A DNA stretch of 64,000 nt from Alicyclobacillaceae bacterium I2511. Its GTDB lineage: Bacteria > Bacillota > Bacilli > Alicyclobacillales > Alicyclobacillaceae. Below the pieces are notes generated by a model. That model saw nothing but the letters and a program-made list of their open reading frames with translations, did not search any database and was not told the origin of the DNA. The position numbers were made by a program, and so were the translations under genes. The stretch spans positions 1 through 64,000 of the forward strand of contig QXHL01000002.1 of the NCBI GenBank assembly GCA_003584005.1. The letters run 5' to 3'. Below, piece by piece: positions 1 to 64,000 of this stretch (its first letter is position 1; the number at the start of each line of letters is the position of its first letter).

Positions 1-344
1 CTATGCCCCCCCGCCACGGTGACAAATCCCCTACGCAATTCTTCTTCCACCGCGTACAAAGACGAGCGAGTGATCATCTGAAGCATTTTTTGTAAATGTT
101 CTTTTTGCACAGTAAACCCTTCCTCGGGATGGGTAGTCACACCCGTGTCCCGGTGTAAAAACAAATCCAGCGCATTGCCGCACAACTGAACGGGTTGCCC
201 TAAGCGCAACCGAACCTCCTCAATTTGGTCGAGGGTCCGAGCCGACAAGGACACTAAGCGGTCTCTAATATCTTGTGGACATACCTGCAGAGCCTGTGCC
301 CACTCGTTTGGAATGGGCGATTGCAAGGAAACGGTCGCGTTCAT
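1..344 (-). CDS. spoIIIAA: Stage III sporulation protein AA, 5' part (runs off the window start)
   Basis: The first 114 codons are visible; the rest lies outside the window. The start ATG at 344 follows a strong site, GGGAGGTGG. The N-terminal part matches the SpoIIIAA family: an EVRLRLGQP stretch near residues 43-51, then TRSSLYAVEEELRRGF, the conserved block before the ATPase core. SpoIIIAA is the cytoplasmic secretion-type ATPase that powers the SpoIIIA-SpoIIQ channel between mother cell and forespore. The Walker motifs would lie beyond the edge and are not seen. It follows efp, as in B. subtilis, but a terminator and a possible SigE promoter separate them. Confidence 0.85.
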   Translation of the reverse strand, partial: MNATVSLQSPIPNEWAQALQVCPQDIRDRLVSLSARTLDQIEEVRLRLGQPVQLCGNALDLFLHRDTGVTTHPEEGFTVQKEHLQKMLQMITRSSLYAVEEELRRGFVTVAGGH

Positions 345-371
345 ATCATGTCCACCTCCCGCACACCTCCA

Positions 372-401
372 TATATATGGGGATGTCTAGCATCCTATGC
401 C
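372..401 (-). promoter_or_regulatory. Possible SigE-type promoter for spoIIIAA
   Basis: On the minus strand GGCATAG (395-401) is followed after 15 nt by CATATATA (372-379), close to the SigE pattern of an ATA-rich -35 and CATAcaAT -10. It lies 28 bases upstream of the spoIIIAA start. The spoIIIA operon of B. subtilis is SigE-dependent, which supports the reading. The match is imperfect. Confidence 0.35.
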
Positions 402-489
402 AAGCTTGAGTGGCAACAGGCCGACACACCTAAGCAATTTACAGCATTGAATGCTGTTGAAACGCGAACCATCGAAAGGAGGCCTAGTC

Positions 490-591
490 TTGGACGTATC
501 CATGATGATCCGTTGGATTGTAGTTTTTTTGGTAATATTTATAATCTTGATGTTTTTTGTTTTTAATTTATTGCGTCGTCCTCAACCTTGA
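490..591 (+). CDS. Tiny single-span membrane protein (33 aa), unknown
   Basis: A 33-codon frame opens with TTG at 490, seven bases after a near-ideal AAAGGAGG (475-482), and ends TGA at 589-591. The product is one hydrophobic helix, about residues 8-28, rich in Ile, Val, Phe and Leu, ending in a basic tail RRPQP. This fits a small membrane peptide with its C-terminus in the cytoplasm. An in-frame ATG at 502 is an alternative start. It sits on the plus strand between spoIIIAA and efp, where B. subtilis has the small membrane gene yqhV, but that is in the opposite orientation and I see no clear similarity. Function unknown. Confidence 0.55.
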   Translation: MDVSMMIRWIVVFLVIFIILMFFVFNLLRRPQP

Positions 592-751
592 CACTCGGGT
601 ACGGCACGCACGATTGCTTCACCGCTAAGATATTAAGCAACGGGTATAGTGGCCGCGTGCCGTACACAATACACTCTTTCAACTCCCATATTCATCTTCT
701 ATGCCAAACTGGAAACAATAGATCTTGCAATCTGAGCGAATTGATGTGCAT

Positions 752-776
752 AAAAAAATCGGCCCTACTTGGCCGA
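752..776 (-). terminator. Rho-independent terminator of efp
   Basis: On the minus strand TCGGCC-aagtag-GGCCGA is followed by a run of seven T (752-758). It lies 47 bases after the efp stop and closes the aroQ-efp unit. Confidence 0.85.
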
Positions 777-822
777 CTCGAAAAAAGTACTCTGTACCCT
801 TGTTTGTCATTAATCCCTATGT

Positions 823-1380
823 TTAAGCCCGGGAGATATAGGCACCAGAACGAGTATCTATGAGTAAGACATCGCCCTCATTGATAAAAAAAGGAACCTG
901 CAAAGTGTACCCAGTTTCTAATGTTGCCGGCTTGGTGCCACCCGTTGCGGTGTCTCCGCGAATGCCAGGTTCGGTTTGTATCACCTTTAATTCCACCGTG
1001 TTGGGTAAATCAACTCCAATGGTTTGACTCTCGTGCATCATAATATAACAGATCATATTTTCCTTTAAAAAATTTAACTCATACTCTAACTGAGATTTCA
1101 GAATGGTAGTCTGTTCAAATGTTTCCGTATCCATGAAAGTATATAACTCACCATCGCTATACAGATACTGCATTTCACGAGTTTCAATTCGGGCCCGTGA
1201 AACTTTTTCTCCAGCACGAAAGGTTTGTTCTCGCACAGCCCCTGTTTTAATATTTTTTAATTTTGTCCGCACAAAGGCAGGCCCTTTCCCAGGTTTCACA
1301 TGCATAAATTCAATCACTCGAAAAATAGAACCCTCTACTTCAATCGTCGTGCCCGGACGAAAATCATTGCTCGAAATCAA
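823..1380 (-). CDS. efp: Translation elongation factor P
   Basis: A 185-residue protein of the normal EF-P length, with three beta-barrel domains (KOW-like, OB, C-terminal). EF-P binds between the P and E sites of the ribosome and rescues stalling at polyproline. The loop VKPGKGP carries Lys32, the residue modified with 5-aminopentanol in B. subtilis. The C-terminal signature is recognisable at [11 protein letters not shown]. The start ATG at 1380 overlaps the aroQ stop by four bases, so the two are translationally coupled. A terminator follows at 752-776. Identification is secure. Confidence 0.97.
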
Positions 1381-1883
1381 CGTTTTTCTCCTCCTTGCAT
1401 CATTTCAGCACCCCTTACATCACCTTTCGCTATACCCGCCACAGCAATCTGTAACAGGTACAATGCGGCCAGTCTATAGCCAAGTGTGCCCAATCCCACA
1501 ATTTGTCCACGCACGACCCCAGACAGAACCAACTGCTGGCGGAATGCTTCCCGTTGGTGCACATTTGAAATGTGGACCTCAACGGTAGGCCTGTCTATGT
1601 CTGCGAGGCAATCCCGTAGAGAATAGCCATAGTGTGCCAAGGCACCTGGATTTATAATAATGCCAAGGCTCGCAGGGCCATGCTGCTGAAGAATATCCAC
1701 TAATTCACCTTCGTGATTGGACTGAAACGAATCCACTTCAACGCCATATTCGGTTGCCACAGACCGCACTGAAGAGACTACGTCTATCAAGGATTCTGTC
1801 CCATAAATCTCAGGTTCTCGCACACCCAGTCGATTTAAGTTGGGGCCATTAACCAGCAACAGGTAAGGGGATTTAGTTATCAT
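1377..1883 (-). CDS. aroQ: 3-dehydroquinate dehydratase, type II
   Basis: Catalyses the dehydration of 3-dehydroquinate to 3-dehydroshikimate in the shikimate pathway. Type II signatures are present: [17 protein letters not shown] with catalytic Tyr27, [18 protein letters not shown] with His84, and the catalytic His104 in VEVHISN, followed by REAFR. At 168 residues it is about 20 longer than usual; the extra part is a C-terminal tail after the conserved YRLAALYLL helix, carrying [12 protein letters not shown]. It is the first gene of a two-gene unit with efp. The divergent phosphatase gene begins 89 bases away. Confidence 0.96.
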
Positions 1884-1971
1884 TTTGACTCTCCCTCAAA
1901 TGTCCATGTGCACAAATCGCTGTTATTGTATCATAGATGTACGTACTCTGAAAACCAAAGGGGGATTCCGT

Positions 1972-2502
1972 ATGACACAAGTATGGATTGTCCGCCATGG
2001 ACAGACCGATTGGAATTTACAGGGGAAATTGCAAGGTTGGACGGACATACCCTTAAATGCGAACGGAGTTCGAGAAGCACATGCCCTTGGTTTCACTTTG
2101 CAAGGAATTCCTATTCACAGCTTGTATTCCAGTGATCTCGTCCGTGCTTACGCCACTGCTACTATTCTCGGCACCTACTTGAATCTTCCTGTTCTGGTGG
2201 ATACCCGTTTACGAGAGGTCAGTTTTGGTGCCGCTGAAGGAACTCTGCACATTGATGAACAACTGCTCAGTCTTCACTGTTTAGAAACAGATGCCGAGGT
2301 TCTACAAAGGGCCCTTGACTTTCTCGCATTCATACACAGTCAACACGCAGAAAATCGTGTTCTTTGTGTCAGTCATGGTCGTTGGATCCGTACGTTAGTG
2401 AAATTCTTTAGTAAAAATGAACACCCTGTTATTTCAAACACTAGTGTGACCTCACTGATCAGTGAAAATGAAACATGGAGAATTACTAATTTCCTGTCCT
2501 GA
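1972..2502 (+). CDS. Histidine phosphatase family protein (phosphoglycerate mutase-like)
   Basis: A 176-residue protein with the catalytic RHG motif (IVRHGQTDWN, Arg8 and His9) and the second catalytic His in CVSHGRWIR. The LQGWTDIPLN block is typical of the cobC/GpmB-like branch. The family forms a phosphohistidine intermediate and removes phosphate from small metabolites; the substrate cannot be read here. The ATG at 1972 follows AAGGGGGAT. An in-frame upstream start at 1885 is possible but lacks a good binding site. It is divergent from aroQ and precedes the yqhH/yqhG pair. Confidence 0.85.
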   Translation: MTQVWIVRHGQTDWNLQGKLQGWTDIPLNANGVREAHALGFTLQGIPIHSLYSSDLVRAYATATILGTYLNLPVLVDTRLREVSFGAAEGTLHIDEQLLSLHCLETDAEVLQRALDFLAFIHSQHAENRVLCVSHGRWIRTLVKFFSKNEHPVISNTSVTSLISENETWRITNFLS

Positions 2503-2583
2503 GATACAATGTTTTGCAGGCTTTGATACATACTAATCAACGTAGCGCCTGTTAAACTCACCACTTCCAAAGGGGACATAGGA

Positions 2584-4326
2584 TTGATCAATACAGCCCA
2601 TAAAACAGCACAAAATTCAATACATTCCAATTTCGTCCAGGTTCCACCCGTGGAGTGGGTTGAAACTATACAGCAGTTCAACGATGAGATATTTACACAA
2701 CACACTCCTTTTTCGCCCCCATCACTGATGTGGGATTTTCTTCGTCTTTCTGTAACGGCGTGTCAAGCACAACTCGCGGCAAGTGAAAATAAACTGCAAT
2801 GCTTAGAACACATTCACGCTTTCCAGCCATTGCCACACCAAATCTCATGTGCTTTGGAGGTCATTCACAACTTACACGGCCGTGCAGTTCTAGCTGACGA
2901 GGTAGGACTCGGTAAAACCATTGAAGCGGGTCTGGTAATTAAAGAATACCAAGTTCGTAGATTGGCACAAAAGGTATTAATTCTGGTACCCGCTTCGTTA
3001 ATTATTCAATGGAGTAGAGAACTTGGGGAAAAATTTGGAGTCTCTTGTTATGCGCCCAAAAAACACTGGGCATGGAGCGAATACGATGTGGTTGTAGCCT
3101 CCCTAGACACGGCAAAACGGGAACCTCACCGCTCCATCATCACAGCAATCCCCTGGGACCTAGTTGTTATTGATGAGGCGCACAAACTGAAAAATCAACG
3201 CACGCACAACTGGAAGTTTGTAAATCAAATACCCAATAAATACATGCTACTTTTAACAGCAACACCCGTGCAAAACAGTTTACAAGAACTGCACAGTCTC
3301 ATTACACTACTCAAGCCCGGAGAATTGGGAAACAAACGCAACTTTGTTGCACAACATCTTATTTCCAAGCGAGAACCGAAGGATGCACAACGACTTAGAG
3401 ACCATGTGTCTACCGTGATGATTCGTAATCGACGTTTTGACGGACAAGTTTATCTACCAGATCGCAGTGTCAAAATTGTACCCCTGGAATTCAGCCCAGA
3501 CGAAAAACTATTATATGACGGTGTTCAGCAATTTCTTAAAGAAGCATATCAGGATGTTACAAAACATCACAAATCAGTGCTGCCTTTACTCACACTGCAA
3601 AGAGAGGTCTGTTCTTCACCATATGCGGCCATGATATCCCTTAACAAGATGGCAGAACGGATCCATACTTCAGATCGACAAGCAAAAATTTTCACGTTAT
3701 TGGAGATCGCCCAACAAATCAAATATCACACCAAAACAGAAAAAGTTTTGGAACTAATCTCAACCATGAACGACAAGTGTATTGTGTTTACCGAATATCG
3801 GGCCACACAGGATTTTTTGATGTCTAGGCTACAGCAAAACGGCATTAAAGCAGTACCTTTCCGAGGTGGCTTCAAACGTAGCAAAAAAGACTGGATGACT
3901 GATTTATTCAAACACAACGTGCAAGTGTTAGTAGCTACTGAATCTGGCGGGGAAGGTATTAACCTTCAATTTTGTCACTATATGATTAATTTCGATCTAC
4001 CTTGGAATCCCATGCGACTTGAACAGAGAATTGGTCGCATTCACCGCTTGGGACAACAATCAATTGTGCAAATCTATAACCTGTCAACTCGGAACACTAT
4101 TGAGGAGCATATCGTAGCTTTACTCGTGGAGAAAATTCGCATGTTTGAAGCTGTCATCGGTGAGGTAGACCACATTTTGGGAGATCCGCAAATACAGAAG
4201 AAAATCGAGACCGATATTCTGGACATTGCCCTAACAACCGAATCTCAAGAAGAGCTTAAGAACCGTATGTCCGACTACGCTTCTACGATGTGGAGTCGAT
4301 ATCAATCTGGGAGGCAAAATTCATGA
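2584..4326 (+). CDS. yqhH: SNF2-family ATP-dependent helicase, YqhH-like
   Basis: A 580-residue superfamily 2 protein. The N-terminal lobe has Walker A DEVGLGKTIEAG near residue 105, the IDEAHKLKN box and TATPVQN motif III. The C-terminal lobe has FTEYRATQDF, TESGGEGINLQF and RIGRIHRLGQ motif VI. Such enzymes are DNA translocases rather than strand-separating helicases; the cellular role in Bacilli is unknown. A TTG at 2584 serves as start, eight bases after AAAGGGG. It overlaps the next gene by an ATGA and the two are paired as yqhH and yqhG are in B. subtilis. There is no gcvT nearby, unlike that genome. Confidence 0.88.
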   Translation: MINTAHKTAQNSIHSNFVQVPPVEWVETIQQFNDEIFTQHTPFSPPSLMWDFLRLSVTACQAQLAASENKLQCLEHIHAFQPLPHQISCALEVIHNLHGRAVLADEVGLGKTIEAGLVIKEYQVRRLAQKVLILVPASLIIQWSRELGEKFGVSCYAPKKHWAWSEYDVVVASLDTAKREPHRSIITAIPWDLVVIDEAHKLKNQRTHNWKFVNQIPNKYMLLLTATPVQNSLQELHSLITLLKPGELGNKRNFVAQHLISKREPKDAQRLRDHVSTVMIRNRRFDGQVYLPDRSVKIVPLEFSPDEKLLYDGVQQFLKEAYQDVTKHHKSVLPLLTLQREVCSSPYAAMISLNKMAERIHTSDRQAKIFTLLEIAQQIKYHTKTEKVLELISTMNDKCIVFTEYRATQDFLMSRLQQNGIKAVPFRGGFKRSKKDWMTDLFKHNVQVLVATESGGEGINLQFCHYMINFDLPWNPMRLEQRIGRIHRLGQQSIVQIYNLSTRNTIEEHIVALLVEKIRMFEAVIGEVDHILGDPQIQKKIETDILDIALTTESQEELKNRMSDYASTMWSRYQSGRQNS

Positions 4327-5225
4327 CCTCTGCTCCCCTGCGTACTACAGAAGAATTGATAAAATTTTGTGACCATTATTTTGCTGCTTGTCAAGCGCGA
4401 GTGCTTTGTACTCAATCTGATTACCGGGAATATGAGCTACCCGTGGACGTGGACAAAGAGTTGACAGACCGCCCATTTTTTTGGGCATGGATAGAACAAA
4501 CTGGGCAAACCGCTCCCCCCACCATTCTTCGTTTGGCTTTCACGGTTGAAGCAGCTGAGAGGGAAAATCGTCGATTAAGACATCAGGTCGAAGAACAACA
4601 AGTGGGAATGGCACACCCTACATTTATTCCAATCCCCAAGTCAGAACTACTAACCCTGGGAAGTTTTCGGCTCGCGCGTATATTTGCCTCTGTTGAGGAA
4701 AGGGGTAAATATGCAAAAGTGAAACCTAAAAGTGAACATGGAAAAGCGATGGTTACACATCTTGTACCATGGCTGATGATAAACCTGCTCATTTCTTATC
4801 GTTCCGATTTCTTGCGTCAAGAATTTGTCTCCTATGGTATATGTCTTGAAAACGGGCAAATCACAGATAATTTTTACGACTTAATTAAAAATATACCTAT
4901 GGAAACTGTATCAGAAACGGAATTATGTTTAAATGCCACCCTGTCCTTCACAGCAGCCAATCAGATAATTCGACGCAGAATAGAACAGTATATTCATCAG
5001 CTACCCCATGACTGGGCCATAACTGCATCACAGCACTGGGCCGATGAAATTGTTCAAATAGAAACCTACTACCAGAGTCTAGCACCCGACAAGGACGTTT
5101 CGGAATTGGCTATGCTTGAATCCGAAAAACAGTACAAGCTACAGCAGCTAGAAAAGCGCTATCGTCCACACATAGAAATCGAAGCCAAGCAAATAGCCCT
5201 AATTTATTTGCCTCTCCACAGATAA
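4323..5225 (+). CDS. yqhG: YqhG family protein, partner of the SNF2 helicase
   Basis: A 300-residue soluble protein of unknown biochemical function. The conserved VDVDKELTDRPFFWAW near the N-terminus marks the YqhG family. The middle region is charged and predicted to be largely helical, with a C-terminal coiled-coil-like stretch (ESEKQYKLQQLEKRYRPH). The ATG at 4323 overlaps the helicase stop as ATGA and follows GGGAGG at about 4310; an upstream in-frame ATG at 4290 lacks a site. The tight coupling implies that the product works with the translocase. This is inference from context only. Confidence 0.85.
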   Translation: MTSAPLRTTEELIKFCDHYFAACQARVLCTQSDYREYELPVDVDKELTDRPFFWAWIEQTGQTAPPTILRLAFTVEAAERENRRLRHQVEEQQVGMAHPTFIPIPKSELLTLGSFRLARIFASVEERGKYAKVKPKSEHGKAMVTHLVPWLMINLLISYRSDFLRQEFVSYGICLENGQITDNFYDLIKNIPMETVSETELCLNATLSFTAANQIIRRRIEQYIHQLPHDWAITASQHWADEIVQIETYYQSLAPDKDVSELAMLESEKQYKLQQLEKRYRPHIEIEAKQIALIYLPLHR

Positions 5226-5284
5226 TGTTATTGTCATTTAACCCATTTTAGTCCATACCTAATACGTTGTTTCTGAGATAGTGC

Positions 5285-6205
5285 TTAAGTAAGTGATTCC
5301 AATCCACGTTGCCGCGCATCGTCCCCCTCCATGCGGGCAAGTTTGGTCATTTGCATGACGCGGCTACGCAATGGGGCGACTGAGTCATGAATATCCTCCC
5401 CATTCTTTCGATAAATATTAGGGGGTGCATAGTTGCTGGTAAACCAAGTAGACAATCCGGCATGAAATCGGTGATTGATAATTCGAAAGAGTTTTTCTAA
5501 AGTGAAATTGTTAGCCCGCTCCTGTGCAAATTCATCAATTCCCAGTATGGGGACAGTAGCGTATGTTTCCAATAAAGGCTCTAAATCCCCATTTGCGGCA
5601 ATAATATGTCTCATTCGGTCAAACACGGAATCTGAGCGAACAAACAAACATGGAATTCCCCGCTCCTGCAACCGATTTAAAACAGCTAATAACAGATGAG
5701 TTTTGCCTACACCGGGAGGGCCAAACAAATACAACCCAGCTGCCGAGTCGCCTACAGAAAAAGAATCTGCAAACTCACTGGCATAGTGGAATAAGCGTGG
5801 ATATTTTTGGCATTGTTCAGGTGGAAAATTAGCGAGTTGGAAATTTTTATCTAATTGTAATTCCCCTGAGATATGTTCCCATTGTTTAACGCGCCTTTGC
5901 ACAACATACTTCTGGTAAGGAAGACAAGGTTGTACAGAGAGGGATAAGTCCCGGCCATAAGGTTCCAGTACTTGTTGAAAACCCTGCATATCGCCCTCTT
6001 TACCACATTTTTCAAATCCCTGACAGTGGGCACAGATATCTTGTTGTCGCACATATTCAAGTAGCATTGCTTGTTGACGTTCAATCACATTGTCTGAAAC
6101 CTGCCAATTCGCAAGTTCTGTAATGTGGTTGCGAAAGTAGGAAACTCCATAGGTCTGTGGTGTAGATCCGCGGTACCGAATCATGAGGTTTTTAATATGC
6201 TCCAC
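5285..6205 (-). CDS. DnaI/DnaC-like helicase loader ATPase
   Basis: A 306-residue AAA+ protein. The N-terminal third has a Cys cluster (DICAHCQGFEKCG, then QPCLPY) like the zinc-binding, helicase-contacting domain of DnaI. The C-terminal part has Walker [11 protein letters not shown] near residue 165, Walker B ILGIDEF and a sensor-like TSNYAPP. DnaI loads the replicative helicase DnaB/DnaC onto DNA. The gene lies next to aroK, overlapping it by 14 bases, not in the usual dnaB-dnaI cluster, so it may be a paralogue or the relocated main loader. The window cannot settle which. Confidence 0.8.
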   Translation of the reverse strand: MEHIKNLMIRYRGSTPQTYGVSYFRNHITELANWQVSDNVIERQQAMLLEYVRQQDICAHCQGFEKCGKEGDMQGFQQVLEPYGRDLSLSVQPCLPYQKYVVQRRVKQWEHISGELQLDKNFQLANFPPEQCQKYPRLFHYASEFADSFSVGDSAAGLYLFGPPGVGKTHLLLAVLNRLQERGIPCLFVRSDSVFDRMRHIIAANGDLEPLLETYATVPILGIDEFAQERANNFTLEKLFRIINHRFHAGLSTWFTSNYAPPNIYRKNGEDIHDSVAPLRSRVMQMTKLARMEGDDARQRGLESLT

Positions 6206-6770
6206 TACCGCGCCCCCCCTTTAAAAAAGATTTCACAAAATCATTGTCCGATTCCAGGGTAACGATTAATTGCTTTGCAATTTCCTCGGGTGAACGATGA
6301 TCGACATGGATGATATATGTAGCCACTTGTTCATAGAGCGGGCGGCGTTGTTCCCACAATAGTCTTACCTTTGCGGCCAAGTCATCGCCCCCTGAAAGCA
6401 ACGGACGTGTTTTTGCCCCCTCATCGGATAAATGCATCAATAGAGTCTCTACATTGCCTTGCAAGAATACCACGGTCCACCATTCTCGTAAAAGCTTCTT
6501 TGACTGCGGAGAAACCACTAATCCTCCACCTGTGGCCAATACGCTCAAAGTCTCTGCAGTCTCTTGGGTGACCCGCGTCAAAGCGGCGAGCTCAGAGTTA
6601 CGAAACTCAGGCTCCCCTCCAATTGCGAAAATTTCTGTAATGGTCTTACCTGTATCGCAAACAATCTCTTGATCTAGGTCGATGAAGGGACAATTCAAAA
6701 TACGGCTAACGATCTTACCCACGGAAGTTTTGCCAACCCCAGCCGGTCCTACTAAGGCAATTCCCTTCAT
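6192..6770 (-). CDS. aroK: Shikimate kinase
   Basis: A 192-residue P-loop kinase that phosphorylates shikimate at the 3-hydroxyl with ATP. Walker A is GPAGVGKTS at residues 8-16. The magnesium and substrate-binding pair is FIDLDQEI (Asp31 and Asp33), with the shikimate-contacting EFRNSE, TGGGLVV, and a TRPLL lid arginine. It has about 20 extra residues at the C-terminus compared with short family members. Its end overlaps the start of the loader gene. The location between comG and yqhG matches the B. subtilis neighbourhood. Confidence 0.95.
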   Translation of the reverse strand: MKGIALVGPAGVGKTSVGKIVSRILNCPFIDLDQEIVCDTGKTITEIFAIGGEPEFRNSELAALTRVTQETAETLSVLATGGGLVVSPQSKKLLREWWTVVFLQGNVETLLMHLSDEGAKTRPLLSGGDDLAAKVRLLWEQRRPLYEQVATYIIHVDHRSPEEIAKQLIVTLESDNDFVKSFLKGGRGSGAY

Positions 6771-6831
6771 TTAATTTCCTCCCAATCACGAAAATAATAT
6801 TTCCCGAATCATGTATCCTTACGTCTCGTTC

Positions 6832-7290
6832 CTATTGAACACGACTGTGGTCCACCCATTCAGTTAATCTTCTCGTAGTTGGATCAATTGAAAAATAAAT
6901 CGTATCCGTCCCACCTGCATGTCCTGTTGCCGTAACCAATACATGCCACAGAGTATCTTTTGTAACTGTAGTGTCTACAATTCCATTTGCAAACACTTCT
7001 TTTTGTCGAGTGATGGGCAAACTATTTTGAGTCTGCATTTGATGCAACACAGCATTGGCCTTTCCCCTAGCAAGCCAATAAACTTGATGTTGCATGTGGC
7101 GACTGGTTTCTATTGAGGTGGTCCCGATGACTAAGGTGTAAAACGCGGTTCCCATTATTCCACCAAGCAAAATAAAGGGTAACAAGCTAAGTAATGCACT
7201 CCCCTGCTGGCCCACGAAGCCGGAGGGACCAACCCTACGGCGTGGTCGCAATAGCAAGAGCAGTGTATGCAGCCTCTCGCTTGCTTCCAT
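6832..7290 (-). CDS. comGG: ComGG-like minor component of the competence pseudopilus
   Basis: Last gene of the comG unit. The 152-residue product has a hydrophobic helix (SALLSLLPFILLGGIMGTAF, about residues 31-50) after a basic N-terminus containing GQQGSA, which resembles the PilX/ComGG arrangement rather than a classical FTLLE pilin. The C-terminal part is a small soluble domain. The ATG at 7290 follows GGAGGGG and lies inside the 3' end of comGF. Assignment rests mainly on position and topology, since ComGG proteins diverge strongly. Confidence 0.65.
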   Translation of the reverse strand: MEASERLHTLLLLLRPRRRVGPSGFVGQQGSALLSLLPFILLGGIMGTAFYTLVIGTTSIETSRHMQHQVYWLARGKANAVLHQMQTQNSLPITRQKEVFANGIVDTTVTKDTLWHVLVTATGHAGGTDTIYFSIDPTTRRLTEWVDHSRVQ

Positions 7291-7720
7291 TCACAAATTC
7301 CCCTCCAATTGTAATTGTAGCGGAATCAAGTGCAAAGTTAACATCCTTCAATCCTGTGCACAGGACCGCAGTACCTCCCCCGACCTGTGTTCGAACAAGT
7401 TGTCCATGGGCATTTACCCCGTAGTGATACTGAAGCTGACTGATGGTGGTTATATCCAGACTTGTTTTTAAGGGGTGAATACTGAGGGCCTGGTGAATAT
7501 CGACGGCCATAACTCTTTCCACTGATTCCCATTGGGCATTAGTTTCGACACGCAAAAGCCATCGTTCTTCCGCTATGCGCAGTGCCAAAGACCACCCAAT
7601 AACCATCACAGTCAACACTGAGAAAAGGTTCAAAGCAACGATAGTTTCTAAAAATGAGAACCCACAAGTATTATTCCAATGCCGTATTGGGAATCCATAG
7701 AACTTGTCGAGCCTCACCAC
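7235..7720 (-). CDS. comGF: ComGF-like minor pseudopilin
   Basis: The frame carries a class III signal, CG-FSFLETIV, with Glu at +5 and a hydrophobic helix following. Prepilin peptidase would cleave between Gly and Phe. Downstream is a small domain of about 120 residues. The frame extends far upstream, but the region before about 7720 overlaps comGE entirely. I place the start at a GTG pair (7720 or 7717), giving a leader of about 20 residues and a 161-residue protein. The start is uncertain. The 50-base overlap with comGE fits this compact operon. Confidence 0.65.
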   Translation of the reverse strand: MVRLDKFYGFPIRHWNNTCGFSFLETIVALNLFSVLTVMVIGWSLALRIAEERWLLRVETNAQWESVERVMAVDIHQALSIHPLKTSLDITTISQLQYHYGVNAHGQLVRTQVGGGTAVLCTGLKDVNFALDSATITIGGEFVNGSKREAAYTALAIATTP

Positions 7721-7979
7721 AGATTGCAATAACTTGAGTCGCACTTGAATTTTCAACGGTGTGCACCTCCAACTTACAGGCTGCAGGCCATTCTGCCGTT
7801 CCAGGATTCCATGAACGTCCGGACAAGTAATGTTCGGCAGCCGCATAGGCCAAGTCATCAGCGTACGCTTGCAACTGAGTTTCTTGCAGAGCAAAGCTGG
7901 CAGTGGACAATCCAATCATTAAGCTGTTGCTCATCCATGCTGCAGCCAACACCGCTAAAATGATTTCCATAATGGTCAC
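7671..7979 (-). CDS. comGE: ComGE-like minor pseudopilin
   Basis: A 102-residue protein starting with a very short leader and a pilin-like helix (TIMEIILAVLAAAW). Glu falls near the +5 position expected for pilins. The GTG at 7979 follows GGGGGAG and overlaps the comGD stop by four bases. The soluble part is short and has two Cys (AACKLEV and AICGEA) that could form a disulfide outside the membrane. The name comes from its place between comGD and comGF. Confidence 0.65.
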   Translation of the reverse strand: MTIMEIILAVLAAAWMSNSLMIGLSTASFALQETQLQAYADDLAYAAAEHYLSGRSWNPGTAEWPAACKLEVHTVENSSATQVIAICGEARQVLWIPNTALE

Positions 7980-8470
7980 GGACCACTCCCCCAGGTTTGC
8001 AGACCAGAATTGAGATACAGCGTAATGTCTTGTTCTACTCCGTCTGCGTAAAGTCTCACCACGCCGCCTACGCTGGATCCGCCAAAAGAATTATAGGTGA
8101 TACGGCCAGACGACATCTGCAAATAACCGTCGACATAATCAACACCAGGCTGAAAGTGCAATTGGCGAATGAAGCGTGTGCCGTCATACACCCCATATTC
8201 CGGGGTGTATGGAAATAGTTGAACTGTCCATGATATGGGATTTGTCTGCGACTGTTGTTGAGCAATGCGCAAATCCCATAAAATTTGCTGCTCGGTCACC
8301 AATAACCGCTGGTCGCTGATCCATCGAACGGCAAGAGGTAAAGTGAACGCTGTTAAAACTGTCATCAGGGTGAGCGTGATGATTAATTCTAGAAGTGTAA
8401 AACCTACGGAATTTTCTTCTGCGATACGCCGTTCACAATTTATTGGCCCAGCATACCATGCACGGTGCAA
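7976..8470 (-). CDS. comGD: ComGD-like pseudopilin
   Basis: A 164-residue type IV pilin-like protein. The signal VG-FTLLELIITL has the Gly-Phe cleavage site and Glu5, followed by a hydrophobic helix to about residue 48 and a beta-rich globular domain. ComGD is a minor subunit of the DNA-uptake pseudopilus. The ATG at 8470 lies inside the end of comGC, overlapping by 31 bases, and gives a 23-residue leader. Confidence 0.8.
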   Translation of the reverse strand: MHRAWYAGPINCERRIAEENSVGFTLLELIITLTLMTVLTAFTLPLAVRWISDQRLLVTEQQILWDLRIAQQQSQTNPISWTVQLFPYTPEYGVYDGTRFIRQLHFQPGVDYVDGYLQMSSGRITYNSFGGSSVGGVVRLYADGVEQDITLYLNSGLQTWGSGP

Positions 8471-8826
8471 GTAACCGTCACCTCATTGGGGTCTGTCGTT
8501 GTATCAATTTGATACTGTCCACCCTCAGAATCAACGGGTACGGTGGATAATAGCTTTTTGTCCTTTAACTCTTGCAGTTGTTGAGTAGCCTCACCTGTTG
8601 GATAGTTATGATAAATCAACTTATACTCAATAAGTGCCTCTCGGATGGTGCGTTGATTTTGTTCACAGGCTGACTTTTGGGCTTGCTGTCCTGCGGATAA
8701 AAGATGAGGCATGACCACTGCTGTCATGACGGACATAATGAATACAGCAATAACCATTTCTAGTAGGGTAAATCCCTGGGCTCCCCGTACTCGGCAACTC
8801 CCACAATACTTTTTCTGGTTGCTCAT
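8440..8826 (-). CDS. comGC: ComGC major competence pseudopilin
   Basis: A 128-residue pilin with leader ending RGAQG and mature start FTLLEMVIAVFIM. Cleavage after Gly and N-methylation of Phe are expected from the prepilin peptidase ComC, which is not encoded in this window. Two Cys (SACEQN and VTCTVHG) flank the globular domain, matching the intramolecular disulfide of ComGC in B. subtilis. It is the main subunit of the pseudopilus that pulls DNA through the wall. comGD overlaps its 3' end. Confidence 0.9.
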   Translation of the reverse strand: MSNQKKYCGSCRVRGAQGFTLLEMVIAVFIMSVMTAVVMPHLLSAGQQAQKSACEQNQRTIREALIEYKLIYHNYPTGEATQQLQELKDKKLLSTVPVDSEGGQYQIDTTTDPNEVTVTCTVHGMLGQ

Positions 8827-8891
8827 TTATCTCTCTCCTTTGTCCGTTGGCCCTGTGATGTAAAGTGGCTAGACCTTTTCTGGAACACCTT

Positions 8892-9980
8892 CTATAAGGG
8901 ATTAGACACCCCCACCTGACCAACCAAGCTGTACATGGGAATAAACAGAGCCCCCATGGTTCCAGCTACAACCATCCCTAATAGAATGATGAGGGAAGGC
9001 TCCAACCAGCCTACCCAGCGCAAAGTTAAAACCTGGAGTCTTTGTTCAGCGTATTCAGCCACCTTCATCAGTGCAGAACCTAAGTCTCCTGTACCCTCCG
9101 CTTGACGTAGGAAGGCCAAAAGAATGGGGTCCCAAGGCCCAGTAAACGCTAGAGTTAACGTCGCACCCCCGAGAATACCTTGTCGTATTTTCCGGGCATT
9201 GAATTTCATCCATGTTTCACTACTTTCTCGCTCTAAAACTTCCAGAGACTGTACAATTGGCACCCCACCTAAAATTAGCATTCCAAGCAGTTGTGATAAA
9301 ACTCGTGTGCGTGCCATTCGCTTGAATTGCCACAGGGGAGTCGTTAACCGAGTGCAAATGTGGCAGTACCGACTATTTTGAGAATCCGTTTCCGCCACAA
9401 ATCGTACCAACAAACTACCCGTTGCTAGGCAAACGATTGCAACCCACGGACTTGCGTGAAGAGCCTGTAAAAACCAAAGTACAGACACTGGAACACTCAC
9501 CCCTAATTGACGATACAAAATTTCAAATTGAGGCAACACATGTGTACCAATGTATAGTAAGACTCCTACAAGAATCGTTAGCAACAAAACAGGATAACTA
9601 ACAGTGCGCAGAATCTGGTTATGCCACTGCTGTTGATTGTTCACCTGTTTAGCCCACAGACTCATGGCAGCAACCAGGTTTCCAGTTTGTTCGCCTGCCT
9701 CCATCATTATCCGTAACGGTCCTGGGGTGCTGTGACCCCAAACATTGCAAAGACAATCCCCTCTATCCACCGCTGCGGTCAGGGCAGCAATATAAGATTG
9801 TTGTCCACGGTGCATTGAAATCTGTCCGACCACATGAAGAGCCTCACGTAAAGAGATACCCGCTTGCGTCAATACAGAGAGATGATCCACTACTTCCGGG
9901 AATGTGTGCATAAATTGATAGTTCCAGTACATTTGGTGGATGAATTCTATAATGCCTTTTCGACTGTGCCACATCCTCAT
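8892..9980 (-). CDS. comGB: ComGB, inner-membrane platform of the competence pilus
   Basis: A type II secretion F-domain protein, about 362 residues from the ATG at 9980, which overlaps the comGA stop as ATGA. A longer frame reaches 10046, but that part lies within comGA. Two GspF-type cytoplasmic domains are present (VDHLSVLTQAGISLREAL and LSQLLGMLILGGVPI), with membrane spans near the middle (VLLLTILVGVLLYIG) and C-terminus (LIILLGMVVAGTMGA). It anchors pilin assembly to the ComGA ATPase. Confidence 0.9.
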   Translation of the reverse strand: MRMWHSRKGIIEFIHQMYWNYQFMHTFPEVVDHLSVLTQAGISLREALHVVGQISMHRGQQSYIAALTAAVDRGDCLCNVWGHSTPGPLRIMMEAGEQTGNLVAAMSLWAKQVNNQQQWHNQILRTVSYPVLLLTILVGVLLYIGTHVLPQFEILYRQLGVSVPVSVLWFLQALHASPWVAIVCLATGSLLVRFVAETDSQNSRYCHICTRLTTPLWQFKRMARTRVLSQLLGMLILGGVPIVQSLEVLERESSETWMKFNARKIRQGILGGATLTLAFTGPWDPILLAFLRQAEGTGDLGSALMKVAEYAEQRLQVLTLRWVGWLEPSLIILLGMVVAGTMGALFIPMYSLVGQVGVSNPL

Positions 9981-11008
9981 TGTGCTTTCAGGCTTAGTCG
10001 GGCAGGTTCTCCCGCAGCCAAAACAGCTGTCCGCACAGATACCCAATTGAGGTCAGAGCTAATCCACTCGGCCTGCTCGGGAGTTACAGTGTTCAAGCTA
10101 AACACACCCGTACGTTTCACTATTGCCATACCGTCTAAGGGTGGGCTATCCCGAAAAGTACGAGAAGTATACAATTTTTGCATCACCACAGCCTTTAATA
10201 CCTCGCCAATTGTGTTTCTGGGAATGCCCAGGTCTGCAAGTCTAATGGCAGTTCCAATGAAGTCGTTTGCATGTGTGGTTGTCAATACCAAATGTCCCGT
10301 CAATGCAGCTCTCACAGCAACCTGTGCAGTTTTTCCGTCTCGCACCTCACCTACCATGATAACGTCCGGGTCATGACGCAGACAGGCACGCAGTCCAGAT
10401 TCGAAACTAATACCTACTTTTTCACGAACCTGAACTTGGTGACACCCAGACAAGACCTGCTCTACAGGGTCTTCAATGCTGACCACTCGCTTACCCTGCC
10501 TGACTAATTCCAACATCAGTGCATACAATGTTGTCGTTTTCCCGGAACCCGTACTCCCCGCAACGGCCACTAATCCCGTGGATCTTTCTAGTAATGTACG
10601 AACCCCTACTATTTGATCTGGGCTCATTCCAAGGCTTTGCAAGCTGTTCTCCTCCTGGGTCTGTATCGGTAACAGCCTGAGCACTGCAGTTTCTCCTTGC
10701 ACTGTAGGCAACGTTGCCACGCGCACGTCGCACAGAAAACTCGCTGCATGCCAATGAAAAGCTCCATCCTGGGGAAGGCGCGATTCCGCAACATCCAGCC
10801 CTGCTAAAACCTTGATTCGTCGTAGTACACTTTGTCCATCAGGGACTTCCAGTGGAACATCTAACGGTACAATGCTGTTGCCCAATCGGCCCTGACTTTG
10901 CAGTTTACCTCCAACAGTAAACAGATGTACGTCGGAACACCCTAATGCAACAGCCTTTGTTAATAAGACCTGCAAAAAAGAAATTGCTGGAGATTCCACC
11001 ACACTCAT
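9977..11008 (-). CDS. comGA: ComGA, secretion ATPase driving the competence pilus
   Basis: A 343-residue GspE/PilB-type ATPase. Walker A is GSTGSGKTT at residues 151-159, followed by an Asp box (VVSIEDPVEQ), Walker B (DPDVIMVGEVRD) and a His box (LVLTTTHAND). The CXXC zinc element found in many GspE and PilB enzymes is absent, as in B. subtilis ComGA. It is the first gene of the comG unit. Upstream lies about 110 bases with no obvious SigA promoter; in B. subtilis the unit is activated by ComK. Confidence 0.93.
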   Translation of the reverse strand: MSVVESPAISFLQVLLTKAVALGCSDVHLFTVGGKLQSQGRLGNSIVPLDVPLEVPDGQSVLRRIKVLAGLDVAESRLPQDGAFHWHAASFLCDVRVATLPTVQGETAVLRLLPIQTQEENSLQSLGMSPDQIVGVRTLLERSTGLVAVAGSTGSGKTTTLYALMLELVRQGKRVVSIEDPVEQVLSGCHQVQVREKVGISFESGLRACLRHDPDVIMVGEVRDGKTAQVAVRAALTGHLVLTTTHANDFIGTAIRLADLGIPRNTIGEVLKAVVMQKLYTSRTFRDSPPLDGMAIVKRTGVFSLNTVTPEQAEWISSDLNWVSVRTAVLAAGEPARLSLKAQ

Positions 11009-11118
11009 TCTCCCCTCTTGTTACAAGAAAGAAATTCGTGGTGAACCGCCAGCAACCTGTTTTCTTTAGACAGTGGATGCAGTGTTTTGTAATATTTTAC
11101 AATAATAAGCGTTTTTCT

Positions 11119-13371
<2,253 letters not shown>

Positions 13372-13390
13372 TGTTTATTTCCTGCAAATA

Positions 13391-13421
13391 GTAAAGAACC
13401 CGGCTATGCCGGGTTCTTTAC
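13391..13421 (-). terminator. Terminator after rpmA
   Basis: A perfect inverted repeat, GTAAAGAACCCGGC-tat-GCCGGGTTCTTTAC, lies between rpmA and spo0B. The T-rich lower stem and downstream TATTT serve the minus strand, where it closes rplU-prp-rpmA. Confidence 0.8.
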
Positions 13422-13467
13422 TAAAACTTGCGTAGACCGTTCCGGTCACCGATATTTCAACAATTTT

Positions 13468-13773
13468 TTAAGACAAAACCTGTGCCACAACTGCATCCTT
13501 GGGATAAACGCTGACGCGCTTTCGTCCCTTCCCGTAGGTTTCAAACTTCACATGACCTTCCAAACGAGCAAACAGTGTATCATCCTTACCAATTCCGACA
13601 TTATTCCCGGGGTGAAATTTTGTCCCTCTTTGCCTCACCAAAATAGAACCTGCTGTGACTTGTTGACCGTCAAAACGTTTTACCCCAAGACGCTTCGATT
13701 CACTGTCCCGACCATTTCGAGTACTAGAAACGCCTTTTTTATGCGCAAACCGTTGCAAATTAAAACGAATCAT
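13468..13773 (-). CDS. rpmA: Ribosomal protein L27 with cleavable N-terminal extension
   Basis: A 101-residue L27. Its N-terminus, MIRFNLQRF followed by AHKKG, has the Bacillota-type extension that must be removed between Phe9 and Ala10 so that the mature N-terminus reaches the peptidyl transferase centre. The processing protease Prp is encoded directly upstream, 14 bases away. The core signatures [21 protein letters not shown] and GKDDTLFA are intact. Transcription ends at the hairpin at 13391-13421. Confidence 0.97.
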
Positions 13774-13787
13774 GAAAAACCGCTCCC

Positions 13788-14111
13788 TTATTGGCGATGA
13801 TAGGTCACCTGTGCATACTTCGGATATTCATGGGTGGTTTGTTCAATTCCAAACACCATACTTTGTAACAACAGTTGCAACTGCGCATGTTCTGCAAAAG
13901 TATGTGGAACTCGGCAATCTAAAGTTTCGTAGTCATCTTTCACTTTTAGCCTAATATCCAACAACTTTTCTGCACTATTAATTGCATTGATGACCAATGC
14001 ACTGACAGCAGAACATACAATATCAGAACCTGCCTCACTATAATCTGCGTGCCCACTTACCACAAATCTTATGACTGAACTATTTCGCTGATAAACTCGT
14101 AAATGAATCAT
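13788..14111 (-). CDS. prp: Ribosomal-processing cysteine protease Prp
   Basis: A 107-residue protein of the YsxB/DUF464 family. The catalytic pair is His21 in [14 protein letters not shown] and Cys33 in IVCSAVSAL. Prp cleaves the N-terminal extension of L27, encoded by the next gene, before or during 50S assembly. It lies between rplU and rpmA with gaps of 9 and 14 bases, the standard arrangement in Bacilli. Confidence 0.95.
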
Positions 14112-14120
14112 TGGGTTAAA

Positions 14121-14432
14121 CTATTCTTGAATAGACTCAATTTGTAACTTTGTAAAGGGCTGACGATGGCCCTGTTTCTTATGATAATTTTTCTTCGATT
14201 TGTATTTAAAAACCACAATTTTCCGTGCCTTTCCGTGTTCCACTACCTTAGCCTTTACAGAAGCCCCCGCTACAAAAGGAGTCCCCACTTTAGTTCCCGT
14301 TTCGTCCGAAATCAATACCACTTCTGTTAACAAGACCGTTTCGCCGGGTTGTTCAAAAAGTTTTTCTACCGCAATTTGGTCTCCCGGAGCCACTTTAAAT
14401 TGCTTTCCGCCTGTTTTCACAATTGCGTACAC
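14121..14432 (-). CDS. rplU: Ribosomal protein L21
   Basis: A 103-residue L21, starting [14 protein letters not shown] and ending with the conserved [17 protein letters not shown] segment that contacts 23S rRNA. First gene of rplU-prp-rpmA. The start (GTG at 14432) follows AAAGGAGAT. A SigA promoter and a structured leader of about 110 bases lie upstream, which suggests autoregulation of the kind seen with L21 leaders. Confidence 0.97.
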
Positions 14433-14541
14433 GTTTGAATCTCCTTTGTGTTAGACTCGCTGAGATGGCACCCGATGGTTTTCGGCTGAAAAAGCCGCCA
14501 TCCTTCAAGCGGTTACTGAGGCATTCGTTTATGAATGAACC
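14433..14541 (-). ncRNA. Probable L21 leader RNA
   Basis: The untranslated leader of rplU holds a compact stem, GATGG-CGGC-ttttt-GCCG-aaaaCCATC, followed by GGGTGCCATC. The position, size and this stem resemble the L21 leader family of Bacillota, thought to regulate rplU and rpmA. I judged this by eye; a covariance-model search would decide. Confidence 0.5.
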
Positions 14542-14547
14542 CTTACA

Positions 14548-14578
14548 ATTTTATCACACTCATTCACGTTTCGTCCAA
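14548..14578 (-). promoter_or_regulatory. SigA promoter of rplU-prp-rpmA
   Basis: TTGGAC (14573-14578) and TAAAAT (14548-14553), 19 bases apart, with TG one base before the -10 (extended -10). It lies over the last codons of spoIVFB. Confidence 0.6.
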
Positions 14579-15465
14579 TGTTCTAGAGAATCTAACCAAT
14601 TCCCGTGAAAAACAGCTTCTAATAGTTCATTTTCTTCAATAACAGCGATAATACCGCCGTCTTGATTCCGGACGTAAACCAAATGATAGCGATCCGGTGC
14701 AAACTGACGAACTACATCCCTCACGGTAGAATTCACTGGTGCAGCAATCGATCGCACAGGCTCTGGGTGCCCCTTGGTTCGACGTTTAGCGTCCAAAAAG
14801 CGAACCGTATCTGCAGCAACTTCCCGTCTACCTACCCACGCACTCAGGAATAAAAACACACCTAAAATGAGCGTTCCAAGATGGGGATATCCAGCCCACA
14901 ATGAAACCGCCCCAGTAATTAACAATCCGGTGGCAATCCATAAAGACACCCTATAAGCCTCCCGAGTTGCGGTTTCATATCCTGTCTTTCGAGTCTGGGC
15001 TGCCCTTAAAATACGTCCACCATCAAGCGGTAATCCGGGCAACATGTTGAATAACACAATCCACGAATTCAACTCCACGACTCTTCCAAACCAGAAGTCG
15101 GACAACCCCCCTGCCCAGTGCAACCCCAGAGCCATACATGCTAGAATCAGATTTACTAGGGGACCTGCAACCGCAATGAAAGCCTCTTGGGTTGGTTGAA
15201 AACCAATATTCCCGTACGCCAAACGCGCAGCCCCGCCAAACGGGTACAAAGTCACAGACTCAATATCGTACCCCACATATTTTGCAGCAATCACATGGCC
15301 AAGCTCATGTAAGATAACAAATGTAAACAGCAAAAGTGCCTCTAGCCACAATCCAACGACCACTGCGACCAACATCAGTAAAAAAAAGAGGGGATGCAAA
15401 CGAATTTTTAACGTACGCAGCTGCCGAAATGCGTACAAAAATGATTTCACAATCGCATCTCCCAT
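14560..15465 (-). CDS. spoIVFB: SpoIVFB-like intramembrane metalloprotease
   Basis: A 301-residue M50 site-2 protease. The zinc site is HELGH (His53, Glu54, His57) in the second membrane span, with the third ligand Asp148 in LPGLPLDGG. About six membrane segments cover residues 25-210, followed by a CBS-like cytoplasmic domain at about 225-290. In B. subtilis SpoIVFB releases SigK from pro-SigK in the mother cell and is held inactive by SpoIVFA and BofA. It overlaps spoIVFA at one base, so both are translated together. Confidence 0.93.
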   Translation of the reverse strand: MGDAIVKSFLYAFRQLRTLKIRLHPLFFLLMLVAVVVGLWLEALLLFTFVILHELGHVIAAKYVGYDIESVTLYPFGGAARLAYGNIGFQPTQEAFIAVAGPLVNLILACMALGLHWAGGLSDFWFGRVVELNSWIVLFNMLPGLPLDGGRILRAAQTRKTGYETATREAYRVSLWIATGLLITGAVSLWAGYPHLGTLILGVFLFLSAWVGRREVAADTVRFLDAKRRTKGHPEPVRSIAAPVNSTVRDVVRQFAPDRYHLVYVRNQDGGIIAVIEENELLEAVFHGNWLDSLEHWTKRE

Positions 15466-16109
15466 CAGGGGACGGCTTTATATCCGGAAGAAAGCAGTGG
15501 CAAAAGCTGTGGATGTGCACTGGTAAGTTTCCGCAACACTGGCACCAGTCGATTTGACAGATCCTGACTCATAGCTGAGTGGTATACAAGCTGCATCTGC
15601 TGTGCGACAGACGTGTGGTCCAGGTGAGCATACCACCCCCCCACCACTAAGACGATGGCTACAAGTAATTGTAATGTCCAGGTGGACTCGTTTTCTTTAG
15701 TAGTGATCCCCTTGGGGGTTGAGGTCCAATGGGATGATGATCTGCCCTTATTGATTCCCCGATGTGCAAAGGAACCCCGCCAAGACGGGCTATCCACCTG
15801 TTTCAAAGTACCGTCTTCATCCGTCCATCCGTAAGGGGACAGGGATTCACCCAGCCATGCAGGAGATGAACCAAATTCCGGAGTGTGCGGGGTTTGATTG
15901 AGGGTGCCGATCTCTTTTTTTTCCAGTTTCTTTTCAATTGAATTGAGCCCGAGCGGGTCGTTTAGTGATAAAGCGAGCCAAGGGTTACTCCAATCCACGG
16001 ATGTGTCAGAAACAATTGAATGTGGACCCGTTTGATGAATTCTCAGCGTGTCCACATCATCTACCTGTTTACGCATCCGTTGCCAACCACGAAGGACCCG
16101 GTTTGCCAT
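15465..16109 (-). CDS. spoIVFA: SpoIVFA-like protein, short form without the LytM-like domain
   Basis: A 214-residue protein with a long, polar, poorly conserved N-terminal part, one membrane span at about residues 144-163 (WTLQLLVAIVLVVGGWYA) and only about 50 residues outside. B. subtilis SpoIVFA continues into a degenerate M23/LytM domain, whose cleavage by SpoIVB starts pro-SigK processing. Here the stop overlaps the spoIVFB start, so no room remains for that domain. Assignment rests on position and topology. The ATG at 16109 follows GGGGAGG. A weak SigE-like CATACTT lies upstream. Confidence 0.65.
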   Translation of the reverse strand: MANRVLRGWQRMRKQVDDVDTLRIHQTGPHSIVSDTSVDWSNPWLALSLNDPLGLNSIEKKLEKKEIGTLNQTPHTPEFGSSPAWLGESLSPYGWTDEDGTLKQVDSPSWRGSFAHRGINKGRSSSHWTSTPKGITTKENESTWTLQLLVAIVLVVGGWYAHLDHTSVAQQMQLVYHSAMSQDLSNRLVPVLRKLTSAHPQLLPLLSSGYKAVP

Positions 16110-16240
16110 ATCTCATTCCTCCCCGTCCTTACAATACTCTATGACAGTTCGAGGACAAGTATGACCGGATCCCACCGTTAAGAAGGACCAGAGCCTGAGC
16201 AAAGTTCAACAGATTCCACAATGACCCGAACATAGCGCGT

Positions 16241-17038
16241 CTAGGCTTTTCCACCCATCCTCCGTTTAACCCGAGACCAAAACCCCATTGGCTCTTCCAA
16301 CAACATTAAAGCAACTGAATCGCCCAAAATTCTCCGGGCCACATTGCGGTAAGCCTGAGCCACTCTGGAGTCTGCATTCAAAGCCACGGGTTCCCCCCTC
16401 ACATTACTACGGATGACCGACTCGTCGTCTGGAATCACACCTAACAAGTCTACACCGAGTATTTGTACAATTTCATCAATATCTAACATATCCCCCTGGC
16501 GAACCATCTGTACACGGATACGATTAATGACAAGTTTAGGGGATTTCAAGTTCTCACCTTCCAGTAAACCAATCACTCGGTCTGCATCCCGAACAGCTGC
16601 CGTCTCTGGCGTCGTAACCACGATAGCCTGGTCTGCCCCAGCAATGGCTACATGAAATCCATGCTCAATCCCCGCAGGACAGTCAATGAGAACAAAGTCA
16701 TAACTTTGTTTGAGTTCTTCCACTAAGACCTTCATTCGCTCAGTACTCAAAGAACTTTTATCTTTGGTCTGTGAAGCTGGTAGAAAGAACAGGTGGTCAG
16801 ACCGCTTGTCACGAATCAAAGCCTGTTCCAACCGACAAGAGCCATTGGCCACATCTACAATATCAAAAATAATCCTGTTTTCCAGTCCTAATATAACGTC
16901 CAGATTTCGCAATCCAATATCCGCATCTAACAAACATACATTTTTGCCCAGCAAAGCAAGGCTTGTCCCAATGTTAGCCGTTGAGGTTGTCTTGCCAACC
17001 CCCCCTTTACCAGATGTAATGACAATGGCAGTACCCAC
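16241..17038 (-). CDS. minD: Septum-site determining ATPase MinD
   Basis: A 265-residue ParA/MinD ATPase from GTG at 17038, preceded by AAAGGGGG; a longer frame to 17068 is less likely. The deviant Walker A is SGKGGVGKTT, with LLDADIGLRNLD and LIDCPAGIE (Walker B). The C-terminal amphipathic membrane-targeting helix is FWSRVKRRMGG. MinD binds membrane at cell poles and recruits MinC to block FtsZ there. It follows minC and precedes spoIVFA as in B. subtilis. Confidence 0.96.
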   Translation of the reverse strand: MGTAIVITSGKGGVGKTTSTANIGTSLALLGKNVCLLDADIGLRNLDVILGLENRIIFDIVDVANGSCRLEQALIRDKRSDHLFFLPASQTKDKSSLSTERMKVLVEELKQSYDFVLIDCPAGIEHGFHVAIAGADQAIVVTTPETAAVRDADRVIGLLEGENLKSPKLVINRIRVQMVRQGDMLDIDEIVQILGVDLLGVIPDDESVIRSNVRGEPVALNADSRVAQAYRNVARRILGDSVALMLLEEPMGFWSRVKRRMGGKA

Positions 17039-17117
17039 ACTGGCGCCCCCTTTATCCCCTACATTCATCAGTGAATGTGTTGTCCAAAAAAATCAATCAA
17101 CGCACCCAACGCTTTAC

Positions 17118-17825
17118 TCATGTATGGTACGTGGCTGCAATCGCAGTCCGATACTGCAACTTGTCCACCGCCATGCCCTCTTCAGACAAGTACGCAAACT
17201 CCATGGTGGTATGCAGGGGTCGACCATCCACTTCGGGTGCACGAGAAACAATATCTGCAATTCGTAATTGCATCGGTTCAAATTCTGCGGCTGCAATCAC
17301 AGCGTTCCGGTTGCCACGAACTCCAGCATGTGTGATGCCCCGCAAACGTCCAAAAACATAAATATCTCCACTGGCAACAACCTCTCCACCAGGGTTGACA
17401 TCTCCAATAACTACAACATCGCCCTGAAATACCAATCTTTGACCAGCTCGAACCGTACCCTTGAAAATAGTTTGGAAATTTCCGTCTGAGCCCATCTTCC
17501 GATGATTGGCCAAAATTCCTTCATGAGCCCGCGTGTCATATCCCCATTCTCGTAATACGAAATTTTTTTTATTTAAAAACACCGATAAAATCCGTTGAAT
17601 CTCTTTTTGAACCAAGGATCTTTCCCCATAGTCCACAAACACGTTCACAGTAGCCCCGTCGAAAAGTCCCGCTGTAGCACCTCCCAACAAATCCTCCAAA
17701 TGTTCAATGAGGAATTGGAAATTACAGTGGTCATCCAAAATAAACAACAGACCTTCCTTCACACCCTTCACCAAAATGGGGGGATGTGGTAAAGGTCTGA
17801 TTTCGCTTCCGACGGTCACGGACAC
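17118..17825 (-). CDS. minC: Septum-site determining protein MinC
   Basis: A 235-residue protein from GTG at 17825, six bases after AGGAGGG; the frame extends to 17903 without a good site. The N-terminal domain (VKEGLLFILDDHCNF) inhibits FtsZ polymerisation. The C-terminal beta-helix has GTVRAGQRLVFQGDVVVIGD and GGEVVASGDIYVFGRLRG, the hallmark that binds MinD. It lies between mreD and minD. Confidence 0.95.
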   Translation of the reverse strand: MSVTVGSEIRPLPHPPILVKGVKEGLLFILDDHCNFQFLIEHLEDLLGGATAGLFDGATVNVFVDYGERSLVQKEIQRILSVFLNKKNFVLREWGYDTRAHEGILANHRKMGSDGNFQTIFKGTVRAGQRLVFQGDVVVIGDVNPGGEVVASGDIYVFGRLRGITHAGVRGNRNAVIAAAEFEPMQLRIADIVSRAPEVDGRPLHTTMEFAYLSEEGMAVDKLQYRTAIAATYHT

Positions 17826-17920
17826 ATTAGTTCCCTCCTGCATTAACCAACACATCAATCCTCTATTCGCCGCTTCTCTAGAAAATTCCTGCCTATGTTC
17901 CACACACGCACAGTACTTAA

Positions 17921-18436
17921 TTAAGAGTCACTACCGGCCTCTCCGTATCGTTGTTTCGGTTTATTCGACAACCAACGCACCAGACCCGAATAGAGCAACA
18001 ATAAACACACCCCGTTCACTATCATCCCAGCAATCGTATGTGTCATCACAGACTGCAGGGTTAGTGAAGACACAGCAAGTAAGCGAGTCATCCCATATGT
18101 CATCCAATCAAAGATGAACGTGCAACTGACTAACACAAGGAAGGTAACCGCAATATTGCGGTGCAAAAACTGCTGTAAGAGTACTGCTGCAAAGTAACCG
18201 ATAAAACCATAGGCAAAGGCATCCATGCCAATAAATGAGTTGTAATTCACGTCCACAATTGCCCCAATCACAACTCCTAGGATTAGGCTTACTCGTGGTC
18301 CACGGAGCAATGAGACCATCACTAAGACAACCAACACCAAGTCAGGACGGGGCCAGTGACCAGGAACCGCGGCAAATACCGCCACTTGGACAAGCAATGC
18401 CGTCCATAGAAAGATAAAAGCCAAAAGGTTTTTCAT
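17921..18436 (-). CDS. mreD: Rod shape-determining membrane protein MreD
   Basis: A 171-residue protein with five or six membrane spans, including the family pattern RPDLVLVVLVMVSLLRG near residue 30 and GAIVDVNYNSFIGMDAFAY. MreD is part of the elongasome that links MreB filaments to cell-wall synthesis. The ATG at 18436 overlaps the mreC stop by four bases. Confidence 0.93.
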   Translation of the reverse strand: MKNLLAFIFLWTALLVQVAVFAAVPGHWPRPDLVLVVLVMVSLLRGPRVSLILGVVIGAIVDVNYNSFIGMDAFAYGFIGYFAAVLLQQFLHRNIAVTFLVLVSCTFIFDWMTYGMTRLLAVSSLTLQSVMTHTIAGMIVNGVCLLLLYSGLVRWLSNKPKQRYGEAGSDS

Positions 18437-19320
18437 TGGCCTTTACCTTTCGTATTGACCCCCTGCACCACAAACACATCCTGCAAGTACTCCAAGTTGG
18501 CCGCAGGTCGAACTACTGCTGACTGTGTCAATCCCTGCTGACCCTGTGTCACATTCACTACGGTACCAATCACAATTCCCTGAGGAAACACCTGACTCAG
18601 TTTAGAGGTAACCACTGTATCCCCCGGCGTAATTTGAGCAATAGGGGACAGAAAGGACATTTCTAACTCGTTTGTCCCCACCCCAGCTCCAGAACTTGAA
18701 GCACCTTGCACAATTCCAAAAGGTTGACTTGTCGGACTGTGTTGCACCATTGCAGCAACACCATCACCCAATAATGTATCAGTAATCAGCAACACCTTTG
18801 AACTGTTCGTGGCCACAGTTTCGATGCGCCCCACCAAACTGCCATCTGGAGCCACAACGGCCATATTACTCCTCACACCTTGAGCAGTCCCAATGTCAAT
18901 TGTAATCAAGCTGCTCCATGTTGCCGGGTCTCTACCGACTACACTGGCAGGCAACAGTTGCCACTGATTAGCACTGGATTGTTTAAAGTGAAGCATCATC
19001 CGTAAAGTTTGGTTAGCCGCAGTTTCATCCTGCAGTTTTGCTTGCAAGGAATGATAATTCTGCATTTCAGCCTGCAGCTGACCGTTTTCCACGTACAATT
19101 CATGGAGATTATTTAGCCCTGCAACAAAGGCTGAAATTTGGGCTACCGGGCGATAAATCCACCCTGTCATCGTATTTTGTACATCCATCAAGACTCGGAC
19201 CGGCCAGCTGGCCTCTCGTTCCCTGGTACGCATGGTCAAACCTGCAATAACCATGAGTAGAATCACGGACGCGAGGAGCACGAACAACCTCCGGTTTGTG
19301 ATCAGGCGGGACACCCGCAT
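18433..19320 (-). CDS. mreC: Rod shape-determining protein MreC
   Basis: A 295-residue bitopic protein from ATG at 19320, which follows GGAAGGGAAGAGGG; the frame reaches 19383 without a site. One membrane span at about residues 13-31 (LFVLLASVILLMVIAGL), a coiled coil at about 65-100, and an external beta-barrel domain with VVGRDPATWSSLITIDIGTA and GDTVVTSKLSQVFPQGI. MreC dimers couple MreB to the transpeptidases. Central gene of mreBCD. Confidence 0.95.
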   Translation of the reverse strand: MRVSRLITNRRLFVLLASVILLMVIAGLTMRTREREASWPVRVLMDVQNTMTGWIYRPVAQISAFVAGLNNLHELYVENGQLQAEMQNYHSLQAKLQDETAANQTLRMMLHFKQSSANQWQLLPASVVGRDPATWSSLITIDIGTAQGVRSNMAVVAPDGSLVGRIETVATNSSKVLLITDTLLGDGVAAMVQHSPTSQPFGIVQGASSSGAGVGTNELEMSFLSPIAQITPGDTVVTSKLSQVFPQGIVIGTVVNVTQGQQGLTQSAVVRPAANLEYLQDVFVVQGVNTKGKGQ

Positions 19321-19431
19321 CCCTCTTCCCTTCCTAACTACGTCTCGACCCACATGTGCATTCTTAAAAATCCAGGGTTGCAAAACCTACCCTGTTCTAA
19401 GGGCTCTCTTGAACACGGTCGAAATGTTTTT

Positions 19432-21200
<1,769 letters not shown>

Positions 21201-21414
21201 GCCTGTGACACCTCCCCCCAGATCTCATCTCGAGCCTAGGGCAGAACAAGTATAGGAGCAAACGCAAAAGGAACAAAACTATACCAAACAATTTGCCAGG
21301 CGTAATTCTCGTCCAACTAGGGGCTACCCTGTATCATTTGTAATGGCGTAGTACGTACTGACCACTTTATACACTTTCGACAGGGTCCGACGGAGTCCTG
21401 CTTTTAATCCCATG

Positions 21415-22563
21415 TCAATACATAAAGGGGGTAGCCAGTTCAGCCAAGCGATTATACGCCTCACAGACATCCGTTATAGCAGCCTTGTTTTTTCCTTGCT
21501 GGTACTGGGTAAAAGAATGCCCCAAAACAGCAGCAAATGCGGACAAACTACCTGTGGGATCTACTCTGTCGAGAGATATGTTGTCCGGTTGCTGGGACCT
21601 TGCAGTCTGATAAGCGGTTGTCGCATCCTGACCTGTTCCCCCGTCGCTTAGCACTCCAGTGAGTGCGTTCAGTGCTGTAACCTCGTCTGATAACCACTGT
21701 GAAACCGCTATTTCCATTTGTGGAGAAACAGAAATATTTCCCATGAGAGATTTAGGTTTCCATTGCAGTTTATCTATCCGGACCTTTAATCCTGCACGGC
21801 GTGCCTGGTTTAAAAGAGAACTCAAGTCTTGCAAGCTGATGGCTGGCCGTGCCCATATGTCGTATACCCCTGCAGTTGATTGGTGAATGACACCCTGTCC
21901 GCCATCAGCAGCCCATTTTTTTAGAGCAGCCTCGACTTGCAAGGTCGAACTAAATGGGCCTATTTTTGCCATATAAATCTGTAGTGCAGGAATTTCCAAT
22001 GCGCTTACTGGACTTCCTACTGTGGAAATAGCCGCACTCGAAGCAGACGGCTGTGTTACGTCTGTACCTATTTTAGGCATCTGATGAAACGTAGCCAAAC
22101 TCACACATCCTAGCATTAATCCCACCACCAGTCCTGTTTGAAAGGTGTCTAGTATGCTTTGCCTAGAAACGCTACGAAACCGGGACTGATGTCGACCAAA
22201 CCAAGAATGTATCCGAGTGTATCGGACTGCAGAGTTCGCTAAAACATGATTACCAGTCTTTGAGGGTTGAAGCAGCTGTAGAAGGCTTGTCCGCCACTTT
22301 TCCAGGGTTAACAAGAAGAGCGAATTTGTTCTACAATCCGTAGAACCTCCCCCTAGATAGGGACTGGATGCGTCCTCTGAGAGTTCAACCCCTTGATTGG
22401 TTTTGTATTCCACTACGGACGGTTGCAACCGTGTTCTCTTATGATGACCGGAATCTCTCACAATTATCCACTGTTGATCCCCCATTTTGACGATGATATC
22501 ATGTGCCCGCGTGTCATGGACAACCACCCGTTCTTTCAATTGTCGCATCTCGTTCATCTGCAT
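21415..22563 (-). CDS. spoIIB: SpoIIB-like membrane protein with SPOR domain
   Basis: A 382-residue bitopic protein: cytoplasmic part to about residue 140, one membrane span near 143-160 (TGLVVGLMLGCVSLATF), then an SPOR-type domain at about 194-270 starting LQIYMAKIGPFSS and including KVRIDKLQWKP. SPOR domains bind denuded glycan at septa. Position next to radC-mreB matches B. subtilis spoIIB, which helps engulfment of the forespore. Sequence similarity is weak elsewhere. The ATG at 22563 follows GGAGGTGAG. Confidence 0.75.
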   Translation of the reverse strand: MQMNEMRQLKERVVVHDTRAHDIIVKMGDQQWIIVRDSGHHKRTRLQPSVVEYKTNQGVELSEDASSPYLGGGSTDCRTNSLFLLTLEKWRTSLLQLLQPSKTGNHVLANSAVRYTRIHSWFGRHQSRFRSVSRQSILDTFQTGLVVGLMLGCVSLATFHQMPKIGTDVTQPSASSAAISTVGSPVSALEIPALQIYMAKIGPFSSTLQVEAALKKWAADGGQGVIHQSTAGVYDIWARPAISLQDLSSLLNQARRAGLKVRIDKLQWKPKSLMGNISVSPQMEIAVSQWLSDEVTALNALTGVLSDGGTGQDATTAYQTARSQQPDNISLDRVDPTGSLSAFAAVLGHSFTQYQQGKNKAAITDVCEAYNRLAELATPFMY

Positions 22564-22629
22564 AGACAGTTCTCACCTCCGTAGGAACCTGTAAAAGTCT
22601 ATGAGACTATCACTCGATTTTGAACTAAA

Positions 22630-22665
22630 ATATAAAAAGCCCCCATCCTATGCAATAGGATGGGG
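22630..22665 (-). terminator. Terminator of the 3D-domain gene
   Basis: CCCCATCCTAT-tgc-ATAGGATGGGG followed by GCTTTTTATATTTT on the minus strand, 68 bases after the stop at 22733. Confidence 0.88.
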
Positions 22666-22732
22666 ATAAACATCATAAATTTTAAGTCAATTCCGACAGC
22701 CTAGCCTCTTTGAACCTTGCGATGCCTAGCGA

Positions 22733-23710
22733 CTACTGAACCTCGTAGATCGTTACAGTTCGCACGCCCCACTGGTCTGCTATGGCTTGGGAAGACACAC
22801 AGATATCAATGCGTGTTCCTTGAATTGCCCCCCCCGTATCTTCTGCGCGAACTATGCCAATTCCAGGAATATACAACTTCGTCCCAAAGGGAATAACTGC
22901 TGGGTCTACAGCGATGACCCCTGGTCTCGCAGGGTCACCCGTTGCAGTGATGCCGCCAGCCACGTAGGCTGTGGCAACCACCGTCCAACTGTGCAAAATA
23001 ACAGAACCTGCGTAGCCACGAGATGACACTTGTGGCAACATTGGACGAGGCTTTATACCCACTGCAAGGACCTCATTCTGAACTGGTCGAACCACACGCC
23101 GCCGCGAGTATTCGCCAACCCTGCGCCCATTGATATATTCCTGCACGGTCTTTAATTCAACGGACCCTTTCACACCACGCGTCAGCATTCTAGTTTGGCC
23201 AGCATACAAACGGTCCGTCCGCTGCCGTATGGTCTGAAATTGTAACGTCTCTGTCTTCGTCTGTGTCACGTGGCTTACATGTTGAATGCTGAGCGTCATG
23301 CCAGACGCAACAGAAGCATTCAGCGGTAAGCTGACCCGGTCCGCCGAGGTCAAGCGAATTCCTTGGTCCTTAAGCAACTGACCTACGGTTGTCGCATAGG
23401 AATATAAGTCTACCGTAGCTCCCGCATCCACCAAACGAATGCGATTTGGCCGTCGTATGACAACGGTCATGCCATTCGTTACCGTAGCAGTTACCGATGG
23501 CTGAACTCGATCCTGAAAATCCACCGAAATGTCATGACTTTCTAGAAATCCGTCCAGTTGACCAAAAGTAAATCCACTCACCTGCTTACGTTGCCCATTG
23601 TCCAACACTGTGATGGTTTTATAACCCGTTTTGCCAACCACGGAGGCACAAGTCAAAGCAGCAACCCCAGCGGCCGACACGTACAACAGACGCGACTTCG
23701 GTATGCGCAC
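22733..23710 (-). CDS. Cell-wall protein with DUF348, G5 and 3D domains (YabE/Rpf2-like)
   Basis: A 325-residue secreted or membrane-anchored protein from GTG at 23710, after AGAGGTGGTGAA. N-terminal signal or anchor helix at about residues 8-24, two DUF348 repeats (KTITVLDNGQRKQV and IRLVDAGATVDLYSYATTVG), a G5 domain at about 165-245, and a C-terminal 3D domain with ATAYVAGGITATGDPARPG and RAEDTGGAIQGTRIDICV. The conserved Asp residues form the lytic transglycosylase-like active site. Relatives remodel peptidoglycan in resuscitation or germination. It has its own SigA promoter and terminator. Confidence 0.9.
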   Translation of the reverse strand: MRIPKSRLLYVSAAGVAALTCASVVGKTGYKTITVLDNGQRKQVSGFTFGQLDGFLESHDISVDFQDRVQPSVTATVTNGMTVVIRRPNRIRLVDAGATVDLYSYATTVGQLLKDQGIRLTSADRVSLPLNASVASGMTLSIQHVSHVTQTKTETLQFQTIRQRTDRLYAGQTRMLTRGVKGSVELKTVQEYINGRRVGEYSRRRVVRPVQNEVLAVGIKPRPMLPQVSSRGYAGSVILHSWTVVATAYVAGGITATGDPARPGVIAVDPAVIPFGTKLYIPGIGIVRAEDTGGAIQGTRIDICVSSQAIADQWGVRTVTIYEVQ

Positions 23711-23770
23711 TTCACCACCTCTTTCATATGGAAGAAGAAGGAGAAGGCTGTCGGGAACCGATTCGTTTTC

Positions 23771-23799
23771 ATTATAACGGGCCAAAACCAAGTCCGCAA
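23771..23799 (-). promoter_or_regulatory. SigA promoter of the 3D-domain gene
   Basis: TTGCGG (23794-23799) and TATAAT (23771-23776) are 17 bases apart on the minus strand, about 60 bases before the GTG start. Confidence 0.75.
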
Positions 23800-23899
23800 T
23801 CCAACTTGTACCATTTCACGATCGTTCGACAAATCTAGTGACTATCCGATATTTTTAAAGAAATTTTTTAGCATTTAGCAAACAGATTGCAGAGAATTC

Positions 23900-23928
23900 T
23901 TGAACCCTTTTCGGACAACCTTTATAAT
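23900..23928 (+). promoter_or_regulatory. SigA promoter of the small membrane gene
   Basis: TTGAAC (23900-23905) and a perfect TATAAT (23923-23928) with the ideal 17-base spacer, 37 bases before the start codon. Confidence 0.82.
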
Positions 23929-23965
23929 TAATTTGTCTCTCTGCATTTGCATGGAGGCAGGAGGA

Positions 23966-24157
23966 ATGACTTTGCTGAGATATCTGCGAATGATTGTCTG
24001 GGTTGTGCTGGGAATGGCCCTGCTGGTGGTCGCTTCAGTGGTTCTTTCCGTAATATTTAAGTTCGCAGTTATTTTAGCTCTATTGGCGCTCGCCTATTAC
24101 TGGTTCCGCAAGGCCAGTGGAAATCGGCATCACAAAAAACGTTATGATCGTTGGTAA
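23966..24157 (+). CDS. Small membrane protein (63 aa), unknown
   Basis: A 63-residue product with two closely spaced hydrophobic helices (WVVLGMALLVVASVVLSVIF and FAVILALLALAYYWF) and a strongly basic tail NRHHKKRYDRW. The ATG at 23966 follows GGAGG at 23953. It is flanked by a strong SigA promoter and a perfect terminator, so it is a monocistronic expressed gene on the plus strand, opposite to all its neighbours. I do not recognise the family. Confidence 0.8.
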   Translation: MTLLRYLRMIVWVVLGMALLVVASVVLSVIFKFAVILALLALAYYWFRKASGNRHHKKRYDRW

Positions 24158-24166
24158 CACCCTCAC

Positions 24167-24217
24167 AAAATTAAACAGGGGCCACCGTTGAAATGGCGGT
24201 GGCCCCTGTTTAATTTT
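24167..24217. terminator. Bidirectional terminator between small ORF and murC
   Basis: A perfect 21-base inverted repeat, AAAATTAAACAGGGGCCACC... pairing with 24197-24217, with A and T tracts on both flanks. It serves the plus-strand small gene and the minus-strand murC. Confidence 0.92.
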
Positions 24218-24240
24218 GATTGAAAAAGCCAGTCGACACA

Positions 24241-25635
24241 TCAGTTGGCTACCGCCGACTGTTCCTGTTCATGCAGGGCATTTCCTAGCCTCGCTGCTAC
24301 TTGCCAGATGTCTCCCGCCCCCATGGTCAAGACTAGGTCTCCTTCATGGACTGTAGATAAAAGGTACTCAAATACCTGATCTTTAGTGGAATAGTACCGG
24401 ACGTGGGGATTGCTTTGTAAACGTATTTGGTCTGCCAATTTTTCTGAACTGACCCCTTCGATTCTCCGCTCCCCTGAGGGCGAGTAGATATCTGTTAAAA
24501 CCACCTCATCAGCATCCAAAAAGGACCTTGTAAATTCATCAAATAGAAAATAAGTACGCGTGTAACGCTGCGGCTGAAATACAGCAATAATACGGCGCCC
24601 CGTTGCCTGAGCTCCAGCCAACGTGGCCTGAATTTCCGTTGGATGATGGGCGTAATCGTCTACAATAAGAACCCCAGCTACCTCTGCAATCACCTGAAAT
24701 CGCCGTTTAGCCCCATGAAAATCTGATAAAACTGCGGCAATTTGCCAGAAAGGTAACCCTACCTCTAAACACACCGTGAGGGCTGCCAGCGCATCGAGAA
24801 TGTTGTGTTGACCGGGGACTGATAGTCTAACCTCCCCTAATCGGGCTTCCCCTTGATAAACCACAAAACGACTGCCTCGGTCGACTAATTGTACTTCCCT
24901 ACCAATGATGTCTGCTGGAGCATCAATGGCAAAAGTCTGAACTCGACAACGTGCAAAAGAACGCAGTGACTGAGATTTTCGGTCCGCCGCAGAAATTACG
25001 CACAATCCCTGAGGAGCCACGTTTCCAATAAATTCCCCATAAGCGTGACACAAGTTCTCAAAATTTCCATCATAGTATTCTAAATGATCTGGTTCAATGT
25101 TTGTAACAACGGCAATTTGTGGACGGTAATTCAAAAATGATCCATCACTCTCATCAGCCTCAGCAACTAAAAATTGCCCCGTCCCGGCTTTAGCATTTTC
25201 GCCAATATCTCTGACTATTCCACCAACCACAAAGGTGGGATCTAATCCGCAGCGCTCCATTATAAAAGCAATCATCGATGTCGTAGTGGTTTTTCCATGT
25301 GCACCTGCAACTGCAATTCCTAATCGATCATTCATTAGCCGTGCCAGCATCTCCGAGCGATGTATAACCGGAATATGCAGCCTTCTGGCAGCTTCCAATT
25401 CCACATTATCCTGTGGTAGCGCGGTACTGTAAACGACCAAATCGGCCTCCTTGACATGTGAAGGATCATGGCCCCGGAAAATTGTTGCCCCTCTGTCACT
25501 TAATCGATGAATCAACTCTTGGTCACTTAAGTCCGATCCCGTTACCTGATAGCCCATGTCCAACATCACGCGAGCAATGGCGCTCATACCATACCCACCA
25601 ATGCCGACGAAGTGCACATGCTCTGGTCGTTTCAC
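24241..25635 (-). CDS. murC: UDP-N-acetylmuramate--L-alanine ligase
   Basis: A Mur ligase of about 464 residues that adds L-Ala to UDP-MurNAc with ATP in the cytoplasm. N-terminal HFVGIGGYGMSAIA binds the nucleotide sugar. The ATP loop is GAHGKTTTTSM, the carbamylated-Lys and Mg region is EADESDGSF and EPDHLEYYDG, and DDYAHHPTEI is the family signature. GTG at 25635, after GAAGGACGG, is the likely start; GTG at 25644 is possible. It is placed between folC and the spoIIB-like gene, as is not usual in B. subtilis. Confidence 0.96.
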   Translation of the reverse strand: MKRPEHVHFVGIGGYGMSAIARVMLDMGYQVTGSDLSDQELIHRLSDRGATIFRGHDPSHVKEADLVVYSTALPQDNVELEAARRLHIPVIHRSEMLARLMNDRLGIAVAGAHGKTTTTSMIAFIMERCGLDPTFVVGGIVRDIGENAKAGTGQFLVAEADESDGSFLNYRPQIAVVTNIEPDHLEYYDGNFENLCHAYGEFIGNVAPQGLCVISAADRKSQSLRSFARCRVQTFAIDAPADIIGREVQLVDRGSRFVVYQGEARLGEVRLSVPGQHNILDALAALTVCLEVGLPFWQIAAVLSDFHGAKRRFQVIAEVAGVLIVDDYAHHPTEIQATLAGAQATGRRIIAVFQPQRYTRTYFLFDEFTRSFLDADEVVLTDIYSPSGERRIEGVSSEKLADQIRLQSNPHVRYYSTKDQVFEYLLSTVHEGDLVLTMGAGDIWQVAARLGNALHEQEQSAVAN

Positions 25636-25662
25636 GCACCACACCGTCCTTCGACCTTAGTT

Positions 25663-26955
25663 TCACGACTGATAGATAGCCTGCCTCGCTTCGTTAACAG
25701 TATACAAAGACCCCCAGCAACAAACAGGACTTCTATAATCTAATGCTTCATCTATGGCTTCCGCCACACCCGAAACAATGCGCACTGGCACAGATGTCAA
25801 AAGACGTGCCTGTGCTGCAAGAACTTCTGGCACCTCAGCCCGGTCCACTGCGGGAGCTGTGCAGAGAACCACCTTAGCTAACGGCAAAACAAAACGCATC
25901 ATCTCGAGGGCGCGTTTATCGTGCAAAATCCCTAACACCATCACCCACCCAGTATGAAAATTCCAGTGATGCCCATAGTCCACTAGAGATTGCGCGAGGC
26001 GTCGAGCGCCCTCCTCATTATGGGCTCCATCCAGCACAATAGGAACACCCCCCAAGGATAGTCGTTCAAAACGGCCTGGCCAACGCGTTAATTCCACGCC
26101 CGACCTTAATTGAAGTGATGTCAATGGGGGAACTGTCTTGTCCTGGCAAGCCACTTCATACACAGCCAAAGCTACCGCTGCATTCTCTACTTGATGCAAT
26201 CCAAACAGGGGCAATGTCAGTCCGACCAAATCAAAATTGTGACCTCTGTAAGTAAAAATTTGTTCCCCTTGATTTGTAATCCATCCCACACCATCAAAAT
26301 CTTTACCTTTCACCCATAATGAACAACCTTGGGCGTTCACCGCATCTTCAATCACCCGCAAACTGATGTCTTGGGCTGCCGTCACCATTGGAATTCCAGG
26401 TTTAACAATACCCGCCTTGTCTGTTGCAATATTGCGCAACGTTGGGCCTAAAATGTCGATGTGATCATAACTCACATTGGTGATGGCTGTCACCTCTGGA
26501 AGGACAATATTTGTCGAATCATATCTTCCCCCCAGTCCCGTCTCCCAAACAACCACCTGTGCACCCTGCTGTCGAAAAAACAGCAGCGCGATAATCGTCA
26601 AAGCTTCGAATTCAGTGAGTGGTTCTGACCCCGCACTTTGCTGCGCCAAACGCACCTGATTCGCAAACTGTTCCAAAGCGTGCTCAGTTATCTGCTCTCC
26701 AGCCACCTCAAAACGAGCCCGATAGCCATCAAAAGCTGGCGAAGTAAAGGTGCCCACCCGCGCGGTTTGATTCATCAAGGAGGTTAAATATGCGCATACG
26801 GAGCCTTTCCCATTTGTGCCGGCAATGTGCAAAAAACGCAAGACTCGTTCTGGGTGATGTAGCCTCTCTAGTACTTGTAAAGTCCTGTCCAGGCCTGGTT
26901 TGATACCAAATCGCTGCAGGGAGTGCAACCACGTCACCCCCGACTGCTCGCCCAT
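25663..26955 (-). CDS. folC: Folylpolyglutamate synthase / dihydrofolate synthase
   Basis: A 430-residue Mur-ligase-fold enzyme from ATG at 26955, after CAGGAG. It adds glutamate to folates, and dihydropteroate in bifunctional members. The P-loop is IAGTNGKGSVCAYL, with TSPAFDGYRARFEV, ETGLGGRYDSTN and LDGAHNEEGARR. It follows valS as in B. subtilis and lies 28 bases before murC. Confidence 0.95.
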   Translation of the reverse strand: MGEQSGVTWLHSLQRFGIKPGLDRTLQVLERLHHPERVLRFLHIAGTNGKGSVCAYLTSLMNQTARVGTFTSPAFDGYRARFEVAGEQITEHALEQFANQVRLAQQSAGSEPLTEFEALTIIALLFFRQQGAQVVVWETGLGGRYDSTNIVLPEVTAITNVSYDHIDILGPTLRNIATDKAGIVKPGIPMVTAAQDISLRVIEDAVNAQGCSLWVKGKDFDGVGWITNQGEQIFTYRGHNFDLVGLTLPLFGLHQVENAAVALAVYEVACQDKTVPPLTSLQLRSGVELTRWPGRFERLSLGGVPIVLDGAHNEEGARRLAQSLVDYGHHWNFHTGWVMVLGILHDKRALEMMRFVLPLAKVVLCTAPAVDRAEVPEVLAAQARLLTSVPVRIVSGVAEAIDEALDYRSPVCCWGSLYTVNEARQAIYQS

Positions 26956-27046
26956 GGCTGTCATCTCCTGTCCCATCCCGTTTTGCCCATGCTAGTGCAC
27001 ACTCGAAAAGTAATGCTCCATTTCATCTAGCGCGCAACTATCCTTA

Positions 27047-29710
27047 TTACTGGGATTGAAACCAGTCCATGCGTTGGCGAACCCGCTGCAGTTTCTCTTG
27101 ATAGTCCACCAGTTTATTTCTTTCAGATGTGACAACATCAGACGGAGCCTTCTCCACAAATTTGCTGTTATTTAATTTCTTTTCTGCACGTTGAACCTCT
27201 CCCTGTAACCGAACGACATCCTTTCCCAGGCGTTCCAATTCGGTCCCTACATCCACAAGCCCGGCCAATGGAACATAGAGTTGGGCGCCAGATACCACGG
27301 CAGACAGGGCAAGTCGAGGAATGTCACCCTGCGTATGAATTACCAAATCAGCCACGTGACAAAACCGCTGGATATACAAACGAGAACGGATTAAAATAGA
27401 CTCAGTGTCAGATTGCTCCGTCTGTATTTCCATTGTGATCTCGCGTCCCGGGGAAATTCCCAGCTCAGACCGAATATTGCGTCCAGCCCGCACGACTTCC
27501 TGTACCAAACCAACTTCCTTTTCCGCCTCTACCGAAACCCATTGCGCTTGCGTTTGTGGCCACTGTGTGACAATTAAGGCTTGCTCCCGTTGTGGCAGGG
27601 AGCGCCATATTTCTTCTGTGACGAAAGGAATGAATGGGTGCAAAAGTCGTAGTAACCCGTCCAATACAGTGTGCAGTACTGCCTGGGTTTGCAGCTTCAT
27701 CTCTGCATCCTGGCCATACAAGGATAACTTGGCAAACTCAATATACCAATCGCAAAAGTCATCCCAGGCGAAGTTATAGAGTCTTCGACCAGCTTCCCCA
27801 AAGTCATACCCATCCAGAAAATTCGAGACCGATTCAATGGTATCGTTGAGTCGATGTAAAATCCATCGATCTACTGCTTGCAGTCGGGACTTGTCTAGTG
27901 GTGCCATCACCCCGTCTGCAGAAAGGTTCAATAGCACAAAGCGGGACGCGTTCCACAACTTGTTAATAAAGTTGCGCGATCCTTCTACCTTTTCCCAATG
28001 AAAACGCTGATCATTACCAGGCGTTGTTCCTGTGGCTAAAGTGAATCGCAAAGCGTCCGCTCCATATCTTTCAATAACATCCAGGGGATCTACACCGTTT
28101 CCGAGACTTTTAGACATCTTTTTCCCATCTTCTGCTCGAATAAGACCGTGCAGGACGACGTCCTGGAAGGGCATGTGTTCTGTAAACTCCAGACCCATAA
28201 ATACCATTCGTGCCACCCAAAAAAACAAAATATCGTATCCAGTCATTAATGCACTGGTGGGAAAGTAGCGTAAAAAATCCTCGCTTTGCTGCGGCCAGCC
28301 CAAGGTAGAGAAAGGCCACAAAGCGGAGGAAAACCAGGTATCTAAGACATCCTCATCTTGGTGAATATTTGCACTATGACAAAACTCACAAGTAGTCAGT
28401 TCCTCCCTACTGACATTAATTTGTCCGCAGTCATCACAATACCAGGCTGGAATACGATGACCCCACCAAAGTTGTCTTGAAATGCACCAGTCTCTAACGT
28501 TCTCCAACCAGTGAATGAAAACTTTTTGGAATCGTTCAGGTACAAAGTTCAAGTTTTGCGCCTCAACGCCAGCAAGTGCAGGACGTGCCAATTCTTCCAT
28601 ACGAACAAACCACTGCGTAGACAGGAATGGCTCTACAACGGTGTTACAACGGCTGCAATGTCCCACTGCGTGGACCATGTCTTCTTCTCGTTCCAGATAT
28701 CCACCCGCCTTGAGGTCTGCCACTACCTGCACCCGGGCCTGCTCGCGAGTGAGTCCGGCATAAGGACCCGCCAAAGCATTGAGTTTGCCATCGGCATCAA
28801 TACACTGTGGCATGTCCAAGTGGTGCCGTTGCCCCACCTCGAAATCGTTCGGATCATGGGCAGGTGTAATTTTTACACAGCCAGTTCCAAACTCCGGATC
28901 CACATAGGTATCTGTAATAATAGGAATAACGCTATTTGTAAGAGGTAGGTGCAACGTCTGGCCCACCAAGGAAACGTACCGCTCATCTGCTGGATGGACT
29001 GCCACCGCCACATCGGCAAACATTGTTTCCGGACGAGTGGTGGCTACAATCACAGCCTGGTCGTCAACCCCCGTCAGATAACGAACATAGTACAATCTCG
29101 CGGATATATCCTGATGCTCCACCTCAATGTCGGAAAGAGCGGTTGCACAGCGCGGACACCAGTTAATAATGCGTTTACCTCGATAAATCATTCCCTTTTC
29201 ATATAACCGTACGAACACCTCACGCACTGCCGTAGAAAGTCCGTCATCCATCGTAAAACGTTGTCTAGACCAGTCACAGGAAGAACCCAAAGCACGGATT
29301 TGATCTGTAATTAAGCTTCCAAATTTTTGCTTCCACTCCCAAACTCGTTTTACAAACACTTCTCTGCCCAAATCATTTCGAGATAAAGATTCCTGTTCCT
29401 GCAATGTTTTCTCCACGCGCGTCTGTGTAGCAATTCCCGCGTGGTCTGTACCAGGTACCCATACCACATCGAACCCTACCATACGTTTATAACGAATGAC
29501 AATGTCTTGTAGGGTATTGTCCCAAGCGTGCCCCAAGTGCAAAGAACCAGTGACATTAGGGGGAGGCATTACAATAGAAAACGGACGCTTGCTCAAGTCA
29601 GGACGAGGTTGAAAATAGCCCCCTTGTTCCCACAACTGATAAATTTCTTTTTCAACTGTCTGAGGCACATACACGGAAGCCAGAGACCTATTGGATGGAC
29701 CGTTTGGCAT
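27047..29710 (-). CDS. valS: Valyl-tRNA synthetase
   Basis: An 887-residue class I synthetase from ATG at 29710, after GGGGGGAG. The HIGH-type motif is TGSLHLGHAWDN and KMSKS is intact in GKKMSKSLGNG. It has the editing (CP1) domain with TTRPETMFADVAVAV, an anticodon-binding domain and a C-terminal coiled coil ending in the WFQSQ region. It charges tRNA-Val with valine. Controlled by the T-box riboswitch directly upstream. Confidence 0.97.
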   Translation of the reverse strand: MPNGPSNRSLASVYVPQTVEKEIYQLWEQGGYFQPRPDLSKRPFSIVMPPPNVTGSLHLGHAWDNTLQDIVIRYKRMVGFDVVWVPGTDHAGIATQTRVEKTLQEQESLSRNDLGREVFVKRVWEWKQKFGSLITDQIRALGSSCDWSRQRFTMDDGLSTAVREVFVRLYEKGMIYRGKRIINWCPRCATALSDIEVEHQDISARLYYVRYLTGVDDQAVIVATTRPETMFADVAVAVHPADERYVSLVGQTLHLPLTNSVIPIITDTYVDPEFGTGCVKITPAHDPNDFEVGQRHHLDMPQCIDADGKLNALAGPYAGLTREQARVQVVADLKAGGYLEREEDMVHAVGHCSRCNTVVEPFLSTQWFVRMEELARPALAGVEAQNLNFVPERFQKVFIHWLENVRDWCISRQLWWGHRIPAWYCDDCGQINVSREELTTCEFCHSANIHQDEDVLDTWFSSALWPFSTLGWPQQSEDFLRYFPTSALMTGYDILFFWVARMVFMGLEFTEHMPFQDVVLHGLIRAEDGKKMSKSLGNGVDPLDVIERYGADALRFTLATGTTPGNDQRFHWEKVEGSRNFINKLWNASRFVLLNLSADGVMAPLDKSRLQAVDRWILHRLNDTIESVSNFLDGYDFGEAGRRLYNFAWDDFCDWYIEFAKLSLYGQDAEMKLQTQAVLHTVLDGLLRLLHPFIPFVTEEIWRSLPQREQALIVTQWPQTQAQWVSVEAEKEVGLVQEVVRAGRNIRSELGISPGREITMEIQTEQSDTESILIRSRLYIQRFCHVADLVIHTQGDIPRLALSAVVSGAQLYVPLAGLVDVGTELERLGKDVVRLQGEVQRAEKKLNNSKFVEKAPSDVVTSERNKLVDYQEKLQRVRQRMDWFQSQ

Positions 29711-29731
29711 AAGCAACTCCCCCCATAACAA

Positions 29732-30006
29732 AGCCTTCCGCCCTGAGTCAGGATGGAAGGCCGATTATATCCCGCCGCGGTACCCCTGAATTTTCGACAC
29801 GACAGCGACGGCAAAAGACTAACGTCCAGAATCTATCTAGCCGCGCGGGGTGTGAACCCTCGACCATAGATAACGGAATGACCCGGTTCGCCACAGCTCC
29901 AAGATGACCTTCAGGTGGGGAAACTAACGGGATTCAACCAAGCCCGCTCTCTTTTAAGTGCCCACACCTTGCACCTTCTTATCCTCACCGTTGTCAGAAT
30001 CAACTT
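29732..30006 (-). promoter_or_regulatory. T-box riboswitch of valS
   Basis: The leader has stem I closed by GATAA/TTATC, an apical AGAGAG and GGTTGAA region, and a specifier loop with GTC followed by A (29880-29882), a valine codon. Near the 3' end comes AGGGGTACCGCGG, the T-box core, followed by the terminator GCCTTCC...GGAAGGC-TTTGTT (29727-29761). Uncharged tRNA-Val would stabilise the antiterminator. The bulge reads GGGT where UGGN is usual. Confidence 0.88.
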
Positions 30007-30012
30007 TGTTAG

Positions 30013-30042
30013 ATCTTAGCAAGACTTTCAACCCTTTGTCAA
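30013..30042 (-). promoter_or_regulatory. SigA promoter of the valS T-box transcript
   Basis: Consensus TTGACA (30037-30042), 18-base spacer with TG before the -10, and TAAGAT (30013-30018). It starts transcription just ahead of stem I. Confidence 0.8.
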
Positions 30043-30092
30043 GGACATAGACTACAGAAACTCAGGGAGATCCCGTTGCGTCTTGCATATGT

Positions 30093-30617
30093 TTATCGTC
30101 GACCGCGTTTTTTCTTGTTGTGATGGACTCTTCGCTGAACTGTTGACGATTGAACGTCTCGCTCAGATCTATGTTTCGCTTCCCTGTCCATGCGCTTTTG
30201 TTCTGACCACAGAGATAGTCGTAAATAGGCATAAGCAACGGCAACCCCCAGTAGCACACCAAAAACATTCAATTGAATAAATTGGCCCAGTTGTCCACTA
30301 TGCAATGCTACAGTCAAATCATGCTCTGCAAATATCTCAAGCGCAAGATCCAGTACAAACATTGCAGCCACGCCCAATAACGCATTGAGCAATCGACGTT
30401 CTTTTGCCCTTGGGATGACCAAATATGAAATCACCATCAAGACCACGGGAACAGACTGTAAAACGGGATAACGCAAATAGTGAAATCCCAACCACTGTAA
30501 AATTGTCAAAGCCACAACGGAAGCTCCCGTGAATCTCCAATAAATTCCGTGCCATATCCCATTATTACTCGCTGAGTCCCTCATGCAATCCCGCCCTCTA
30601 TCGTTTGTCTTGTCCAT
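30093..30617 (-). CDS. Membrane protein of unknown function
   Basis: About 174 residues with four hydrophobic helices (ASVVALTILQWLGF, VLQSVPVVLMVISYLVI, LLNALLGVAAMFVLDLAL, LNVFGVLLGVAVAYAYL) and a long basic C-terminus ending HHNKKKRGRR. I do not recognise a family. The start is uncertain: ATG at 30617 follows GGAAG, ATG at 30584 follows GAGGGCGGG. It stands alone upstream of the valS leader, where B. subtilis has ysxE; there is no similarity to that kinase-like protein. Confidence 0.7.
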   Translation of the reverse strand: MDKTNDRGRDCMRDSASNNGIWHGIYWRFTGASVVALTILQWLGFHYLRYPVLQSVPVVLMVISYLVIPRAKERRLLNALLGVAAMFVLDLALEIFAEHDLTVALHSGQLGQFIQLNVFGVLLGVAVAYAYLRLSLWSEQKRMDREAKHRSERDVQSSTVQRRVHHNKKKRGRR

Positions 30618-30637
30618 CTTATCAACTTCCGGGCGTG

Positions 30638-30666
30638 TTGTCATGGTCTTGCATTGCATATACATA
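30638..30666 (+). promoter_or_regulatory. Possible promoter of the 53-aa membrane gene
   Basis: TTGTCA (30638-30643) and TACATA (30661-30666), 17 bases apart, about 50 bases before the start at 30717. Confidence 0.4.
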
Positions 30667-30716
30667 AAACGCCCGGATTGTTTACGGACAATGAAAAAAC
30701 AAAAGGAGCGACACAG

Positions 30717-30878
30717 ATGGGCTTTTTCGCCGGACTAGCACGGTTTGTTAAACTTTTGTTAGCCTTAGCAATTTTACTCCTGTTTTTGCGAGCCATCCTC
30801 TGGCCCAGCGCTATAGATTTATTTGTGTTGTTAATTTTGTTTATCGTTCTTATTTCCATGTTTCTTGGGCCGCCGTAA
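30717..30878 (+). CDS. Small membrane protein (53 aa), unknown
   Basis: ATG at 30717 follows AAAGGAG (spacing about nine). The product is almost wholly hydrophobic: FVKLLLALAILLLFLRAILW then AIDLFVLLILFIVLISMFLG, two helices joined by a short turn, ending PP. It resembles many unnamed two-span small proteins of sporeformers, but I cannot assign a family. It stands alone on the plus strand between the valS/ysxE position and spoVID. Confidence 0.7.
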   Translation: MGFFAGLARFVKLLLALAILLLFLRAILWPSAIDLFVLLILFIVLISMFLGPP

Positions 30879-30976
30879 ATCCACATTTGGGGTGAAAGGC
30901 CGTGAAAAAAGCAACGAACAGTGCAGGCATTGAGGGAAATGGCGTTCCACACTCCCAGTTCCCCTGAATCATACAC

Positions 30977-31003
30977 AGGCCGGAGGAAATGTCACTCCGG
31001 CCT
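30977..31003. terminator. Hairpin between convergent genes, possible terminator
   Basis: AGGCCGGAG-gaaatgtca-CTCCGGCCT lies between the convergent 53-aa gene and spoVID. Neither side has a strong T run, so efficiency is doubtful. Confidence 0.5.
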
Positions 31004-31036
31004 CAACAAAATAATAATGAAGATGTGCAGGTAAAT

Positions 31037-32389
31037 CTAAGATGGAATTTGCAAAATCTGTCCAGCAGTCACTGCTCCTGTGGTCAAATGATTAATTTGT
31101 ACCAACTCAGTTTCTGAGCATGCTAACCGTTGTGCCACTGCGGCAACGGTTTCTTGTTCCGTAATAATGAGAAAACGCAAAGCATAGGTTTTTTCCGGAG
31201 CATTAAAGTCGACAAAGGACCAAAGGTTTTCTGACTTTTTCCCTTCTCCTCGCTGTATGTCGTCAGCACTGGGTAGCCATTCATTTCCCGCGTCTGGGCG
31301 TGCATCTGTTTGCTCAGAGATGGGCTCATCCATGCCACTAATTCCTAGATGCACCCGTAGCGCTTCTGGTCCTAATGGATTCTGCCCTGACAAAGGAGAC
31401 GCCATGTGCCCTCCAATTGACGAAGTCCCAGCATGAAAATCCACTTGATGTTGAAAATCGAACTCACTGACTGGGGGTGTGGACGTCGCTTCATCAGACC
31501 AGCCATCGGCCACACTTTGGCTGACTTCACTCCTCTCCACTCCAGAAGTTTCTACAGCTACTGTAGTGCCAGATGTGCTCTCCTCCCCCTCGCCGTCCCC
31601 TATCACCGCTACCGGAGCAGGCTGCTCCACCACCTTGCGGTCTAAGTGCGCTAACTCTGAACGTTCCACTACCTCTTCCTGGGATAGTGGCAATCCACCG
31701 CGAGCTGTACTAACCTGTTCCACTTCTTTAGAATTCTCCATCAATTGTTCCTTTTGTTGTGGTTCTTTCTCAATGTTGCTTTCTGAACTTTCATTCCCAT
31801 CCGGCGAATTTCCACGCGTCAATGCCAAATTTAAGTTGTCCTCTGTTTGTACCCTATCCGTTGTGGACGAGCCAAGGGAAGAATTTTCAGCAGGGCGAGA
31901 AGAGGGTCCCTCCAAAGAACCAACCAATTGCGTACCACACTGAAATTCATATCCTCCATTCCCGTTTAAACCCACGATTGTCAAATCGGTCTCCACATGT
32001 AGCCAGCCATCCCCCACCACATCCATTTCCCACTGGGTAATGCGACTCGCTACGTTAACGAGCCCACGTGGCTGGACGCCGACAGGCACCTTCAACACAA
32101 AGGGCATGCGATAATGAAAGTTTTGTCCCGCCGCTGGCGAGGCAGTATCCAGGCCTGGAAACTGATCTACCCAAGATGAACCCTCCGCCGAATTCACAAA
32201 ATTCCGACTGACATAGCCAGTGAATACAACAGCCCCTTCCAATACATACAAACTCCCTGACTTTTCAAAGGATGTGACTTCCGTAGACACGGTTGCATCT
32301 GCAACCGTGTCCTGGACTAGGACGGAATCAATGAACACGTCTTGGTTGATAGACAAACGAATATGTGCCTGTTTTTCCGACTCGCTCAC
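31037..32389 (-). CDS. spoVID: Spore coat assembly protein SpoVID
   Basis: A 450-residue protein from GTG at 32389, after GGAGGAGGGG; the frame continues to 32464 without a site. The N-terminal 180 residues form the conserved SpoVID domain (HIRLSINQDVFI, VLEGAVVFTGYV), followed by a long acidic low-complexity middle, and a C-terminal LysM domain (TVAAVAQRLACSETELVQINHL ending in QILQIPS). SpoVID guides spore encasement by SafA-dependent coat layers. It follows hemL, the conserved location. Confidence 0.9.
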   Translation of the reverse strand: MSESEKQAHIRLSINQDVFIDSVLVQDTVADATVSTEVTSFEKSGSLYVLEGAVVFTGYVSRNFVNSAEGSSWVDQFPGLDTASPAAGQNFHYRMPFVLKVPVGVQPRGLVNVASRITQWEMDVVGDGWLHVETDLTIVGLNGNGGYEFQCGTQLVGSLEGPSSRPAENSSLGSSTTDRVQTEDNLNLALTRGNSPDGNESSESNIEKEPQQKEQLMENSKEVEQVSTARGGLPLSQEEVVERSELAHLDRKVVEQPAPVAVIGDGEGEESTSGTTVAVETSGVERSEVSQSVADGWSDEATSTPPVSEFDFQHQVDFHAGTSSIGGHMASPLSGQNPLGPEALRVHLGISGMDEPISEQTDARPDAGNEWLPSADDIQRGEGKKSENLWSFVDFNAPEKTYALRFLIITEQETVAAVAQRLACSETELVQINHLTTGAVTAGQILQIPS

Positions 32390-32438
32390 CAGGGGCCCCT
32401 CCTCCGCAAACGGTGCCATACGGTCACACCAAGCCGGA

Positions 32439-32458
32439 ACCCCCCAGATTAGGGGGCT
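32439..32458 (-). terminator. Possible weak terminator after hemL
   Basis: CCCCCT-aatc-tGGGGGG-TT on the minus strand between hemL and spoVID. The T tract is short, so read-through into spoVID is likely. Confidence 0.35.
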
Positions 32459-32516
32459 CTGCATGGTCCACTATGACCCTATGCAACCCCCTAACCCATT
32501 ATGTCGCAAGTTCGAT

Positions 32517-33809
32517 TCAATCAATAATTGCCATGGCTCCTTCAATCGCCTCTTGCGTCTTCGCTAGTTCTGCAGGGCCATGTACCACAGAAACAAACCC
32601 GCTCTCCAACTGAGAGGGTGCTAACATTACACCCTGTGATAGAAGACTTTGGAAAAACAAAGTGTAGAACTTCCGATTTGCTGAGGATGTCTGTGTGTAA
32701 TTAAAAACTGGACCCTCATGAAAAAACAATCCAAACATACCCCCAATGGCGTGACCAAATACTGGAATACCCCGTTTAGTACCCGCAGCGATAAAAGTCT
32801 CTACAAGCTGTTTCCCATAAAACTCCAGACGTTCATACAGAGCCTTCCCTCCATCTTTCAACATCTGCAAAGCTGCCAACCCTGCAGCCATAGCTAATGG
32901 ATTACCTGACAATGTCCCCGCCTGGTACACCGTTCCTTCAGGAGCAATTCGCTGCATTATCTGCCGCCTGCCACCGTAGGCACCGACGGGTAACCCACCT
33001 CCAATTACTTTGCCCATTGTTGTTAAATCAGGATGGATATTAAAACGTTCCTGACCCCCACCCAAGGCAACGCGAAATCCAGTCATCACTTCATCCATGA
33101 TTAACAAGGCCCCATAATCCTGTGTAAGGGTACGTAGACCTGATAAAAATTCATCTTTAGGTAATACACAGCCCATATTGCCAGCAACGGGCTCTACAAT
33201 CACCGCCGCAATTTGCTCTCCCCTAGTCAAAAACAACTCCTTTACTGCGTTTAAATCATTATAAGGGGCAGTCAACGTAGTTTCCGTCGCTCCACGAGGC
33301 ACCCCTGGACTGTCTGGAAGTCCCAATGTAGCTACACCAGACCCTGCCTTCACCAAAAAACTATCCGCATGACCATGGTAGCAACCCTCAAATTTCACAA
33401 TATAATCACGACCTGTGTAAGCGCGAGCCAATCGCAAGGCACTCATCGTGGCCTCTGTACCACTATTAACCATGCGAACAAGTTCTACCGAGGGTACTAA
33501 TTCACAAACCAATGCCGCCATTTGCGTTTCTAAAACAGTTGGTAGCCCAAAACTCGTACCATTCTGAGCTGCTTCCATCACGCTTGCAATAATCGTTGGA
33601 TGCGCGTGCCCCCAAATTAAAGGCCCCCAAGATAAAAGATAGTCCACATACTGTTTACCCTCGATATCATACAGGTAAGGTCCTGCACCACGTTGAGCAA
33701 AAACAGGCACCCCCCCCACAGCACCGAAAGCTCGCACTGGACTGTTAACCCCACCCACGAGGTGTTTTTTCGCGGCAGCAAAAGCCTCATTAGACACTCG
33801 ACCCATCAT
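32517..33809 (-). CDS. hemL: Glutamate-1-semialdehyde 2,1-aminomutase
   Basis: A 430-residue fold type I PLP enzyme that converts glutamate-1-semialdehyde to 5-aminolevulinate. Signatures: GGVNSPVRAF, VNSGTEATMSALRLARAYTG, DEVMTGFRV, and the PLP lysine in MGKVIGGGLPVGAYGG. The start is one of two adjacent ATGs (33809, 33806) after TAGGAGG. Part of the hemAXCDBL cluster. hemL lies 14 to 36 bases after hemB. Confidence 0.96.
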   Translation of the reverse strand: MMGRVSNEAFAAAKKHLVGGVNSPVRAFGAVGGVPVFAQRGAGPYLYDIEGKQYVDYLLSWGPLIWGHAHPTIIASVMEAAQNGTSFGLPTVLETQMAALVCELVPSVELVRMVNSGTEATMSALRLARAYTGRDYIVKFEGCYHGHADSFLVKAGSGVATLGLPDSPGVPRGATETTLTAPYNDLNAVKELFLTRGEQIAAVIVEPVAGNMGCVLPKDEFLSGLRTLTQDYGALLIMDEVMTGFRVALGGGQERFNIHPDLTTMGKVIGGGLPVGAYGGRRQIMQRIAPEGTVYQAGTLSGNPLAMAAGLAALQMLKDGGKALYERLEFYGKQLVETFIAAGTKRGIPVFGHAIGGMFGLFFHEGPVFNYTQTSSANRKFYTLFFQSLLSQGVMLAPSQLESGFVSVVHGPAELAKTQEAIEGAMAIID

Positions 33810-33844
33810 TTTACCTCCTAAGGCATTCACCTGTATTCATCTTC

Positions 33845-34822
33845 TTAGTTATGATCCCAATAGGCGGCTTCCAGTGCATGGTAGGTAAAAACAAAGTCAG
33901 CACCAGCCCGTTTAAATCCAGTCAGCATTTCTTCGACAATTTTTCGTTCATCAATCCATCCCTTAGATGCCGCAGCCTTCACCATGCTGTACTCACCGCT
34001 GACGTTATAAGTTGCCACGGGAATGTCAAATGATTCCTTTACAGCTCGAGTGACATCCAAATAAGCCAGTGCAGGTTTAACCATCAGCATGTCCGCACCT
34101 TCTTCTATGTCGGATGCTGCTTCCCTCAAGGCTTCCCGAATGTTGGCGGAATCCATTTGATAAGAACGTCTGTCTCCAAAAGATGGTGCCGAGTGTGCAG
34201 CTTCTCGGAACGGACCATAAAATGCGGAAGCATACTTTACGGCATAGGAAAGCAGTACGACATCTTGGTACTCCGACACATCTAGAGCCTGTCTAATTGC
34301 GGCTACGCGGCCGTCCATCATATCAGATGGAGCCACTACATCCGCTCCTGCTTGAGCGTGTGAGACAGCTGTTTTAGCCAGCAAAATGAGGCTTTCGTCA
34401 TTCAATACAATGCCATCCCGAACTAATCCACAGTGACCGGTAGGATTATATTGGCATAAGCATACATCTGTCATCACCAAAAGTTCTGGGTTTTCCTGCT
34501 TTGCCGCCCGCACCGCTTCCTGCACAATTCCATGTTCATGATAGGCAGTGCTGCAGAGGTCATCTTTATGTTCTGGCACACCAAACAACAGAATGCCGGG
34601 AATCCCGGCTTTTGACACTTCCCCTACCGCTCGACGAAATTCGTCTAAACCATAGTGAAATACCCCTGGCATGGATTCAATTTCCTCTTTATTGTGCAAA
34701 CCTTCTTGAACAAACATCGGCAAAATCAGGTCTGACACAGACCACCGAGTCTCACGCACCAAGCGACGCATGTTCTCCGAACTCCGTAAACGGCGATGAC
34801 GCGCAAATGAGTTCTCTTTCAT
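33845..34822 (-). CDS. hemB: Porphobilinogen synthase (5-aminolevulinate dehydratase)
   Basis: A 325-residue TIM-barrel enzyme that condenses two 5-aminolevulinates. The zinc ligands are Cys121, Cys123 and Cys131 in DVCLCQYNPTGHCG, so it is a zinc-type enzyme. The Schiff-base lysines are Lys196 (SYAVKYAS) and Lys249 (MLMVKPALAYLD). It follows hemD with about 95 bases between them. The ATG at 34822 follows AAAAGGGGCC. Confidence 0.97.
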   Translation of the reverse strand: MKENSFARHRRLRSSENMRRLVRETRWSVSDLILPMFVQEGLHNKEEIESMPGVFHYGLDEFRRAVGEVSKAGIPGILLFGVPEHKDDLCSTAYHEHGIVQEAVRAAKQENPELLVMTDVCLCQYNPTGHCGLVRDGIVLNDESLILLAKTAVSHAQAGADVVAPSDMMDGRVAAIRQALDVSEYQDVVLLSYAVKYASAFYGPFREAAHSAPSFGDRRSYQMDSANIREALREAASDIEEGADMLMVKPALAYLDVTRAVKESFDIPVATYNVSGEYSMVKAAASKGWIDERKIVEEMLTGFKRAGADFVFTYHALEAAYWDHN

Positions 34823-34916
34823 AAATAAGGCCCCTTTTCATTTAAAGATATCAAGTCAGATTTCTAATTTGACGTAATCGTCCCCATGCAAGTGTCGCAT
34901 GTGCACTTCCTCAGAC

Positions 34917-35729
34917 TCACCAAAATCCTTGCTGAATCGCTGCGATCACTGCCGAAAGCAGCTCTGTGTCGGTGGGATGTTTCGCAACAGCAGCAACCTG
35001 CAACCCCCTGTCTTGTGCGGATTGCATAGTGGTCTTTCCAATACAAGCAAATAAGGTATCGTTCCGAGATTGCAACCGACCTTCTGGATCACTTTGCTGT
35101 AAAGCGAAAACAGCAGATGGACTGAATAACAATACGGCCACTTTAGGCAGAGTCAACAAATGATTTCTCAGTTCCAAGGACCACAGAGATGTATCTGTTC
35201 GGTACACTAGAAGTTCATGTACAGAACAACCCGCTTGATTCAATATGGAAAGCCAGCGTGTATCAGCCATTTGCCCATGTGGCCAGATAAATCGGGCAGG
35301 TGGCGAAACCAAATCCGGCGTACTCACGATGGCATGCGCCAAACTAAGGCTGTCCTTGACGCCTGGCAACTGGCGAATAGGCCAACCCAATTTTTCAGCG
35401 GCTTGCACTGTTGCTTGACCTACCCCGTAAAGAGGGGGCAGTGATTCAGAAAATTTTTGATTTACATGCCTGTCTAAGCGTAATTGCAATCCTCGCACAG
35501 CATTTGCAGATGTCGCAATGATTCCTTGATAATTAGCCATACAGGTCAACTCGGAGTCCCTATATTCACCCTCTAAAAAATGAACCGAAATCAACGGAGC
35601 AATGAGAGGCACCCCCCCCAACAACAAAACTTTCTGAGCAGTGGTTTCGGAAGCCTCCCTATTCCGGGTTAACACGACAGTAATGCCGTGCAACTCAAAA
35701 TTTTTCTTCTCTGCATGCATGGGGTCCAC
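34917..35729 (-). CDS. hemD: Uroporphyrinogen-III synthase
   Basis: About 270 residues, two-domain HemD fold. It closes and inverts ring D of hydroxymethylbilane to give uroporphyrinogen III. The family is poorly conserved; recognisable pieces are VVLTRNREAS, ATSANAVRGLQ, VLLFSPSAVFAL and CIGKTTMQSAQDRG. The start is GTG at 35729 or ATG at 35720. It sits between hemC and hemB and is nearly contiguous with hemC. Confidence 0.92.
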   Translation of the reverse strand: MDPMHAEKKNFELHGITVVLTRNREASETTAQKVLLLGGVPLIAPLISVHFLEGEYRDSELTCMANYQGIIATSANAVRGLQLRLDRHVNQKFSESLPPLYGVGQATVQAAEKLGWPIRQLPGVKDSLSLAHAIVSTPDLVSPPARFIWPHGQMADTRWLSILNQAGCSVHELLVYRTDTSLWSLELRNHLLTLPKVAVLLFSPSAVFALQQSDPEGRLQSRNDTLFACIGKTTMQSAQDRGLQVAAVAKHPTDTELLSAVIAAIQQGFW

Positions 35730-35732
35730 ACC

Positions 35733-36641
35733 TTACTCCGTTAGCAAATTTAGGGCCCCTTGTGATTTGAGCGAATGGGCCACCTGTAGTCCCAGCGAAT
35801 GTGGGTCTTGACCGCTTGCTTTTGCGGTCAGTAGACTTTGCCCATCCAGACTAGCAACGAGCCCGTTCATAAACCATGTGTCTCCCTGACGGACACAGTA
35901 ACCTGCAAGGGGTACCTGACAACTGCCATTCAAAGAAGTCAACAAAATTCGTTCCGCTAACGCGGACATTGCCGTGAATTCGTCATTCAAGGGGGCCAAT
36001 AAGTTTATTAAATTTTTATCCACACTCCTCACTTCAATGGCCAAAGAACCCTGGCCAATCGCTGGCAAACATACCTCCACAGGCAGGTACTCGCTGATTT
36101 TGTCAGCCAATCCCATGCGCCTTAACCCAGCAGCAGCTAGAATTACGGCATCCACCTCCCCTGTAGCAACCTTTCCCAGACGAGTCTCTACATTCCCTCG
36201 TACTGCCGCAAACTGCAGGTCAGGACGAATCCTACGCAATTGTGCAACTCGTCGAACACTAGAAGTTCCGACAACTGCTCCGAATGGTAATTTACTCAAC
36301 ACCCGATTGTTTCGTGAAACGAGTACATCGCGCGGGTCTTCCCGTTTCGGGAAGACCGCTAATTCCAATTCCTGTGCTACCTGTACAGGTACATCTTTCA
36401 AACTGTGTACAGCGAAATCCACCACACCCTGCAACAACAGACTTTCAATTTCTGTAACAAATAAACCCTTACCACCAATTTCCGCAAGAGAAACGTTAAG
36501 TATTCTGTCCCCAGTGGTGACAACTGGCACAATTTCAAAGGTAATATCAGGGTACACCGTCTGCAGTTGAGCGATGACCCAACGGGTTTGGGTCATCGCT
36601 AAGGCACTGCGTCGTGATGCAATACGAATCACACTGGACAT
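35733..36641 (-). CDS. hemC: Porphobilinogen deaminase (hydroxymethylbilane synthase)
   Basis: A 302-residue enzyme from ATG at 36641, which follows GGGGAGG; the longer frame to 36734 would overlap hemX. It polymerises four porphobilinogens on a dipyrromethane cofactor held by Cys241 (LNGSCQVPLAGY). Catalytic Asp83 is in HSLKDVP, and IASRRSALAMTQT and GTSSVRRVAQLR are typical. Three bases separate it from hemD. Confidence 0.97.
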   Translation of the reverse strand: MSSVIRIASRRSALAMTQTRWVIAQLQTVYPDITFEIVPVVTTGDRILNVSLAEIGGKGLFVTEIESLLLQGVVDFAVHSLKDVPVQVAQELELAVFPKREDPRDVLVSRNNRVLSKLPFGAVVGTSSVRRVAQLRRIRPDLQFAAVRGNVETRLGKVATGEVDAVILAAAGLRRMGLADKISEYLPVEVCLPAIGQGSLAIEVRSVDKNLINLLAPLNDEFTAMSALAERILLTSLNGSCQVPLAGYCVRQGDTWFMNGLVASLDGQSLLTAKASGQDPHSLGLQVAHSLKSQGALNLLTE

Positions 36642-36723
36642 GGGAGCCTCCCCACTACAAATTTTCACGCTACAATGTGACAAAGAACGTTGCCGGCTTG
36701 ACAAAAAAGTATGTGCCAACACG

Positions 36724-37536
36724 TTAGATGCCATGATGAACTAAAGAAAAACCATTGATAACTAAAAAATTAAGGATTGTGCCTAAAAAACACACTAAAT
36801 TATACCAGACGAGTCGTCGAGTTCCAAACCCCGGACGATTTCGCAAGAACAAAAAAAAACCATACATCATCCATAAACCCACAGTGGTCAATAATTTGGG
36901 ATCTGTCAAGAGAAATTGGCCAAGAGTCAATTCTCCCCAAATACTTCCAAGCACAATTGAGATTAACAGAAGAGGCAAACCAACTAGAACAGAGCCAAAT
37001 GAATATTTTTCTAATTTAGCCAAAGGCGGCATCTGGAAAAACCAGTGATTCCAACGTTTTTTTCGCAACATCCAATTTTGAGCAAGATACATCAGTGAGA
37101 ACACAAAAGAAAAACAAAAGGCCACATAGCTTGCAAGCCCGAATACGATGTGCAAAACTAGCAAGTCTCCCTGCCGAGCTGTGTAAACCACATGTCCCTG
37201 AAAGCCAAAAGCATCCAGAGCCACAATGGCAAAAGCCACAACATTAGCAAAAAACAAAAATAGGCCAATTGGAAAAAACGCATTGACCACCAGTACGATC
37301 GTTAAAATTAGCCAAGAGATTAACCAGGATACGTCAAATGGAGTATATACCGGTAGAGTGCCAGAGGACCACAGACGATATAAAAAAAATAGTGTCTCCA
37401 AGCAAAAAACTACAAACAACAGTAGAACTCCCGCACGGTTAAAACGCCGTCGTGGTTCAATAGCATCCACAAAGAAAAAAACTAAACTTAGCGCATAAAT
37501 GACTACAAATATGTCAAACAATCCACGTCCAAACAC
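36724..37536 (-). CDS. hemX: HemX/CcsA-type membrane protein
   Basis: A 270-residue protein with about eight membrane helices of the CcsA cytochrome c assembly superfamily. It lies between hemA and hemC as in B. subtilis, where HemX lowers the cellular level of HemA. The start is GTG at 37536. No WWD-type haem-handling motif is evident, which fits the HemX branch rather than a cytochrome c biogenesis protein. Confidence 0.9.
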   Translation of the reverse strand: MFGRGLFDIFVVIYALSLVFFFVDAIEPRRRFNRAGVLLLFVVFCLETLFFLYRLWSSGTLPVYTPFDVSWLISWLILTIVLVVNAFFPIGLFLFFANVVAFAIVALDAFGFQGHVVYTARQGDLLVLHIVFGLASYVAFCFSFVFSLMYLAQNWMLRKKRWNHWFFQMPPLAKLEKYSFGSVLVGLPLLLISIVLGSIWGELTLGQFLLTDPKLLTTVGLWMMYGFFLFLRNRPGFGTRRLVWYNLVCFLGTILNFLVINGFSLVHHGI

Positions 37537-37546
37537 GACTCACCGC

Positions 37547-38965
37547 CTACCGAGGAATCGAATGTGCCGCACCTCCGAGATTTGGTCCTACCACATCACG
37601 GCGCAATACATCCGACCACTGATGAACAAGGTCGGAAAAGCCTAAATCTCTAGCATCAGATTGGGATTCATCATGTGTCTGAAGTTTCCTGTTGTTATTC
37701 AGTATTTCATCTGCAGAAATACCAAACAACTCCGCAAATAGTTTCACCTGTTCCACACCATCCGAAGCAACGGCTAACTCCTTCATATTTTGTATCGGAT
37801 CTCTTAGCAATTGGTTCACAATGCTCATGGTGTGCTTCTGAATGATACGCAATTCTCGTTCATCCAAGTTGGGTAATTTGTGATGTAGACTGTCCATAAT
37901 TGAAGCTTGAATTTGTATTCCTTTTTCTCTCACCGCAGTAATTAATGGAATCACTTCTTGCTCGGATAGCCAATCAGAAAATTCTCGGATGGCTTGATTA
38001 ATCATACCTTGCACAGCCTGCGTCTGACGACGCCGCTCGGTCAAATTAGCTTCCACAACATCTCTTAAATCGTCAATATCATATAAATAAGTATTGGGCA
38101 ATTTGCCTACTCCAGGATCAATGTCCCGCGGAACAGCAATGTCAATCAACACCATGGGTTTAACCCGCCCATGCATGGCCCGAGCAATTTGATGTGAGGA
38201 AAGTACAAAAGATTTGGCGGCAGTGGAACTCAAAACAATATCCACGCCCGACAAAATATTTTGGAATTCTCCCCACGCTACCGCCTGCGCACCAAACTCA
38301 GTTGCTAGTGTCTGCGACCGACTGAGAGTTCGATTGGTGACCCACATTTGCACTGGACCGTTAGACGTTAAGGTTTGCGCCGTCACATACCCGTTCTTAC
38401 CAGCACCAATCAATAAAACCTTTTGCCCGTTAAGGTTCCCAAAAATTTTCTTTGCCAATTGGACCGCAGCATAGCTAATAGATACTGCATTCTGCCCGAT
38501 GGTGGTTTCTGATTGCGCTCGCTTGCCTACCTGTAACGCTCGGCGAAACAGGTTGTCCAGTAAAACCCCCACACTTCCTGCTGCCTTGGCAGTACCGTAT
38601 GCTTGGCGAACTTGCCCCAAAATTTGCGTCTCACCAAGAACCATGGAATCTAAACTGCAGGCTACCTGCATAAGATGTGCCACTGCTTTTTCGCCATGGT
38701 AGACATAAAGAGATTCAGATAAATTCATTTTTTTTGCCCGTGTATCAAACCAAGAACGCAAATAGTCCTCGCCAGCATGCAGTGACGAGACAATCGCATA
38801 AATTTCAGTGCGATTGCAGGTGGACAGAATCACACTCTCAAACAAAGTGTGATTCTGCAGTAATTGAGTATAGATATCACCCAACTCTGTCTCCAGGACA
38901 CTGACCTGTTCCCGCAGAGCCACTGGGCAGGTCTTGTCACTAACTCCAACCACCAAAATATCCAC
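37547..38965 (-). CDS. hemA: Glutamyl-tRNA reductase
   Basis: About 472 residues from GTG at 38965 by family comparison; an upstream GTG at 38989 would add eight residues. It reduces glutamyl-tRNA to glutamate-1-semialdehyde with NADPH, the first committed step of haem synthesis. The catalytic Cys50 is in ILSTCNRTEIYA; the NADPH fold has LLIGAGKNGYVTAQ; a C-terminal helical dimerisation domain follows. The glutamyl-tRNA comes from GltX, encoded at 58903. Confidence 0.96.
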   Translation of the reverse strand: MDILVVGVSDKTCPVALREQVSVLETELGDIYTQLLQNHTLFESVILSTCNRTEIYAIVSSLHAGEDYLRSWFDTRAKKMNLSESLYVYHGEKAVAHLMQVACSLDSMVLGETQILGQVRQAYGTAKAAGSVGVLLDNLFRRALQVGKRAQSETTIGQNAVSISYAAVQLAKKIFGNLNGQKVLLIGAGKNGYVTAQTLTSNGPVQMWVTNRTLSRSQTLATEFGAQAVAWGEFQNILSGVDIVLSSTAAKSFVLSSHQIARAMHGRVKPMVLIDIAVPRDIDPGVGKLPNTYLYDIDDLRDVVEANLTERRRQTQAVQGMINQAIREFSDWLSEQEVIPLITAVREKGIQIQASIMDSLHHKLPNLDERELRIIQKHTMSIVNQLLRDPIQNMKELAVASDGVEQVKLFAELFGISADEILNNNRKLQTHDESQSDARDLGFSDLVHQWSDVLRRDVVGPNLGGAAHSIPR

Positions 38966-39119
38966 TGCATCTTCACTTCTTTCTCTCACCAGAGCCGAAA
39001 ACTTTTACGAATGAATTATAACACCATAAAGAAAGCCAGGTGTGTCCTCCAAATGACAAAATCCTGTCATTGATAAGAATCCGTGTATTTCGTAGTGAAT
39101 TATATCATTAAACACAAAA

Positions 39120-39719
39120 TCATCCTTCCATAAGCCCTCGTTGACGCAGATCCGTTTCAAAAATTACCCACAATTCATCTAGCCCAGTTCGTTTCTCGGC
39201 AGATACTGGTACTACAGGCCATGGACTGTGAAGTACTTGGGCAATTCGGTTGCGCTGATTTATTTGTAAATTTTTACCTATTTTATCCGACTTTGTAGCA
39301 ACCACCAATAAAGAGGCAGACCATTGCTGTAACCACTGGTGAAATTCAATGTCATTTTTCATGGGATCGTGACGAATATCTAATAGATGGACCACTCGAA
39401 CCAAAGGCCCACGATCTGCTAAATAGGATTGAGTCATCCGAGCCAATGAAGCTCGTTCCCGCTGACTGATGGCTGCATAACCATAACCAGGTAAATCTAC
39501 AAAACGAAATTGGCTGTTGATTAGGTAAAAGTTCACCTGTTGAGTTTTCCCAGGTTTACCTGACACCCGTGCAAGATGTTTGCGCCCGGTCAATGCATTC
39601 AATAACGAAGACTTGCCAACATTGCTGCGACCAATAAATGCAATTTCCGGAATCCCATCCTGGGGCCATTGATTGGGACCCACGGCACCCAATTCAAACA
39701 CTGATGAGGTTACTTTCAC
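39120..39719 (-). CDS. engB: Ribosome biogenesis GTPase EngB (YsxC)
   Basis: A 199-residue TRAFAC GTPase: G1 [13 protein letters not shown]3 DLPGYGYA, G4 ATKSDKI. It assists late 50S assembly and is essential in B. subtilis. The GTG start at 39719 overlaps the lonA stop by four bases. The gene ends about 150 bases before the hemA start, as in the clpX-lonB-lonA-ysxC-hemA order. Confidence 0.96.
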
Positions 39720-42136
39720 TGACGAGCCCCCTGACCCGGGTAGTCTTCGTGAATCCCCTGTGTAAACCCAGGATACACCTCCAGGGATGAGGGCGCGTCT
39801 GACACAGCTGGTAACAGTACCCTTTTTAAAACATCGTCCATTTGCCGGACAAACACAATCTCCAACTCGTCTCTAACTGATTTTGGAATTTCAAGTACAT
39901 CCTTTCTATTCCCCTCTGGAACGATAAGGCTGCGTATTCCCACTCTATGTGCCGCCAATGATTTTTCTTTCAAACCGCCAATAGGTAACACCCGGCCACG
40001 TAATGTAATTTCACCTGTCATCGCCACATCGTGACGAACAGGACGCCGCGTCAGACAAGAGGCAATGGCCGTGGCCATAGTGATCCCTGCAGAAGGGCCA
40101 TCTTTAGGGATAGCCCCTTCTGGAACGTGTACATGAATATCTGTTTTGTCAATAAAATCATTATCCAACAATAGTTCCCTGGAACGCGAACGAACGAACG
40201 AAAGGGCAGTTTGGGCACTCTCCTTCATGACATCTCCTAACTGCCCTGTCAGAACTACTTTCCCCTTTCCAGACAGTGCAGCAACTTCAATCGTTAGTGT
40301 ATCACCCCCGGCAGGTGTCCAGGCCAGCCCGGTAACTACCCCCACTTCATCGTACTCCTCTTTTGCACCATAGTTGAATTGTGCTGGGCCCAGATAGTCC
40401 GGTAAATTTTGGACTGTAATTTGAACACGTTTTTTCTTTCCCTCAGCTACTTGACGAGCCGTCTTACGTGCAACTGTAGCCAACAGTCGATCTAATTGGC
40501 GTACACCTGCTTCCCTAGAATAACCTCGAATAATCTCTAAAATCACGTCTTCGTTCAGTTTTAGCCGTTCTCCCTTTAAAGCATGTGCAATTTTTTGTTT
40601 GGGTAAAAGATGCTGTTCCGCAATTTCGAGTTTTTCTAATTCTGTATACCCAGACAGCTGAATGATTTCCATCCGATCACGCAACGGTCCCGGAATTTGA
40701 TACAGATCATTGGCCGTCGTAACAAACATCACATCGGACAAGTCAAAAGGCAGATCAATATAATGATCGACAAATGTGAAGTTTTGTTCAGGATCAAGGA
40801 CTTCTAGTAGGGCAGACGCCGGATCTCCACGAAAGTCATTGGCCATTTTATCAATCTCATCCATTAGAAAAACTGGATTCCGTACACCAGCCTCTTTCAT
40901 CCCCTGAATAATTCTACCTGGCAGAGCGCCAATATAAGTCCTGCGGTGACCTCGAATTTCCGCTTCATCACGGACACCCCCCAAAGAAATGCGTACAAAG
41001 GGACGCTTCAAAGCTTCAGCAACAGATTTGACAAGTGAAGTTTTGCCTACACCAGGCGGTCCCACTAAACAAATAATAGGACCCGCCGACCTCTGCGTTA
41101 ATTTTTGTACGGCAAGATAATCGATAATCCTGTCCTTCACTTTCTCTAATCCATAGTGATGTGCATCGAGCACGCGCTGCGCTCGTCCCAAATCAATGAT
41201 AGATACTGACTTCGCTGTCCAGGGTAAATCCAACAACCAATCTATAAATGTACGAGCTACAGTCCCCTCTGCAGATGAAATGGGAATTCGTTCCAAGCGG
41301 TTGATTTCCTTATCCACTCGCATTGCAACCAGCTCTGGTAATTGCAGGTTAGCCATTTTGTCCCGAAGTTCATCTATTTCACCCTGTCGGCCCTCCTTAT
41401 CTCCCAACTCTCGCTGAATTGCTTTCATCTGCTCACGTAGGTAATACTCTTTTTGTGTCTTTTCCATTTGCTTACGTACTCTTTGATGAATTTCCTTCTC
41501 TAATTCCAGCACCTCGCGTTCATCGGCTAGTGAACTCAATACCCTATCCAATCGCTCCGACACATTAAAGGATTCTAAAATTTCCTGTTTTTCTTTAATT
41601 TTCAACGGCAATTGTGCTGCAATAGCGTCCGCTAATCGGCCGGGATCTTCAATGTCAACGACAGTTCCATAAGTTTCTTGATCGATTTTCTTTGACAACT
41701 TTGCATATTGCTCAAACTGTTGCAGAACAGTCCGAGTCACAGCCCGCAATTCCGGATCCATATCTGCAGAGTCTGAAATGAAAAACCGTTGAATCTGTAC
41801 CTCAAAGTATTCGTCGTCACGAACATAGTTTTGTATTTTTGAACGCTCTAGACCCTCTACGAGAACACGCAGGGTTCCATTCGGCAATTTCATCATCTGC
41901 TTGACTTCTGCCAGAACACCCACGCCAAATAGGTCTTCTTGACGGGGGTCATCCACCTGTCCGTCTTGCTGCGAAGCCAGCACAAGGTAATGGTCTTGCA
42001 CCATAGCCTTTTCTAGGGCCCTGACTGATTTATCCCGACCCACATCGAAGTGAATCACCATACCCGGAAACACCAGTAGTCCACGCAAAGGCAAGAGTGG
42101 GTAAGTCCGCTCCAATGGCGCACGTTCTGAACTCAT
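39716..42136 (-). CDS. lonA: ATP-dependent protease Lon
   Basis: An 806-residue LonA from ATG at 42136, which follows GGGGGGAATCGGG. N-terminal substrate domain with [15 protein letters not shown], coiled-coil region to about 300, AAA+ module with [14 protein letters not shown] and FLMDEIDKM, and a C-terminal protease domain with the catalytic Ser in [12 protein letters not shown] and Lys in [12 protein letters not shown]. Degrades misfolded and regulatory proteins. It lies downstream of lonB. Confidence 0.97.
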
Positions 42137-42267
42137 CCCGATTCCCCCCGATGTATGTAAGTATTGCATGCATGTTTCAGGATTCCCGAGAATTTAATTT
42201 GCATCCCCAAGACACTGAAATCAGTCTTGAATTGGCCTTATTGTACAAGAATCGCCTAGGTAAGTCG

Positions 42268-42294
42268 AATCCGCGCCAAACACTCGACGCGGAT
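42268..42294. repeat. Inverted repeat between lonB and lonA
   Basis: ATCCGCG (42269-42275) pairs with CGCGGAT (42288-42294). Reading toward lonA there is no T run; reading the other way TCTTTTC follows. It may attenuate read-through from lonB, or be incidental. Confidence 0.4.
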
Positions 42295-42353
42295 CTTTTC
42301 AGCTCAAGTATATAAGAAACTTTGAAAATCCCAGCCGTGCGAGGAACCTAAAC

Positions 42354-44039
42354 TCACCGCATGGATGCCTCAAATCCGCTGCCTGGAACCTGACGCGGTA
42401 TAAAGGAATGCAATGGACGATCCAACCCGCCCACTAAGGACAATCGTAGAACATCCTCAAATCGTTCCACTGGAACGACTTTCACCTCGTTAAGGCGCAG
42501 AAATGTTTCCTGCCAATTGTCCCTTGGGATGAGAACCACCGTGGCCCCTGCCTCTATAGCCGCCTCCACTTTGGCTTGAACTCCGCCCACTGGTCGAACG
42601 CTCCCTAATAAACTCAGTTCTCCCGTCATAGCTACGGTGTTCAGTACTGGAATATTGAACACGGCTGAATAAATTGCAGTGGCCATAGATATTCCTGCTG
42701 ATGGACCATCCACTGGTAACCCCCCCGGAAAATTGAGGTGTAGATCATAGTCCCGTACAGGTGCCCCAGCAACTCTTTCCAATGCGGTCATCACGTTATC
42801 CAGGGATGCTTTTGCCATAGACTTCCTACGCATTGTACGTCGCCCGCTTGTAATGCTTTCTTCTTCCACCAGACCGCTTAGCGTCATATGTCCCTTGCCC
42901 GCCTCCTCTGCCGGACTTGCAGTCACTTCAATTTCGAGCATCAGGCCATTACCTGGGCCCGTTACTGCCAAACCATTCACGACACCCACCATCGGCTCCA
43001 AGGGAATTTTTTTGTCTGAACGGGGGTTGATTTGACTAAACTGAATAACCCATTCCATGTCTTCAACAGTAATTCCACTTCTCCGTTCAGTCAGCGCCAG
43101 GCCTCCAGCAATTTGAACCATATTCACAGCGTCCCGGCCATTGCCCGCATACTGACTAATTTCTTCCACGGCCTTGCTATCCATGGGCATTTGGAGTTTC
43201 TCCGCAGCGTTCACAGCGATTCGCGAGATCTCTCCTTTATTTAGCGGTCTAAAGAAAATTTCCACACAGCGGGAACGAATTGCGGGTGGAATTTCTTCCG
43301 GCATTCGTGTGGTCGCACCAACCAATCGAAAATCTGCAGGCAATCCATTTTGAAAAATATCATGCACGTGAGGAGGGATATTTTGGTCCTCAGTACTGTA
43401 ATAGGCACTTTCAAAAATCACCTTTCTGTCTTCCAACACCTTTAATAACTTGTTCATTTGAATCGGATGCAACTCCCCAATTTCATCAATAAACAAAATT
43501 CCTCCATGTGCTTTTGTAACGGCTCCCGCCTTCGGTTGGGGAATGCCTGCCATCCCCATTGCGCCTGCTCCCTGATAGATGGGGTCATGGACAGAACCAA
43601 TCAGTGGATCTGCAATTCCGCGTTCGTCAAACCGAGCTGTTGTCGCATCCACCTCGACAAACTTTGCATCGCTGAGAAATGGACTCCCCAGACTGTGCTT
43701 CGCCTCCTCTAACACCACCCGTGCGGCAGCTGTTTTCCCAACACCAGGCGGACCGTACACAATCACGTGCTGAGGATGGGGACCACAGAGTGCTGCCCGT
43801 AACGCACGCAGACCCTCCTTCTGACCCACAATGTCCATCATTGAGGCCGGTCTAGTTTTTTCGGACAATGGTTCAGTCAGCGAGATTGTCCTCAGCTTTC
43901 TCAGTTTTTCTAGTTCCTTTTTAGACTCTCTCTCCACAGCATGGCGATTACTGTTTTGTGTCTTTAAGAGATTCCAGAAATACAAACCAATCACAGCAGC
44001 AAAAAAAACTTGAATGACGGCTAGCACTGTGGTGCTCAC
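42354..44039 (-). CDS. lonB: LonB, membrane-anchored sporulation-type Lon protease
   Basis: A 561-residue protein from GTG at 44039, after GGAGGGG. One N-terminal membrane helix (TVLAVIQVFFAAVIGLYFW), then a AAA+ module with [13 protein letters not shown] and LFIDEIGELHP, and a protease domain with catalytic Ser in VDGPSAGISMA and Lys in GGVQAKVEAA. It lacks the long LonA N-terminal domain. In B. subtilis LonB is made in the forespore under SigF. It lies between clpX and lonA, the conserved order. Confidence 0.95.
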   Translation of the reverse strand: MSTTVLAVIQVFFAAVIGLYFWNLLKTQNSNRHAVERESKKELEKLRKLRTISLTEPLSEKTRPASMMDIVGQKEGLRALRAALCGPHPQHVIVYGPPGVGKTAAARVVLEEAKHSLGSPFLSDAKFVEVDATTARFDERGIADPLIGSVHDPIYQGAGAMGMAGIPQPKAGAVTKAHGGILFIDEIGELHPIQMNKLLKVLEDRKVIFESAYYSTEDQNIPPHVHDIFQNGLPADFRLVGATTRMPEEIPPAIRSRCVEIFFRPLNKGEISRIAVNAAEKLQMPMDSKAVEEISQYAGNGRDAVNMVQIAGGLALTERRSGITVEDMEWVIQFSQINPRSDKKIPLEPMVGVVNGLAVTGPGNGLMLEIEVTASPAEEAGKGHMTLSGLVEEESITSGRRTMRRKSMAKASLDNVMTALERVAGAPVRDYDLHLNFPGGLPVDGPSAGISMATAIYSAVFNIPVLNTVAMTGELSLLGSVRPVGGVQAKVEAAIEAGATVVLIPRDNWQETFLRLNEVKVVPVERFEDVLRLSLVGGLDRPLHSFIPRQVPGSGFEASMR

Positions 44040-44102
44040 CGCAACCCCTCCTAGCGATACTCAATTCTATAAGTTAGTATCTCCAGGCTCGCAAGGGTCT
44101 AA

Positions 44103-44145
44103 ACAAAGAGGCACTCGGCGTGTGTAACACCGGGTGCCTCTTTGT
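44103..44145 (-). terminator. Terminator of clpX
   Basis: ACAAAGAGGCACCCGG and its complement form a 16-base stem followed by TTTGTTTAG on the minus strand, 17 bases after the clpX stop. Confidence 0.85.
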
Positions 44146-44161
44146 CTGTTCAAGTGAGTCT

Positions 44162-45433
44162 TTATGCAGTTTCTTCGGATTTTCTTAGAACTTGCGTCGT
44201 CTTTCCATCCTTACCCACTAATACAGGGCCCTTTTCACCTGCAGCAGACTCGCGAGTAATGATGCACTTCTTTATGTCATCGCGAGATGGCACCTCGTAC
44301 ATCACTTCCAACATGATAGCTTCGATGATGGCCCGAAGTCCCCGCGCACCTGTCCCACGCTTGATGGCTTCAAAAGCAATATAGCTCAGGGCATCCTCAT
44401 GAAACTCCAGCACAACATCATCCATTTCTAAAAGCTTTTGAAACTGTTTCACTAAAGCATTTTTAGGTTCCGTTAAGATCCGCTTCAATGCCGTTTCATC
44501 CAATGCCTCAAGTGTGGTAATCACAGGTAAACGTCCAATAAACTCAGGGATCAACCCGAATTTTAACAAATCTTCAGGCAAGACCTTTGCCAGCGTACTA
44601 CCAGCCGTATCCACCACAGCCGCCGTTGCTCCAAAGCCAATCACCTTGCGACCAAGTCGTCGCTTGATTAGCGTCTCCAACCCATCAAAAGCGCCACCCA
44701 CAACGAAAAGAATGTTAGTGGTGTCGATTTGAATAAACTCCTGATGAGGATGTTTGCGTCCCCCCTGTGGTGGAACACTGGCCACTGTACCCTCAAGAAT
44801 TTTCAACAGAGCTTGCTGCACACCTTCACCAGAAACATCGCGCGTAATCGAAGGATTTTCTGATTTTCGGGCAATCTTGTCAATTTCGTCAATGTAGATA
44901 ATGCCCCGTTCAGCCTTCTCCACATCGTAATCTGCAGCCTGAATAAGTTTTAACAAGATGTTTTCCACATCTTCCCCAACATAACCAGCCTCAGTTAATG
45001 AAGTAGCATCTGCGATGGCAAAGGGAACGTTTAAGATACGCGCTAAAGTTTGCGCCAGTAATGTTTTACCACTACCTGTAGGTCCAATCAACATGATGTT
45101 ACTTTTGGTCAATTCAACTTCGTCATTTTTGGAAGTACCTGCATTAATTCTTTTGTAGTGATTATACACAGCCACAGACAAAGATTTTTTTGCAGATTCT
45201 TGACCAATCACGTACTGGTCTAAAATCGTTTTAATTTCAGACGGTTTAGGAACCTCTTTAAGATCAAACTCTTCGTCATCCCCTAGTTGTTCCTCAACAA
45301 TCTCATTACATAATTCAATACACTCATCACAGATATAAACCCCGGGACCTGCCACCAATTTGCGCACCTGTTCCTGGGTTTTCCCACAGAAGGAACACTT
45401 TAATTGCCCCTTCTCTTCGTTAAACTTAAACAT
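44162..45433 (-). CDS. clpX: ClpX unfoldase
   Basis: A 423-residue protein from ATG at 45433, after GGGAGGG; the frame to 45463 lacks a site. N-terminal zinc-binding domain with [10 protein letters not shown] and [11 protein letters not shown]+ core with [22 protein letters not shown] and the RRLGRK pore-side region containing the IGF-loop segment IGFGA that docks on ClpP. It unfolds substrates and feeds them to ClpP, encoded just upstream. The conserved order tig-clpP-clpX is intact. Confidence 0.97.
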
Positions 45434-45504
45434 GTTATTCCCTCCCGTGGTCAAGGCATGCAACTTGCTTCCGCCTGGCTTAGCAAGGGCATCCGGTAAT
45501 AAAA

Positions 45505-46092
45505 CTACGCGCCGGGACGGACGATAACATCGTCGATTAACCCGTAAGCTTTCGCCTCCACAGCGGACATAAAGTGATCACGGTCCGTATCCCGTTCCAC
45601 TCGTTCTAGTGGTTGTCCAGTTCTTTCTGCTAAGATGTGGTTTAACTTAGCTTTTGTTTTTAAAATCCAATCCGCATGAATTTTGATATCAGAAGCCTGC
45701 CCCTGCACTCCACCCAAAGGTTGATGGATCATAATCTCACTGTTAGGTAAAGCATAGCGCTTTCCCTTCTCACCAGCAACCAGCAGAAATGCCCCCATGC
45801 TAGCTGCCATGCCAATACACATGGTGGATACAGCAGGCTTAATGTGCTGCATGGTATCGTAAATGGCCATACCAGCAGTTACGGAGCCCCCTGGACTGTT
45901 GATATACAATTGAATATCTCGTTCCGGATCATCTGCTGCCAAAAACAACAATTGAGCCACAATTGAGTTAGCTACAAAATCATCAATTGGAGTTCCTAAT
46001 ATTATGATACGATCCCTCAAAAGGCGGGAGTAAATGTCATAAGAACGTTCTCCACGACTAGTCTGTTCAATCACAATCGGCGTCAAGCTCAT
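45505..46092 (-). CDS. clpP: ClpP protease subunit
   Basis: A 195-residue serine peptidase. The catalytic triad is Ser98 ([10 protein letters not shown]), His123 (MIHQPLGG) and Asp172 (TDRDHFM). The N-terminal loop with the conserved processing region precedes [10 protein letters not shown]. ClpP forms a tetradecameric chamber with ClpX or ClpC. Here it stands between tig and clpX, unlike B. subtilis, where clpP is unlinked. Confidence 0.97.
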
Positions 46093-46135
46093 CGCCGCTA
46101 CCCTCCTCTGCTCCCGCCCGGATTAAGCCCGGGTG

Positions 46136-46168
46136 AGAAAACAAGGCACGGTGAGCACGTGCCTTGTT
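46136..46168 (-). terminator. Terminator of tig
   Basis: AACAAGGCACG...CGTGCCTTGTT followed by TTCTC on the minus strand, 39 bases after the tig stop. It separates tig from clpP. Confidence 0.85.
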
Positions 46169-46206
46169 GAAGTCTATAGATCTCACTACACATATTGTAC
46201 CCGAAA

Positions 46207-47499
46207 TCAGCCCACTTTGCTATGTGAAACTAAGAATTCCACAGTTTTTCGCCACCGTAAATCTGCTTGCATCCCAGAAAGCCCCGGATCTCGAAGCGTC
46301 ATGATTTCCTTTGCCCGGTCTATCGTGATGTTGGCTGACACAGCCAACCGCTGTAACTCACCCTCTAACTCTTCTTCGGTAACTTGCAAGTGTTCCACCT
46401 CGGCGATGGCCTCCAAAACCAATTGTGTGCGCACAGTCTGCTGTGCAGCTTCAAGGTACTGATTGCGCAATTCCTCTTTAGTCGTTCCGGTGAACTCCAA
46501 GTATGCATCAAACGGGATTTGTTGATACTGAAGTTGACGCCCGAAGTCCTCAACCATATGATCTGCTTCGTGCTCAATCATTACCGCTGGAATTTCTACA
46601 GTTGCATTTTCTACCGAGATACGTACAGCTTCATTTTCCAAATAGTGTTCATGCTCGTGTGCCTGTTTGTCGACTAACTGTTTTTTTAGGTCCTCCAAAT
46701 ATGTTGCAACATCTTCAAAATCGCTAATTTCCTGGACAAATTCATCTGTCAATTCACGTAAAAAGCGTCGTTTGATATCGTGCAATTTAACATGAAATTT
46801 AGCTTGTTGTCCGGCAAGGGATTTCACGTGATAATCCTCAGGAAACGTTACCTCGACATCCCGCTCTGCATCGGCGGTCATTCCCAGTAGTTTTTCCTCA
46901 AAACCTGAAATGAACGTTCCCGAGCCTATTTCGAGATGGAAGTTCTCGGCCTCCCCACCCTCAAAGGGTTCATCATTAATTGTTCCCTCAAAATCAATGT
47001 GAACCGTGTCCCCATTTTCCACCTTGCCATCTTCAACAGGGTTAATCTCCGCGTGTTCATTGCGGATGCGATCCACTTCCTTTTGGACCATCTCTTCATC
47101 CACGGGAAACTCTTTGTCCTGCAACTCTAATCCTGTGTATTCACCCAATTTTACCGTTGGTTTCACAGTGACCGTCGCCTTAAAAACAAGCGGCTCACCT
47201 GCCTGCAATTGAACCACATCGACAGAAGGTTGCGCTACAGGGAGAATGCCTGCTTCCGCCACAGCCTGCTCATAGGCGCGTGGCACCAGATAATCTAATG
47301 CATCTTGATAGAGTGACTCCACTCCAAAGCGTGACTCAAATATCTTTCGTGGCACCTTTCCCTTGCGAAAGCCAGGGACGGTAACCCCTTTTACCACTTT
47401 TTTAAAGGCCCAATCTAAAGCCTCAGTCAGCTGCTGTTTGTCAACTTCAACCTCTAGCACCCCGACGTTGGCATCCGTCTTCTCCCACTTTGCAGTCAT
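46207..47499 (-). CDS. tig: Trigger factor chaperone
   Basis: A 430-residue protein: ribosome-docking domain with PGFRKGKVPRKIFE, an FKBP-type PPIase domain (NGDTVHIDFEGTIN and FEGGEAENFHLEIG), and a C-terminal helical chaperone domain. It binds nascent chains at the exit tunnel. It has its own SigA promoter and terminator, upstream of clpP-clpX. The ATG at 47499 follows GGGGAGGAAAGTG. Confidence 0.96.
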   Translation of the reverse strand: MTAKWEKTDANVGVLEVEVDKQQLTEALDWAFKKVVKGVTVPGFRKGKVPRKIFESRFGVESLYQDALDYLVPRAYEQAVAEAGILPVAQPSVDVVQLQAGEPLVFKATVTVKPTVKLGEYTGLELQDKEFPVDEEMVQKEVDRIRNEHAEINPVEDGKVENGDTVHIDFEGTINDEPFEGGEAENFHLEIGSGTFISGFEEKLLGMTADAERDVEVTFPEDYHVKSLAGQQAKFHVKLHDIKRRFLRELTDEFVQEISDFEDVATYLEDLKKQLVDKQAHEHEHYLENEAVRISVENATVEIPAVMIEHEADHMVEDFGRQLQYQQIPFDAYLEFTGTTKEELRNQYLEAAQQTVRTQLVLEAIAEVEHLQVTEEELEGELQRLAVSANITIDRAKEIMTLRDPGLSGMQADLRWRKTVEFLVSHSKVG

Positions 47500-47595
47500 T
47501 CACTTTCCTCCCCAACGCATTTCGACAAACGAAGACTCGCGTGCATATCCTAGTTCCGATTCGTCAACATTTGCCTCTGCAGTACAAGCTTTCTC

Positions 47596-47623
47596 ATTAT
47601 ATCACGGAACTTTCCCCGTACAA
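47596..47623 (-). promoter_or_regulatory. SigA promoter of tig
   Basis: TTGTAC (47618-47623), 16-base spacer, TATAAT (47596-47601), with TGA before the -10. Confidence 0.7.
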
Positions 47624-47629
47624 TGGATA

Positions 47630-47662
47630 CAGTCCCGCCGAACATTTTACCTCGGCGGGCTG
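47630..47662 (-). terminator. Hairpin after tRNA-Arg, possible terminator
   Basis: CAGCCCGCCGA...TCGGCGGGACTG lies 28 bases after the tRNA-Arg gene. There is no T run, so it could also be a processing structure. Confidence 0.45.
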
Positions 47663-47689
47663 TCTGTGGTGAGGAAACATACCTCATCC

Positions 47690-47766
47690 TGGCGTCTCAG
47701 GAGGGACTCGAACCCCCGACCCACAGCTTAGAAGGCTGTTGCTCTATCCAGCTGAGCTACTGAGAC
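47690..47766 (-). tRNA. tRNA-Arg (anticodon UCU)
   Basis: A full cloverleaf of 77 bases including encoded CCA. Acceptor GTCTCAG/CTGAGAC, anticodon loop CTTCTAA with TCT, T-loop TTCGAGT. It reads AGA and AGG codons. Confidence 0.95.
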
Positions 47767-47767
47767 A

Positions 47768-47841
47768 TGGAGCGGGTGGCGGGAATCGAACCCGCGCTCT
47801 CAGCTTGGAAGGCTGGAGTTCTACCATTGAACTACACCCGC
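47768..47841 (-). tRNA. tRNA-Gly (anticodon UCC)
   Basis: A 74-base cloverleaf with encoded CCA, acceptor GCGGGTG/CACCCGC, anticodon loop CTTCCAA with TCC. The base pair 27-43 reads C-A, a mismatch. It is one base away from tRNA-Arg, so both come from one transcript. Confidence 0.94.
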
Positions 47842-47928
47842 GTTCAATTAAGCAAAGAACGAGTCTAATGTGTCCTCAACAAACAGTGTAGACGATTTGC
47901 TCACGAGAATTCAAGTGGCTACCTTACA

Positions 47929-48486
47929 TCACGTTCCTGAATCTGCAACGCGGCGTGGCAATACGACTTTTAGTACAGATCCAGCAATGTGTCCGTAAAT
48001 GGTGACATGTGTCACACTAATATCCCAAGCATTTTCTGCGAAATTATCGAAAATTTCCACGAGGGCACAGGTCCGCTCACGGCGACCTCTTGGCTCAGAT
48101 AGGCTACCTGGATTAAGAAACAACAGATTTCCATCCCAGATGGAATTTGCTTGATGTGTATGACCATAAACCGCAATTTGAGCTCCCCAGTCTTGCGCAT
48201 GTTGTCTGAGTGTGTCAAGCCCTTCCTTCACCTTCAACATATGACCATGGGTGAGAAAAATGCGCGGACCGCCATCCAATACTCGCTCCAGTGGATACTC
48301 TACAGACACCAGATCCCAGTTTCCAGCCACGCCATAAATCGGCCAGTTCACCCTTGTACTGAGCCATTGCGCATCGGAAGATTCGTCCCCAGCGTGGAGG
48401 ATTGCATCCAAAGGTTGGATACTTTTTACTGCCGTCAGAAGTTCATGGCGGTGACGATGAGTGTCACTGACAACACACAATCTCAT
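47929..48486 (-). CDS. Metallophosphoesterase, YfcE/YsnB-like
   Basis: A 185-residue calcineurin-like phosphoesterase from ATG at 48486. The metal-binding motifs are SDTHRHRHE, HAGDESSD, GNWD, THGHM and YGHTHQAN. The YfcE/YsnB family hydrolyses phosphodiesters in vitro; the natural substrate is unknown. Its start overlaps the rdgB stop as ATGA, the same pairing as ysnA-ysnB in B. subtilis. The C-terminus extends about 15 residues beyond the shortest homologues. Confidence 0.9.
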   Translation of the reverse strand: MRLCVVSDTHRHRHELLTAVKSIQPLDAILHAGDESSDAQWLSTRVNWPIYGVAGNWDLVSVEYPLERVLDGGPRIFLTHGHMLKVKEGLDTLRQHAQDWGAQIAVYGHTHQANSIWDGNLLFLNPGSLSEPRGRRERTCALVEIFDNFAENAWDISVTHVTIYGHIAGSVLKVVLPRRVADSGT

Positions 48487-49067
48487 AAGAACACCCCGCC
48501 CCACATCCGAAGTAACTGTTTCACAGCCACAGCTCGGTGCGATAAAGACTGTTTCCTGGCGGCACTCATTTGGCCAAATGTTCGACCTTCAGAAGGTAAA
48601 TAAAACAGTGGGTCATAACCAAAGCCATTCTCGCCAATGGGGGCCGTGGTAATTATGCCCTCGACTTCTCCTTGAGCAAGCCAACCACGTCCAGCAGGAT
48701 CCCACAGAGCCAACACACAAACAAATTTTGCCGTCCGCTCCTCCCACGGCACCAAAGCAAGGTCCTTAAGCAATTTCTCGTTGTTTGCAAAGGCATTAGA
48801 AGGTTCCCCAGCATAGCGAGCGGAAAGAACTCCAGGAGCGCCGGACAGCCTGTCCACGCACAACCCAGAATCATCGGCCAAAATCCAGCCCTGCACATGC
48901 CGACTGTAATATAGGGCCTTTTCCACCGCATTCGCAATGAAAGAACGGTCTCCTTCTGGTGCGTCCATAACTTCTTCAGGTAATGCTTGCAACGGTGTTC
49001 CTATGTTGTAAAACAGTTCCTCAAATTCTTTGATCTTATGTTGATTGTGGGATGCAATGTATAACAT
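48483..49067 (-). CDS. rdgB: dITP/XTP pyrophosphatase (RdgB/HAM1 family)
   Basis: A 194-residue enzyme from ATG at 49067, seven bases after GGAGATG. It removes dITP, ITP and XTP from the nucleotide pool. Signatures: ASHNQHKIKEFEEL, LADDSGLCVD, APGVLSARYAG, and GYDPLFYLP with SHRAVAVKQL. It lies between murI and the phosphoesterase gene. Confidence 0.94.
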   Translation of the reverse strand: MLYIASHNQHKIKEFEELFYNIGTPLQALPEEVMDAPEGDRSFIANAVEKALYYSRHVQGWILADDSGLCVDRLSGAPGVLSARYAGEPSNAFANNEKLLKDLALVPWEERTAKFVCVLALWDPAGRGWLAQGEVEGIITTAPIGENGFGYDPLFYLPSEGRTFGQMSAARKQSLSHRAVAVKQLLRMWGGVFL

Positions 49068-49084
49068 GTCACATCTCCATATTC

Positions 49085-49948
49085 TCACACAGATTCTGCA
49101 CTTTCCGTGCCAATTCCAAGTGAGTCAATTAAAACGGACAATACCTGTCCATCTTCCACATTTAGTTGCAACCATTTCTGCAAAGCTTCCGTCATCCGTT
49201 GTGCAGACCCCGTGGTAAAAAACATGTCTCTTTCCGTATACTTCGTATTCCCCGCCACCAAACGCCACCGCTCTGTACGATGAAGCAACTGTTTTACTTC
49301 CATGGCCGTCTCTTCCGCCGACGAAATCAATCGAACTTGCGGACCCATAACTTGCAAAATTAGTTTTTGCAAGTGTGGGTAATGTGTGCATCCGAGAATC
49401 AAAGTGTCTACACCCAAACCTCTCATAGGTGCAAGATTTTCCGCCACTGTTTGATACGCCACATTGCCCTCCCACAAACCCGCCTCCACCAAGGGAACAA
49501 AATCCGGACAAGCCAAACTGGAAACCGTGAGATTAGGGTTGGAATCCTGCACCGCGCGTTGATACGCGCCACTATGCACTGTCAAAGATGTCCCAATCAC
49601 CCCCACGTGATGAGATTCTTGTGCTGCGACAGCTGCTCTCGCTCCAGGTTCTATGACACCAATAACGGGTACGTCATAGCGTGCTTGCAATAAAGGTAAA
49701 GCAGCTGAAGTTGCGGTATTACAGGCTACCACCAACATTTTTACACCCTGATTATATAAAAAGTCACAAACTTCAATTGAAAAGGTCTGAACTTCAGACA
49801 TGCTCCGATCACCATAAGGGCAACGGGCCGTATCGCCGAAATAAAGAATTCGTTCGTCAGGAAGTCTTTTTCGCATTTCGGCAACCACCGTCAGTCCACC
49901 AATTCCAGAATCCATGACACCAATCGGTAAATTTCTTACAAGTGTCAT
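49085..49948 (-). CDS. murI: Glutamate racemase
   Basis: A 287-residue PLP-independent racemase that makes D-Glu for peptidoglycan. The catalytic cysteines are Cys76 (VACNTA) and Cys187 (LGCTHYPHL), with Asp13 in VMDSGIGG and the GDTARCPYG motif. In B. subtilis the equivalent is racE near gerE, and gerM and rph would follow; both are missing here and rdgB comes at once. Confidence 0.95.
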   Translation of the reverse strand: MTLVRNLPIGVMDSGIGGLTVVAEMRKRLPDERILYFGDTARCPYGDRSMSEVQTFSIEVCDFLYNQGVKMLVVACNTATSAALPLLQARYDVPVIGVIEPGARAAVAAQESHHVGVIGTSLTVHSGAYQRAVQDSNPNLTVSSLACPDFVPLVEAGLWEGNVAYQTVAENLAPMRGLGVDTLILGCTHYPHLQKLILQVMGPQVRLISSAEETAMEVKQLLHRTERWRLVAGNTKYTERDMFFTTGSAQRMTEALQKWLQLNVEDGQVLSVLIDSLGIGTESAESV

Positions 49949-50040
49949 TCCCTCGCCCCATCTAGCTTACTAAAGTACTGAACCATTACCAAAATATGAG
50001 CATGATTGACAAATTATCAATATACCCATTATAAGCAAAA

Positions 50041-50100
50041 GTAAAAAGCACGACCGTGCGGTCCGCCCCGTCATGCGTTTACGCCACACAGTCGGACCGC
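50041..50100 (-). terminator. Terminator region of gerE
   Basis: On the minus strand a long stem GCGGTCCG...CGGACCGC is followed by a short GCAC-ggtc-GTGC hairpin and TTTTTACTTTT (50039-50047). This accounts for part of the 306-base space between murI and gerE. The rest holds no ORF; a TATAAT at 50029-50034 may be a murI promoter -10. Confidence 0.7.
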
Positions 50101-50254
50101 TCAGTGATTGTCAAGGTCAGTCGTGTTACTGTAAAGCGGATAAAAGTAATTTGTCGTTGAGCATTGTAACACCCACCCAATGGAAACTCAATGGGGTTGC
50201 TCCACGTACAATTTGGGGGAAGCCAAGTTTTACTTTTAAATTGCAGCCACCACT

Positions 50255-50482
50255 TCAGATTCTCAACTCGCCGAGCCGCACTAATTCGATGACAGCCTGG
50301 GATCGACCTTTGACATTAAGCTTTTTCATTACATTTGAGATGTGGTTACGAACGGTTTTCTCACTGACAAACAACTGGGCTGCAATCTCCTTGGTTGTTT
50401 TATCCTGTACAAGGAGTTCAAATACTTCTTTTTCTCGGTGAGTCAAGATGGATTTGTTCCGCAATAGGTTCCCGGTAGACAT
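50255..50482 (-). CDS. gerE: GerE, late mother-cell transcription regulator
   Basis: A 75-residue LuxR-type helix-turn-helix without receiver domain: LTHREKEVFELLVQDKTTKE then IAAQLFVSEKTVRNHISNVM. Length and sequence match GerE, which switches late sporulation coat genes transcribed by SigK. The ATG at 50482 follows AAGGAGGG. A SigK-like promoter lies about 50 bases upstream. The neighbours mtnN and murI fit the gerE region of B. subtilis. Confidence 0.93.
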   Translation of the reverse strand: MSTGNLLRNKSILTHREKEVFELLVQDKTTKEIAAQLFVSEKTVRNHISNVMKKLNVKGRSQAVIELVRLGELRI

Positions 50483-50532
50483 TCTTTATCCCTCCTTGTC
50501 GATCGGCCTACAAGAATGGGATACAGTCAGGG

Positions 50533-50558
50533 TATAGTATGTCAGTCCGTTAGCCCGT
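50533..50558 (-). promoter_or_regulatory. SigK-type promoter of gerE
   Basis: CATACTATA (50533-50541) matches the SigK -10 CATAnnnTA, and AC (50557-50558) lies 15 bases upstream, near the usual 16-17. gerE is SigK-dependent in B. subtilis. Confidence 0.5.
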
Positions 50559-50586
50559 GTGCCCCTTCATTAAAACATAGGCCAGC

Positions 50587-51276
50587 TCAGTCAGGAGTGG
50601 AAATCGTTTGTAAAACCAAATTTGAGGAATTCTCTGCAGCCTCTTTCAAGAATTCAGTGAATGACCTTTGCGACTCTTGTCCTGCAATGTCCGACAGTGC
50701 CCGAATGGCGAGAAATTTGGTACCAAAGTGGTGGCACACCTGCGCAATCGCCGCACCCTCCATTTCAACAGCTACGGCCTGTGGCCAATGTTCTTGCAAA
50801 TATGCAATCTTTACTGGATCATCCATGAATTGATCTCCAGACAGTAGCAGACCTTGGTGGACACTTGGGGTCATTTTTTGAGCTGCGTCCAATGCCTGTG
50901 CAAACAAAAAGTTGTCCACATGATAGCTCACAGGTTCGCCAGGAACTTGTCCCAATTGGTACCCAAAGGTAGTAACATTCACATCGTGATACTGAATTGT
51001 GGTGGCGAGAACAATATCTCCCACTTTAAATTTAGATTGCAAGCCGCCCGCAGAACCTGTGTTGATAACCACATCCGGTGCGTAAACCTGATGTAATAGG
51101 GTGGTGGCTAAGGCTGCGTTAACCTTACCAATCCCCGATTGCAGCAAAATCACTTCAGAGTTAGCAAATTGTCCACGAAAAAAAGAAACGCCTGCGATGG
51201 CAGGTTGTTCGACTGCACATATGTGGTCTCGTAAAAGATCCATTTCTTCTTTCATCGCTGCCACCACGGCAAACAC
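50587..51276 (-). CDS. mtnN: 5'-methylthioadenosine / S-adenosylhomocysteine nucleosidase
   Basis: A 229-residue enzyme from GTG at 51276, after AAAGGGTGG; the frame reaches 51387 without homology. It splits MTA and SAH to adenine and a thio-ribose. Signatures: AAMKEEMDLL, GIGKVNAALATTLL, NTGSAGGLQSKFKVGDIV, VEMEGAAIAQVC and ALSDIAGQES with the catalytic Asp. Lies between sdhB and gerE. Confidence 0.94.
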   Translation of the reverse strand: MFAVVAAMKEEMDLLRDHICAVEQPAIAGVSFFRGQFANSEVILLQSGIGKVNAALATTLLHQVYAPDVVINTGSAGGLQSKFKVGDIVLATTIQYHDVNVTTFGYQLGQVPGEPVSYHVDNFLFAQALDAAQKMTPSVHQGLLLSGDQFMDDPVKIAYLQEHWPQAVAVEMEGAAIAQVCHHFGTKFLAIRALSDIAGQESQRSFTEFLKEAAENSSNLVLQTISTPD

Positions 51277-51461
51277 AGTATTATCCACCCTTTCGATAAC
51301 GCACCCATCCGCAAAGTCCTGCCGATTCAAATGGCGGTGAGGACAGGTTTCCCGGGCCTCACCGCCAAACTCTTGCAACAGCAACAATTCTAAATCTCAT
51401 TGCAGCAGGCACATGACTCTAATCAAAAATTTTACACCAAATTCATACAGTTCTCGCTTGG

Positions 51462-52268
51462 CTACCTCTTCAACCAGGCACCCATCGCGTGGTAAGTAAC
51501 TTGGCGATTCATTGCTGCAATAGAAGTGGTCAAGGGAATTCCCTTCGGGCACACCTCTACACAATTTTGAGCATTCCCACATTCATGAATACCGCCTTCG
51601 CCCATAAGTGCGTCGAGACGGTCTTCTCGATTCATCTTTCCAGTAGGATGTTCATTGAACAAACGAGCCTGTGAGAGCGCAAAGGGTCCAATAAACGAAG
51701 TTCTATCATTCACATTTGGACATGCCTCGACACAAGCACCGCACGTAAAACACCGCGACAGCTCATATGCCCATTGGCGATCCTTTTCCGCCATTCGCGG
51801 ACCTGAACCCAGGTTATAGGTGCCATCAATAGGAATCCAAGCTTTGACCCGCTTCAAGGCTTCAAACATCCGACCTCTATCTACCATTAGATCCCTAATA
51901 ACGGGAAACGTCCGCATAGGCTTAATTTCAATCGGTTGTTCTAACTTGTCCACCAACGCCGTGCAAGCTTGGCGTGGTTTGCCATTAATATTCATGGTAC
52001 AAATTCCACAAACCTCTTCTAAACAGTTCATTTCCCAAATTACTGGTGTCACAGGTCTCCCATTTTCATCTACAGGGTTGGACCGAATTTCCATTAAGCA
52101 GCTAATAACATTCATCCCAGGTGTGTAGGGAATCGCAAAATCCTGCATGTAGGCTGCCGTCTCCGGTCCGTCTTGACGCTGAATTTTCAGGTGCACAAAC
52201 TTTTGCTGGCCATTACTTTCAGTTTGCCCAGTAGTCGATTGTCCCTGCTGTGTTGCGACTTCTGTCAT
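51462..52268 (-). CDS. sdhB: Succinate dehydrogenase iron-sulfur subunit
   Basis: A 268-residue protein with three clusters: [2Fe-2S] (CLEEVCGICTMNINGKPRQAC), [4Fe-4S] (CFTCGACVEACP) and [3Fe-4S] (CGNAQNCVEVCP). It passes electrons from SdhA flavin to the haem subunit. Its start overlaps the sdhA stop by four bases. Confidence 0.97.
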   Translation of the reverse strand: MTEVATQQGQSTTGQTESNGQQKFVHLKIQRQDGPETAAYMQDFAIPYTPGMNVISCLMEIRSNPVDENGRPVTPVIWEMNCLEEVCGICTMNINGKPRQACTALVDKLEQPIEIKPMRTFPVIRDLMVDRGRMFEALKRVKAWIPIDGTYNLGSGPRMAEKDRQWAYELSRCFTCGACVEACPNVNDRTSFIGPFALSQARLFNEHPTGKMNREDRLDALMGEGGIHECGNAQNCVEVCPKGIPLTTSIAAMNRQVTYHAMGAWLKR

Positions 52269-54025
52269 TGCTCAGTCGCCTCCTTCGCCACAGCGTAGTT
52301 CCGCGTACGCGGAGGAATCAAAGAAACGTCAACATCCTCATATTCAATCTTCGGTCCGTTTGGAGTCCAGGAAGCTTTGGTGGTTTTTAAGAAATGTTCA
52401 TCATCCCGTTCCGGAAAGTCAGGTTTATAGTGCGTTCCCCGACTCTCATTGCGTAGGAAAGCTCCCCTCGCAATAGCCTGCGCCATCTGCAACATATTCC
52501 ACAGATGCCTGGTAAACTGAGCAGTTTGATTTTCAATACGGGACTTATCAGAAACGCCAATGCGCTGGTACCTTTCCATCAATTCCGCAATCTTTTCTTC
52601 CGTTTTCAAAATTCTATCGTTATAGCGCACAACGGTAACATTGTCTGTCATTGTCTGGCCCAATTCCCGATGAATCTCATAAGGATTCTCCGGTCCATCC
52701 ATTTTCAATATTCGCTCAAAGTTCTCTTCTTCTTCACGACGTTTATTATCATACAAAGAATCTGGCAGACTGTCCACAGATTTACGCAATCCGCGAATGT
52801 ACTTGACAGCATTTGGACCTGCAATCATGCCCCCATAAATGCAGGAAAGCAAAGAATTAGCACCTAGTCGATTGGCTCCATGATACTGGTACTCTACTTC
52901 ACCTGCCGCAAAGAGACCTGGAATATTTGTCTGTTGATTAATATCCACCCATATTCCACCCATGCTGTAATGCATGGCTGGAAAAATCCGCATGGGAACT
53001 TTTCTCGGATCATCTCCCACGAACTTCTCATAAATTTCTAGAATAGCTCCTAACTTAACGTTCAATTCCTCAGCAGGAATGTGTGAGACATCCAGATACA
53101 CTTGATTTTTCCCATCAACACCCAAGCCTAAATCTACGCAAATATGAAAAATAGCTCGTGTAGCCACATCCCTCGGAACAAGGTTCCCATATTCAGGGTA
53201 CATTTCCTCCAGGAAGTACCACGGTTTACCATCCTTGTAGGTCCACATTCGGCCGCCCTCGCCGCGTGCAGATTCTGACATTAAGCGAAGTTTATCATTC
53301 CCCGGAATTGCTGTTGGGTGAACCTGAATCATTTCCGGGTTGGCATAATATACTCCCTGTTGATATACGGACGATGCCGCAGAGCCTGTGTTAATCATTG
53401 AATTTGTACTCTTTCCGAATATCATGCCCAACCCGCCGGTGCAGAGAACCACCGCATCTGCACGGAAACTTTGAATTTCCATGTTCCGCAGGTCCTGCGC
53501 AGTAATACCACGGCATACACCCGCATCATCCAAAACCATACTGAGAAAGTCCCAACCCTCAAACTTCCGAACCAGACCTGCCACTTCAAATCGGCGTACT
53601 TGTTCGTCCAAAGCATATAACAACTGTTGCCCCGTGGAAGCACCCGCGAATGCTGTTCTATGGTGCTTTGTGCCTCCAAATCTGCGAAAGTCCAAAAGGC
53701 CTTCCGGTGTACGATTAAACATGACACCCATGCGATCCATGAGGTGGATAATTCCTGGTGCAGCCTCGCACATCCCTAAAATTTGCCTCTGATTAGCGAG
53801 AAAATCCCCACCGTATACCGTGTCATCAAAGTGTTCCCAAGGAGAGTCTCCCTCACCCTTGGTATTGACAGCCCCATTAATTCCACCCTGCGCACAGACG
53901 GAATGAGAACGCTTAACAGGGACAAGTGAAAACAGATCTACCGGCACACCGGCTTCCGCAATCTTAATGGTTGTCATCAAGCCGGCCAATCCACCGCCGA
54001 CCACAATGATGCGCTGGTTACTCAC
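52265..54025 (-). CDS. sdhA: Succinate dehydrogenase flavoprotein subunit
   Basis: A 586-residue subunit from GTG at 54025, after GAGGAGGGG. The FAD fold has VVGGGLAGLMT; the covalent flavin His is in KRSHSVCAQGGINGA; the active-site segments HPTAIPGNDKL and RGEGGRMW are intact. It oxidises succinate to fumarate at the inner membrane face. Length equals that of the B. subtilis enzyme. Second gene of sdhCAB. Confidence 0.97.
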   Translation of the reverse strand: MSNQRIIVVGGGLAGLMTTIKIAEAGVPVDLFSLVPVKRSHSVCAQGGINGAVNTKGEGDSPWEHFDDTVYGGDFLANQRQILGMCEAAPGIIHLMDRMGVMFNRTPEGLLDFRRFGGTKHHRTAFAGASTGQQLLYALDEQVRRFEVAGLVRKFEGWDFLSMVLDDAGVCRGITAQDLRNMEIQSFRADAVVLCTGGLGMIFGKSTNSMINTGSAASSVYQQGVYYANPEMIQVHPTAIPGNDKLRLMSESARGEGGRMWTYKDGKPWYFLEEMYPEYGNLVPRDVATRAIFHICVDLGLGVDGKNQVYLDVSHIPAEELNVKLGAILEIYEKFVGDDPRKVPMRIFPAMHYSMGGIWVDINQQTNIPGLFAAGEVEYQYHGANRLGANSLLSCIYGGMIAGPNAVKYIRGLRKSVDSLPDSLYDNKRREEEENFERILKMDGPENPYEIHRELGQTMTDNVTVVRYNDRILKTEEKIAELMERYQRIGVSDKSRIENQTAQFTRHLWNMLQMAQAIARGAFLRNESRGTHYKPDFPERDDEHFLKTTKASWTPNGPKIEYEDVDVSLIPPRTRNYAVAKEATEQ

Positions 54026-54038
54026 CTGCGGCCCCTCC

Positions 54039-54659
54039 TCAACTTGCTGCGTGTGTAAATGCAATCAGGGCATCCACACCGACCCCAGCCAACACAATAA
54101 ACAGAATCATCGTCACATAAGACATTACCCGTTGTGCCCGTTGGCCAACTGTAATACCCCAGTGAATAGAAAAAGACCACAGTCCGTTGGAAAAGTGGAA
54201 TGTGGCTGCCACCGTACCAATAATCATAAACCAAAAGTAAGCAGGATTGCTAACGAGTTGATGCACCATTTCAAACGTTGGTGCTTTTCCAGAAAAACGT
54301 GTTGTCCAGAGATGGAAAACAATAAAAACAAAAGTAATGATGCCCGTGATGCGCTGAAGAATAAACATCACGTTGCGCCACCAGTGAAACTGACCAGAAT
54401 TGTACCCCGATGTGAATGCCACGTACAGTCCGTACACTCCATGATAAATCAGCGGCACAAAAATGAAGAAAAACTCGATGAAGTGCAGAAAGGGAATGCC
54501 CTCAATTGTGGCTGCGGCACTGTTAAACGCTGCGGCTCCATTCGTCGCCATGGAGTTGGTAAACAGGTGTTCCAGTAAGAACAGTCCTACCGGGATAACG
54601 CCAGCCAACGTGTGCAGCCTGCGCAGAAGATATTGAGAGTGACCGTCTGCCTGTACCAC
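54039..54659 (-). CDS. sdhC: Succinate dehydrogenase cytochrome b558 subunit
   Basis: A 206-residue membrane anchor with five spans, from GTG at 54659, seven bases after AAAGGAGG. Several His at helix ends (LLRRLHTLAG, LFLLEHLF, TFHFSNG, FSIHWG) would hold the two haems b of the menaquinone-type complex. No separate sdhD is needed in this class. First gene of sdhCAB; sdhA follows 13 bases later. Confidence 0.93.
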   Translation of the reverse strand: MVQADGHSQYLLRRLHTLAGVIPVGLFLLEHLFTNSMATNGAAAFNSAAATIEGIPFLHFIEFFFIFVPLIYHGVYGLYVAFTSGYNSGQFHWWRNVMFILQRITGIITFVFIVFHLWTTRFSGKAPTFEMVHQLVSNPAYFWFMIIGTVAATFHFSNGLWSFSIHWGITVGQRAQRVMSYVTMILFIVLAGVGVDALIAFTHAAS

Positions 54660-54833
54660 GCAAATGCCTCCTTTCGCCCACCTATGCGGATGCCCCCGGG
54701 CGTATGTAATGGCAGCCAAATTCTCTGCCTGATTCATGGGCATCCGAGGTCCACAATTGATTGTACTGGTTAAGACATGTAGCGTCAAGAAATGTTACGG
54801 GAGAACACAGCTTTGTCAGTAGATTACTTTAGT

Positions 54834-56606
54834 TCATTTTTGTTGTAAATGAGTCACAATGGCGCGAGCCAAAGACTCCCCAATTCCTGCCTTTGCAAAC
54901 TGTTCCAAGGAGGCAGTTTGTATGGCTGTTAGAGATCCAAAGTGCTGTAAAAGCCGCTTTCTACGGGCGGGTCCTATGCCAGGCACCTCCTCTAATCGTG
55001 ACACCAGGGAATTCCGAGCGCGTACTTGACGATGAAAGGTGATGGCGAAGCGATGCACCTCATCCTGGATACGTTCCAGCAAATAGAAGGCTGGCGAATG
55101 ACGCTCTATTCGGACAGGTTCCGGCTCGTCGCGATAGAACAAGTGACTTGTTTTATGATGAATGTCTTTTGCTAACCCACATATAGGCATATCGAGGTCC
55201 AACTCATTTTCCAATACGTCCATTACAGCAGCAATGTGAGCCCTCCCCCCATCAATGACAATTAAATCTGGCAACTGTCCCTTTTCACGCAATATGCGGG
55301 CATAACGTCGTCGGACCACCTCGCGCATAGAAGCATAATCATTCGCCCCCTGCACCGTTCGAATCTTGTATTTTCGGTACTGTTCCTTCGCGGGTTTTCC
55401 ATCGACAAATACAGCCAAAGCAGCCACCGGATCCGTCCCTTGAATATTTGAGTTATCAAACATTTCAATCCGATGTGGTGCTGAAATTCCTAAAATTTCA
55501 CCCAAATCTAAAACAGCGCCCAGTGTGCGATCCATGTGCTGATCCATCAAAAGAAGACGTTCTGTCAAAGCTATTCGGGCATTTTCAGTGGCCAGTTCAA
55601 CTAATTGTCGCTTCGGTCCCCGTTGCGGATGCAGGCACTTGGCGGACAGCCACTGCGATAGCGCATCGCTGACCACGCCTTGAGGCAATAGTACTTCTTT
55701 CGGCACAAGTCCCTGTCCATAGTAAAACTGTTCTACATAGGATATAAAATCCTCTGCAGGATCTCCGAAGTGTTGCATAATGTCGACAGACCGCTCAATG
55801 ACCTTACCCACTCGAACATAAAATACCTGAACACACAATAGGCCCCTATCCACTTGATAGCCAAACACATCCCTATCCACGAGATCCAGATTGGTGACTT
55901 TTTGACTCTCCATTAATTGCCCAATATGGCGAATTAAATCTCGAAGTTCCTTGGCTCGTTCAAAATTCAATTGCTGTGCCTCGTCCTGCATTTGTTGTTG
56001 CAGTCGGAGCACGATTTCCTTATGACCACCATTCAGAAAATCCGTGATTTCCTTGGCTATAGCTTCATATTTTTCAGGTTCTACGACAAATTCACAAGGG
56101 GCCATGCACTGTCCAATATGATAATATAAGCAGGCTTGTTTTTTTAATTTTCGACACTTTCGCAAAGGATACAATCGTTCCAACAAACGTTTCGTATCGG
56201 TGGCCGCAGTGGCGTTGGGATAAGGGCCAAAATATTTAGCCTTATCCTTATGTACCTTGCGCACAATTTCCAAACGAGGGTGTTGCTCCTGCGTTAATTT
56301 GATATAGGGATAGGCCTTATCGTCTCGGAGCATAATGTTGTAAGTTGGGGTGTATTGCTTAATTAGGTTGCACTCCAACAGTAAAGCCTCGACCACGGTA
56401 TCTGTGACAATGTACTCGAAGTCTGCGATGTGGCTTACTAATGTTTGGGTTTTTTTATCATGAGATCCGGTAAAATAAGACCGTACACGGTTGCGCAATG
56501 TCTTTGCTTTGCCGACGTAAATCACACTGCCCCGGCTGTCCTTCATCAGGTACACCCCTGGATGCGTTGGTAGCAGCCCCAATTTGCTACGTATCAGGTC
56601 GTTCAT
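54834..56606 (-). CDS. uvrC: Excinuclease ABC subunit C
   Basis: A 590-residue nuclease from ATG at 56606, after AAGGAGCG. The N-terminal GIY-YIG domain (PGVYLMKDSRGSVIYVGKAK) cuts 3' of the lesion, a UVR motif follows at about 200-235, the C-terminal RNase H-like domain (MFDNSNIQGTDPVAA, LIVIDGGRAH) cuts 5', and a helix-hairpin-helix pair ends it (EEVPGIGPARRKRLLQHFG). It lies upstream of sdhC as in B. subtilis. Confidence 0.97.
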   Translation of the reverse strand: MNDLIRSKLGLLPTHPGVYLMKDSRGSVIYVGKAKTLRNRVRSYFTGSHDKKTQTLVSHIADFEYIVTDTVVEALLLECNLIKQYTPTYNIMLRDDKAYPYIKLTQEQHPRLEIVRKVHKDKAKYFGPYPNATAATDTKRLLERLYPLRKCRKLKKQACLYYHIGQCMAPCEFVVEPEKYEAIAKEITDFLNGGHKEIVLRLQQQMQDEAQQLNFERAKELRDLIRHIGQLMESQKVTNLDLVDRDVFGYQVDRGLLCVQVFYVRVGKVIERSVDIMQHFGDPAEDFISYVEQFYYGQGLVPKEVLLPQGVVSDALSQWLSAKCLHPQRGPKRQLVELATENARIALTERLLLMDQHMDRTLGAVLDLGEILGISAPHRIEMFDNSNIQGTDPVAALAVFVDGKPAKEQYRKYKIRTVQGANDYASMREVVRRRYARILREKGQLPDLIVIDGGRAHIAAVMDVLENELDLDMPICGLAKDIHHKTSHLFYRDEPEPVRIERHSPAFYLLERIQDEVHRFAITFHRQVRARNSLVSRLEEVPGIGPARRKRLLQHFGSLTAIQTASLEQFAKAGIGESLARAIVTHLQQK

Positions 56607-56644
56607 CTTATGACGACGCTCCTTGACAGGAATGTTAGTGTCTC

Positions 56645-58417
56645 TTAGCTGGGTTCTGCTACCACGAGTTGGGGCACTCCCTGTGTCACTTGAATCCACA
56701 CAAGTCGGTCCTCGGAAACGGTAAAGTCACTCACAGTGCCATTCAGCGTATAGGCAGCACTTTGATCCAATCCTGCTGGGCTTGATACCTGCCCCATTAA
56801 AACCTGCCACTGTCGCTTGTCCCCGTTGGCTGGAGTTGTTTCCACCCACCACAATCGACCGCTGATACCTCGCAGTGCCCAGTGGGGTTGCCCATCCAGC
56901 GGTGGACCCGTGAGCTTAGTCAGTTGCCCATCCCAACTCAAAGAGTACCAGGTGGCTTTATCAGAAACACCTGGAGTTTGACCCACAATACCTTGAAATA
57001 TCAGTTCTCCACTGCGTACCTCAGCGTCTGCCATCAGCCCAAAGGGTGCTGGAATTTGTACAGGCTTACCCAGCGCTTGTAAAGGGAGTTTGCCACGCAA
57101 GGTGTAGACACTAATGGGTAACCCCGATACCCCCGTATTCGATGTTGAGGTGTGGAACCCGTACTGTTCTACCAGGCGTCCACTCCCCACTGCAAGGGTC
57201 AACAAGTCCCTCCCCTTACTGAGTTCTAGCGACTGGACCAATCCGGCATGCTGTGTGGGCAAATACATTAAATAGACCTGCGTCACAGGCAATTCTTGAG
57301 GTGTTCCCGGTTGCCACCTAACCCATGTGACCATCCAGTCCCCAGTAATGCCCACTTGCCAATCTCCAACCGTCCAATCACTGTTTTCTGCAGTCGTTTT
57401 AGGATTGGTCAGCGGGGGAACCATGTCCATTTTACCCGCAGAAGTTTCATAACTTTCCAATGATTTACCCGAGGCACTATAAGGACATAAAGATAATTCA
57501 ATGGAAGGCCAAGAACTAGTGGGTAAATGCAACTTGGCCAAATAAATTCCGTTGTCAGCGGCGGCAATATGATTTAGGGGAATCGCGTCCGCTGTATTGC
57601 TGAGTCGAAACTGTGCAATGATGTTCACAGGCAAATTTCGTAAGGTCTGTGGTAATCCCTTCACAGCCTCATTTGCTGTCGTTCCTATCGTAATGCCTTT
57701 TTGTTCCTGATGCCATCCGTCAATGCCATACCCTGTTAGCCCTGCACCCAAGGCAATCAATGCCGCAAAGACAAAACGCACTCCGTTAGATCCCATCTGC
57801 CTTTTTTCCGCCGCCACCATCGCTGCGGCCGCAGTCACCAACTGACGAATGCGGTTTTGCACCGCTTGCCCCACATAAATATGGACGGCTTCTCGCATCA
57901 ATGCCTCTTTGTGTGCATCTAGAACCCCCGCAATGGTGGACCAGGACTCATTTCCCTTATCAATCCATCCCAAGGCCTCCGCGCTTTCCCCTAATCGGCG
58001 ATGTATCCAACGATCTGGCAGCAACAAAATGCGCGTCATTTCTAACGTACTACACCCACAGATTGAATACAGCAGTAACGGGGCTTTCAACTCAATCTGT
58101 AAGGCGCTGACATCCACCAAACGGACACCATTGCAGGTTTTCTGTGCGAATACATCTTTCCCCAATTTCTCTGCATGCTGCCCATCCCAGCCCCGATACA
58201 TCCGTAGAATCGCTGCAAACAGCGCATTGCGGGCGCCACTATACCTGTGTTGGTCTGTGGCAAGGCGCCGATAAGTGTCCACACACGTGGAATAGACCAA
58301 GTCCTGCGCTAAGGACAACTCCCCGGTTAATCCGTAGGCAAATCGCAGTCCATCCACACCATACTGTTCCCAAATTTTTTGCACTTGTTGCTGTTGCTCA
58401 GACCAGGACTTTCCCAC
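56645..58417 (-). CDS. ECF-sigma-like / transmembrane / extracytoplasmic fusion protein
   Basis: A protein of about 590 residues. Residues 20-78 resemble sigma region 2 (GLRFAYGLTGELSLAQDLVY, TYRRL, ILRMYRGW). Residues 107-150 resemble region 4 (LLLYSICGCSTLEMTRILLL, IHRRLGESAEALG), though degenerate. A helical linker follows, then one membrane helix at about 213-233 (VRFVFAALIALGAGLTGYGI). The remaining 350 residues would lie outside the cell, with repeated Trp-rich strands (WLVG-like GDWQVGITGDWMV, YSLSWDGQLTKLTG, RLWWVET) suggesting a beta-propeller-like sensor. GTG at 58417 after GAGGTGAGG is the likely start; 58426 is possible. I know no named family with this architecture, and function is inferred only. 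Confidence 0.75.
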   Translation of the reverse strand: MGKSWSEQQQQVQKIWEQYGVDGLRFAYGLTGELSLAQDLVYSTCVDTYRRLATDQHRYSGARNALFAAILRMYRGWDGQHAEKLGKDVFAQKTCNGVRLVDVSALQIELKAPLLLYSICGCSTLEMTRILLLPDRWIHRRLGESAEALGWIDKGNESWSTIAGVLDAHKEALMREAVHIYVGQAVQNRIRQLVTAAAAMVAAEKRQMGSNGVRFVFAALIALGAGLTGYGIDGWHQEQKGITIGTTANEAVKGLPQTLRNLPVNIIAQFRLSNTADAIPLNHIAAADNGIYLAKLHLPTSSWPSIELSLCPYSASGKSLESYETSAGKMDMVPPLTNPKTTAENSDWTVGDWQVGITGDWMVTWVRWQPGTPQELPVTQVYLMYLPTQHAGLVQSLELSKGRDLLTLAVGSGRLVEQYGFHTSTSNTGVSGLPISVYTLRGKLPLQALGKPVQIPAPFGLMADAEVRSGELIFQGIVGQTPGVSDKATWYSLSWDGQLTKLTGPPLDGQPHWALRGISGRLWWVETTPANGDKRQWQVLMGQVSSPAGLDQSAAYTLNGTVSDFTVSEDRLVWIQVTQGVPQLVVAEPS

Positions 58418-58500
58418 GAACCTCACCTCACCAATGACTAAAGGTTACGACCCGTCGTCCATCTGTGCAACTGTCCAATGCACAAAAAGAAAATTAAGCG

Positions 58501-58539
58501 AAATAAAAGCAGAGCGACCTCTGCGAAAGCCGCTCTGCT
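58501..58539 (-). terminator. Terminator of the tRNA trio
   Basis: AGCAGAGCG...CGCTCTGCT followed by TTTATTTCGC on the minus strand, five bases after tRNA-Lys. Confidence 0.88.
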
Positions 58540-58543
58540 AGCT

Positions 58544-58619
58544 TGGTGGGCCATGAAGGAATCGAACCTTCAACCTGCCGATTAAGAGTCGGATGCTCTG
58601 CCAATTGAGCTAATGACCC
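58544..58619 (-). tRNA. tRNA-Lys (anticodon CUU)
   Basis: A 76-base cloverleaf with encoded CCA. Acceptor GGGTCAT/ATGGCCC with one G-U pair, anticodon loop CTCTTAA with CTT, T-loop TTCGATT. The pair 27-43 is T-C, a mismatch. It reads AAG only. Confidence 0.93.
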
Positions 58620-58625
58620 ATATAG

Positions 58626-58697
58626 TGACCCTACGGGGATTCGAACCCCGATTACCGCCGTGAGAGGGCGACGTCCTAACCATTAGACGATAGGGCC
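58626..58697 (-). tRNA. tRNA-Glu (anticodon CUC)
   Basis: A 72-base cloverleaf, acceptor GGCCCTA/TAGGGTC, anticodon loop CTCTCAC with CTC, T-loop TTCGAAT. The 3' end continues ACTA, so CCA is not encoded. It reads GAG only. Confidence 0.92.
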
Positions 58698-58699
58698 TT

Positions 58700-58773
58700 T
58701 GGCTGCCGGACTAGGACTCGAACCTAGACTAACTGATTCAGAGTCAGTCGTGCTACCATTACACCATCCGGCA
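58700..58773 (-). tRNA. tRNA-Gln (anticodon CUG)
   Basis: A 74-base cloverleaf with encoded CCA. Acceptor TGCCGGA/TCCGGCA, anticodon loop CTCTGAA with CTG, T-loop TTCGAGT. The T1-A72 pair is typical of glutamine tRNAs. It reads CAG only. Confidence 0.94.
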
Positions 58774-58902
58774 TTGCCCGCCGACAATTGAAGAGTATAC
58801 AGGGATTTATTTTGCTTGTCAACGCGCCTATAGGCCGCCCTCCGATAACATGCCCCCCCATGGTTTACAGACACCCCCCACAACACTAGATAAGAATTTT
58901 GC

Positions 58903-60390
58903 TTAGACTTTCAGCTCAACTTGTTGACCTATCCAATCTGCCGCGGCCAACAGTCGTTGTCGACATTCCACACGGCCCAGCACAGCCATCATATCAAATA
59001 ACCCTGGCCCCGTCGTCAGACCGGAAAGTGAGAGACGAGTGGGATGAATTAACTCTCCTCCTTTAAGTCCTTGCTGTGCAATAAAACGGCGAAAAACACG
59101 TTCAATGGTATGGGCTGTGAACGGCACCGCATCTTGCAAAATGTCGGCCGTTCGCCGGAGATGCTCTTGCGTACTCGGAGCTGTAAAGTGTTTACGTACC
59201 CCTTTGACATCATACTGCATGGGGGCGGAAAAATAATAAGCCACTCCGTCCTGTAAGTCTTGCAAATTGTGACTTCTTTCTTGCATCACTACTATTACAC
59301 TGCGCAACCATGCCAACTGTTCGCGATTAGGATTTGCAATTGTCCAATGTCTGCCTAGCCAAGCTTCCCAAACAAGCGCCAGCAAGTAATCCGGACTGGC
59401 TGAATGAATGTAATGTGAATTGACCCACGCCAATTTTTTAACATCATATATGGCCGCATGTTTCGTCACTTTGCGCAGGTCAAACAACTCAATAGCTTGT
59501 TCTACCTCGACCAATTCTTTATCTTCTCCTGGAGAAAAACCCAACAACAGTAAATAGTTAATTAAGGCCTCTGGTAAAATTCCCGCCATCCGGTACTCGT
59601 CTACACTAGTCGCACCGTGACGCTTACTGAGCTTACTGCGGTCAGGTGCCAAAATCATTGGAATATGAGCAAATTGTGGAATGGGGGCACCCAAAGCTTG
59701 AAACATTGCAATATGCCGCGGCGTGTTGGACAGGTGCTCGTCGGCCCTAATAATATGGGTGATACCCATTTTATAGTCATCGACACAGCTTGCAAAATGA
59801 TAAGTGGGTGTGCCGTCAGCCTTCCAGACAATAAAATCATCAATTTCTTCGTTGTTAAATACCACCTCCCCGCGAATCATATCACTCACAACTGTACTCC
59901 CGGACTTTGGAGCACGTAATCGGTATACTGCTGTTTTCCCGGCGGCCAGTTCATACTCTTGCTGTTCCCGAGTTAACTGCCGACAATGTCCAGAATAGTG
60001 GGGTGTACGTCCATCCTTCTGAGCTTTTTCCCGTTCTGCCAGCAACTGTTCTTGCGTACAAAAGCAGGGATAGACTTTGTCCTCGGCAAGCAACCGCTGC
60101 AACTCTTCACGATACAGGGCTAATCGCTCCGACTGACGATAGGGACCAAACTCGCCACCGATTTCCGGGCCTTCATCCCAACTTAATCCAAGCCAACGGA
60201 AGCTGTCAATAATTTGCTGGTATGACGCTTCAGACGATCGAGAAGTGTCCGTATCGTCAATTCGCAAAACGAACGTTCCACCACTTTTGCGGGCAAATAA
60301 CCAGTTAAAATACGCAGTGCGCGCACCGCCTATATGTAAGGCACCCGTCGGACTAGGTGCGAAACGCACCCGCACACGTTGTTCAATCAT
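58903..60390 (-). CDS. gltX: Glutamyl-tRNA synthetase
   Basis: A 495-residue class I synthetase. HIGH-type motif PSPTGALHIGGARTAYFNW and KMSKS-type DRSKLSKRHGATSV are intact; the C-terminal helical part binds the anticodon. In Bacilli it is usually non-discriminating and also misacylates tRNA-Gln for the GatCAB route. Its product also feeds HemA, encoded in this window. It stands just upstream of the tRNA-Gln/Glu/Lys genes. The ATG at 60390 follows AAAGGGG. Confidence 0.97.
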   Translation of the reverse strand: MIEQRVRVRFAPSPTGALHIGGARTAYFNWLFARKSGGTFVLRIDDTDTSRSSEASYQQIIDSFRWLGLSWDEGPEIGGEFGPYRQSERLALYREELQRLLAEDKVYPCFCTQEQLLAEREKAQKDGRTPHYSGHCRQLTREQQEYELAAGKTAVYRLRAPKSGSTVVSDMIRGEVVFNNEEIDDFIVWKADGTPTYHFASCVDDYKMGITHIIRADEHLSNTPRHIAMFQALGAPIPQFAHIPMILAPDRSKLSKRHGATSVDEYRMAGILPEALINYLLLLGFSPGEDKELVEVEQAIELFDLRKVTKHAAIYDVKKLAWVNSHYIHSASPDYLLALVWEAWLGRHWTIANPNREQLAWLRSVIVVMQERSHNLQDLQDGVAYYFSAPMQYDVKGVRKHFTAPSTQEHLRRTADILQDAVPFTAHTIERVFRRFIAQQGLKGGELIHPTRLSLSGLTTGPGLFDMMAVLGRVECRQRLLAAADWIGQQVELKV

Positions 60391-60551
60391 GTCTTCAAAA
60401 CCCCTTTCAAATCACCATTGCCCCGTACATGTGACAAAAAATCGGTATAATCTCACCGCCATTCATCCAATCCTACCAGAGACAGCCGGCAGCCCTCTCG
60501 CTGACGGTGAAGTCATCCTAGTTCACATCCAAATAAAGGACGTGATTTTAT

Positions 60552-60890
60552 ATGGATAACCATCCACACGATAACGCCTCTCGCCGCCGTGTCAAGTTCA
60601 AACCTTCTGGTTCATATAATCCAGGACCCGTTTTGAACTTAATACCCTTGTCCAACGAGTTGTCATACGTGCGCGCGCAGCACAACGACTTGATGTTAGA
60701 AGAATTTCCAGAAGGTCCCTACGGAGCCCCAGAACCAACTACATTAGGCAAATCTTCACCATGGGAAGTCGGCCAAGCTGTGGTTTCCCCGTATTGGGAC
60801 CAAAACCCAGTGGAGACGAATCGCAAGCGTCCTGCACACGAACGACCCTTTGAATCCCGCAGCGAAGGATCCATTGAGGGGCAAAACTAA
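60552..60890 (+). CDS. Orphan small hydrophilic protein, unknown
   Basis: A 112-residue product, hydrophilic and rich in Pro, Asn, Glu and Arg, without membrane segment, signal peptide or recognised motif. ATG at 60552 follows AAAGGACG. A TATAAT at 60450-60455 upstream may be its -10, but no good -35 is seen. Stretches such as MLEEFPEGPYGAPEPT and VVSPYWDQNPVE hint at a largely unstructured protein. It lies divergent from gltX and stands alone. I do not recognise it. Confidence 0.6.
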   Translation: MDNHPHDNASRRRVKFKPSGSYNPGPVLNLIPLSNELSYVRAQHNDLMLEEFPEGPYGAPEPTTLGKSSPWEVGQAVVSPYWDQNPVETNRKRPAHERPFESRSEGSIEGQN

Positions 60891-61054
60891 TAAAAACTTT
60901 TAAAGTGGCTGCTGGCGCTGTATGTGGGAACACATGCAACGCCTTCACCTCCAAATAATTATCTGAGATTTCCATGTATTATCTCAAGTTCAAATTCACG
61001 CTTGCCCTTTGGGTATTTCAGTGTAACCGCTGCAATCTGTACAAGTCTGTCTGA

Positions 61055-62152
61055 TTACACCTGTAGTATTTTCCCCAAAGACTCCACGCAGAACTGATTT
61101 TCTTCCTCCGTTCCAAACGTTACACGGATGTAGTCTTCGACACCGGGGAATCCTGTGCGAACCATGATTCCATAAGTCATCAGTGCCTCCGTAGTTTCCC
61201 GCCCAGCACCAGTATGCAATAAAATAAAGTTTGCCTCACCTAAGATAGCCTCAATTCCAAGTCGGTGGGCCTGCTGTAAGTAATACTCCCGGCTTTGCGC
61301 AGCATGCAACCGCGAAGCCTGTTGATGGGCCACATCCCCGAGGGCTGCAGCAGCCGCACGCTGTGCCACCCGATTGACGTTAAAAGGTTCACGAACACGG
61401 TTTACAAACTCCCACAATTCTGTGCTTGCCAAGCCATAGCCAACCCGGAGTCCAGCCAGCCCGTACAACTTGGAAAAAGTGTGTAGGCAAACCACTCGTG
61501 GGTCATTGAGTAACGCAGGCGTCTCTATCACCCTGTCGGGTCTGCTGGCGTAGTCGTTGTAAGCCAAGTCCAAAACCAAGACAGCAGTGGCAGGCATGCC
61601 CTGGAGGAGCCGTTCTGCCTGTACCATGGTGAGCAGTGTGGCCGTAGGGTTATTCGGAGAACAAACGTATATCAGTTTGGTACGGGGGGTTACTGCTGCA
61701 AGCATGGCCTCCACGTCATATGAAAAGTCTTGGCGCAAAGGTACATGTTTCACTTTTGCTCGCATGATGGCCGCGCCAAAGGCATACTGAGAAAATGAAG
61801 GAATTGGCATAATCACCTCGTCCCCCGGATTAAGAAACGTCTCAGACAACAACTTAATCAAGTCATCGGATCCATTGCCTACCATCACCTGTGCTGTAGA
61901 AACGTGGTGAAATTCAGCAATGACTTCTCTTAACAGGCCACTACTGCCATCTGGGTAATGGTGAATTGTGGAGAGTTCCTCGCGTACCGCTTGCAAGGCC
62001 AAAGGTGAAGGCCCCAAAGCGTTCTCATTCGCATTGAGCTTCACAATTTTCTGTAGCCCGTATTGAAGTTTGAGTTCATCATCCGTTAACCCCGGGACAT
62101 AGGGCTGTATTTCAGAAATTCCGGGACGAACCTGGTTTGCGATTGGCGCCAT
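61055..62152 (-). CDS. hisC: Histidinol-phosphate aminotransferase
   Basis: A 365-residue fold type I PLP aminotransferase that makes histidinol phosphate from imidazole-acetol phosphate and glutamate. Signatures: KLNANENALGPSPLAL, NPTATLLT, and the PLP lysine in HTFSKLYGLAGLRVGYG with Arg closing the site. Some HisC enzymes in Bacilli also act on phenylpyruvate and hydroxyphenylpyruvate. It is a lone gene here. The ATG at 62152 follows GAGAGGAT. Confidence 0.93.
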   Translation of the reverse strand: MAPIANQVRPGISEIQPYVPGLTDDELKLQYGLQKIVKLNANENALGPSPLALQAVREELSTIHHYPDGSSGLLREVIAEFHHVSTAQVMVGNGSDDLIKLLSETFLNPGDEVIMPIPSFSQYAFGAAIMRAKVKHVPLRQDFSYDVEAMLAAVTPRTKLIYVCSPNNPTATLLTMVQAERLLQGMPATAVLVLDLAYNDYASRPDRVIETPALLNDPRVVCLHTFSKLYGLAGLRVGYGLASTELWEFVNRVREPFNVNRVAQRAAAAALGDVAHQQASRLHAAQSREYYLQQAHRLGIEAILGEANFILLHTGAGRETTEALMTYGIMVRTGFPGVEDYIRVTFGTEEENQFCVESLGKILQV

Positions 62153-62310
62153 GCGGTATCCTCTCCCCTGCCATGTTCCGTTGGTGCAGTTTTACACTGT
62201 GGGAGGACTGTGACGAGAGCCTTCTCCGCCTTGTTTCTTCACCATCGGGTGTTAAAATAAGATTCTACGGGCATTTTAGCACAGTTTGTGAACCTCTGAC
62301 ACGCAGCTAC

Positions 62311-63570
62311 ATGGGGTTCAGAAAGAAGGTTGATTCTTTGGTACACACCGCAATTCCAGACAAGCCGACCCTCCAAGATGTTCAGCAAGCGCAACAAATT
62401 TTAAAATCCGTGGTCAAACGCACGCCTTTAGACGCTTCAAAAACATTTTCCTTATTGTCACATCAAGAAGTGTATTTGAAACTCGAAAATTTACAAACAA
62501 CGGGTTCTTTCAAAATTCGAGGTGCCTATTATAAAATATCCAACTTGCCTGACCAAGAACTGCAACATGGCGTCATTGCCGCCTCTGCAGGAAATCACGC
62601 ACAAGGCGTCGCTTTGGCGGCCCAGCTCAGACAGACACCCTGCACCATTGTCATGCCGGAAAACGCTAGTCTAGCAAAAATTGCCGCCACGCAGGCCTAT
62701 GGGGCTAAAGTGGTGCTTCAAGGGAACTCGTACGATGAATCTTACGAACACGCCCGCATGCTTCAGCATAAATTTGGCTACACCTTTGTCCATGCTTTCG
62801 ACGATCCCGACGTCATTGCAGGTCAAGGAACGGTTGGACTGGAAATTTTAGAACAACTTCCTACCGTCAATGCTGTTGTTGTTCCCATTGGAGGTGGGGG
62901 TCTGGCCGCTGGCGTAGCAATTGCCATCAAATCACTGCGGCCCGACGTGTTGGTCTTTGGAGTCCAAGCAGCCGCAATCCCCGCCTTTGCACAAGCCTTT
63001 CAAACGGGTCAATTGACTTCTTTACCCGCTGCCGCCACCATTGCAGATGGAATAGCTGTGCGCATGCCTGGTCAGCTCACTTTTCAATTGGTAAAATCCT
63101 ACCTGGACGGAATTATAACTGTGGAGGAAGAAGAAATTTACAGAACCCTGGTTTTGCTTCTGGAACGCAGTAAACTCGTGGTAGAAGGGGCTGCTGGGGC
63201 AGCCTTGGCTGCCTGCATAGCACAAAAAATCCCACCTAACTTAGGTCAAGTTGCGGTCGTTCTGTCAGGAGGGAACATTGACATCACGCTATTGTCACGT
63301 CTGATTGAACACGGCCTTGTAGAATCTGGTCGGTATCTCCGACTTGCCGTGCAGCTGGCGGATAGACCAGGTGCGCTACGCGATCTGTTGGATGGCATTG
63401 TTCCTCTTGGAGCAAACGTATTGTCGATTACTCACCGTCGAATTGGTGCCAAAATTTTACTTGGACAGACTGAAGTGGAGATTGACTTGGAAACTCGCGA
63501 TGCCCATCACATTCAACAAATTTTAAAAGTACTTCAAGAAAAACATTATAAACCATCTCTACGAGATTGA
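62311..63570 (+). CDS. ilvA: Threonine dehydratase with ACT domain
   Basis: About 419 residues, fold type II PLP enzyme that deaminates threonine to 2-oxobutanoate. The PLP lysine is in TTGSFKIRGAYYK; SAGNHAQGVA and the GGGGLAAGVA phosphate loop are intact. A C-terminal ACT domain (YLRLAVQLADRPGALRDLLD) suggests allosteric control. The start is ATG at 62311, or TTG at 62338, which has AAGAAGG upstream. It is divergent from hisC and its end overlaps the DUF502 gene. Confidence 0.92.
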   Translation: MGFRKKVDSLVHTAIPDKPTLQDVQQAQQILKSVVKRTPLDASKTFSLLSHQEVYLKLENLQTTGSFKIRGAYYKISNLPDQELQHGVIAASAGNHAQGVALAAQLRQTPCTIVMPENASLAKIAATQAYGAKVVLQGNSYDESYEHARMLQHKFGYTFVHAFDDPDVIAGQGTVGLEILEQLPTVNAVVVPIGGGGLAAGVAIAIKSLRPDVLVFGVQAAAIPAFAQAFQTGQLTSLPAAATIADGIAVRMPGQLTFQLVKSYLDGIITVEEEEIYRTLVLLLERSKLVVEGAAGAALAACIAQKIPPNLGQVAVVLSGGNIDITLLSRLIEHGLVESGRYLRLAVQLADRPGALRDLLDGIVPLGANVLSITHRRIGAKILLGQTEVEIDLETRDAHHIQQILKVLQEKHYKPSLRD

Positions 63571-64000
63571 GCGGGAAACGGTGGGACAGGGGGCTGCTGA
63601 GAAACTGACGGATGTTCCACTCCGTTAGACTGGCCCAACCCTGCAGACAGGACAAATTTCAGTCCTTCTTCGACACTTAAATTGCAGGGTTGGATACGCC
63701 TTCGTTCCACCATCACCGTGACCCCTGCAAATTGGAAAGCGAAGGGAAGGAAAACAGCAACCCTATCCCCATCAGGATCTAAGGAAGTAGGTAACATCTC
63801 CTGGGTCAAAAAACCTAATGCGAGACTGTGCTCGTCAGGCCAGGGAACCAGCACCACTCGTTGAAAGCCACGGTGATGTCCTAACACGTTGTTGACGATT
63901 TCTTTGACTAAAGTGTATAAAGAACGAACAAGGGGGATATGAGAAAACATCAGGTCTAGCCATGTAATAATTCTACGACTGATATAGGTTCGCGTGAGAA
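63546..64000 (-). CDS. DUF502 family membrane protein, 3' part (runs off the window end)
   Basis: The frame enters the window at 64000 and ends at 63546, so 151 residues are visible and the N-terminus is cut. The segment IPLVRSLYTLVKEIVNN followed by GFQRVVLVPWPDEHSLALGFLTQE is the DUF502 signature; the two membrane helices of the family lie upstream and outside. The tail after about residue 125 is Pro/Gln rich. Function unknown. Convergent with ilvA, overlapping it by 25 bases. Confidence 0.85.
   Translation of the reverse strand, partial: LTRTYISRRIITWLDLMFSHIPLVRSLYTLVKEIVNNVLGHHRGFQRVVLVPWPDEHSLALGFLTQEMLPTSLDPDGDRVAVFLPFAFQFAGVTVMVERRRIQPCNLSVEEGLKFVLSAGLGQSNGVEHPSVSQQPPVPPFPAQSRRDGL

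Follow-up and report, generated by a model that had tools for sequence, protein, structure and literature searches.

The window analysed here, a stretch of 64,000 nucleotides from Alicyclobacillaceae bacterium I2511 (contig QXHL01000002.1, positions 1 to 64,000), carries one intact gene of 590 codons on the minus strand at positions 56645–58417, an interval in which the plus strand is full of stops. The start codon is a GTG at 58417 and the stop codon occupies 56645–56647. An earlier note, made from the sequence, had placed the gene correctly without stating its strand; its description of an intact reading frame (the 590-codon frame at 56648–58417, minus strand) and of a good ribosome site (GAGGTG, 6 nt before the GTG) also holds. 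The GTGAGGTGAGG context 5' of the gene is found in a second genome (G001) as well, and a stem similar to the terminator-like hairpin at 58508–58539 was seen there. The encoded protein, hereafter the fusion protein, and its surroundings are summarised in Table 1.

Table 1. Features of the fusion gene, its product and its immediate surroundings (positions in the window; residues of the fusion protein)
Feature	Position	Strand	Basis
uvrC, same strand as the fusion gene, begins 38 nt past its stop codon	54834..56606	minus	
Fusion gene, 590 aa: ECF sigma-like N-terminus, membrane helix, extracytoplasmic beta-propeller	56648..58417	minus	
Extracytoplasmic beta-propeller, residues 263–590, about 24 strands, family-specific sequence	56648..57631	minus	
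Single membrane helix, residues 211–234, basic residues on the N-terminal (cytoplasmic) side	57716..57787	minus	
Two helices, residues 159–177 and 184–208, the second like the membrane-proximal helix of an ECF anti-sigma	57794..57943	minus	
Sigma4-like helix-turn-helix domain, residues 105–150	57968..58105	minus	
Sigma2-like domain, residues 5–85	58163..58405	minus	
Ribosome-binding site GAGGTG, 6 nt 5' of the GTG start (58417)	58424..58429	minus	sequence
Terminator-like hairpin 3' of tRNA-Lys, parting the tRNA cluster from the fusion gene	58508..58539	minus	
tRNA-Lys, tRNA-Glu, tRNA-Gln cluster, directly upstream of the fusion gene; order kept in relatives	58544..58773	minus	

The gene order hisC, gltX, tRNA-Gln/Glu/Lys, fusion gene, uvrC and sdhCAB is kept in 34 Alicyclobacillaceae genomes, with a few local gaps and insertions. 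Orthologues of the fusion gene are present in at least 39 of the 41 genomes of the family, including those of Alicyclobacillus pomorum, tolerans, contaminans, mengziensis, fastidiosus, herbarius and others. A single-sequence search with the external domain identified 38 of these 41, to which a profile search added one more (G029); the two genomes without a propeller orthologue are G009, in which the contig breaks at uvrC, and G011, described below. A search of the sister family of the order found no orthologue, and none that was convincing turned up in a sample of about 800 genomes of the class and phylum. Outside Alicyclobacillaceae the upstream neighbour of uvrC is an SPFH-type or another gene, not the fusion gene. 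The fusion gene is a family-specific core gene of Alicyclobacillaceae, which are acid-loving bacteria. Because it sits between tRNA-Lys and uvrC across the family, the previous assertion that conserved synteny breaks at uvrC is wrong. One genome (G008, L072 8118–8800) has an additional gene between tRNA-Lys and the orthologue, apparently encoding a membrane-fusion-protein-like product of the HlyD/EmrA type.

Residues 5–150 of the fusion protein match ECF sigma regions 2 and 4 in the correct, collinear order. The window protein matched NCBIfam NF009170 with an E-value of 2.6e-7 and 30.2 bits, far short of the curated cut-off of 197. Pfam detected no sigma domain in the window protein alone; other members of the family do match. 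A profile built from nine full-length N-termini matched ECF sigma factors in the PDB over regions 2 and 4 (E 1e-7 to 3e-7), and a 16-member family profile matched the true ECF sigma factor of the same genome with E 5e-12 over 148 columns. The structure predicted for residues 1–209 (pLDDT 87.7, pTM 0.83) aligned best with ECF sigma factors and PhyR, although the Foldseek E-values were modest (best 0.008). These alignments included SigW from its complex with RsiW (Z 14.1, rmsd 3.6 A over 144 residues), SigG1 (Z 13.5, 2.5 A over 138 residues) and NepR-bound PhyR (Z 12.4, 2.6 A over 121 residues). As judged from the sequence profiles and the predicted fold, which agree with each other and with the degenerate ECF regions 2 and 4 proposed in the earlier note, the N-terminus is homologous to these regions and is a sigma factor by descent.

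The fusion protein contains one hydrophobic span, at residues ~209–234, as had been suggested before. Residues 184–234, comprising this span and the helix preceding it, resemble the equivalent helix and span of the anti-sigma factor encoded beside the conserved ECF sigma factor of the family. The match, which is short and rests in part on the membrane span, scored 37.4 in hhalign; when the pre-membrane columns were shuffled, the maximum was 25.5 and none of 60 controls reached 37.4. We found no zinc-binding pattern, and there is no cysteine between residue 122 and the span (the cysteines are Cys 45, 95, 120, 122 and 311). Because the 184–234 segment resembles the anti-sigma of the conserved pair, the fusion protein looks like an old sigma/anti-sigma fusion, the simplest account of its sequence being that a sigma factor was joined to its own membrane anti-sigma.

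The conserved pair itself (L135 3353–4968, minus strand, contig C166 of genome G000) consists of an ECF sigma factor and an overlapping single-span anti-sigma. It has clear orthologues, 51–61% identical to most, in 39 of the 41 family genomes, and is possibly the main envelope-stress sigma pair of Alicyclobacillaceae. The fusion protein is like this pair in that its sigma half is related to the sigma factor and its juxtamembrane segment to the anti-sigma. It differs in that the pair is encoded by separate genes, has intact sigma motifs and is strongly conserved; the external domain of the anti-sigma also differs from that of the fusion protein (hhalign probability below 1%). In one genome (G005) a 649-aa ECF frame was considered as a further fusion and rejected, as the frame reaches past the ECF start on the 5' side and the anti-sigma is encoded in another frame that overlaps it.

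The external domain, residues 263–590, is a Trp-rich beta domain for which a propeller is predicted with high confidence, in line with the large Trp-rich external domain described earlier. Domain searches matched it to no sequence family. In the samples searched it has no convincing sequence relatives outside Alicyclobacillaceae, the two phylum-level matches being both weak and partial. Structure searches with the whole model (Foldseek, VIA) were filled with propellers of many unrelated families; identification as a sialidase or viral attachment protein was rejected, as these matches show a common fold only and no function. Two other membrane proteins of the same genome are encoded beside further sigma genes; between their external domains and the propeller no relationship could be detected.

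Other loci of genome G000 were noted in passing. Contig C148 carries an ECF-like sigma gene that is apparently interrupted (L134 3714–5592, minus strand), with a 107-aa N-terminal frame and a separate region 4 match. The gene after it encodes a 448-aa protein with one membrane span and an external part rich in beta structure, and the two together resemble the fusion gene in unfused form; no relation could be detected between the external parts of this protein and of the fusion protein. On the same contig (L137 ~4900–7500) are CRISPR-like arrays, whose frames repeat LQRGRGVRPRSN, close to a transposase gene pair of the IS21 type.

Residues of the core-RNAP and promoter-melting motifs have been lost or replaced. 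The DxxQE motif of region 2.2 is a core-RNAP-binding determinant. In the window protein it reads D39-L-V-Y42-S43: the aspartate is kept, and the glutamine and glutamate contacts of region 2 are replaced by Y42 and S43, respectively. The glutamine of DxxQ is retained in 4 of 34 family members, and the sequence QETF in G010, G021 and G028. The promoter-melting segment, TWLLSITANR in ECF sigma factors, reads NALFAAILRMYR, so that the W/N motif is gone and the WL of region 2.3 is A65-L66. A helix-turn-helix is still predicted in region 4, but the conserved RTRLHRGR segment reads HRRLGESA. Overall, the window protein retains 14 of the 57 positions with 90% or more conservation in the true ECF sigma factor of the family (compared with 29 orthologues). 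Most family members still have A37 and F45, two core positions.

The domains also differ in their rates of change. Over the same genome pairs, median pairwise identity is 58% for the true ECF sigma factor, 37% for the propeller and 19% for the sigma part (28% among full-length forms). The sigma part is thus the least conserved and fastest-changing domain, and the true ECF in the same genomes the slowest. Pairwise dN/dS in close pairs, calculated by the Nei-Gojobori method for small samples of pairs with unsaturated dS, was ~0.12–0.21 for the sigma2 part, 0.08–0.15 for the propeller and 0.03–0.09 for the true ECF; the sigma2 part is therefore constrained, less so than a sigma factor.

At its fixed position the orthologue forms a graded series: sigma2 with sigma4, sigma2 only, and neither, with one relative lacking the sensor instead. 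Full forms with both halves occur in 13 of 38 genomes and the sigma4 half is missing in about 25; most of the latter keep only a sigma2-like stretch, inside an N-terminus of ~120–160 residues. Mapping on a FastTree tree of neighbouring genes, with regain excluded, gives about five losses of the sigma4 half, a count better given as roughly three to five because support for the tree backbone is low. The orthologue of G006 (L056 4389–5642, minus strand) has no sigma-like region and keeps the membrane span and propeller; it begins 80 nt past tRNA-Lys, just ahead of the span. The G011 orthologue (L115, reverse strand 430–1224) consists of a sigma2-like part and membrane span followed by a stop codon and then uvrC, with no propeller. 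G006 and G011 are each represented by a single assembly, and an assembly error could affect either. In G006, gltX was not found at its usual place on the contig of the orthologue, and in G002 (L088 8526–10676) the linker that joins the sigma4-like part of the orthologue to the span is expanded and consists of low-complexity, KLDAKLDT-type repeats. The family offers a natural deletion series with which to ask what a sigma fold can do when it no longer transcribes.

Because key residues are lost and the sigma part is eroded or discarded in many species, we conclude that the fusion protein, a sigma factor by descent, probably no longer acts as one. With moderate confidence, we favour the view that it is a former ECF sigma factor fused to its own membrane anti-sigma, which gained a beta-propeller, and that its sigma part is now a non-transcribing docking module like that of PhyR. 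The sigma-derived part would no longer direct RNA polymerase, and the conserved role at the cell surface would reside in the propeller and membrane-proximal segment. What remains of the sigma factor, mainly its sigma2 half, would act as a cytoplasmic protein-docking module that the helices of residues 159–208 couple to the propeller, and would have been dropped in lineages where its contact was no longer needed. On this reading the sigma module is still under purifying selection but shrinking; its docking role we infer from this constraint and by analogy with PhyR. The earlier note had offered, as its alternative, a sigma-like part that has lost DNA binding and serves as a protein-binding module. 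The binding module fits better than a working sigma factor does. Because full-length forms keep the region 4 helix-turn-helix and three genomes keep QETF, some residual polymerase or DNA binding may persist.

A passive relic, to which we give perhaps a quarter of our belief, is the principal alternative. Here the propeller would be the sole functional part and the sigma-like N-terminus would be slowly decaying, aiding no more than folding and membrane insertion. The sigma part is indeed the least conserved domain and was lost about five times, and G006 has dispensed with it entirely while keeping span and propeller. However, dN of the sigma2 part is well below dS in every close pair (~0.12–0.21), most members of the family keep A37 and F45, and G011 has the sigma2-like part and span without the propeller. 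We regard as rather doubtful that the protein is an extracellularly controlled sigma mimic, in which the propeller would sense at the acid-exposed surface and switch a non-transcribing sigma-like domain that captures a partner, either an anti-sigma or RNA polymerase. If true, it would be a PhyR-like switch derived from a fused sigma/anti-sigma pair, with the dismantling visible across one family.

That the protein is a working membrane-tethered sigma factor carrying its own sensor, the main proposal of the earlier note, now seems improbable. Such a factor would be released by regulated proteolysis or conformational change when the propeller senses its signal, as proposed for ECF52 and shown for IutY. 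The architecture is like that of ECF52 and IutY-type fusions (PMC8999054, PMC5826349), both regions are collinear with ECF sigma factors, and the region 4 helix-turn-helix is retained in this genus. However, the Q/E of region 2.2 and the W/N of regions 2.3–2.4 are lost, sigma4 has been discarded repeatedly, and the sensor changes more slowly than the sigma part, whereas in ECF52 the sigma domain is the most conserved (PMC5826349). No shared ECF-type promoter was seen upstream: the motif AAC...CGT lies 5' of the gene in 2 of the 25 genomes, where chance alone would give 1.1, a weak test that we consider uninformative because the positive-control ECF likewise gave nothing beyond chance.

A partner switch, in which a propeller-controlled sigma-like decoy would release a true ECF by sequestering its anti-sigma, on the model of PhyR and NepR, is very unlikely: the closest folds do include PhyR and anti-sigma-bound sigma factors, the profile lies near the conserved ECF of the family and the juxtamembrane segment is like the anti-sigma of that ECF, but no co-loss of the pair and the sigma-like domain was seen, and a decoy role towards this anti-sigma is weakened because the pair persists in G006, which has no sigma-like domain, as it does in many genomes with half the domain.

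We retain the non-transcribing docking module as the preferred reading. A weak ECF match in an Alicyclobacillaceae genome is no ground for annotating or counting a sigma factor.

Few sigma factors fused to membrane sensors are known, most of them from Actinobacteria, and how they are activated is disputed. The fusion protein is like ECF52, ECF48 and ECF53 of Actinobacteria (e.g., SCO4117) in combining an ECF sigma domain, a membrane span and an extracytoplasmic sensor in one chain (PMC5826349, PMC8999054). ECF52 proteins carry a zinc-finger anti-sigma domain and a carbohydrate-binding module, and their sigma domain is the best conserved part, with 86% similarity compared with 74–79% elsewhere (PMC5826349). 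Unlike ECF52, the fusion protein is without a zinc motif, bears a propeller outside the membrane and has a degenerate sigma domain, which is less conserved than its other parts. ECF57 proteins combine an ECF sigma domain with WD40-like C-terminal repeats (PMC8999054) and, compared by description only, resemble the fusion protein in their propeller-type C-terminal extension. The sigma-like domain of PhyR, from the alphaproteobacterial general stress response, has an ECF fold with degenerate promoter- and core-contact regions and binds an anti-sigma rather than promoters (PMC8103513). The predicted N-terminal structure would likewise be a degenerate ECF fold, closely matching that of PhyR. PhyR, however, is soluble and, as a response regulator, has a receiver domain, whereas the fusion protein is membrane-anchored with an external propeller; no response-regulator receiver domain is present, residues 211–590 being accounted for by the membrane helix and propeller. 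The fusion protein represents a variant of the ECF sigma/membrane fusions already known, and its arrangement is both real and unusual.
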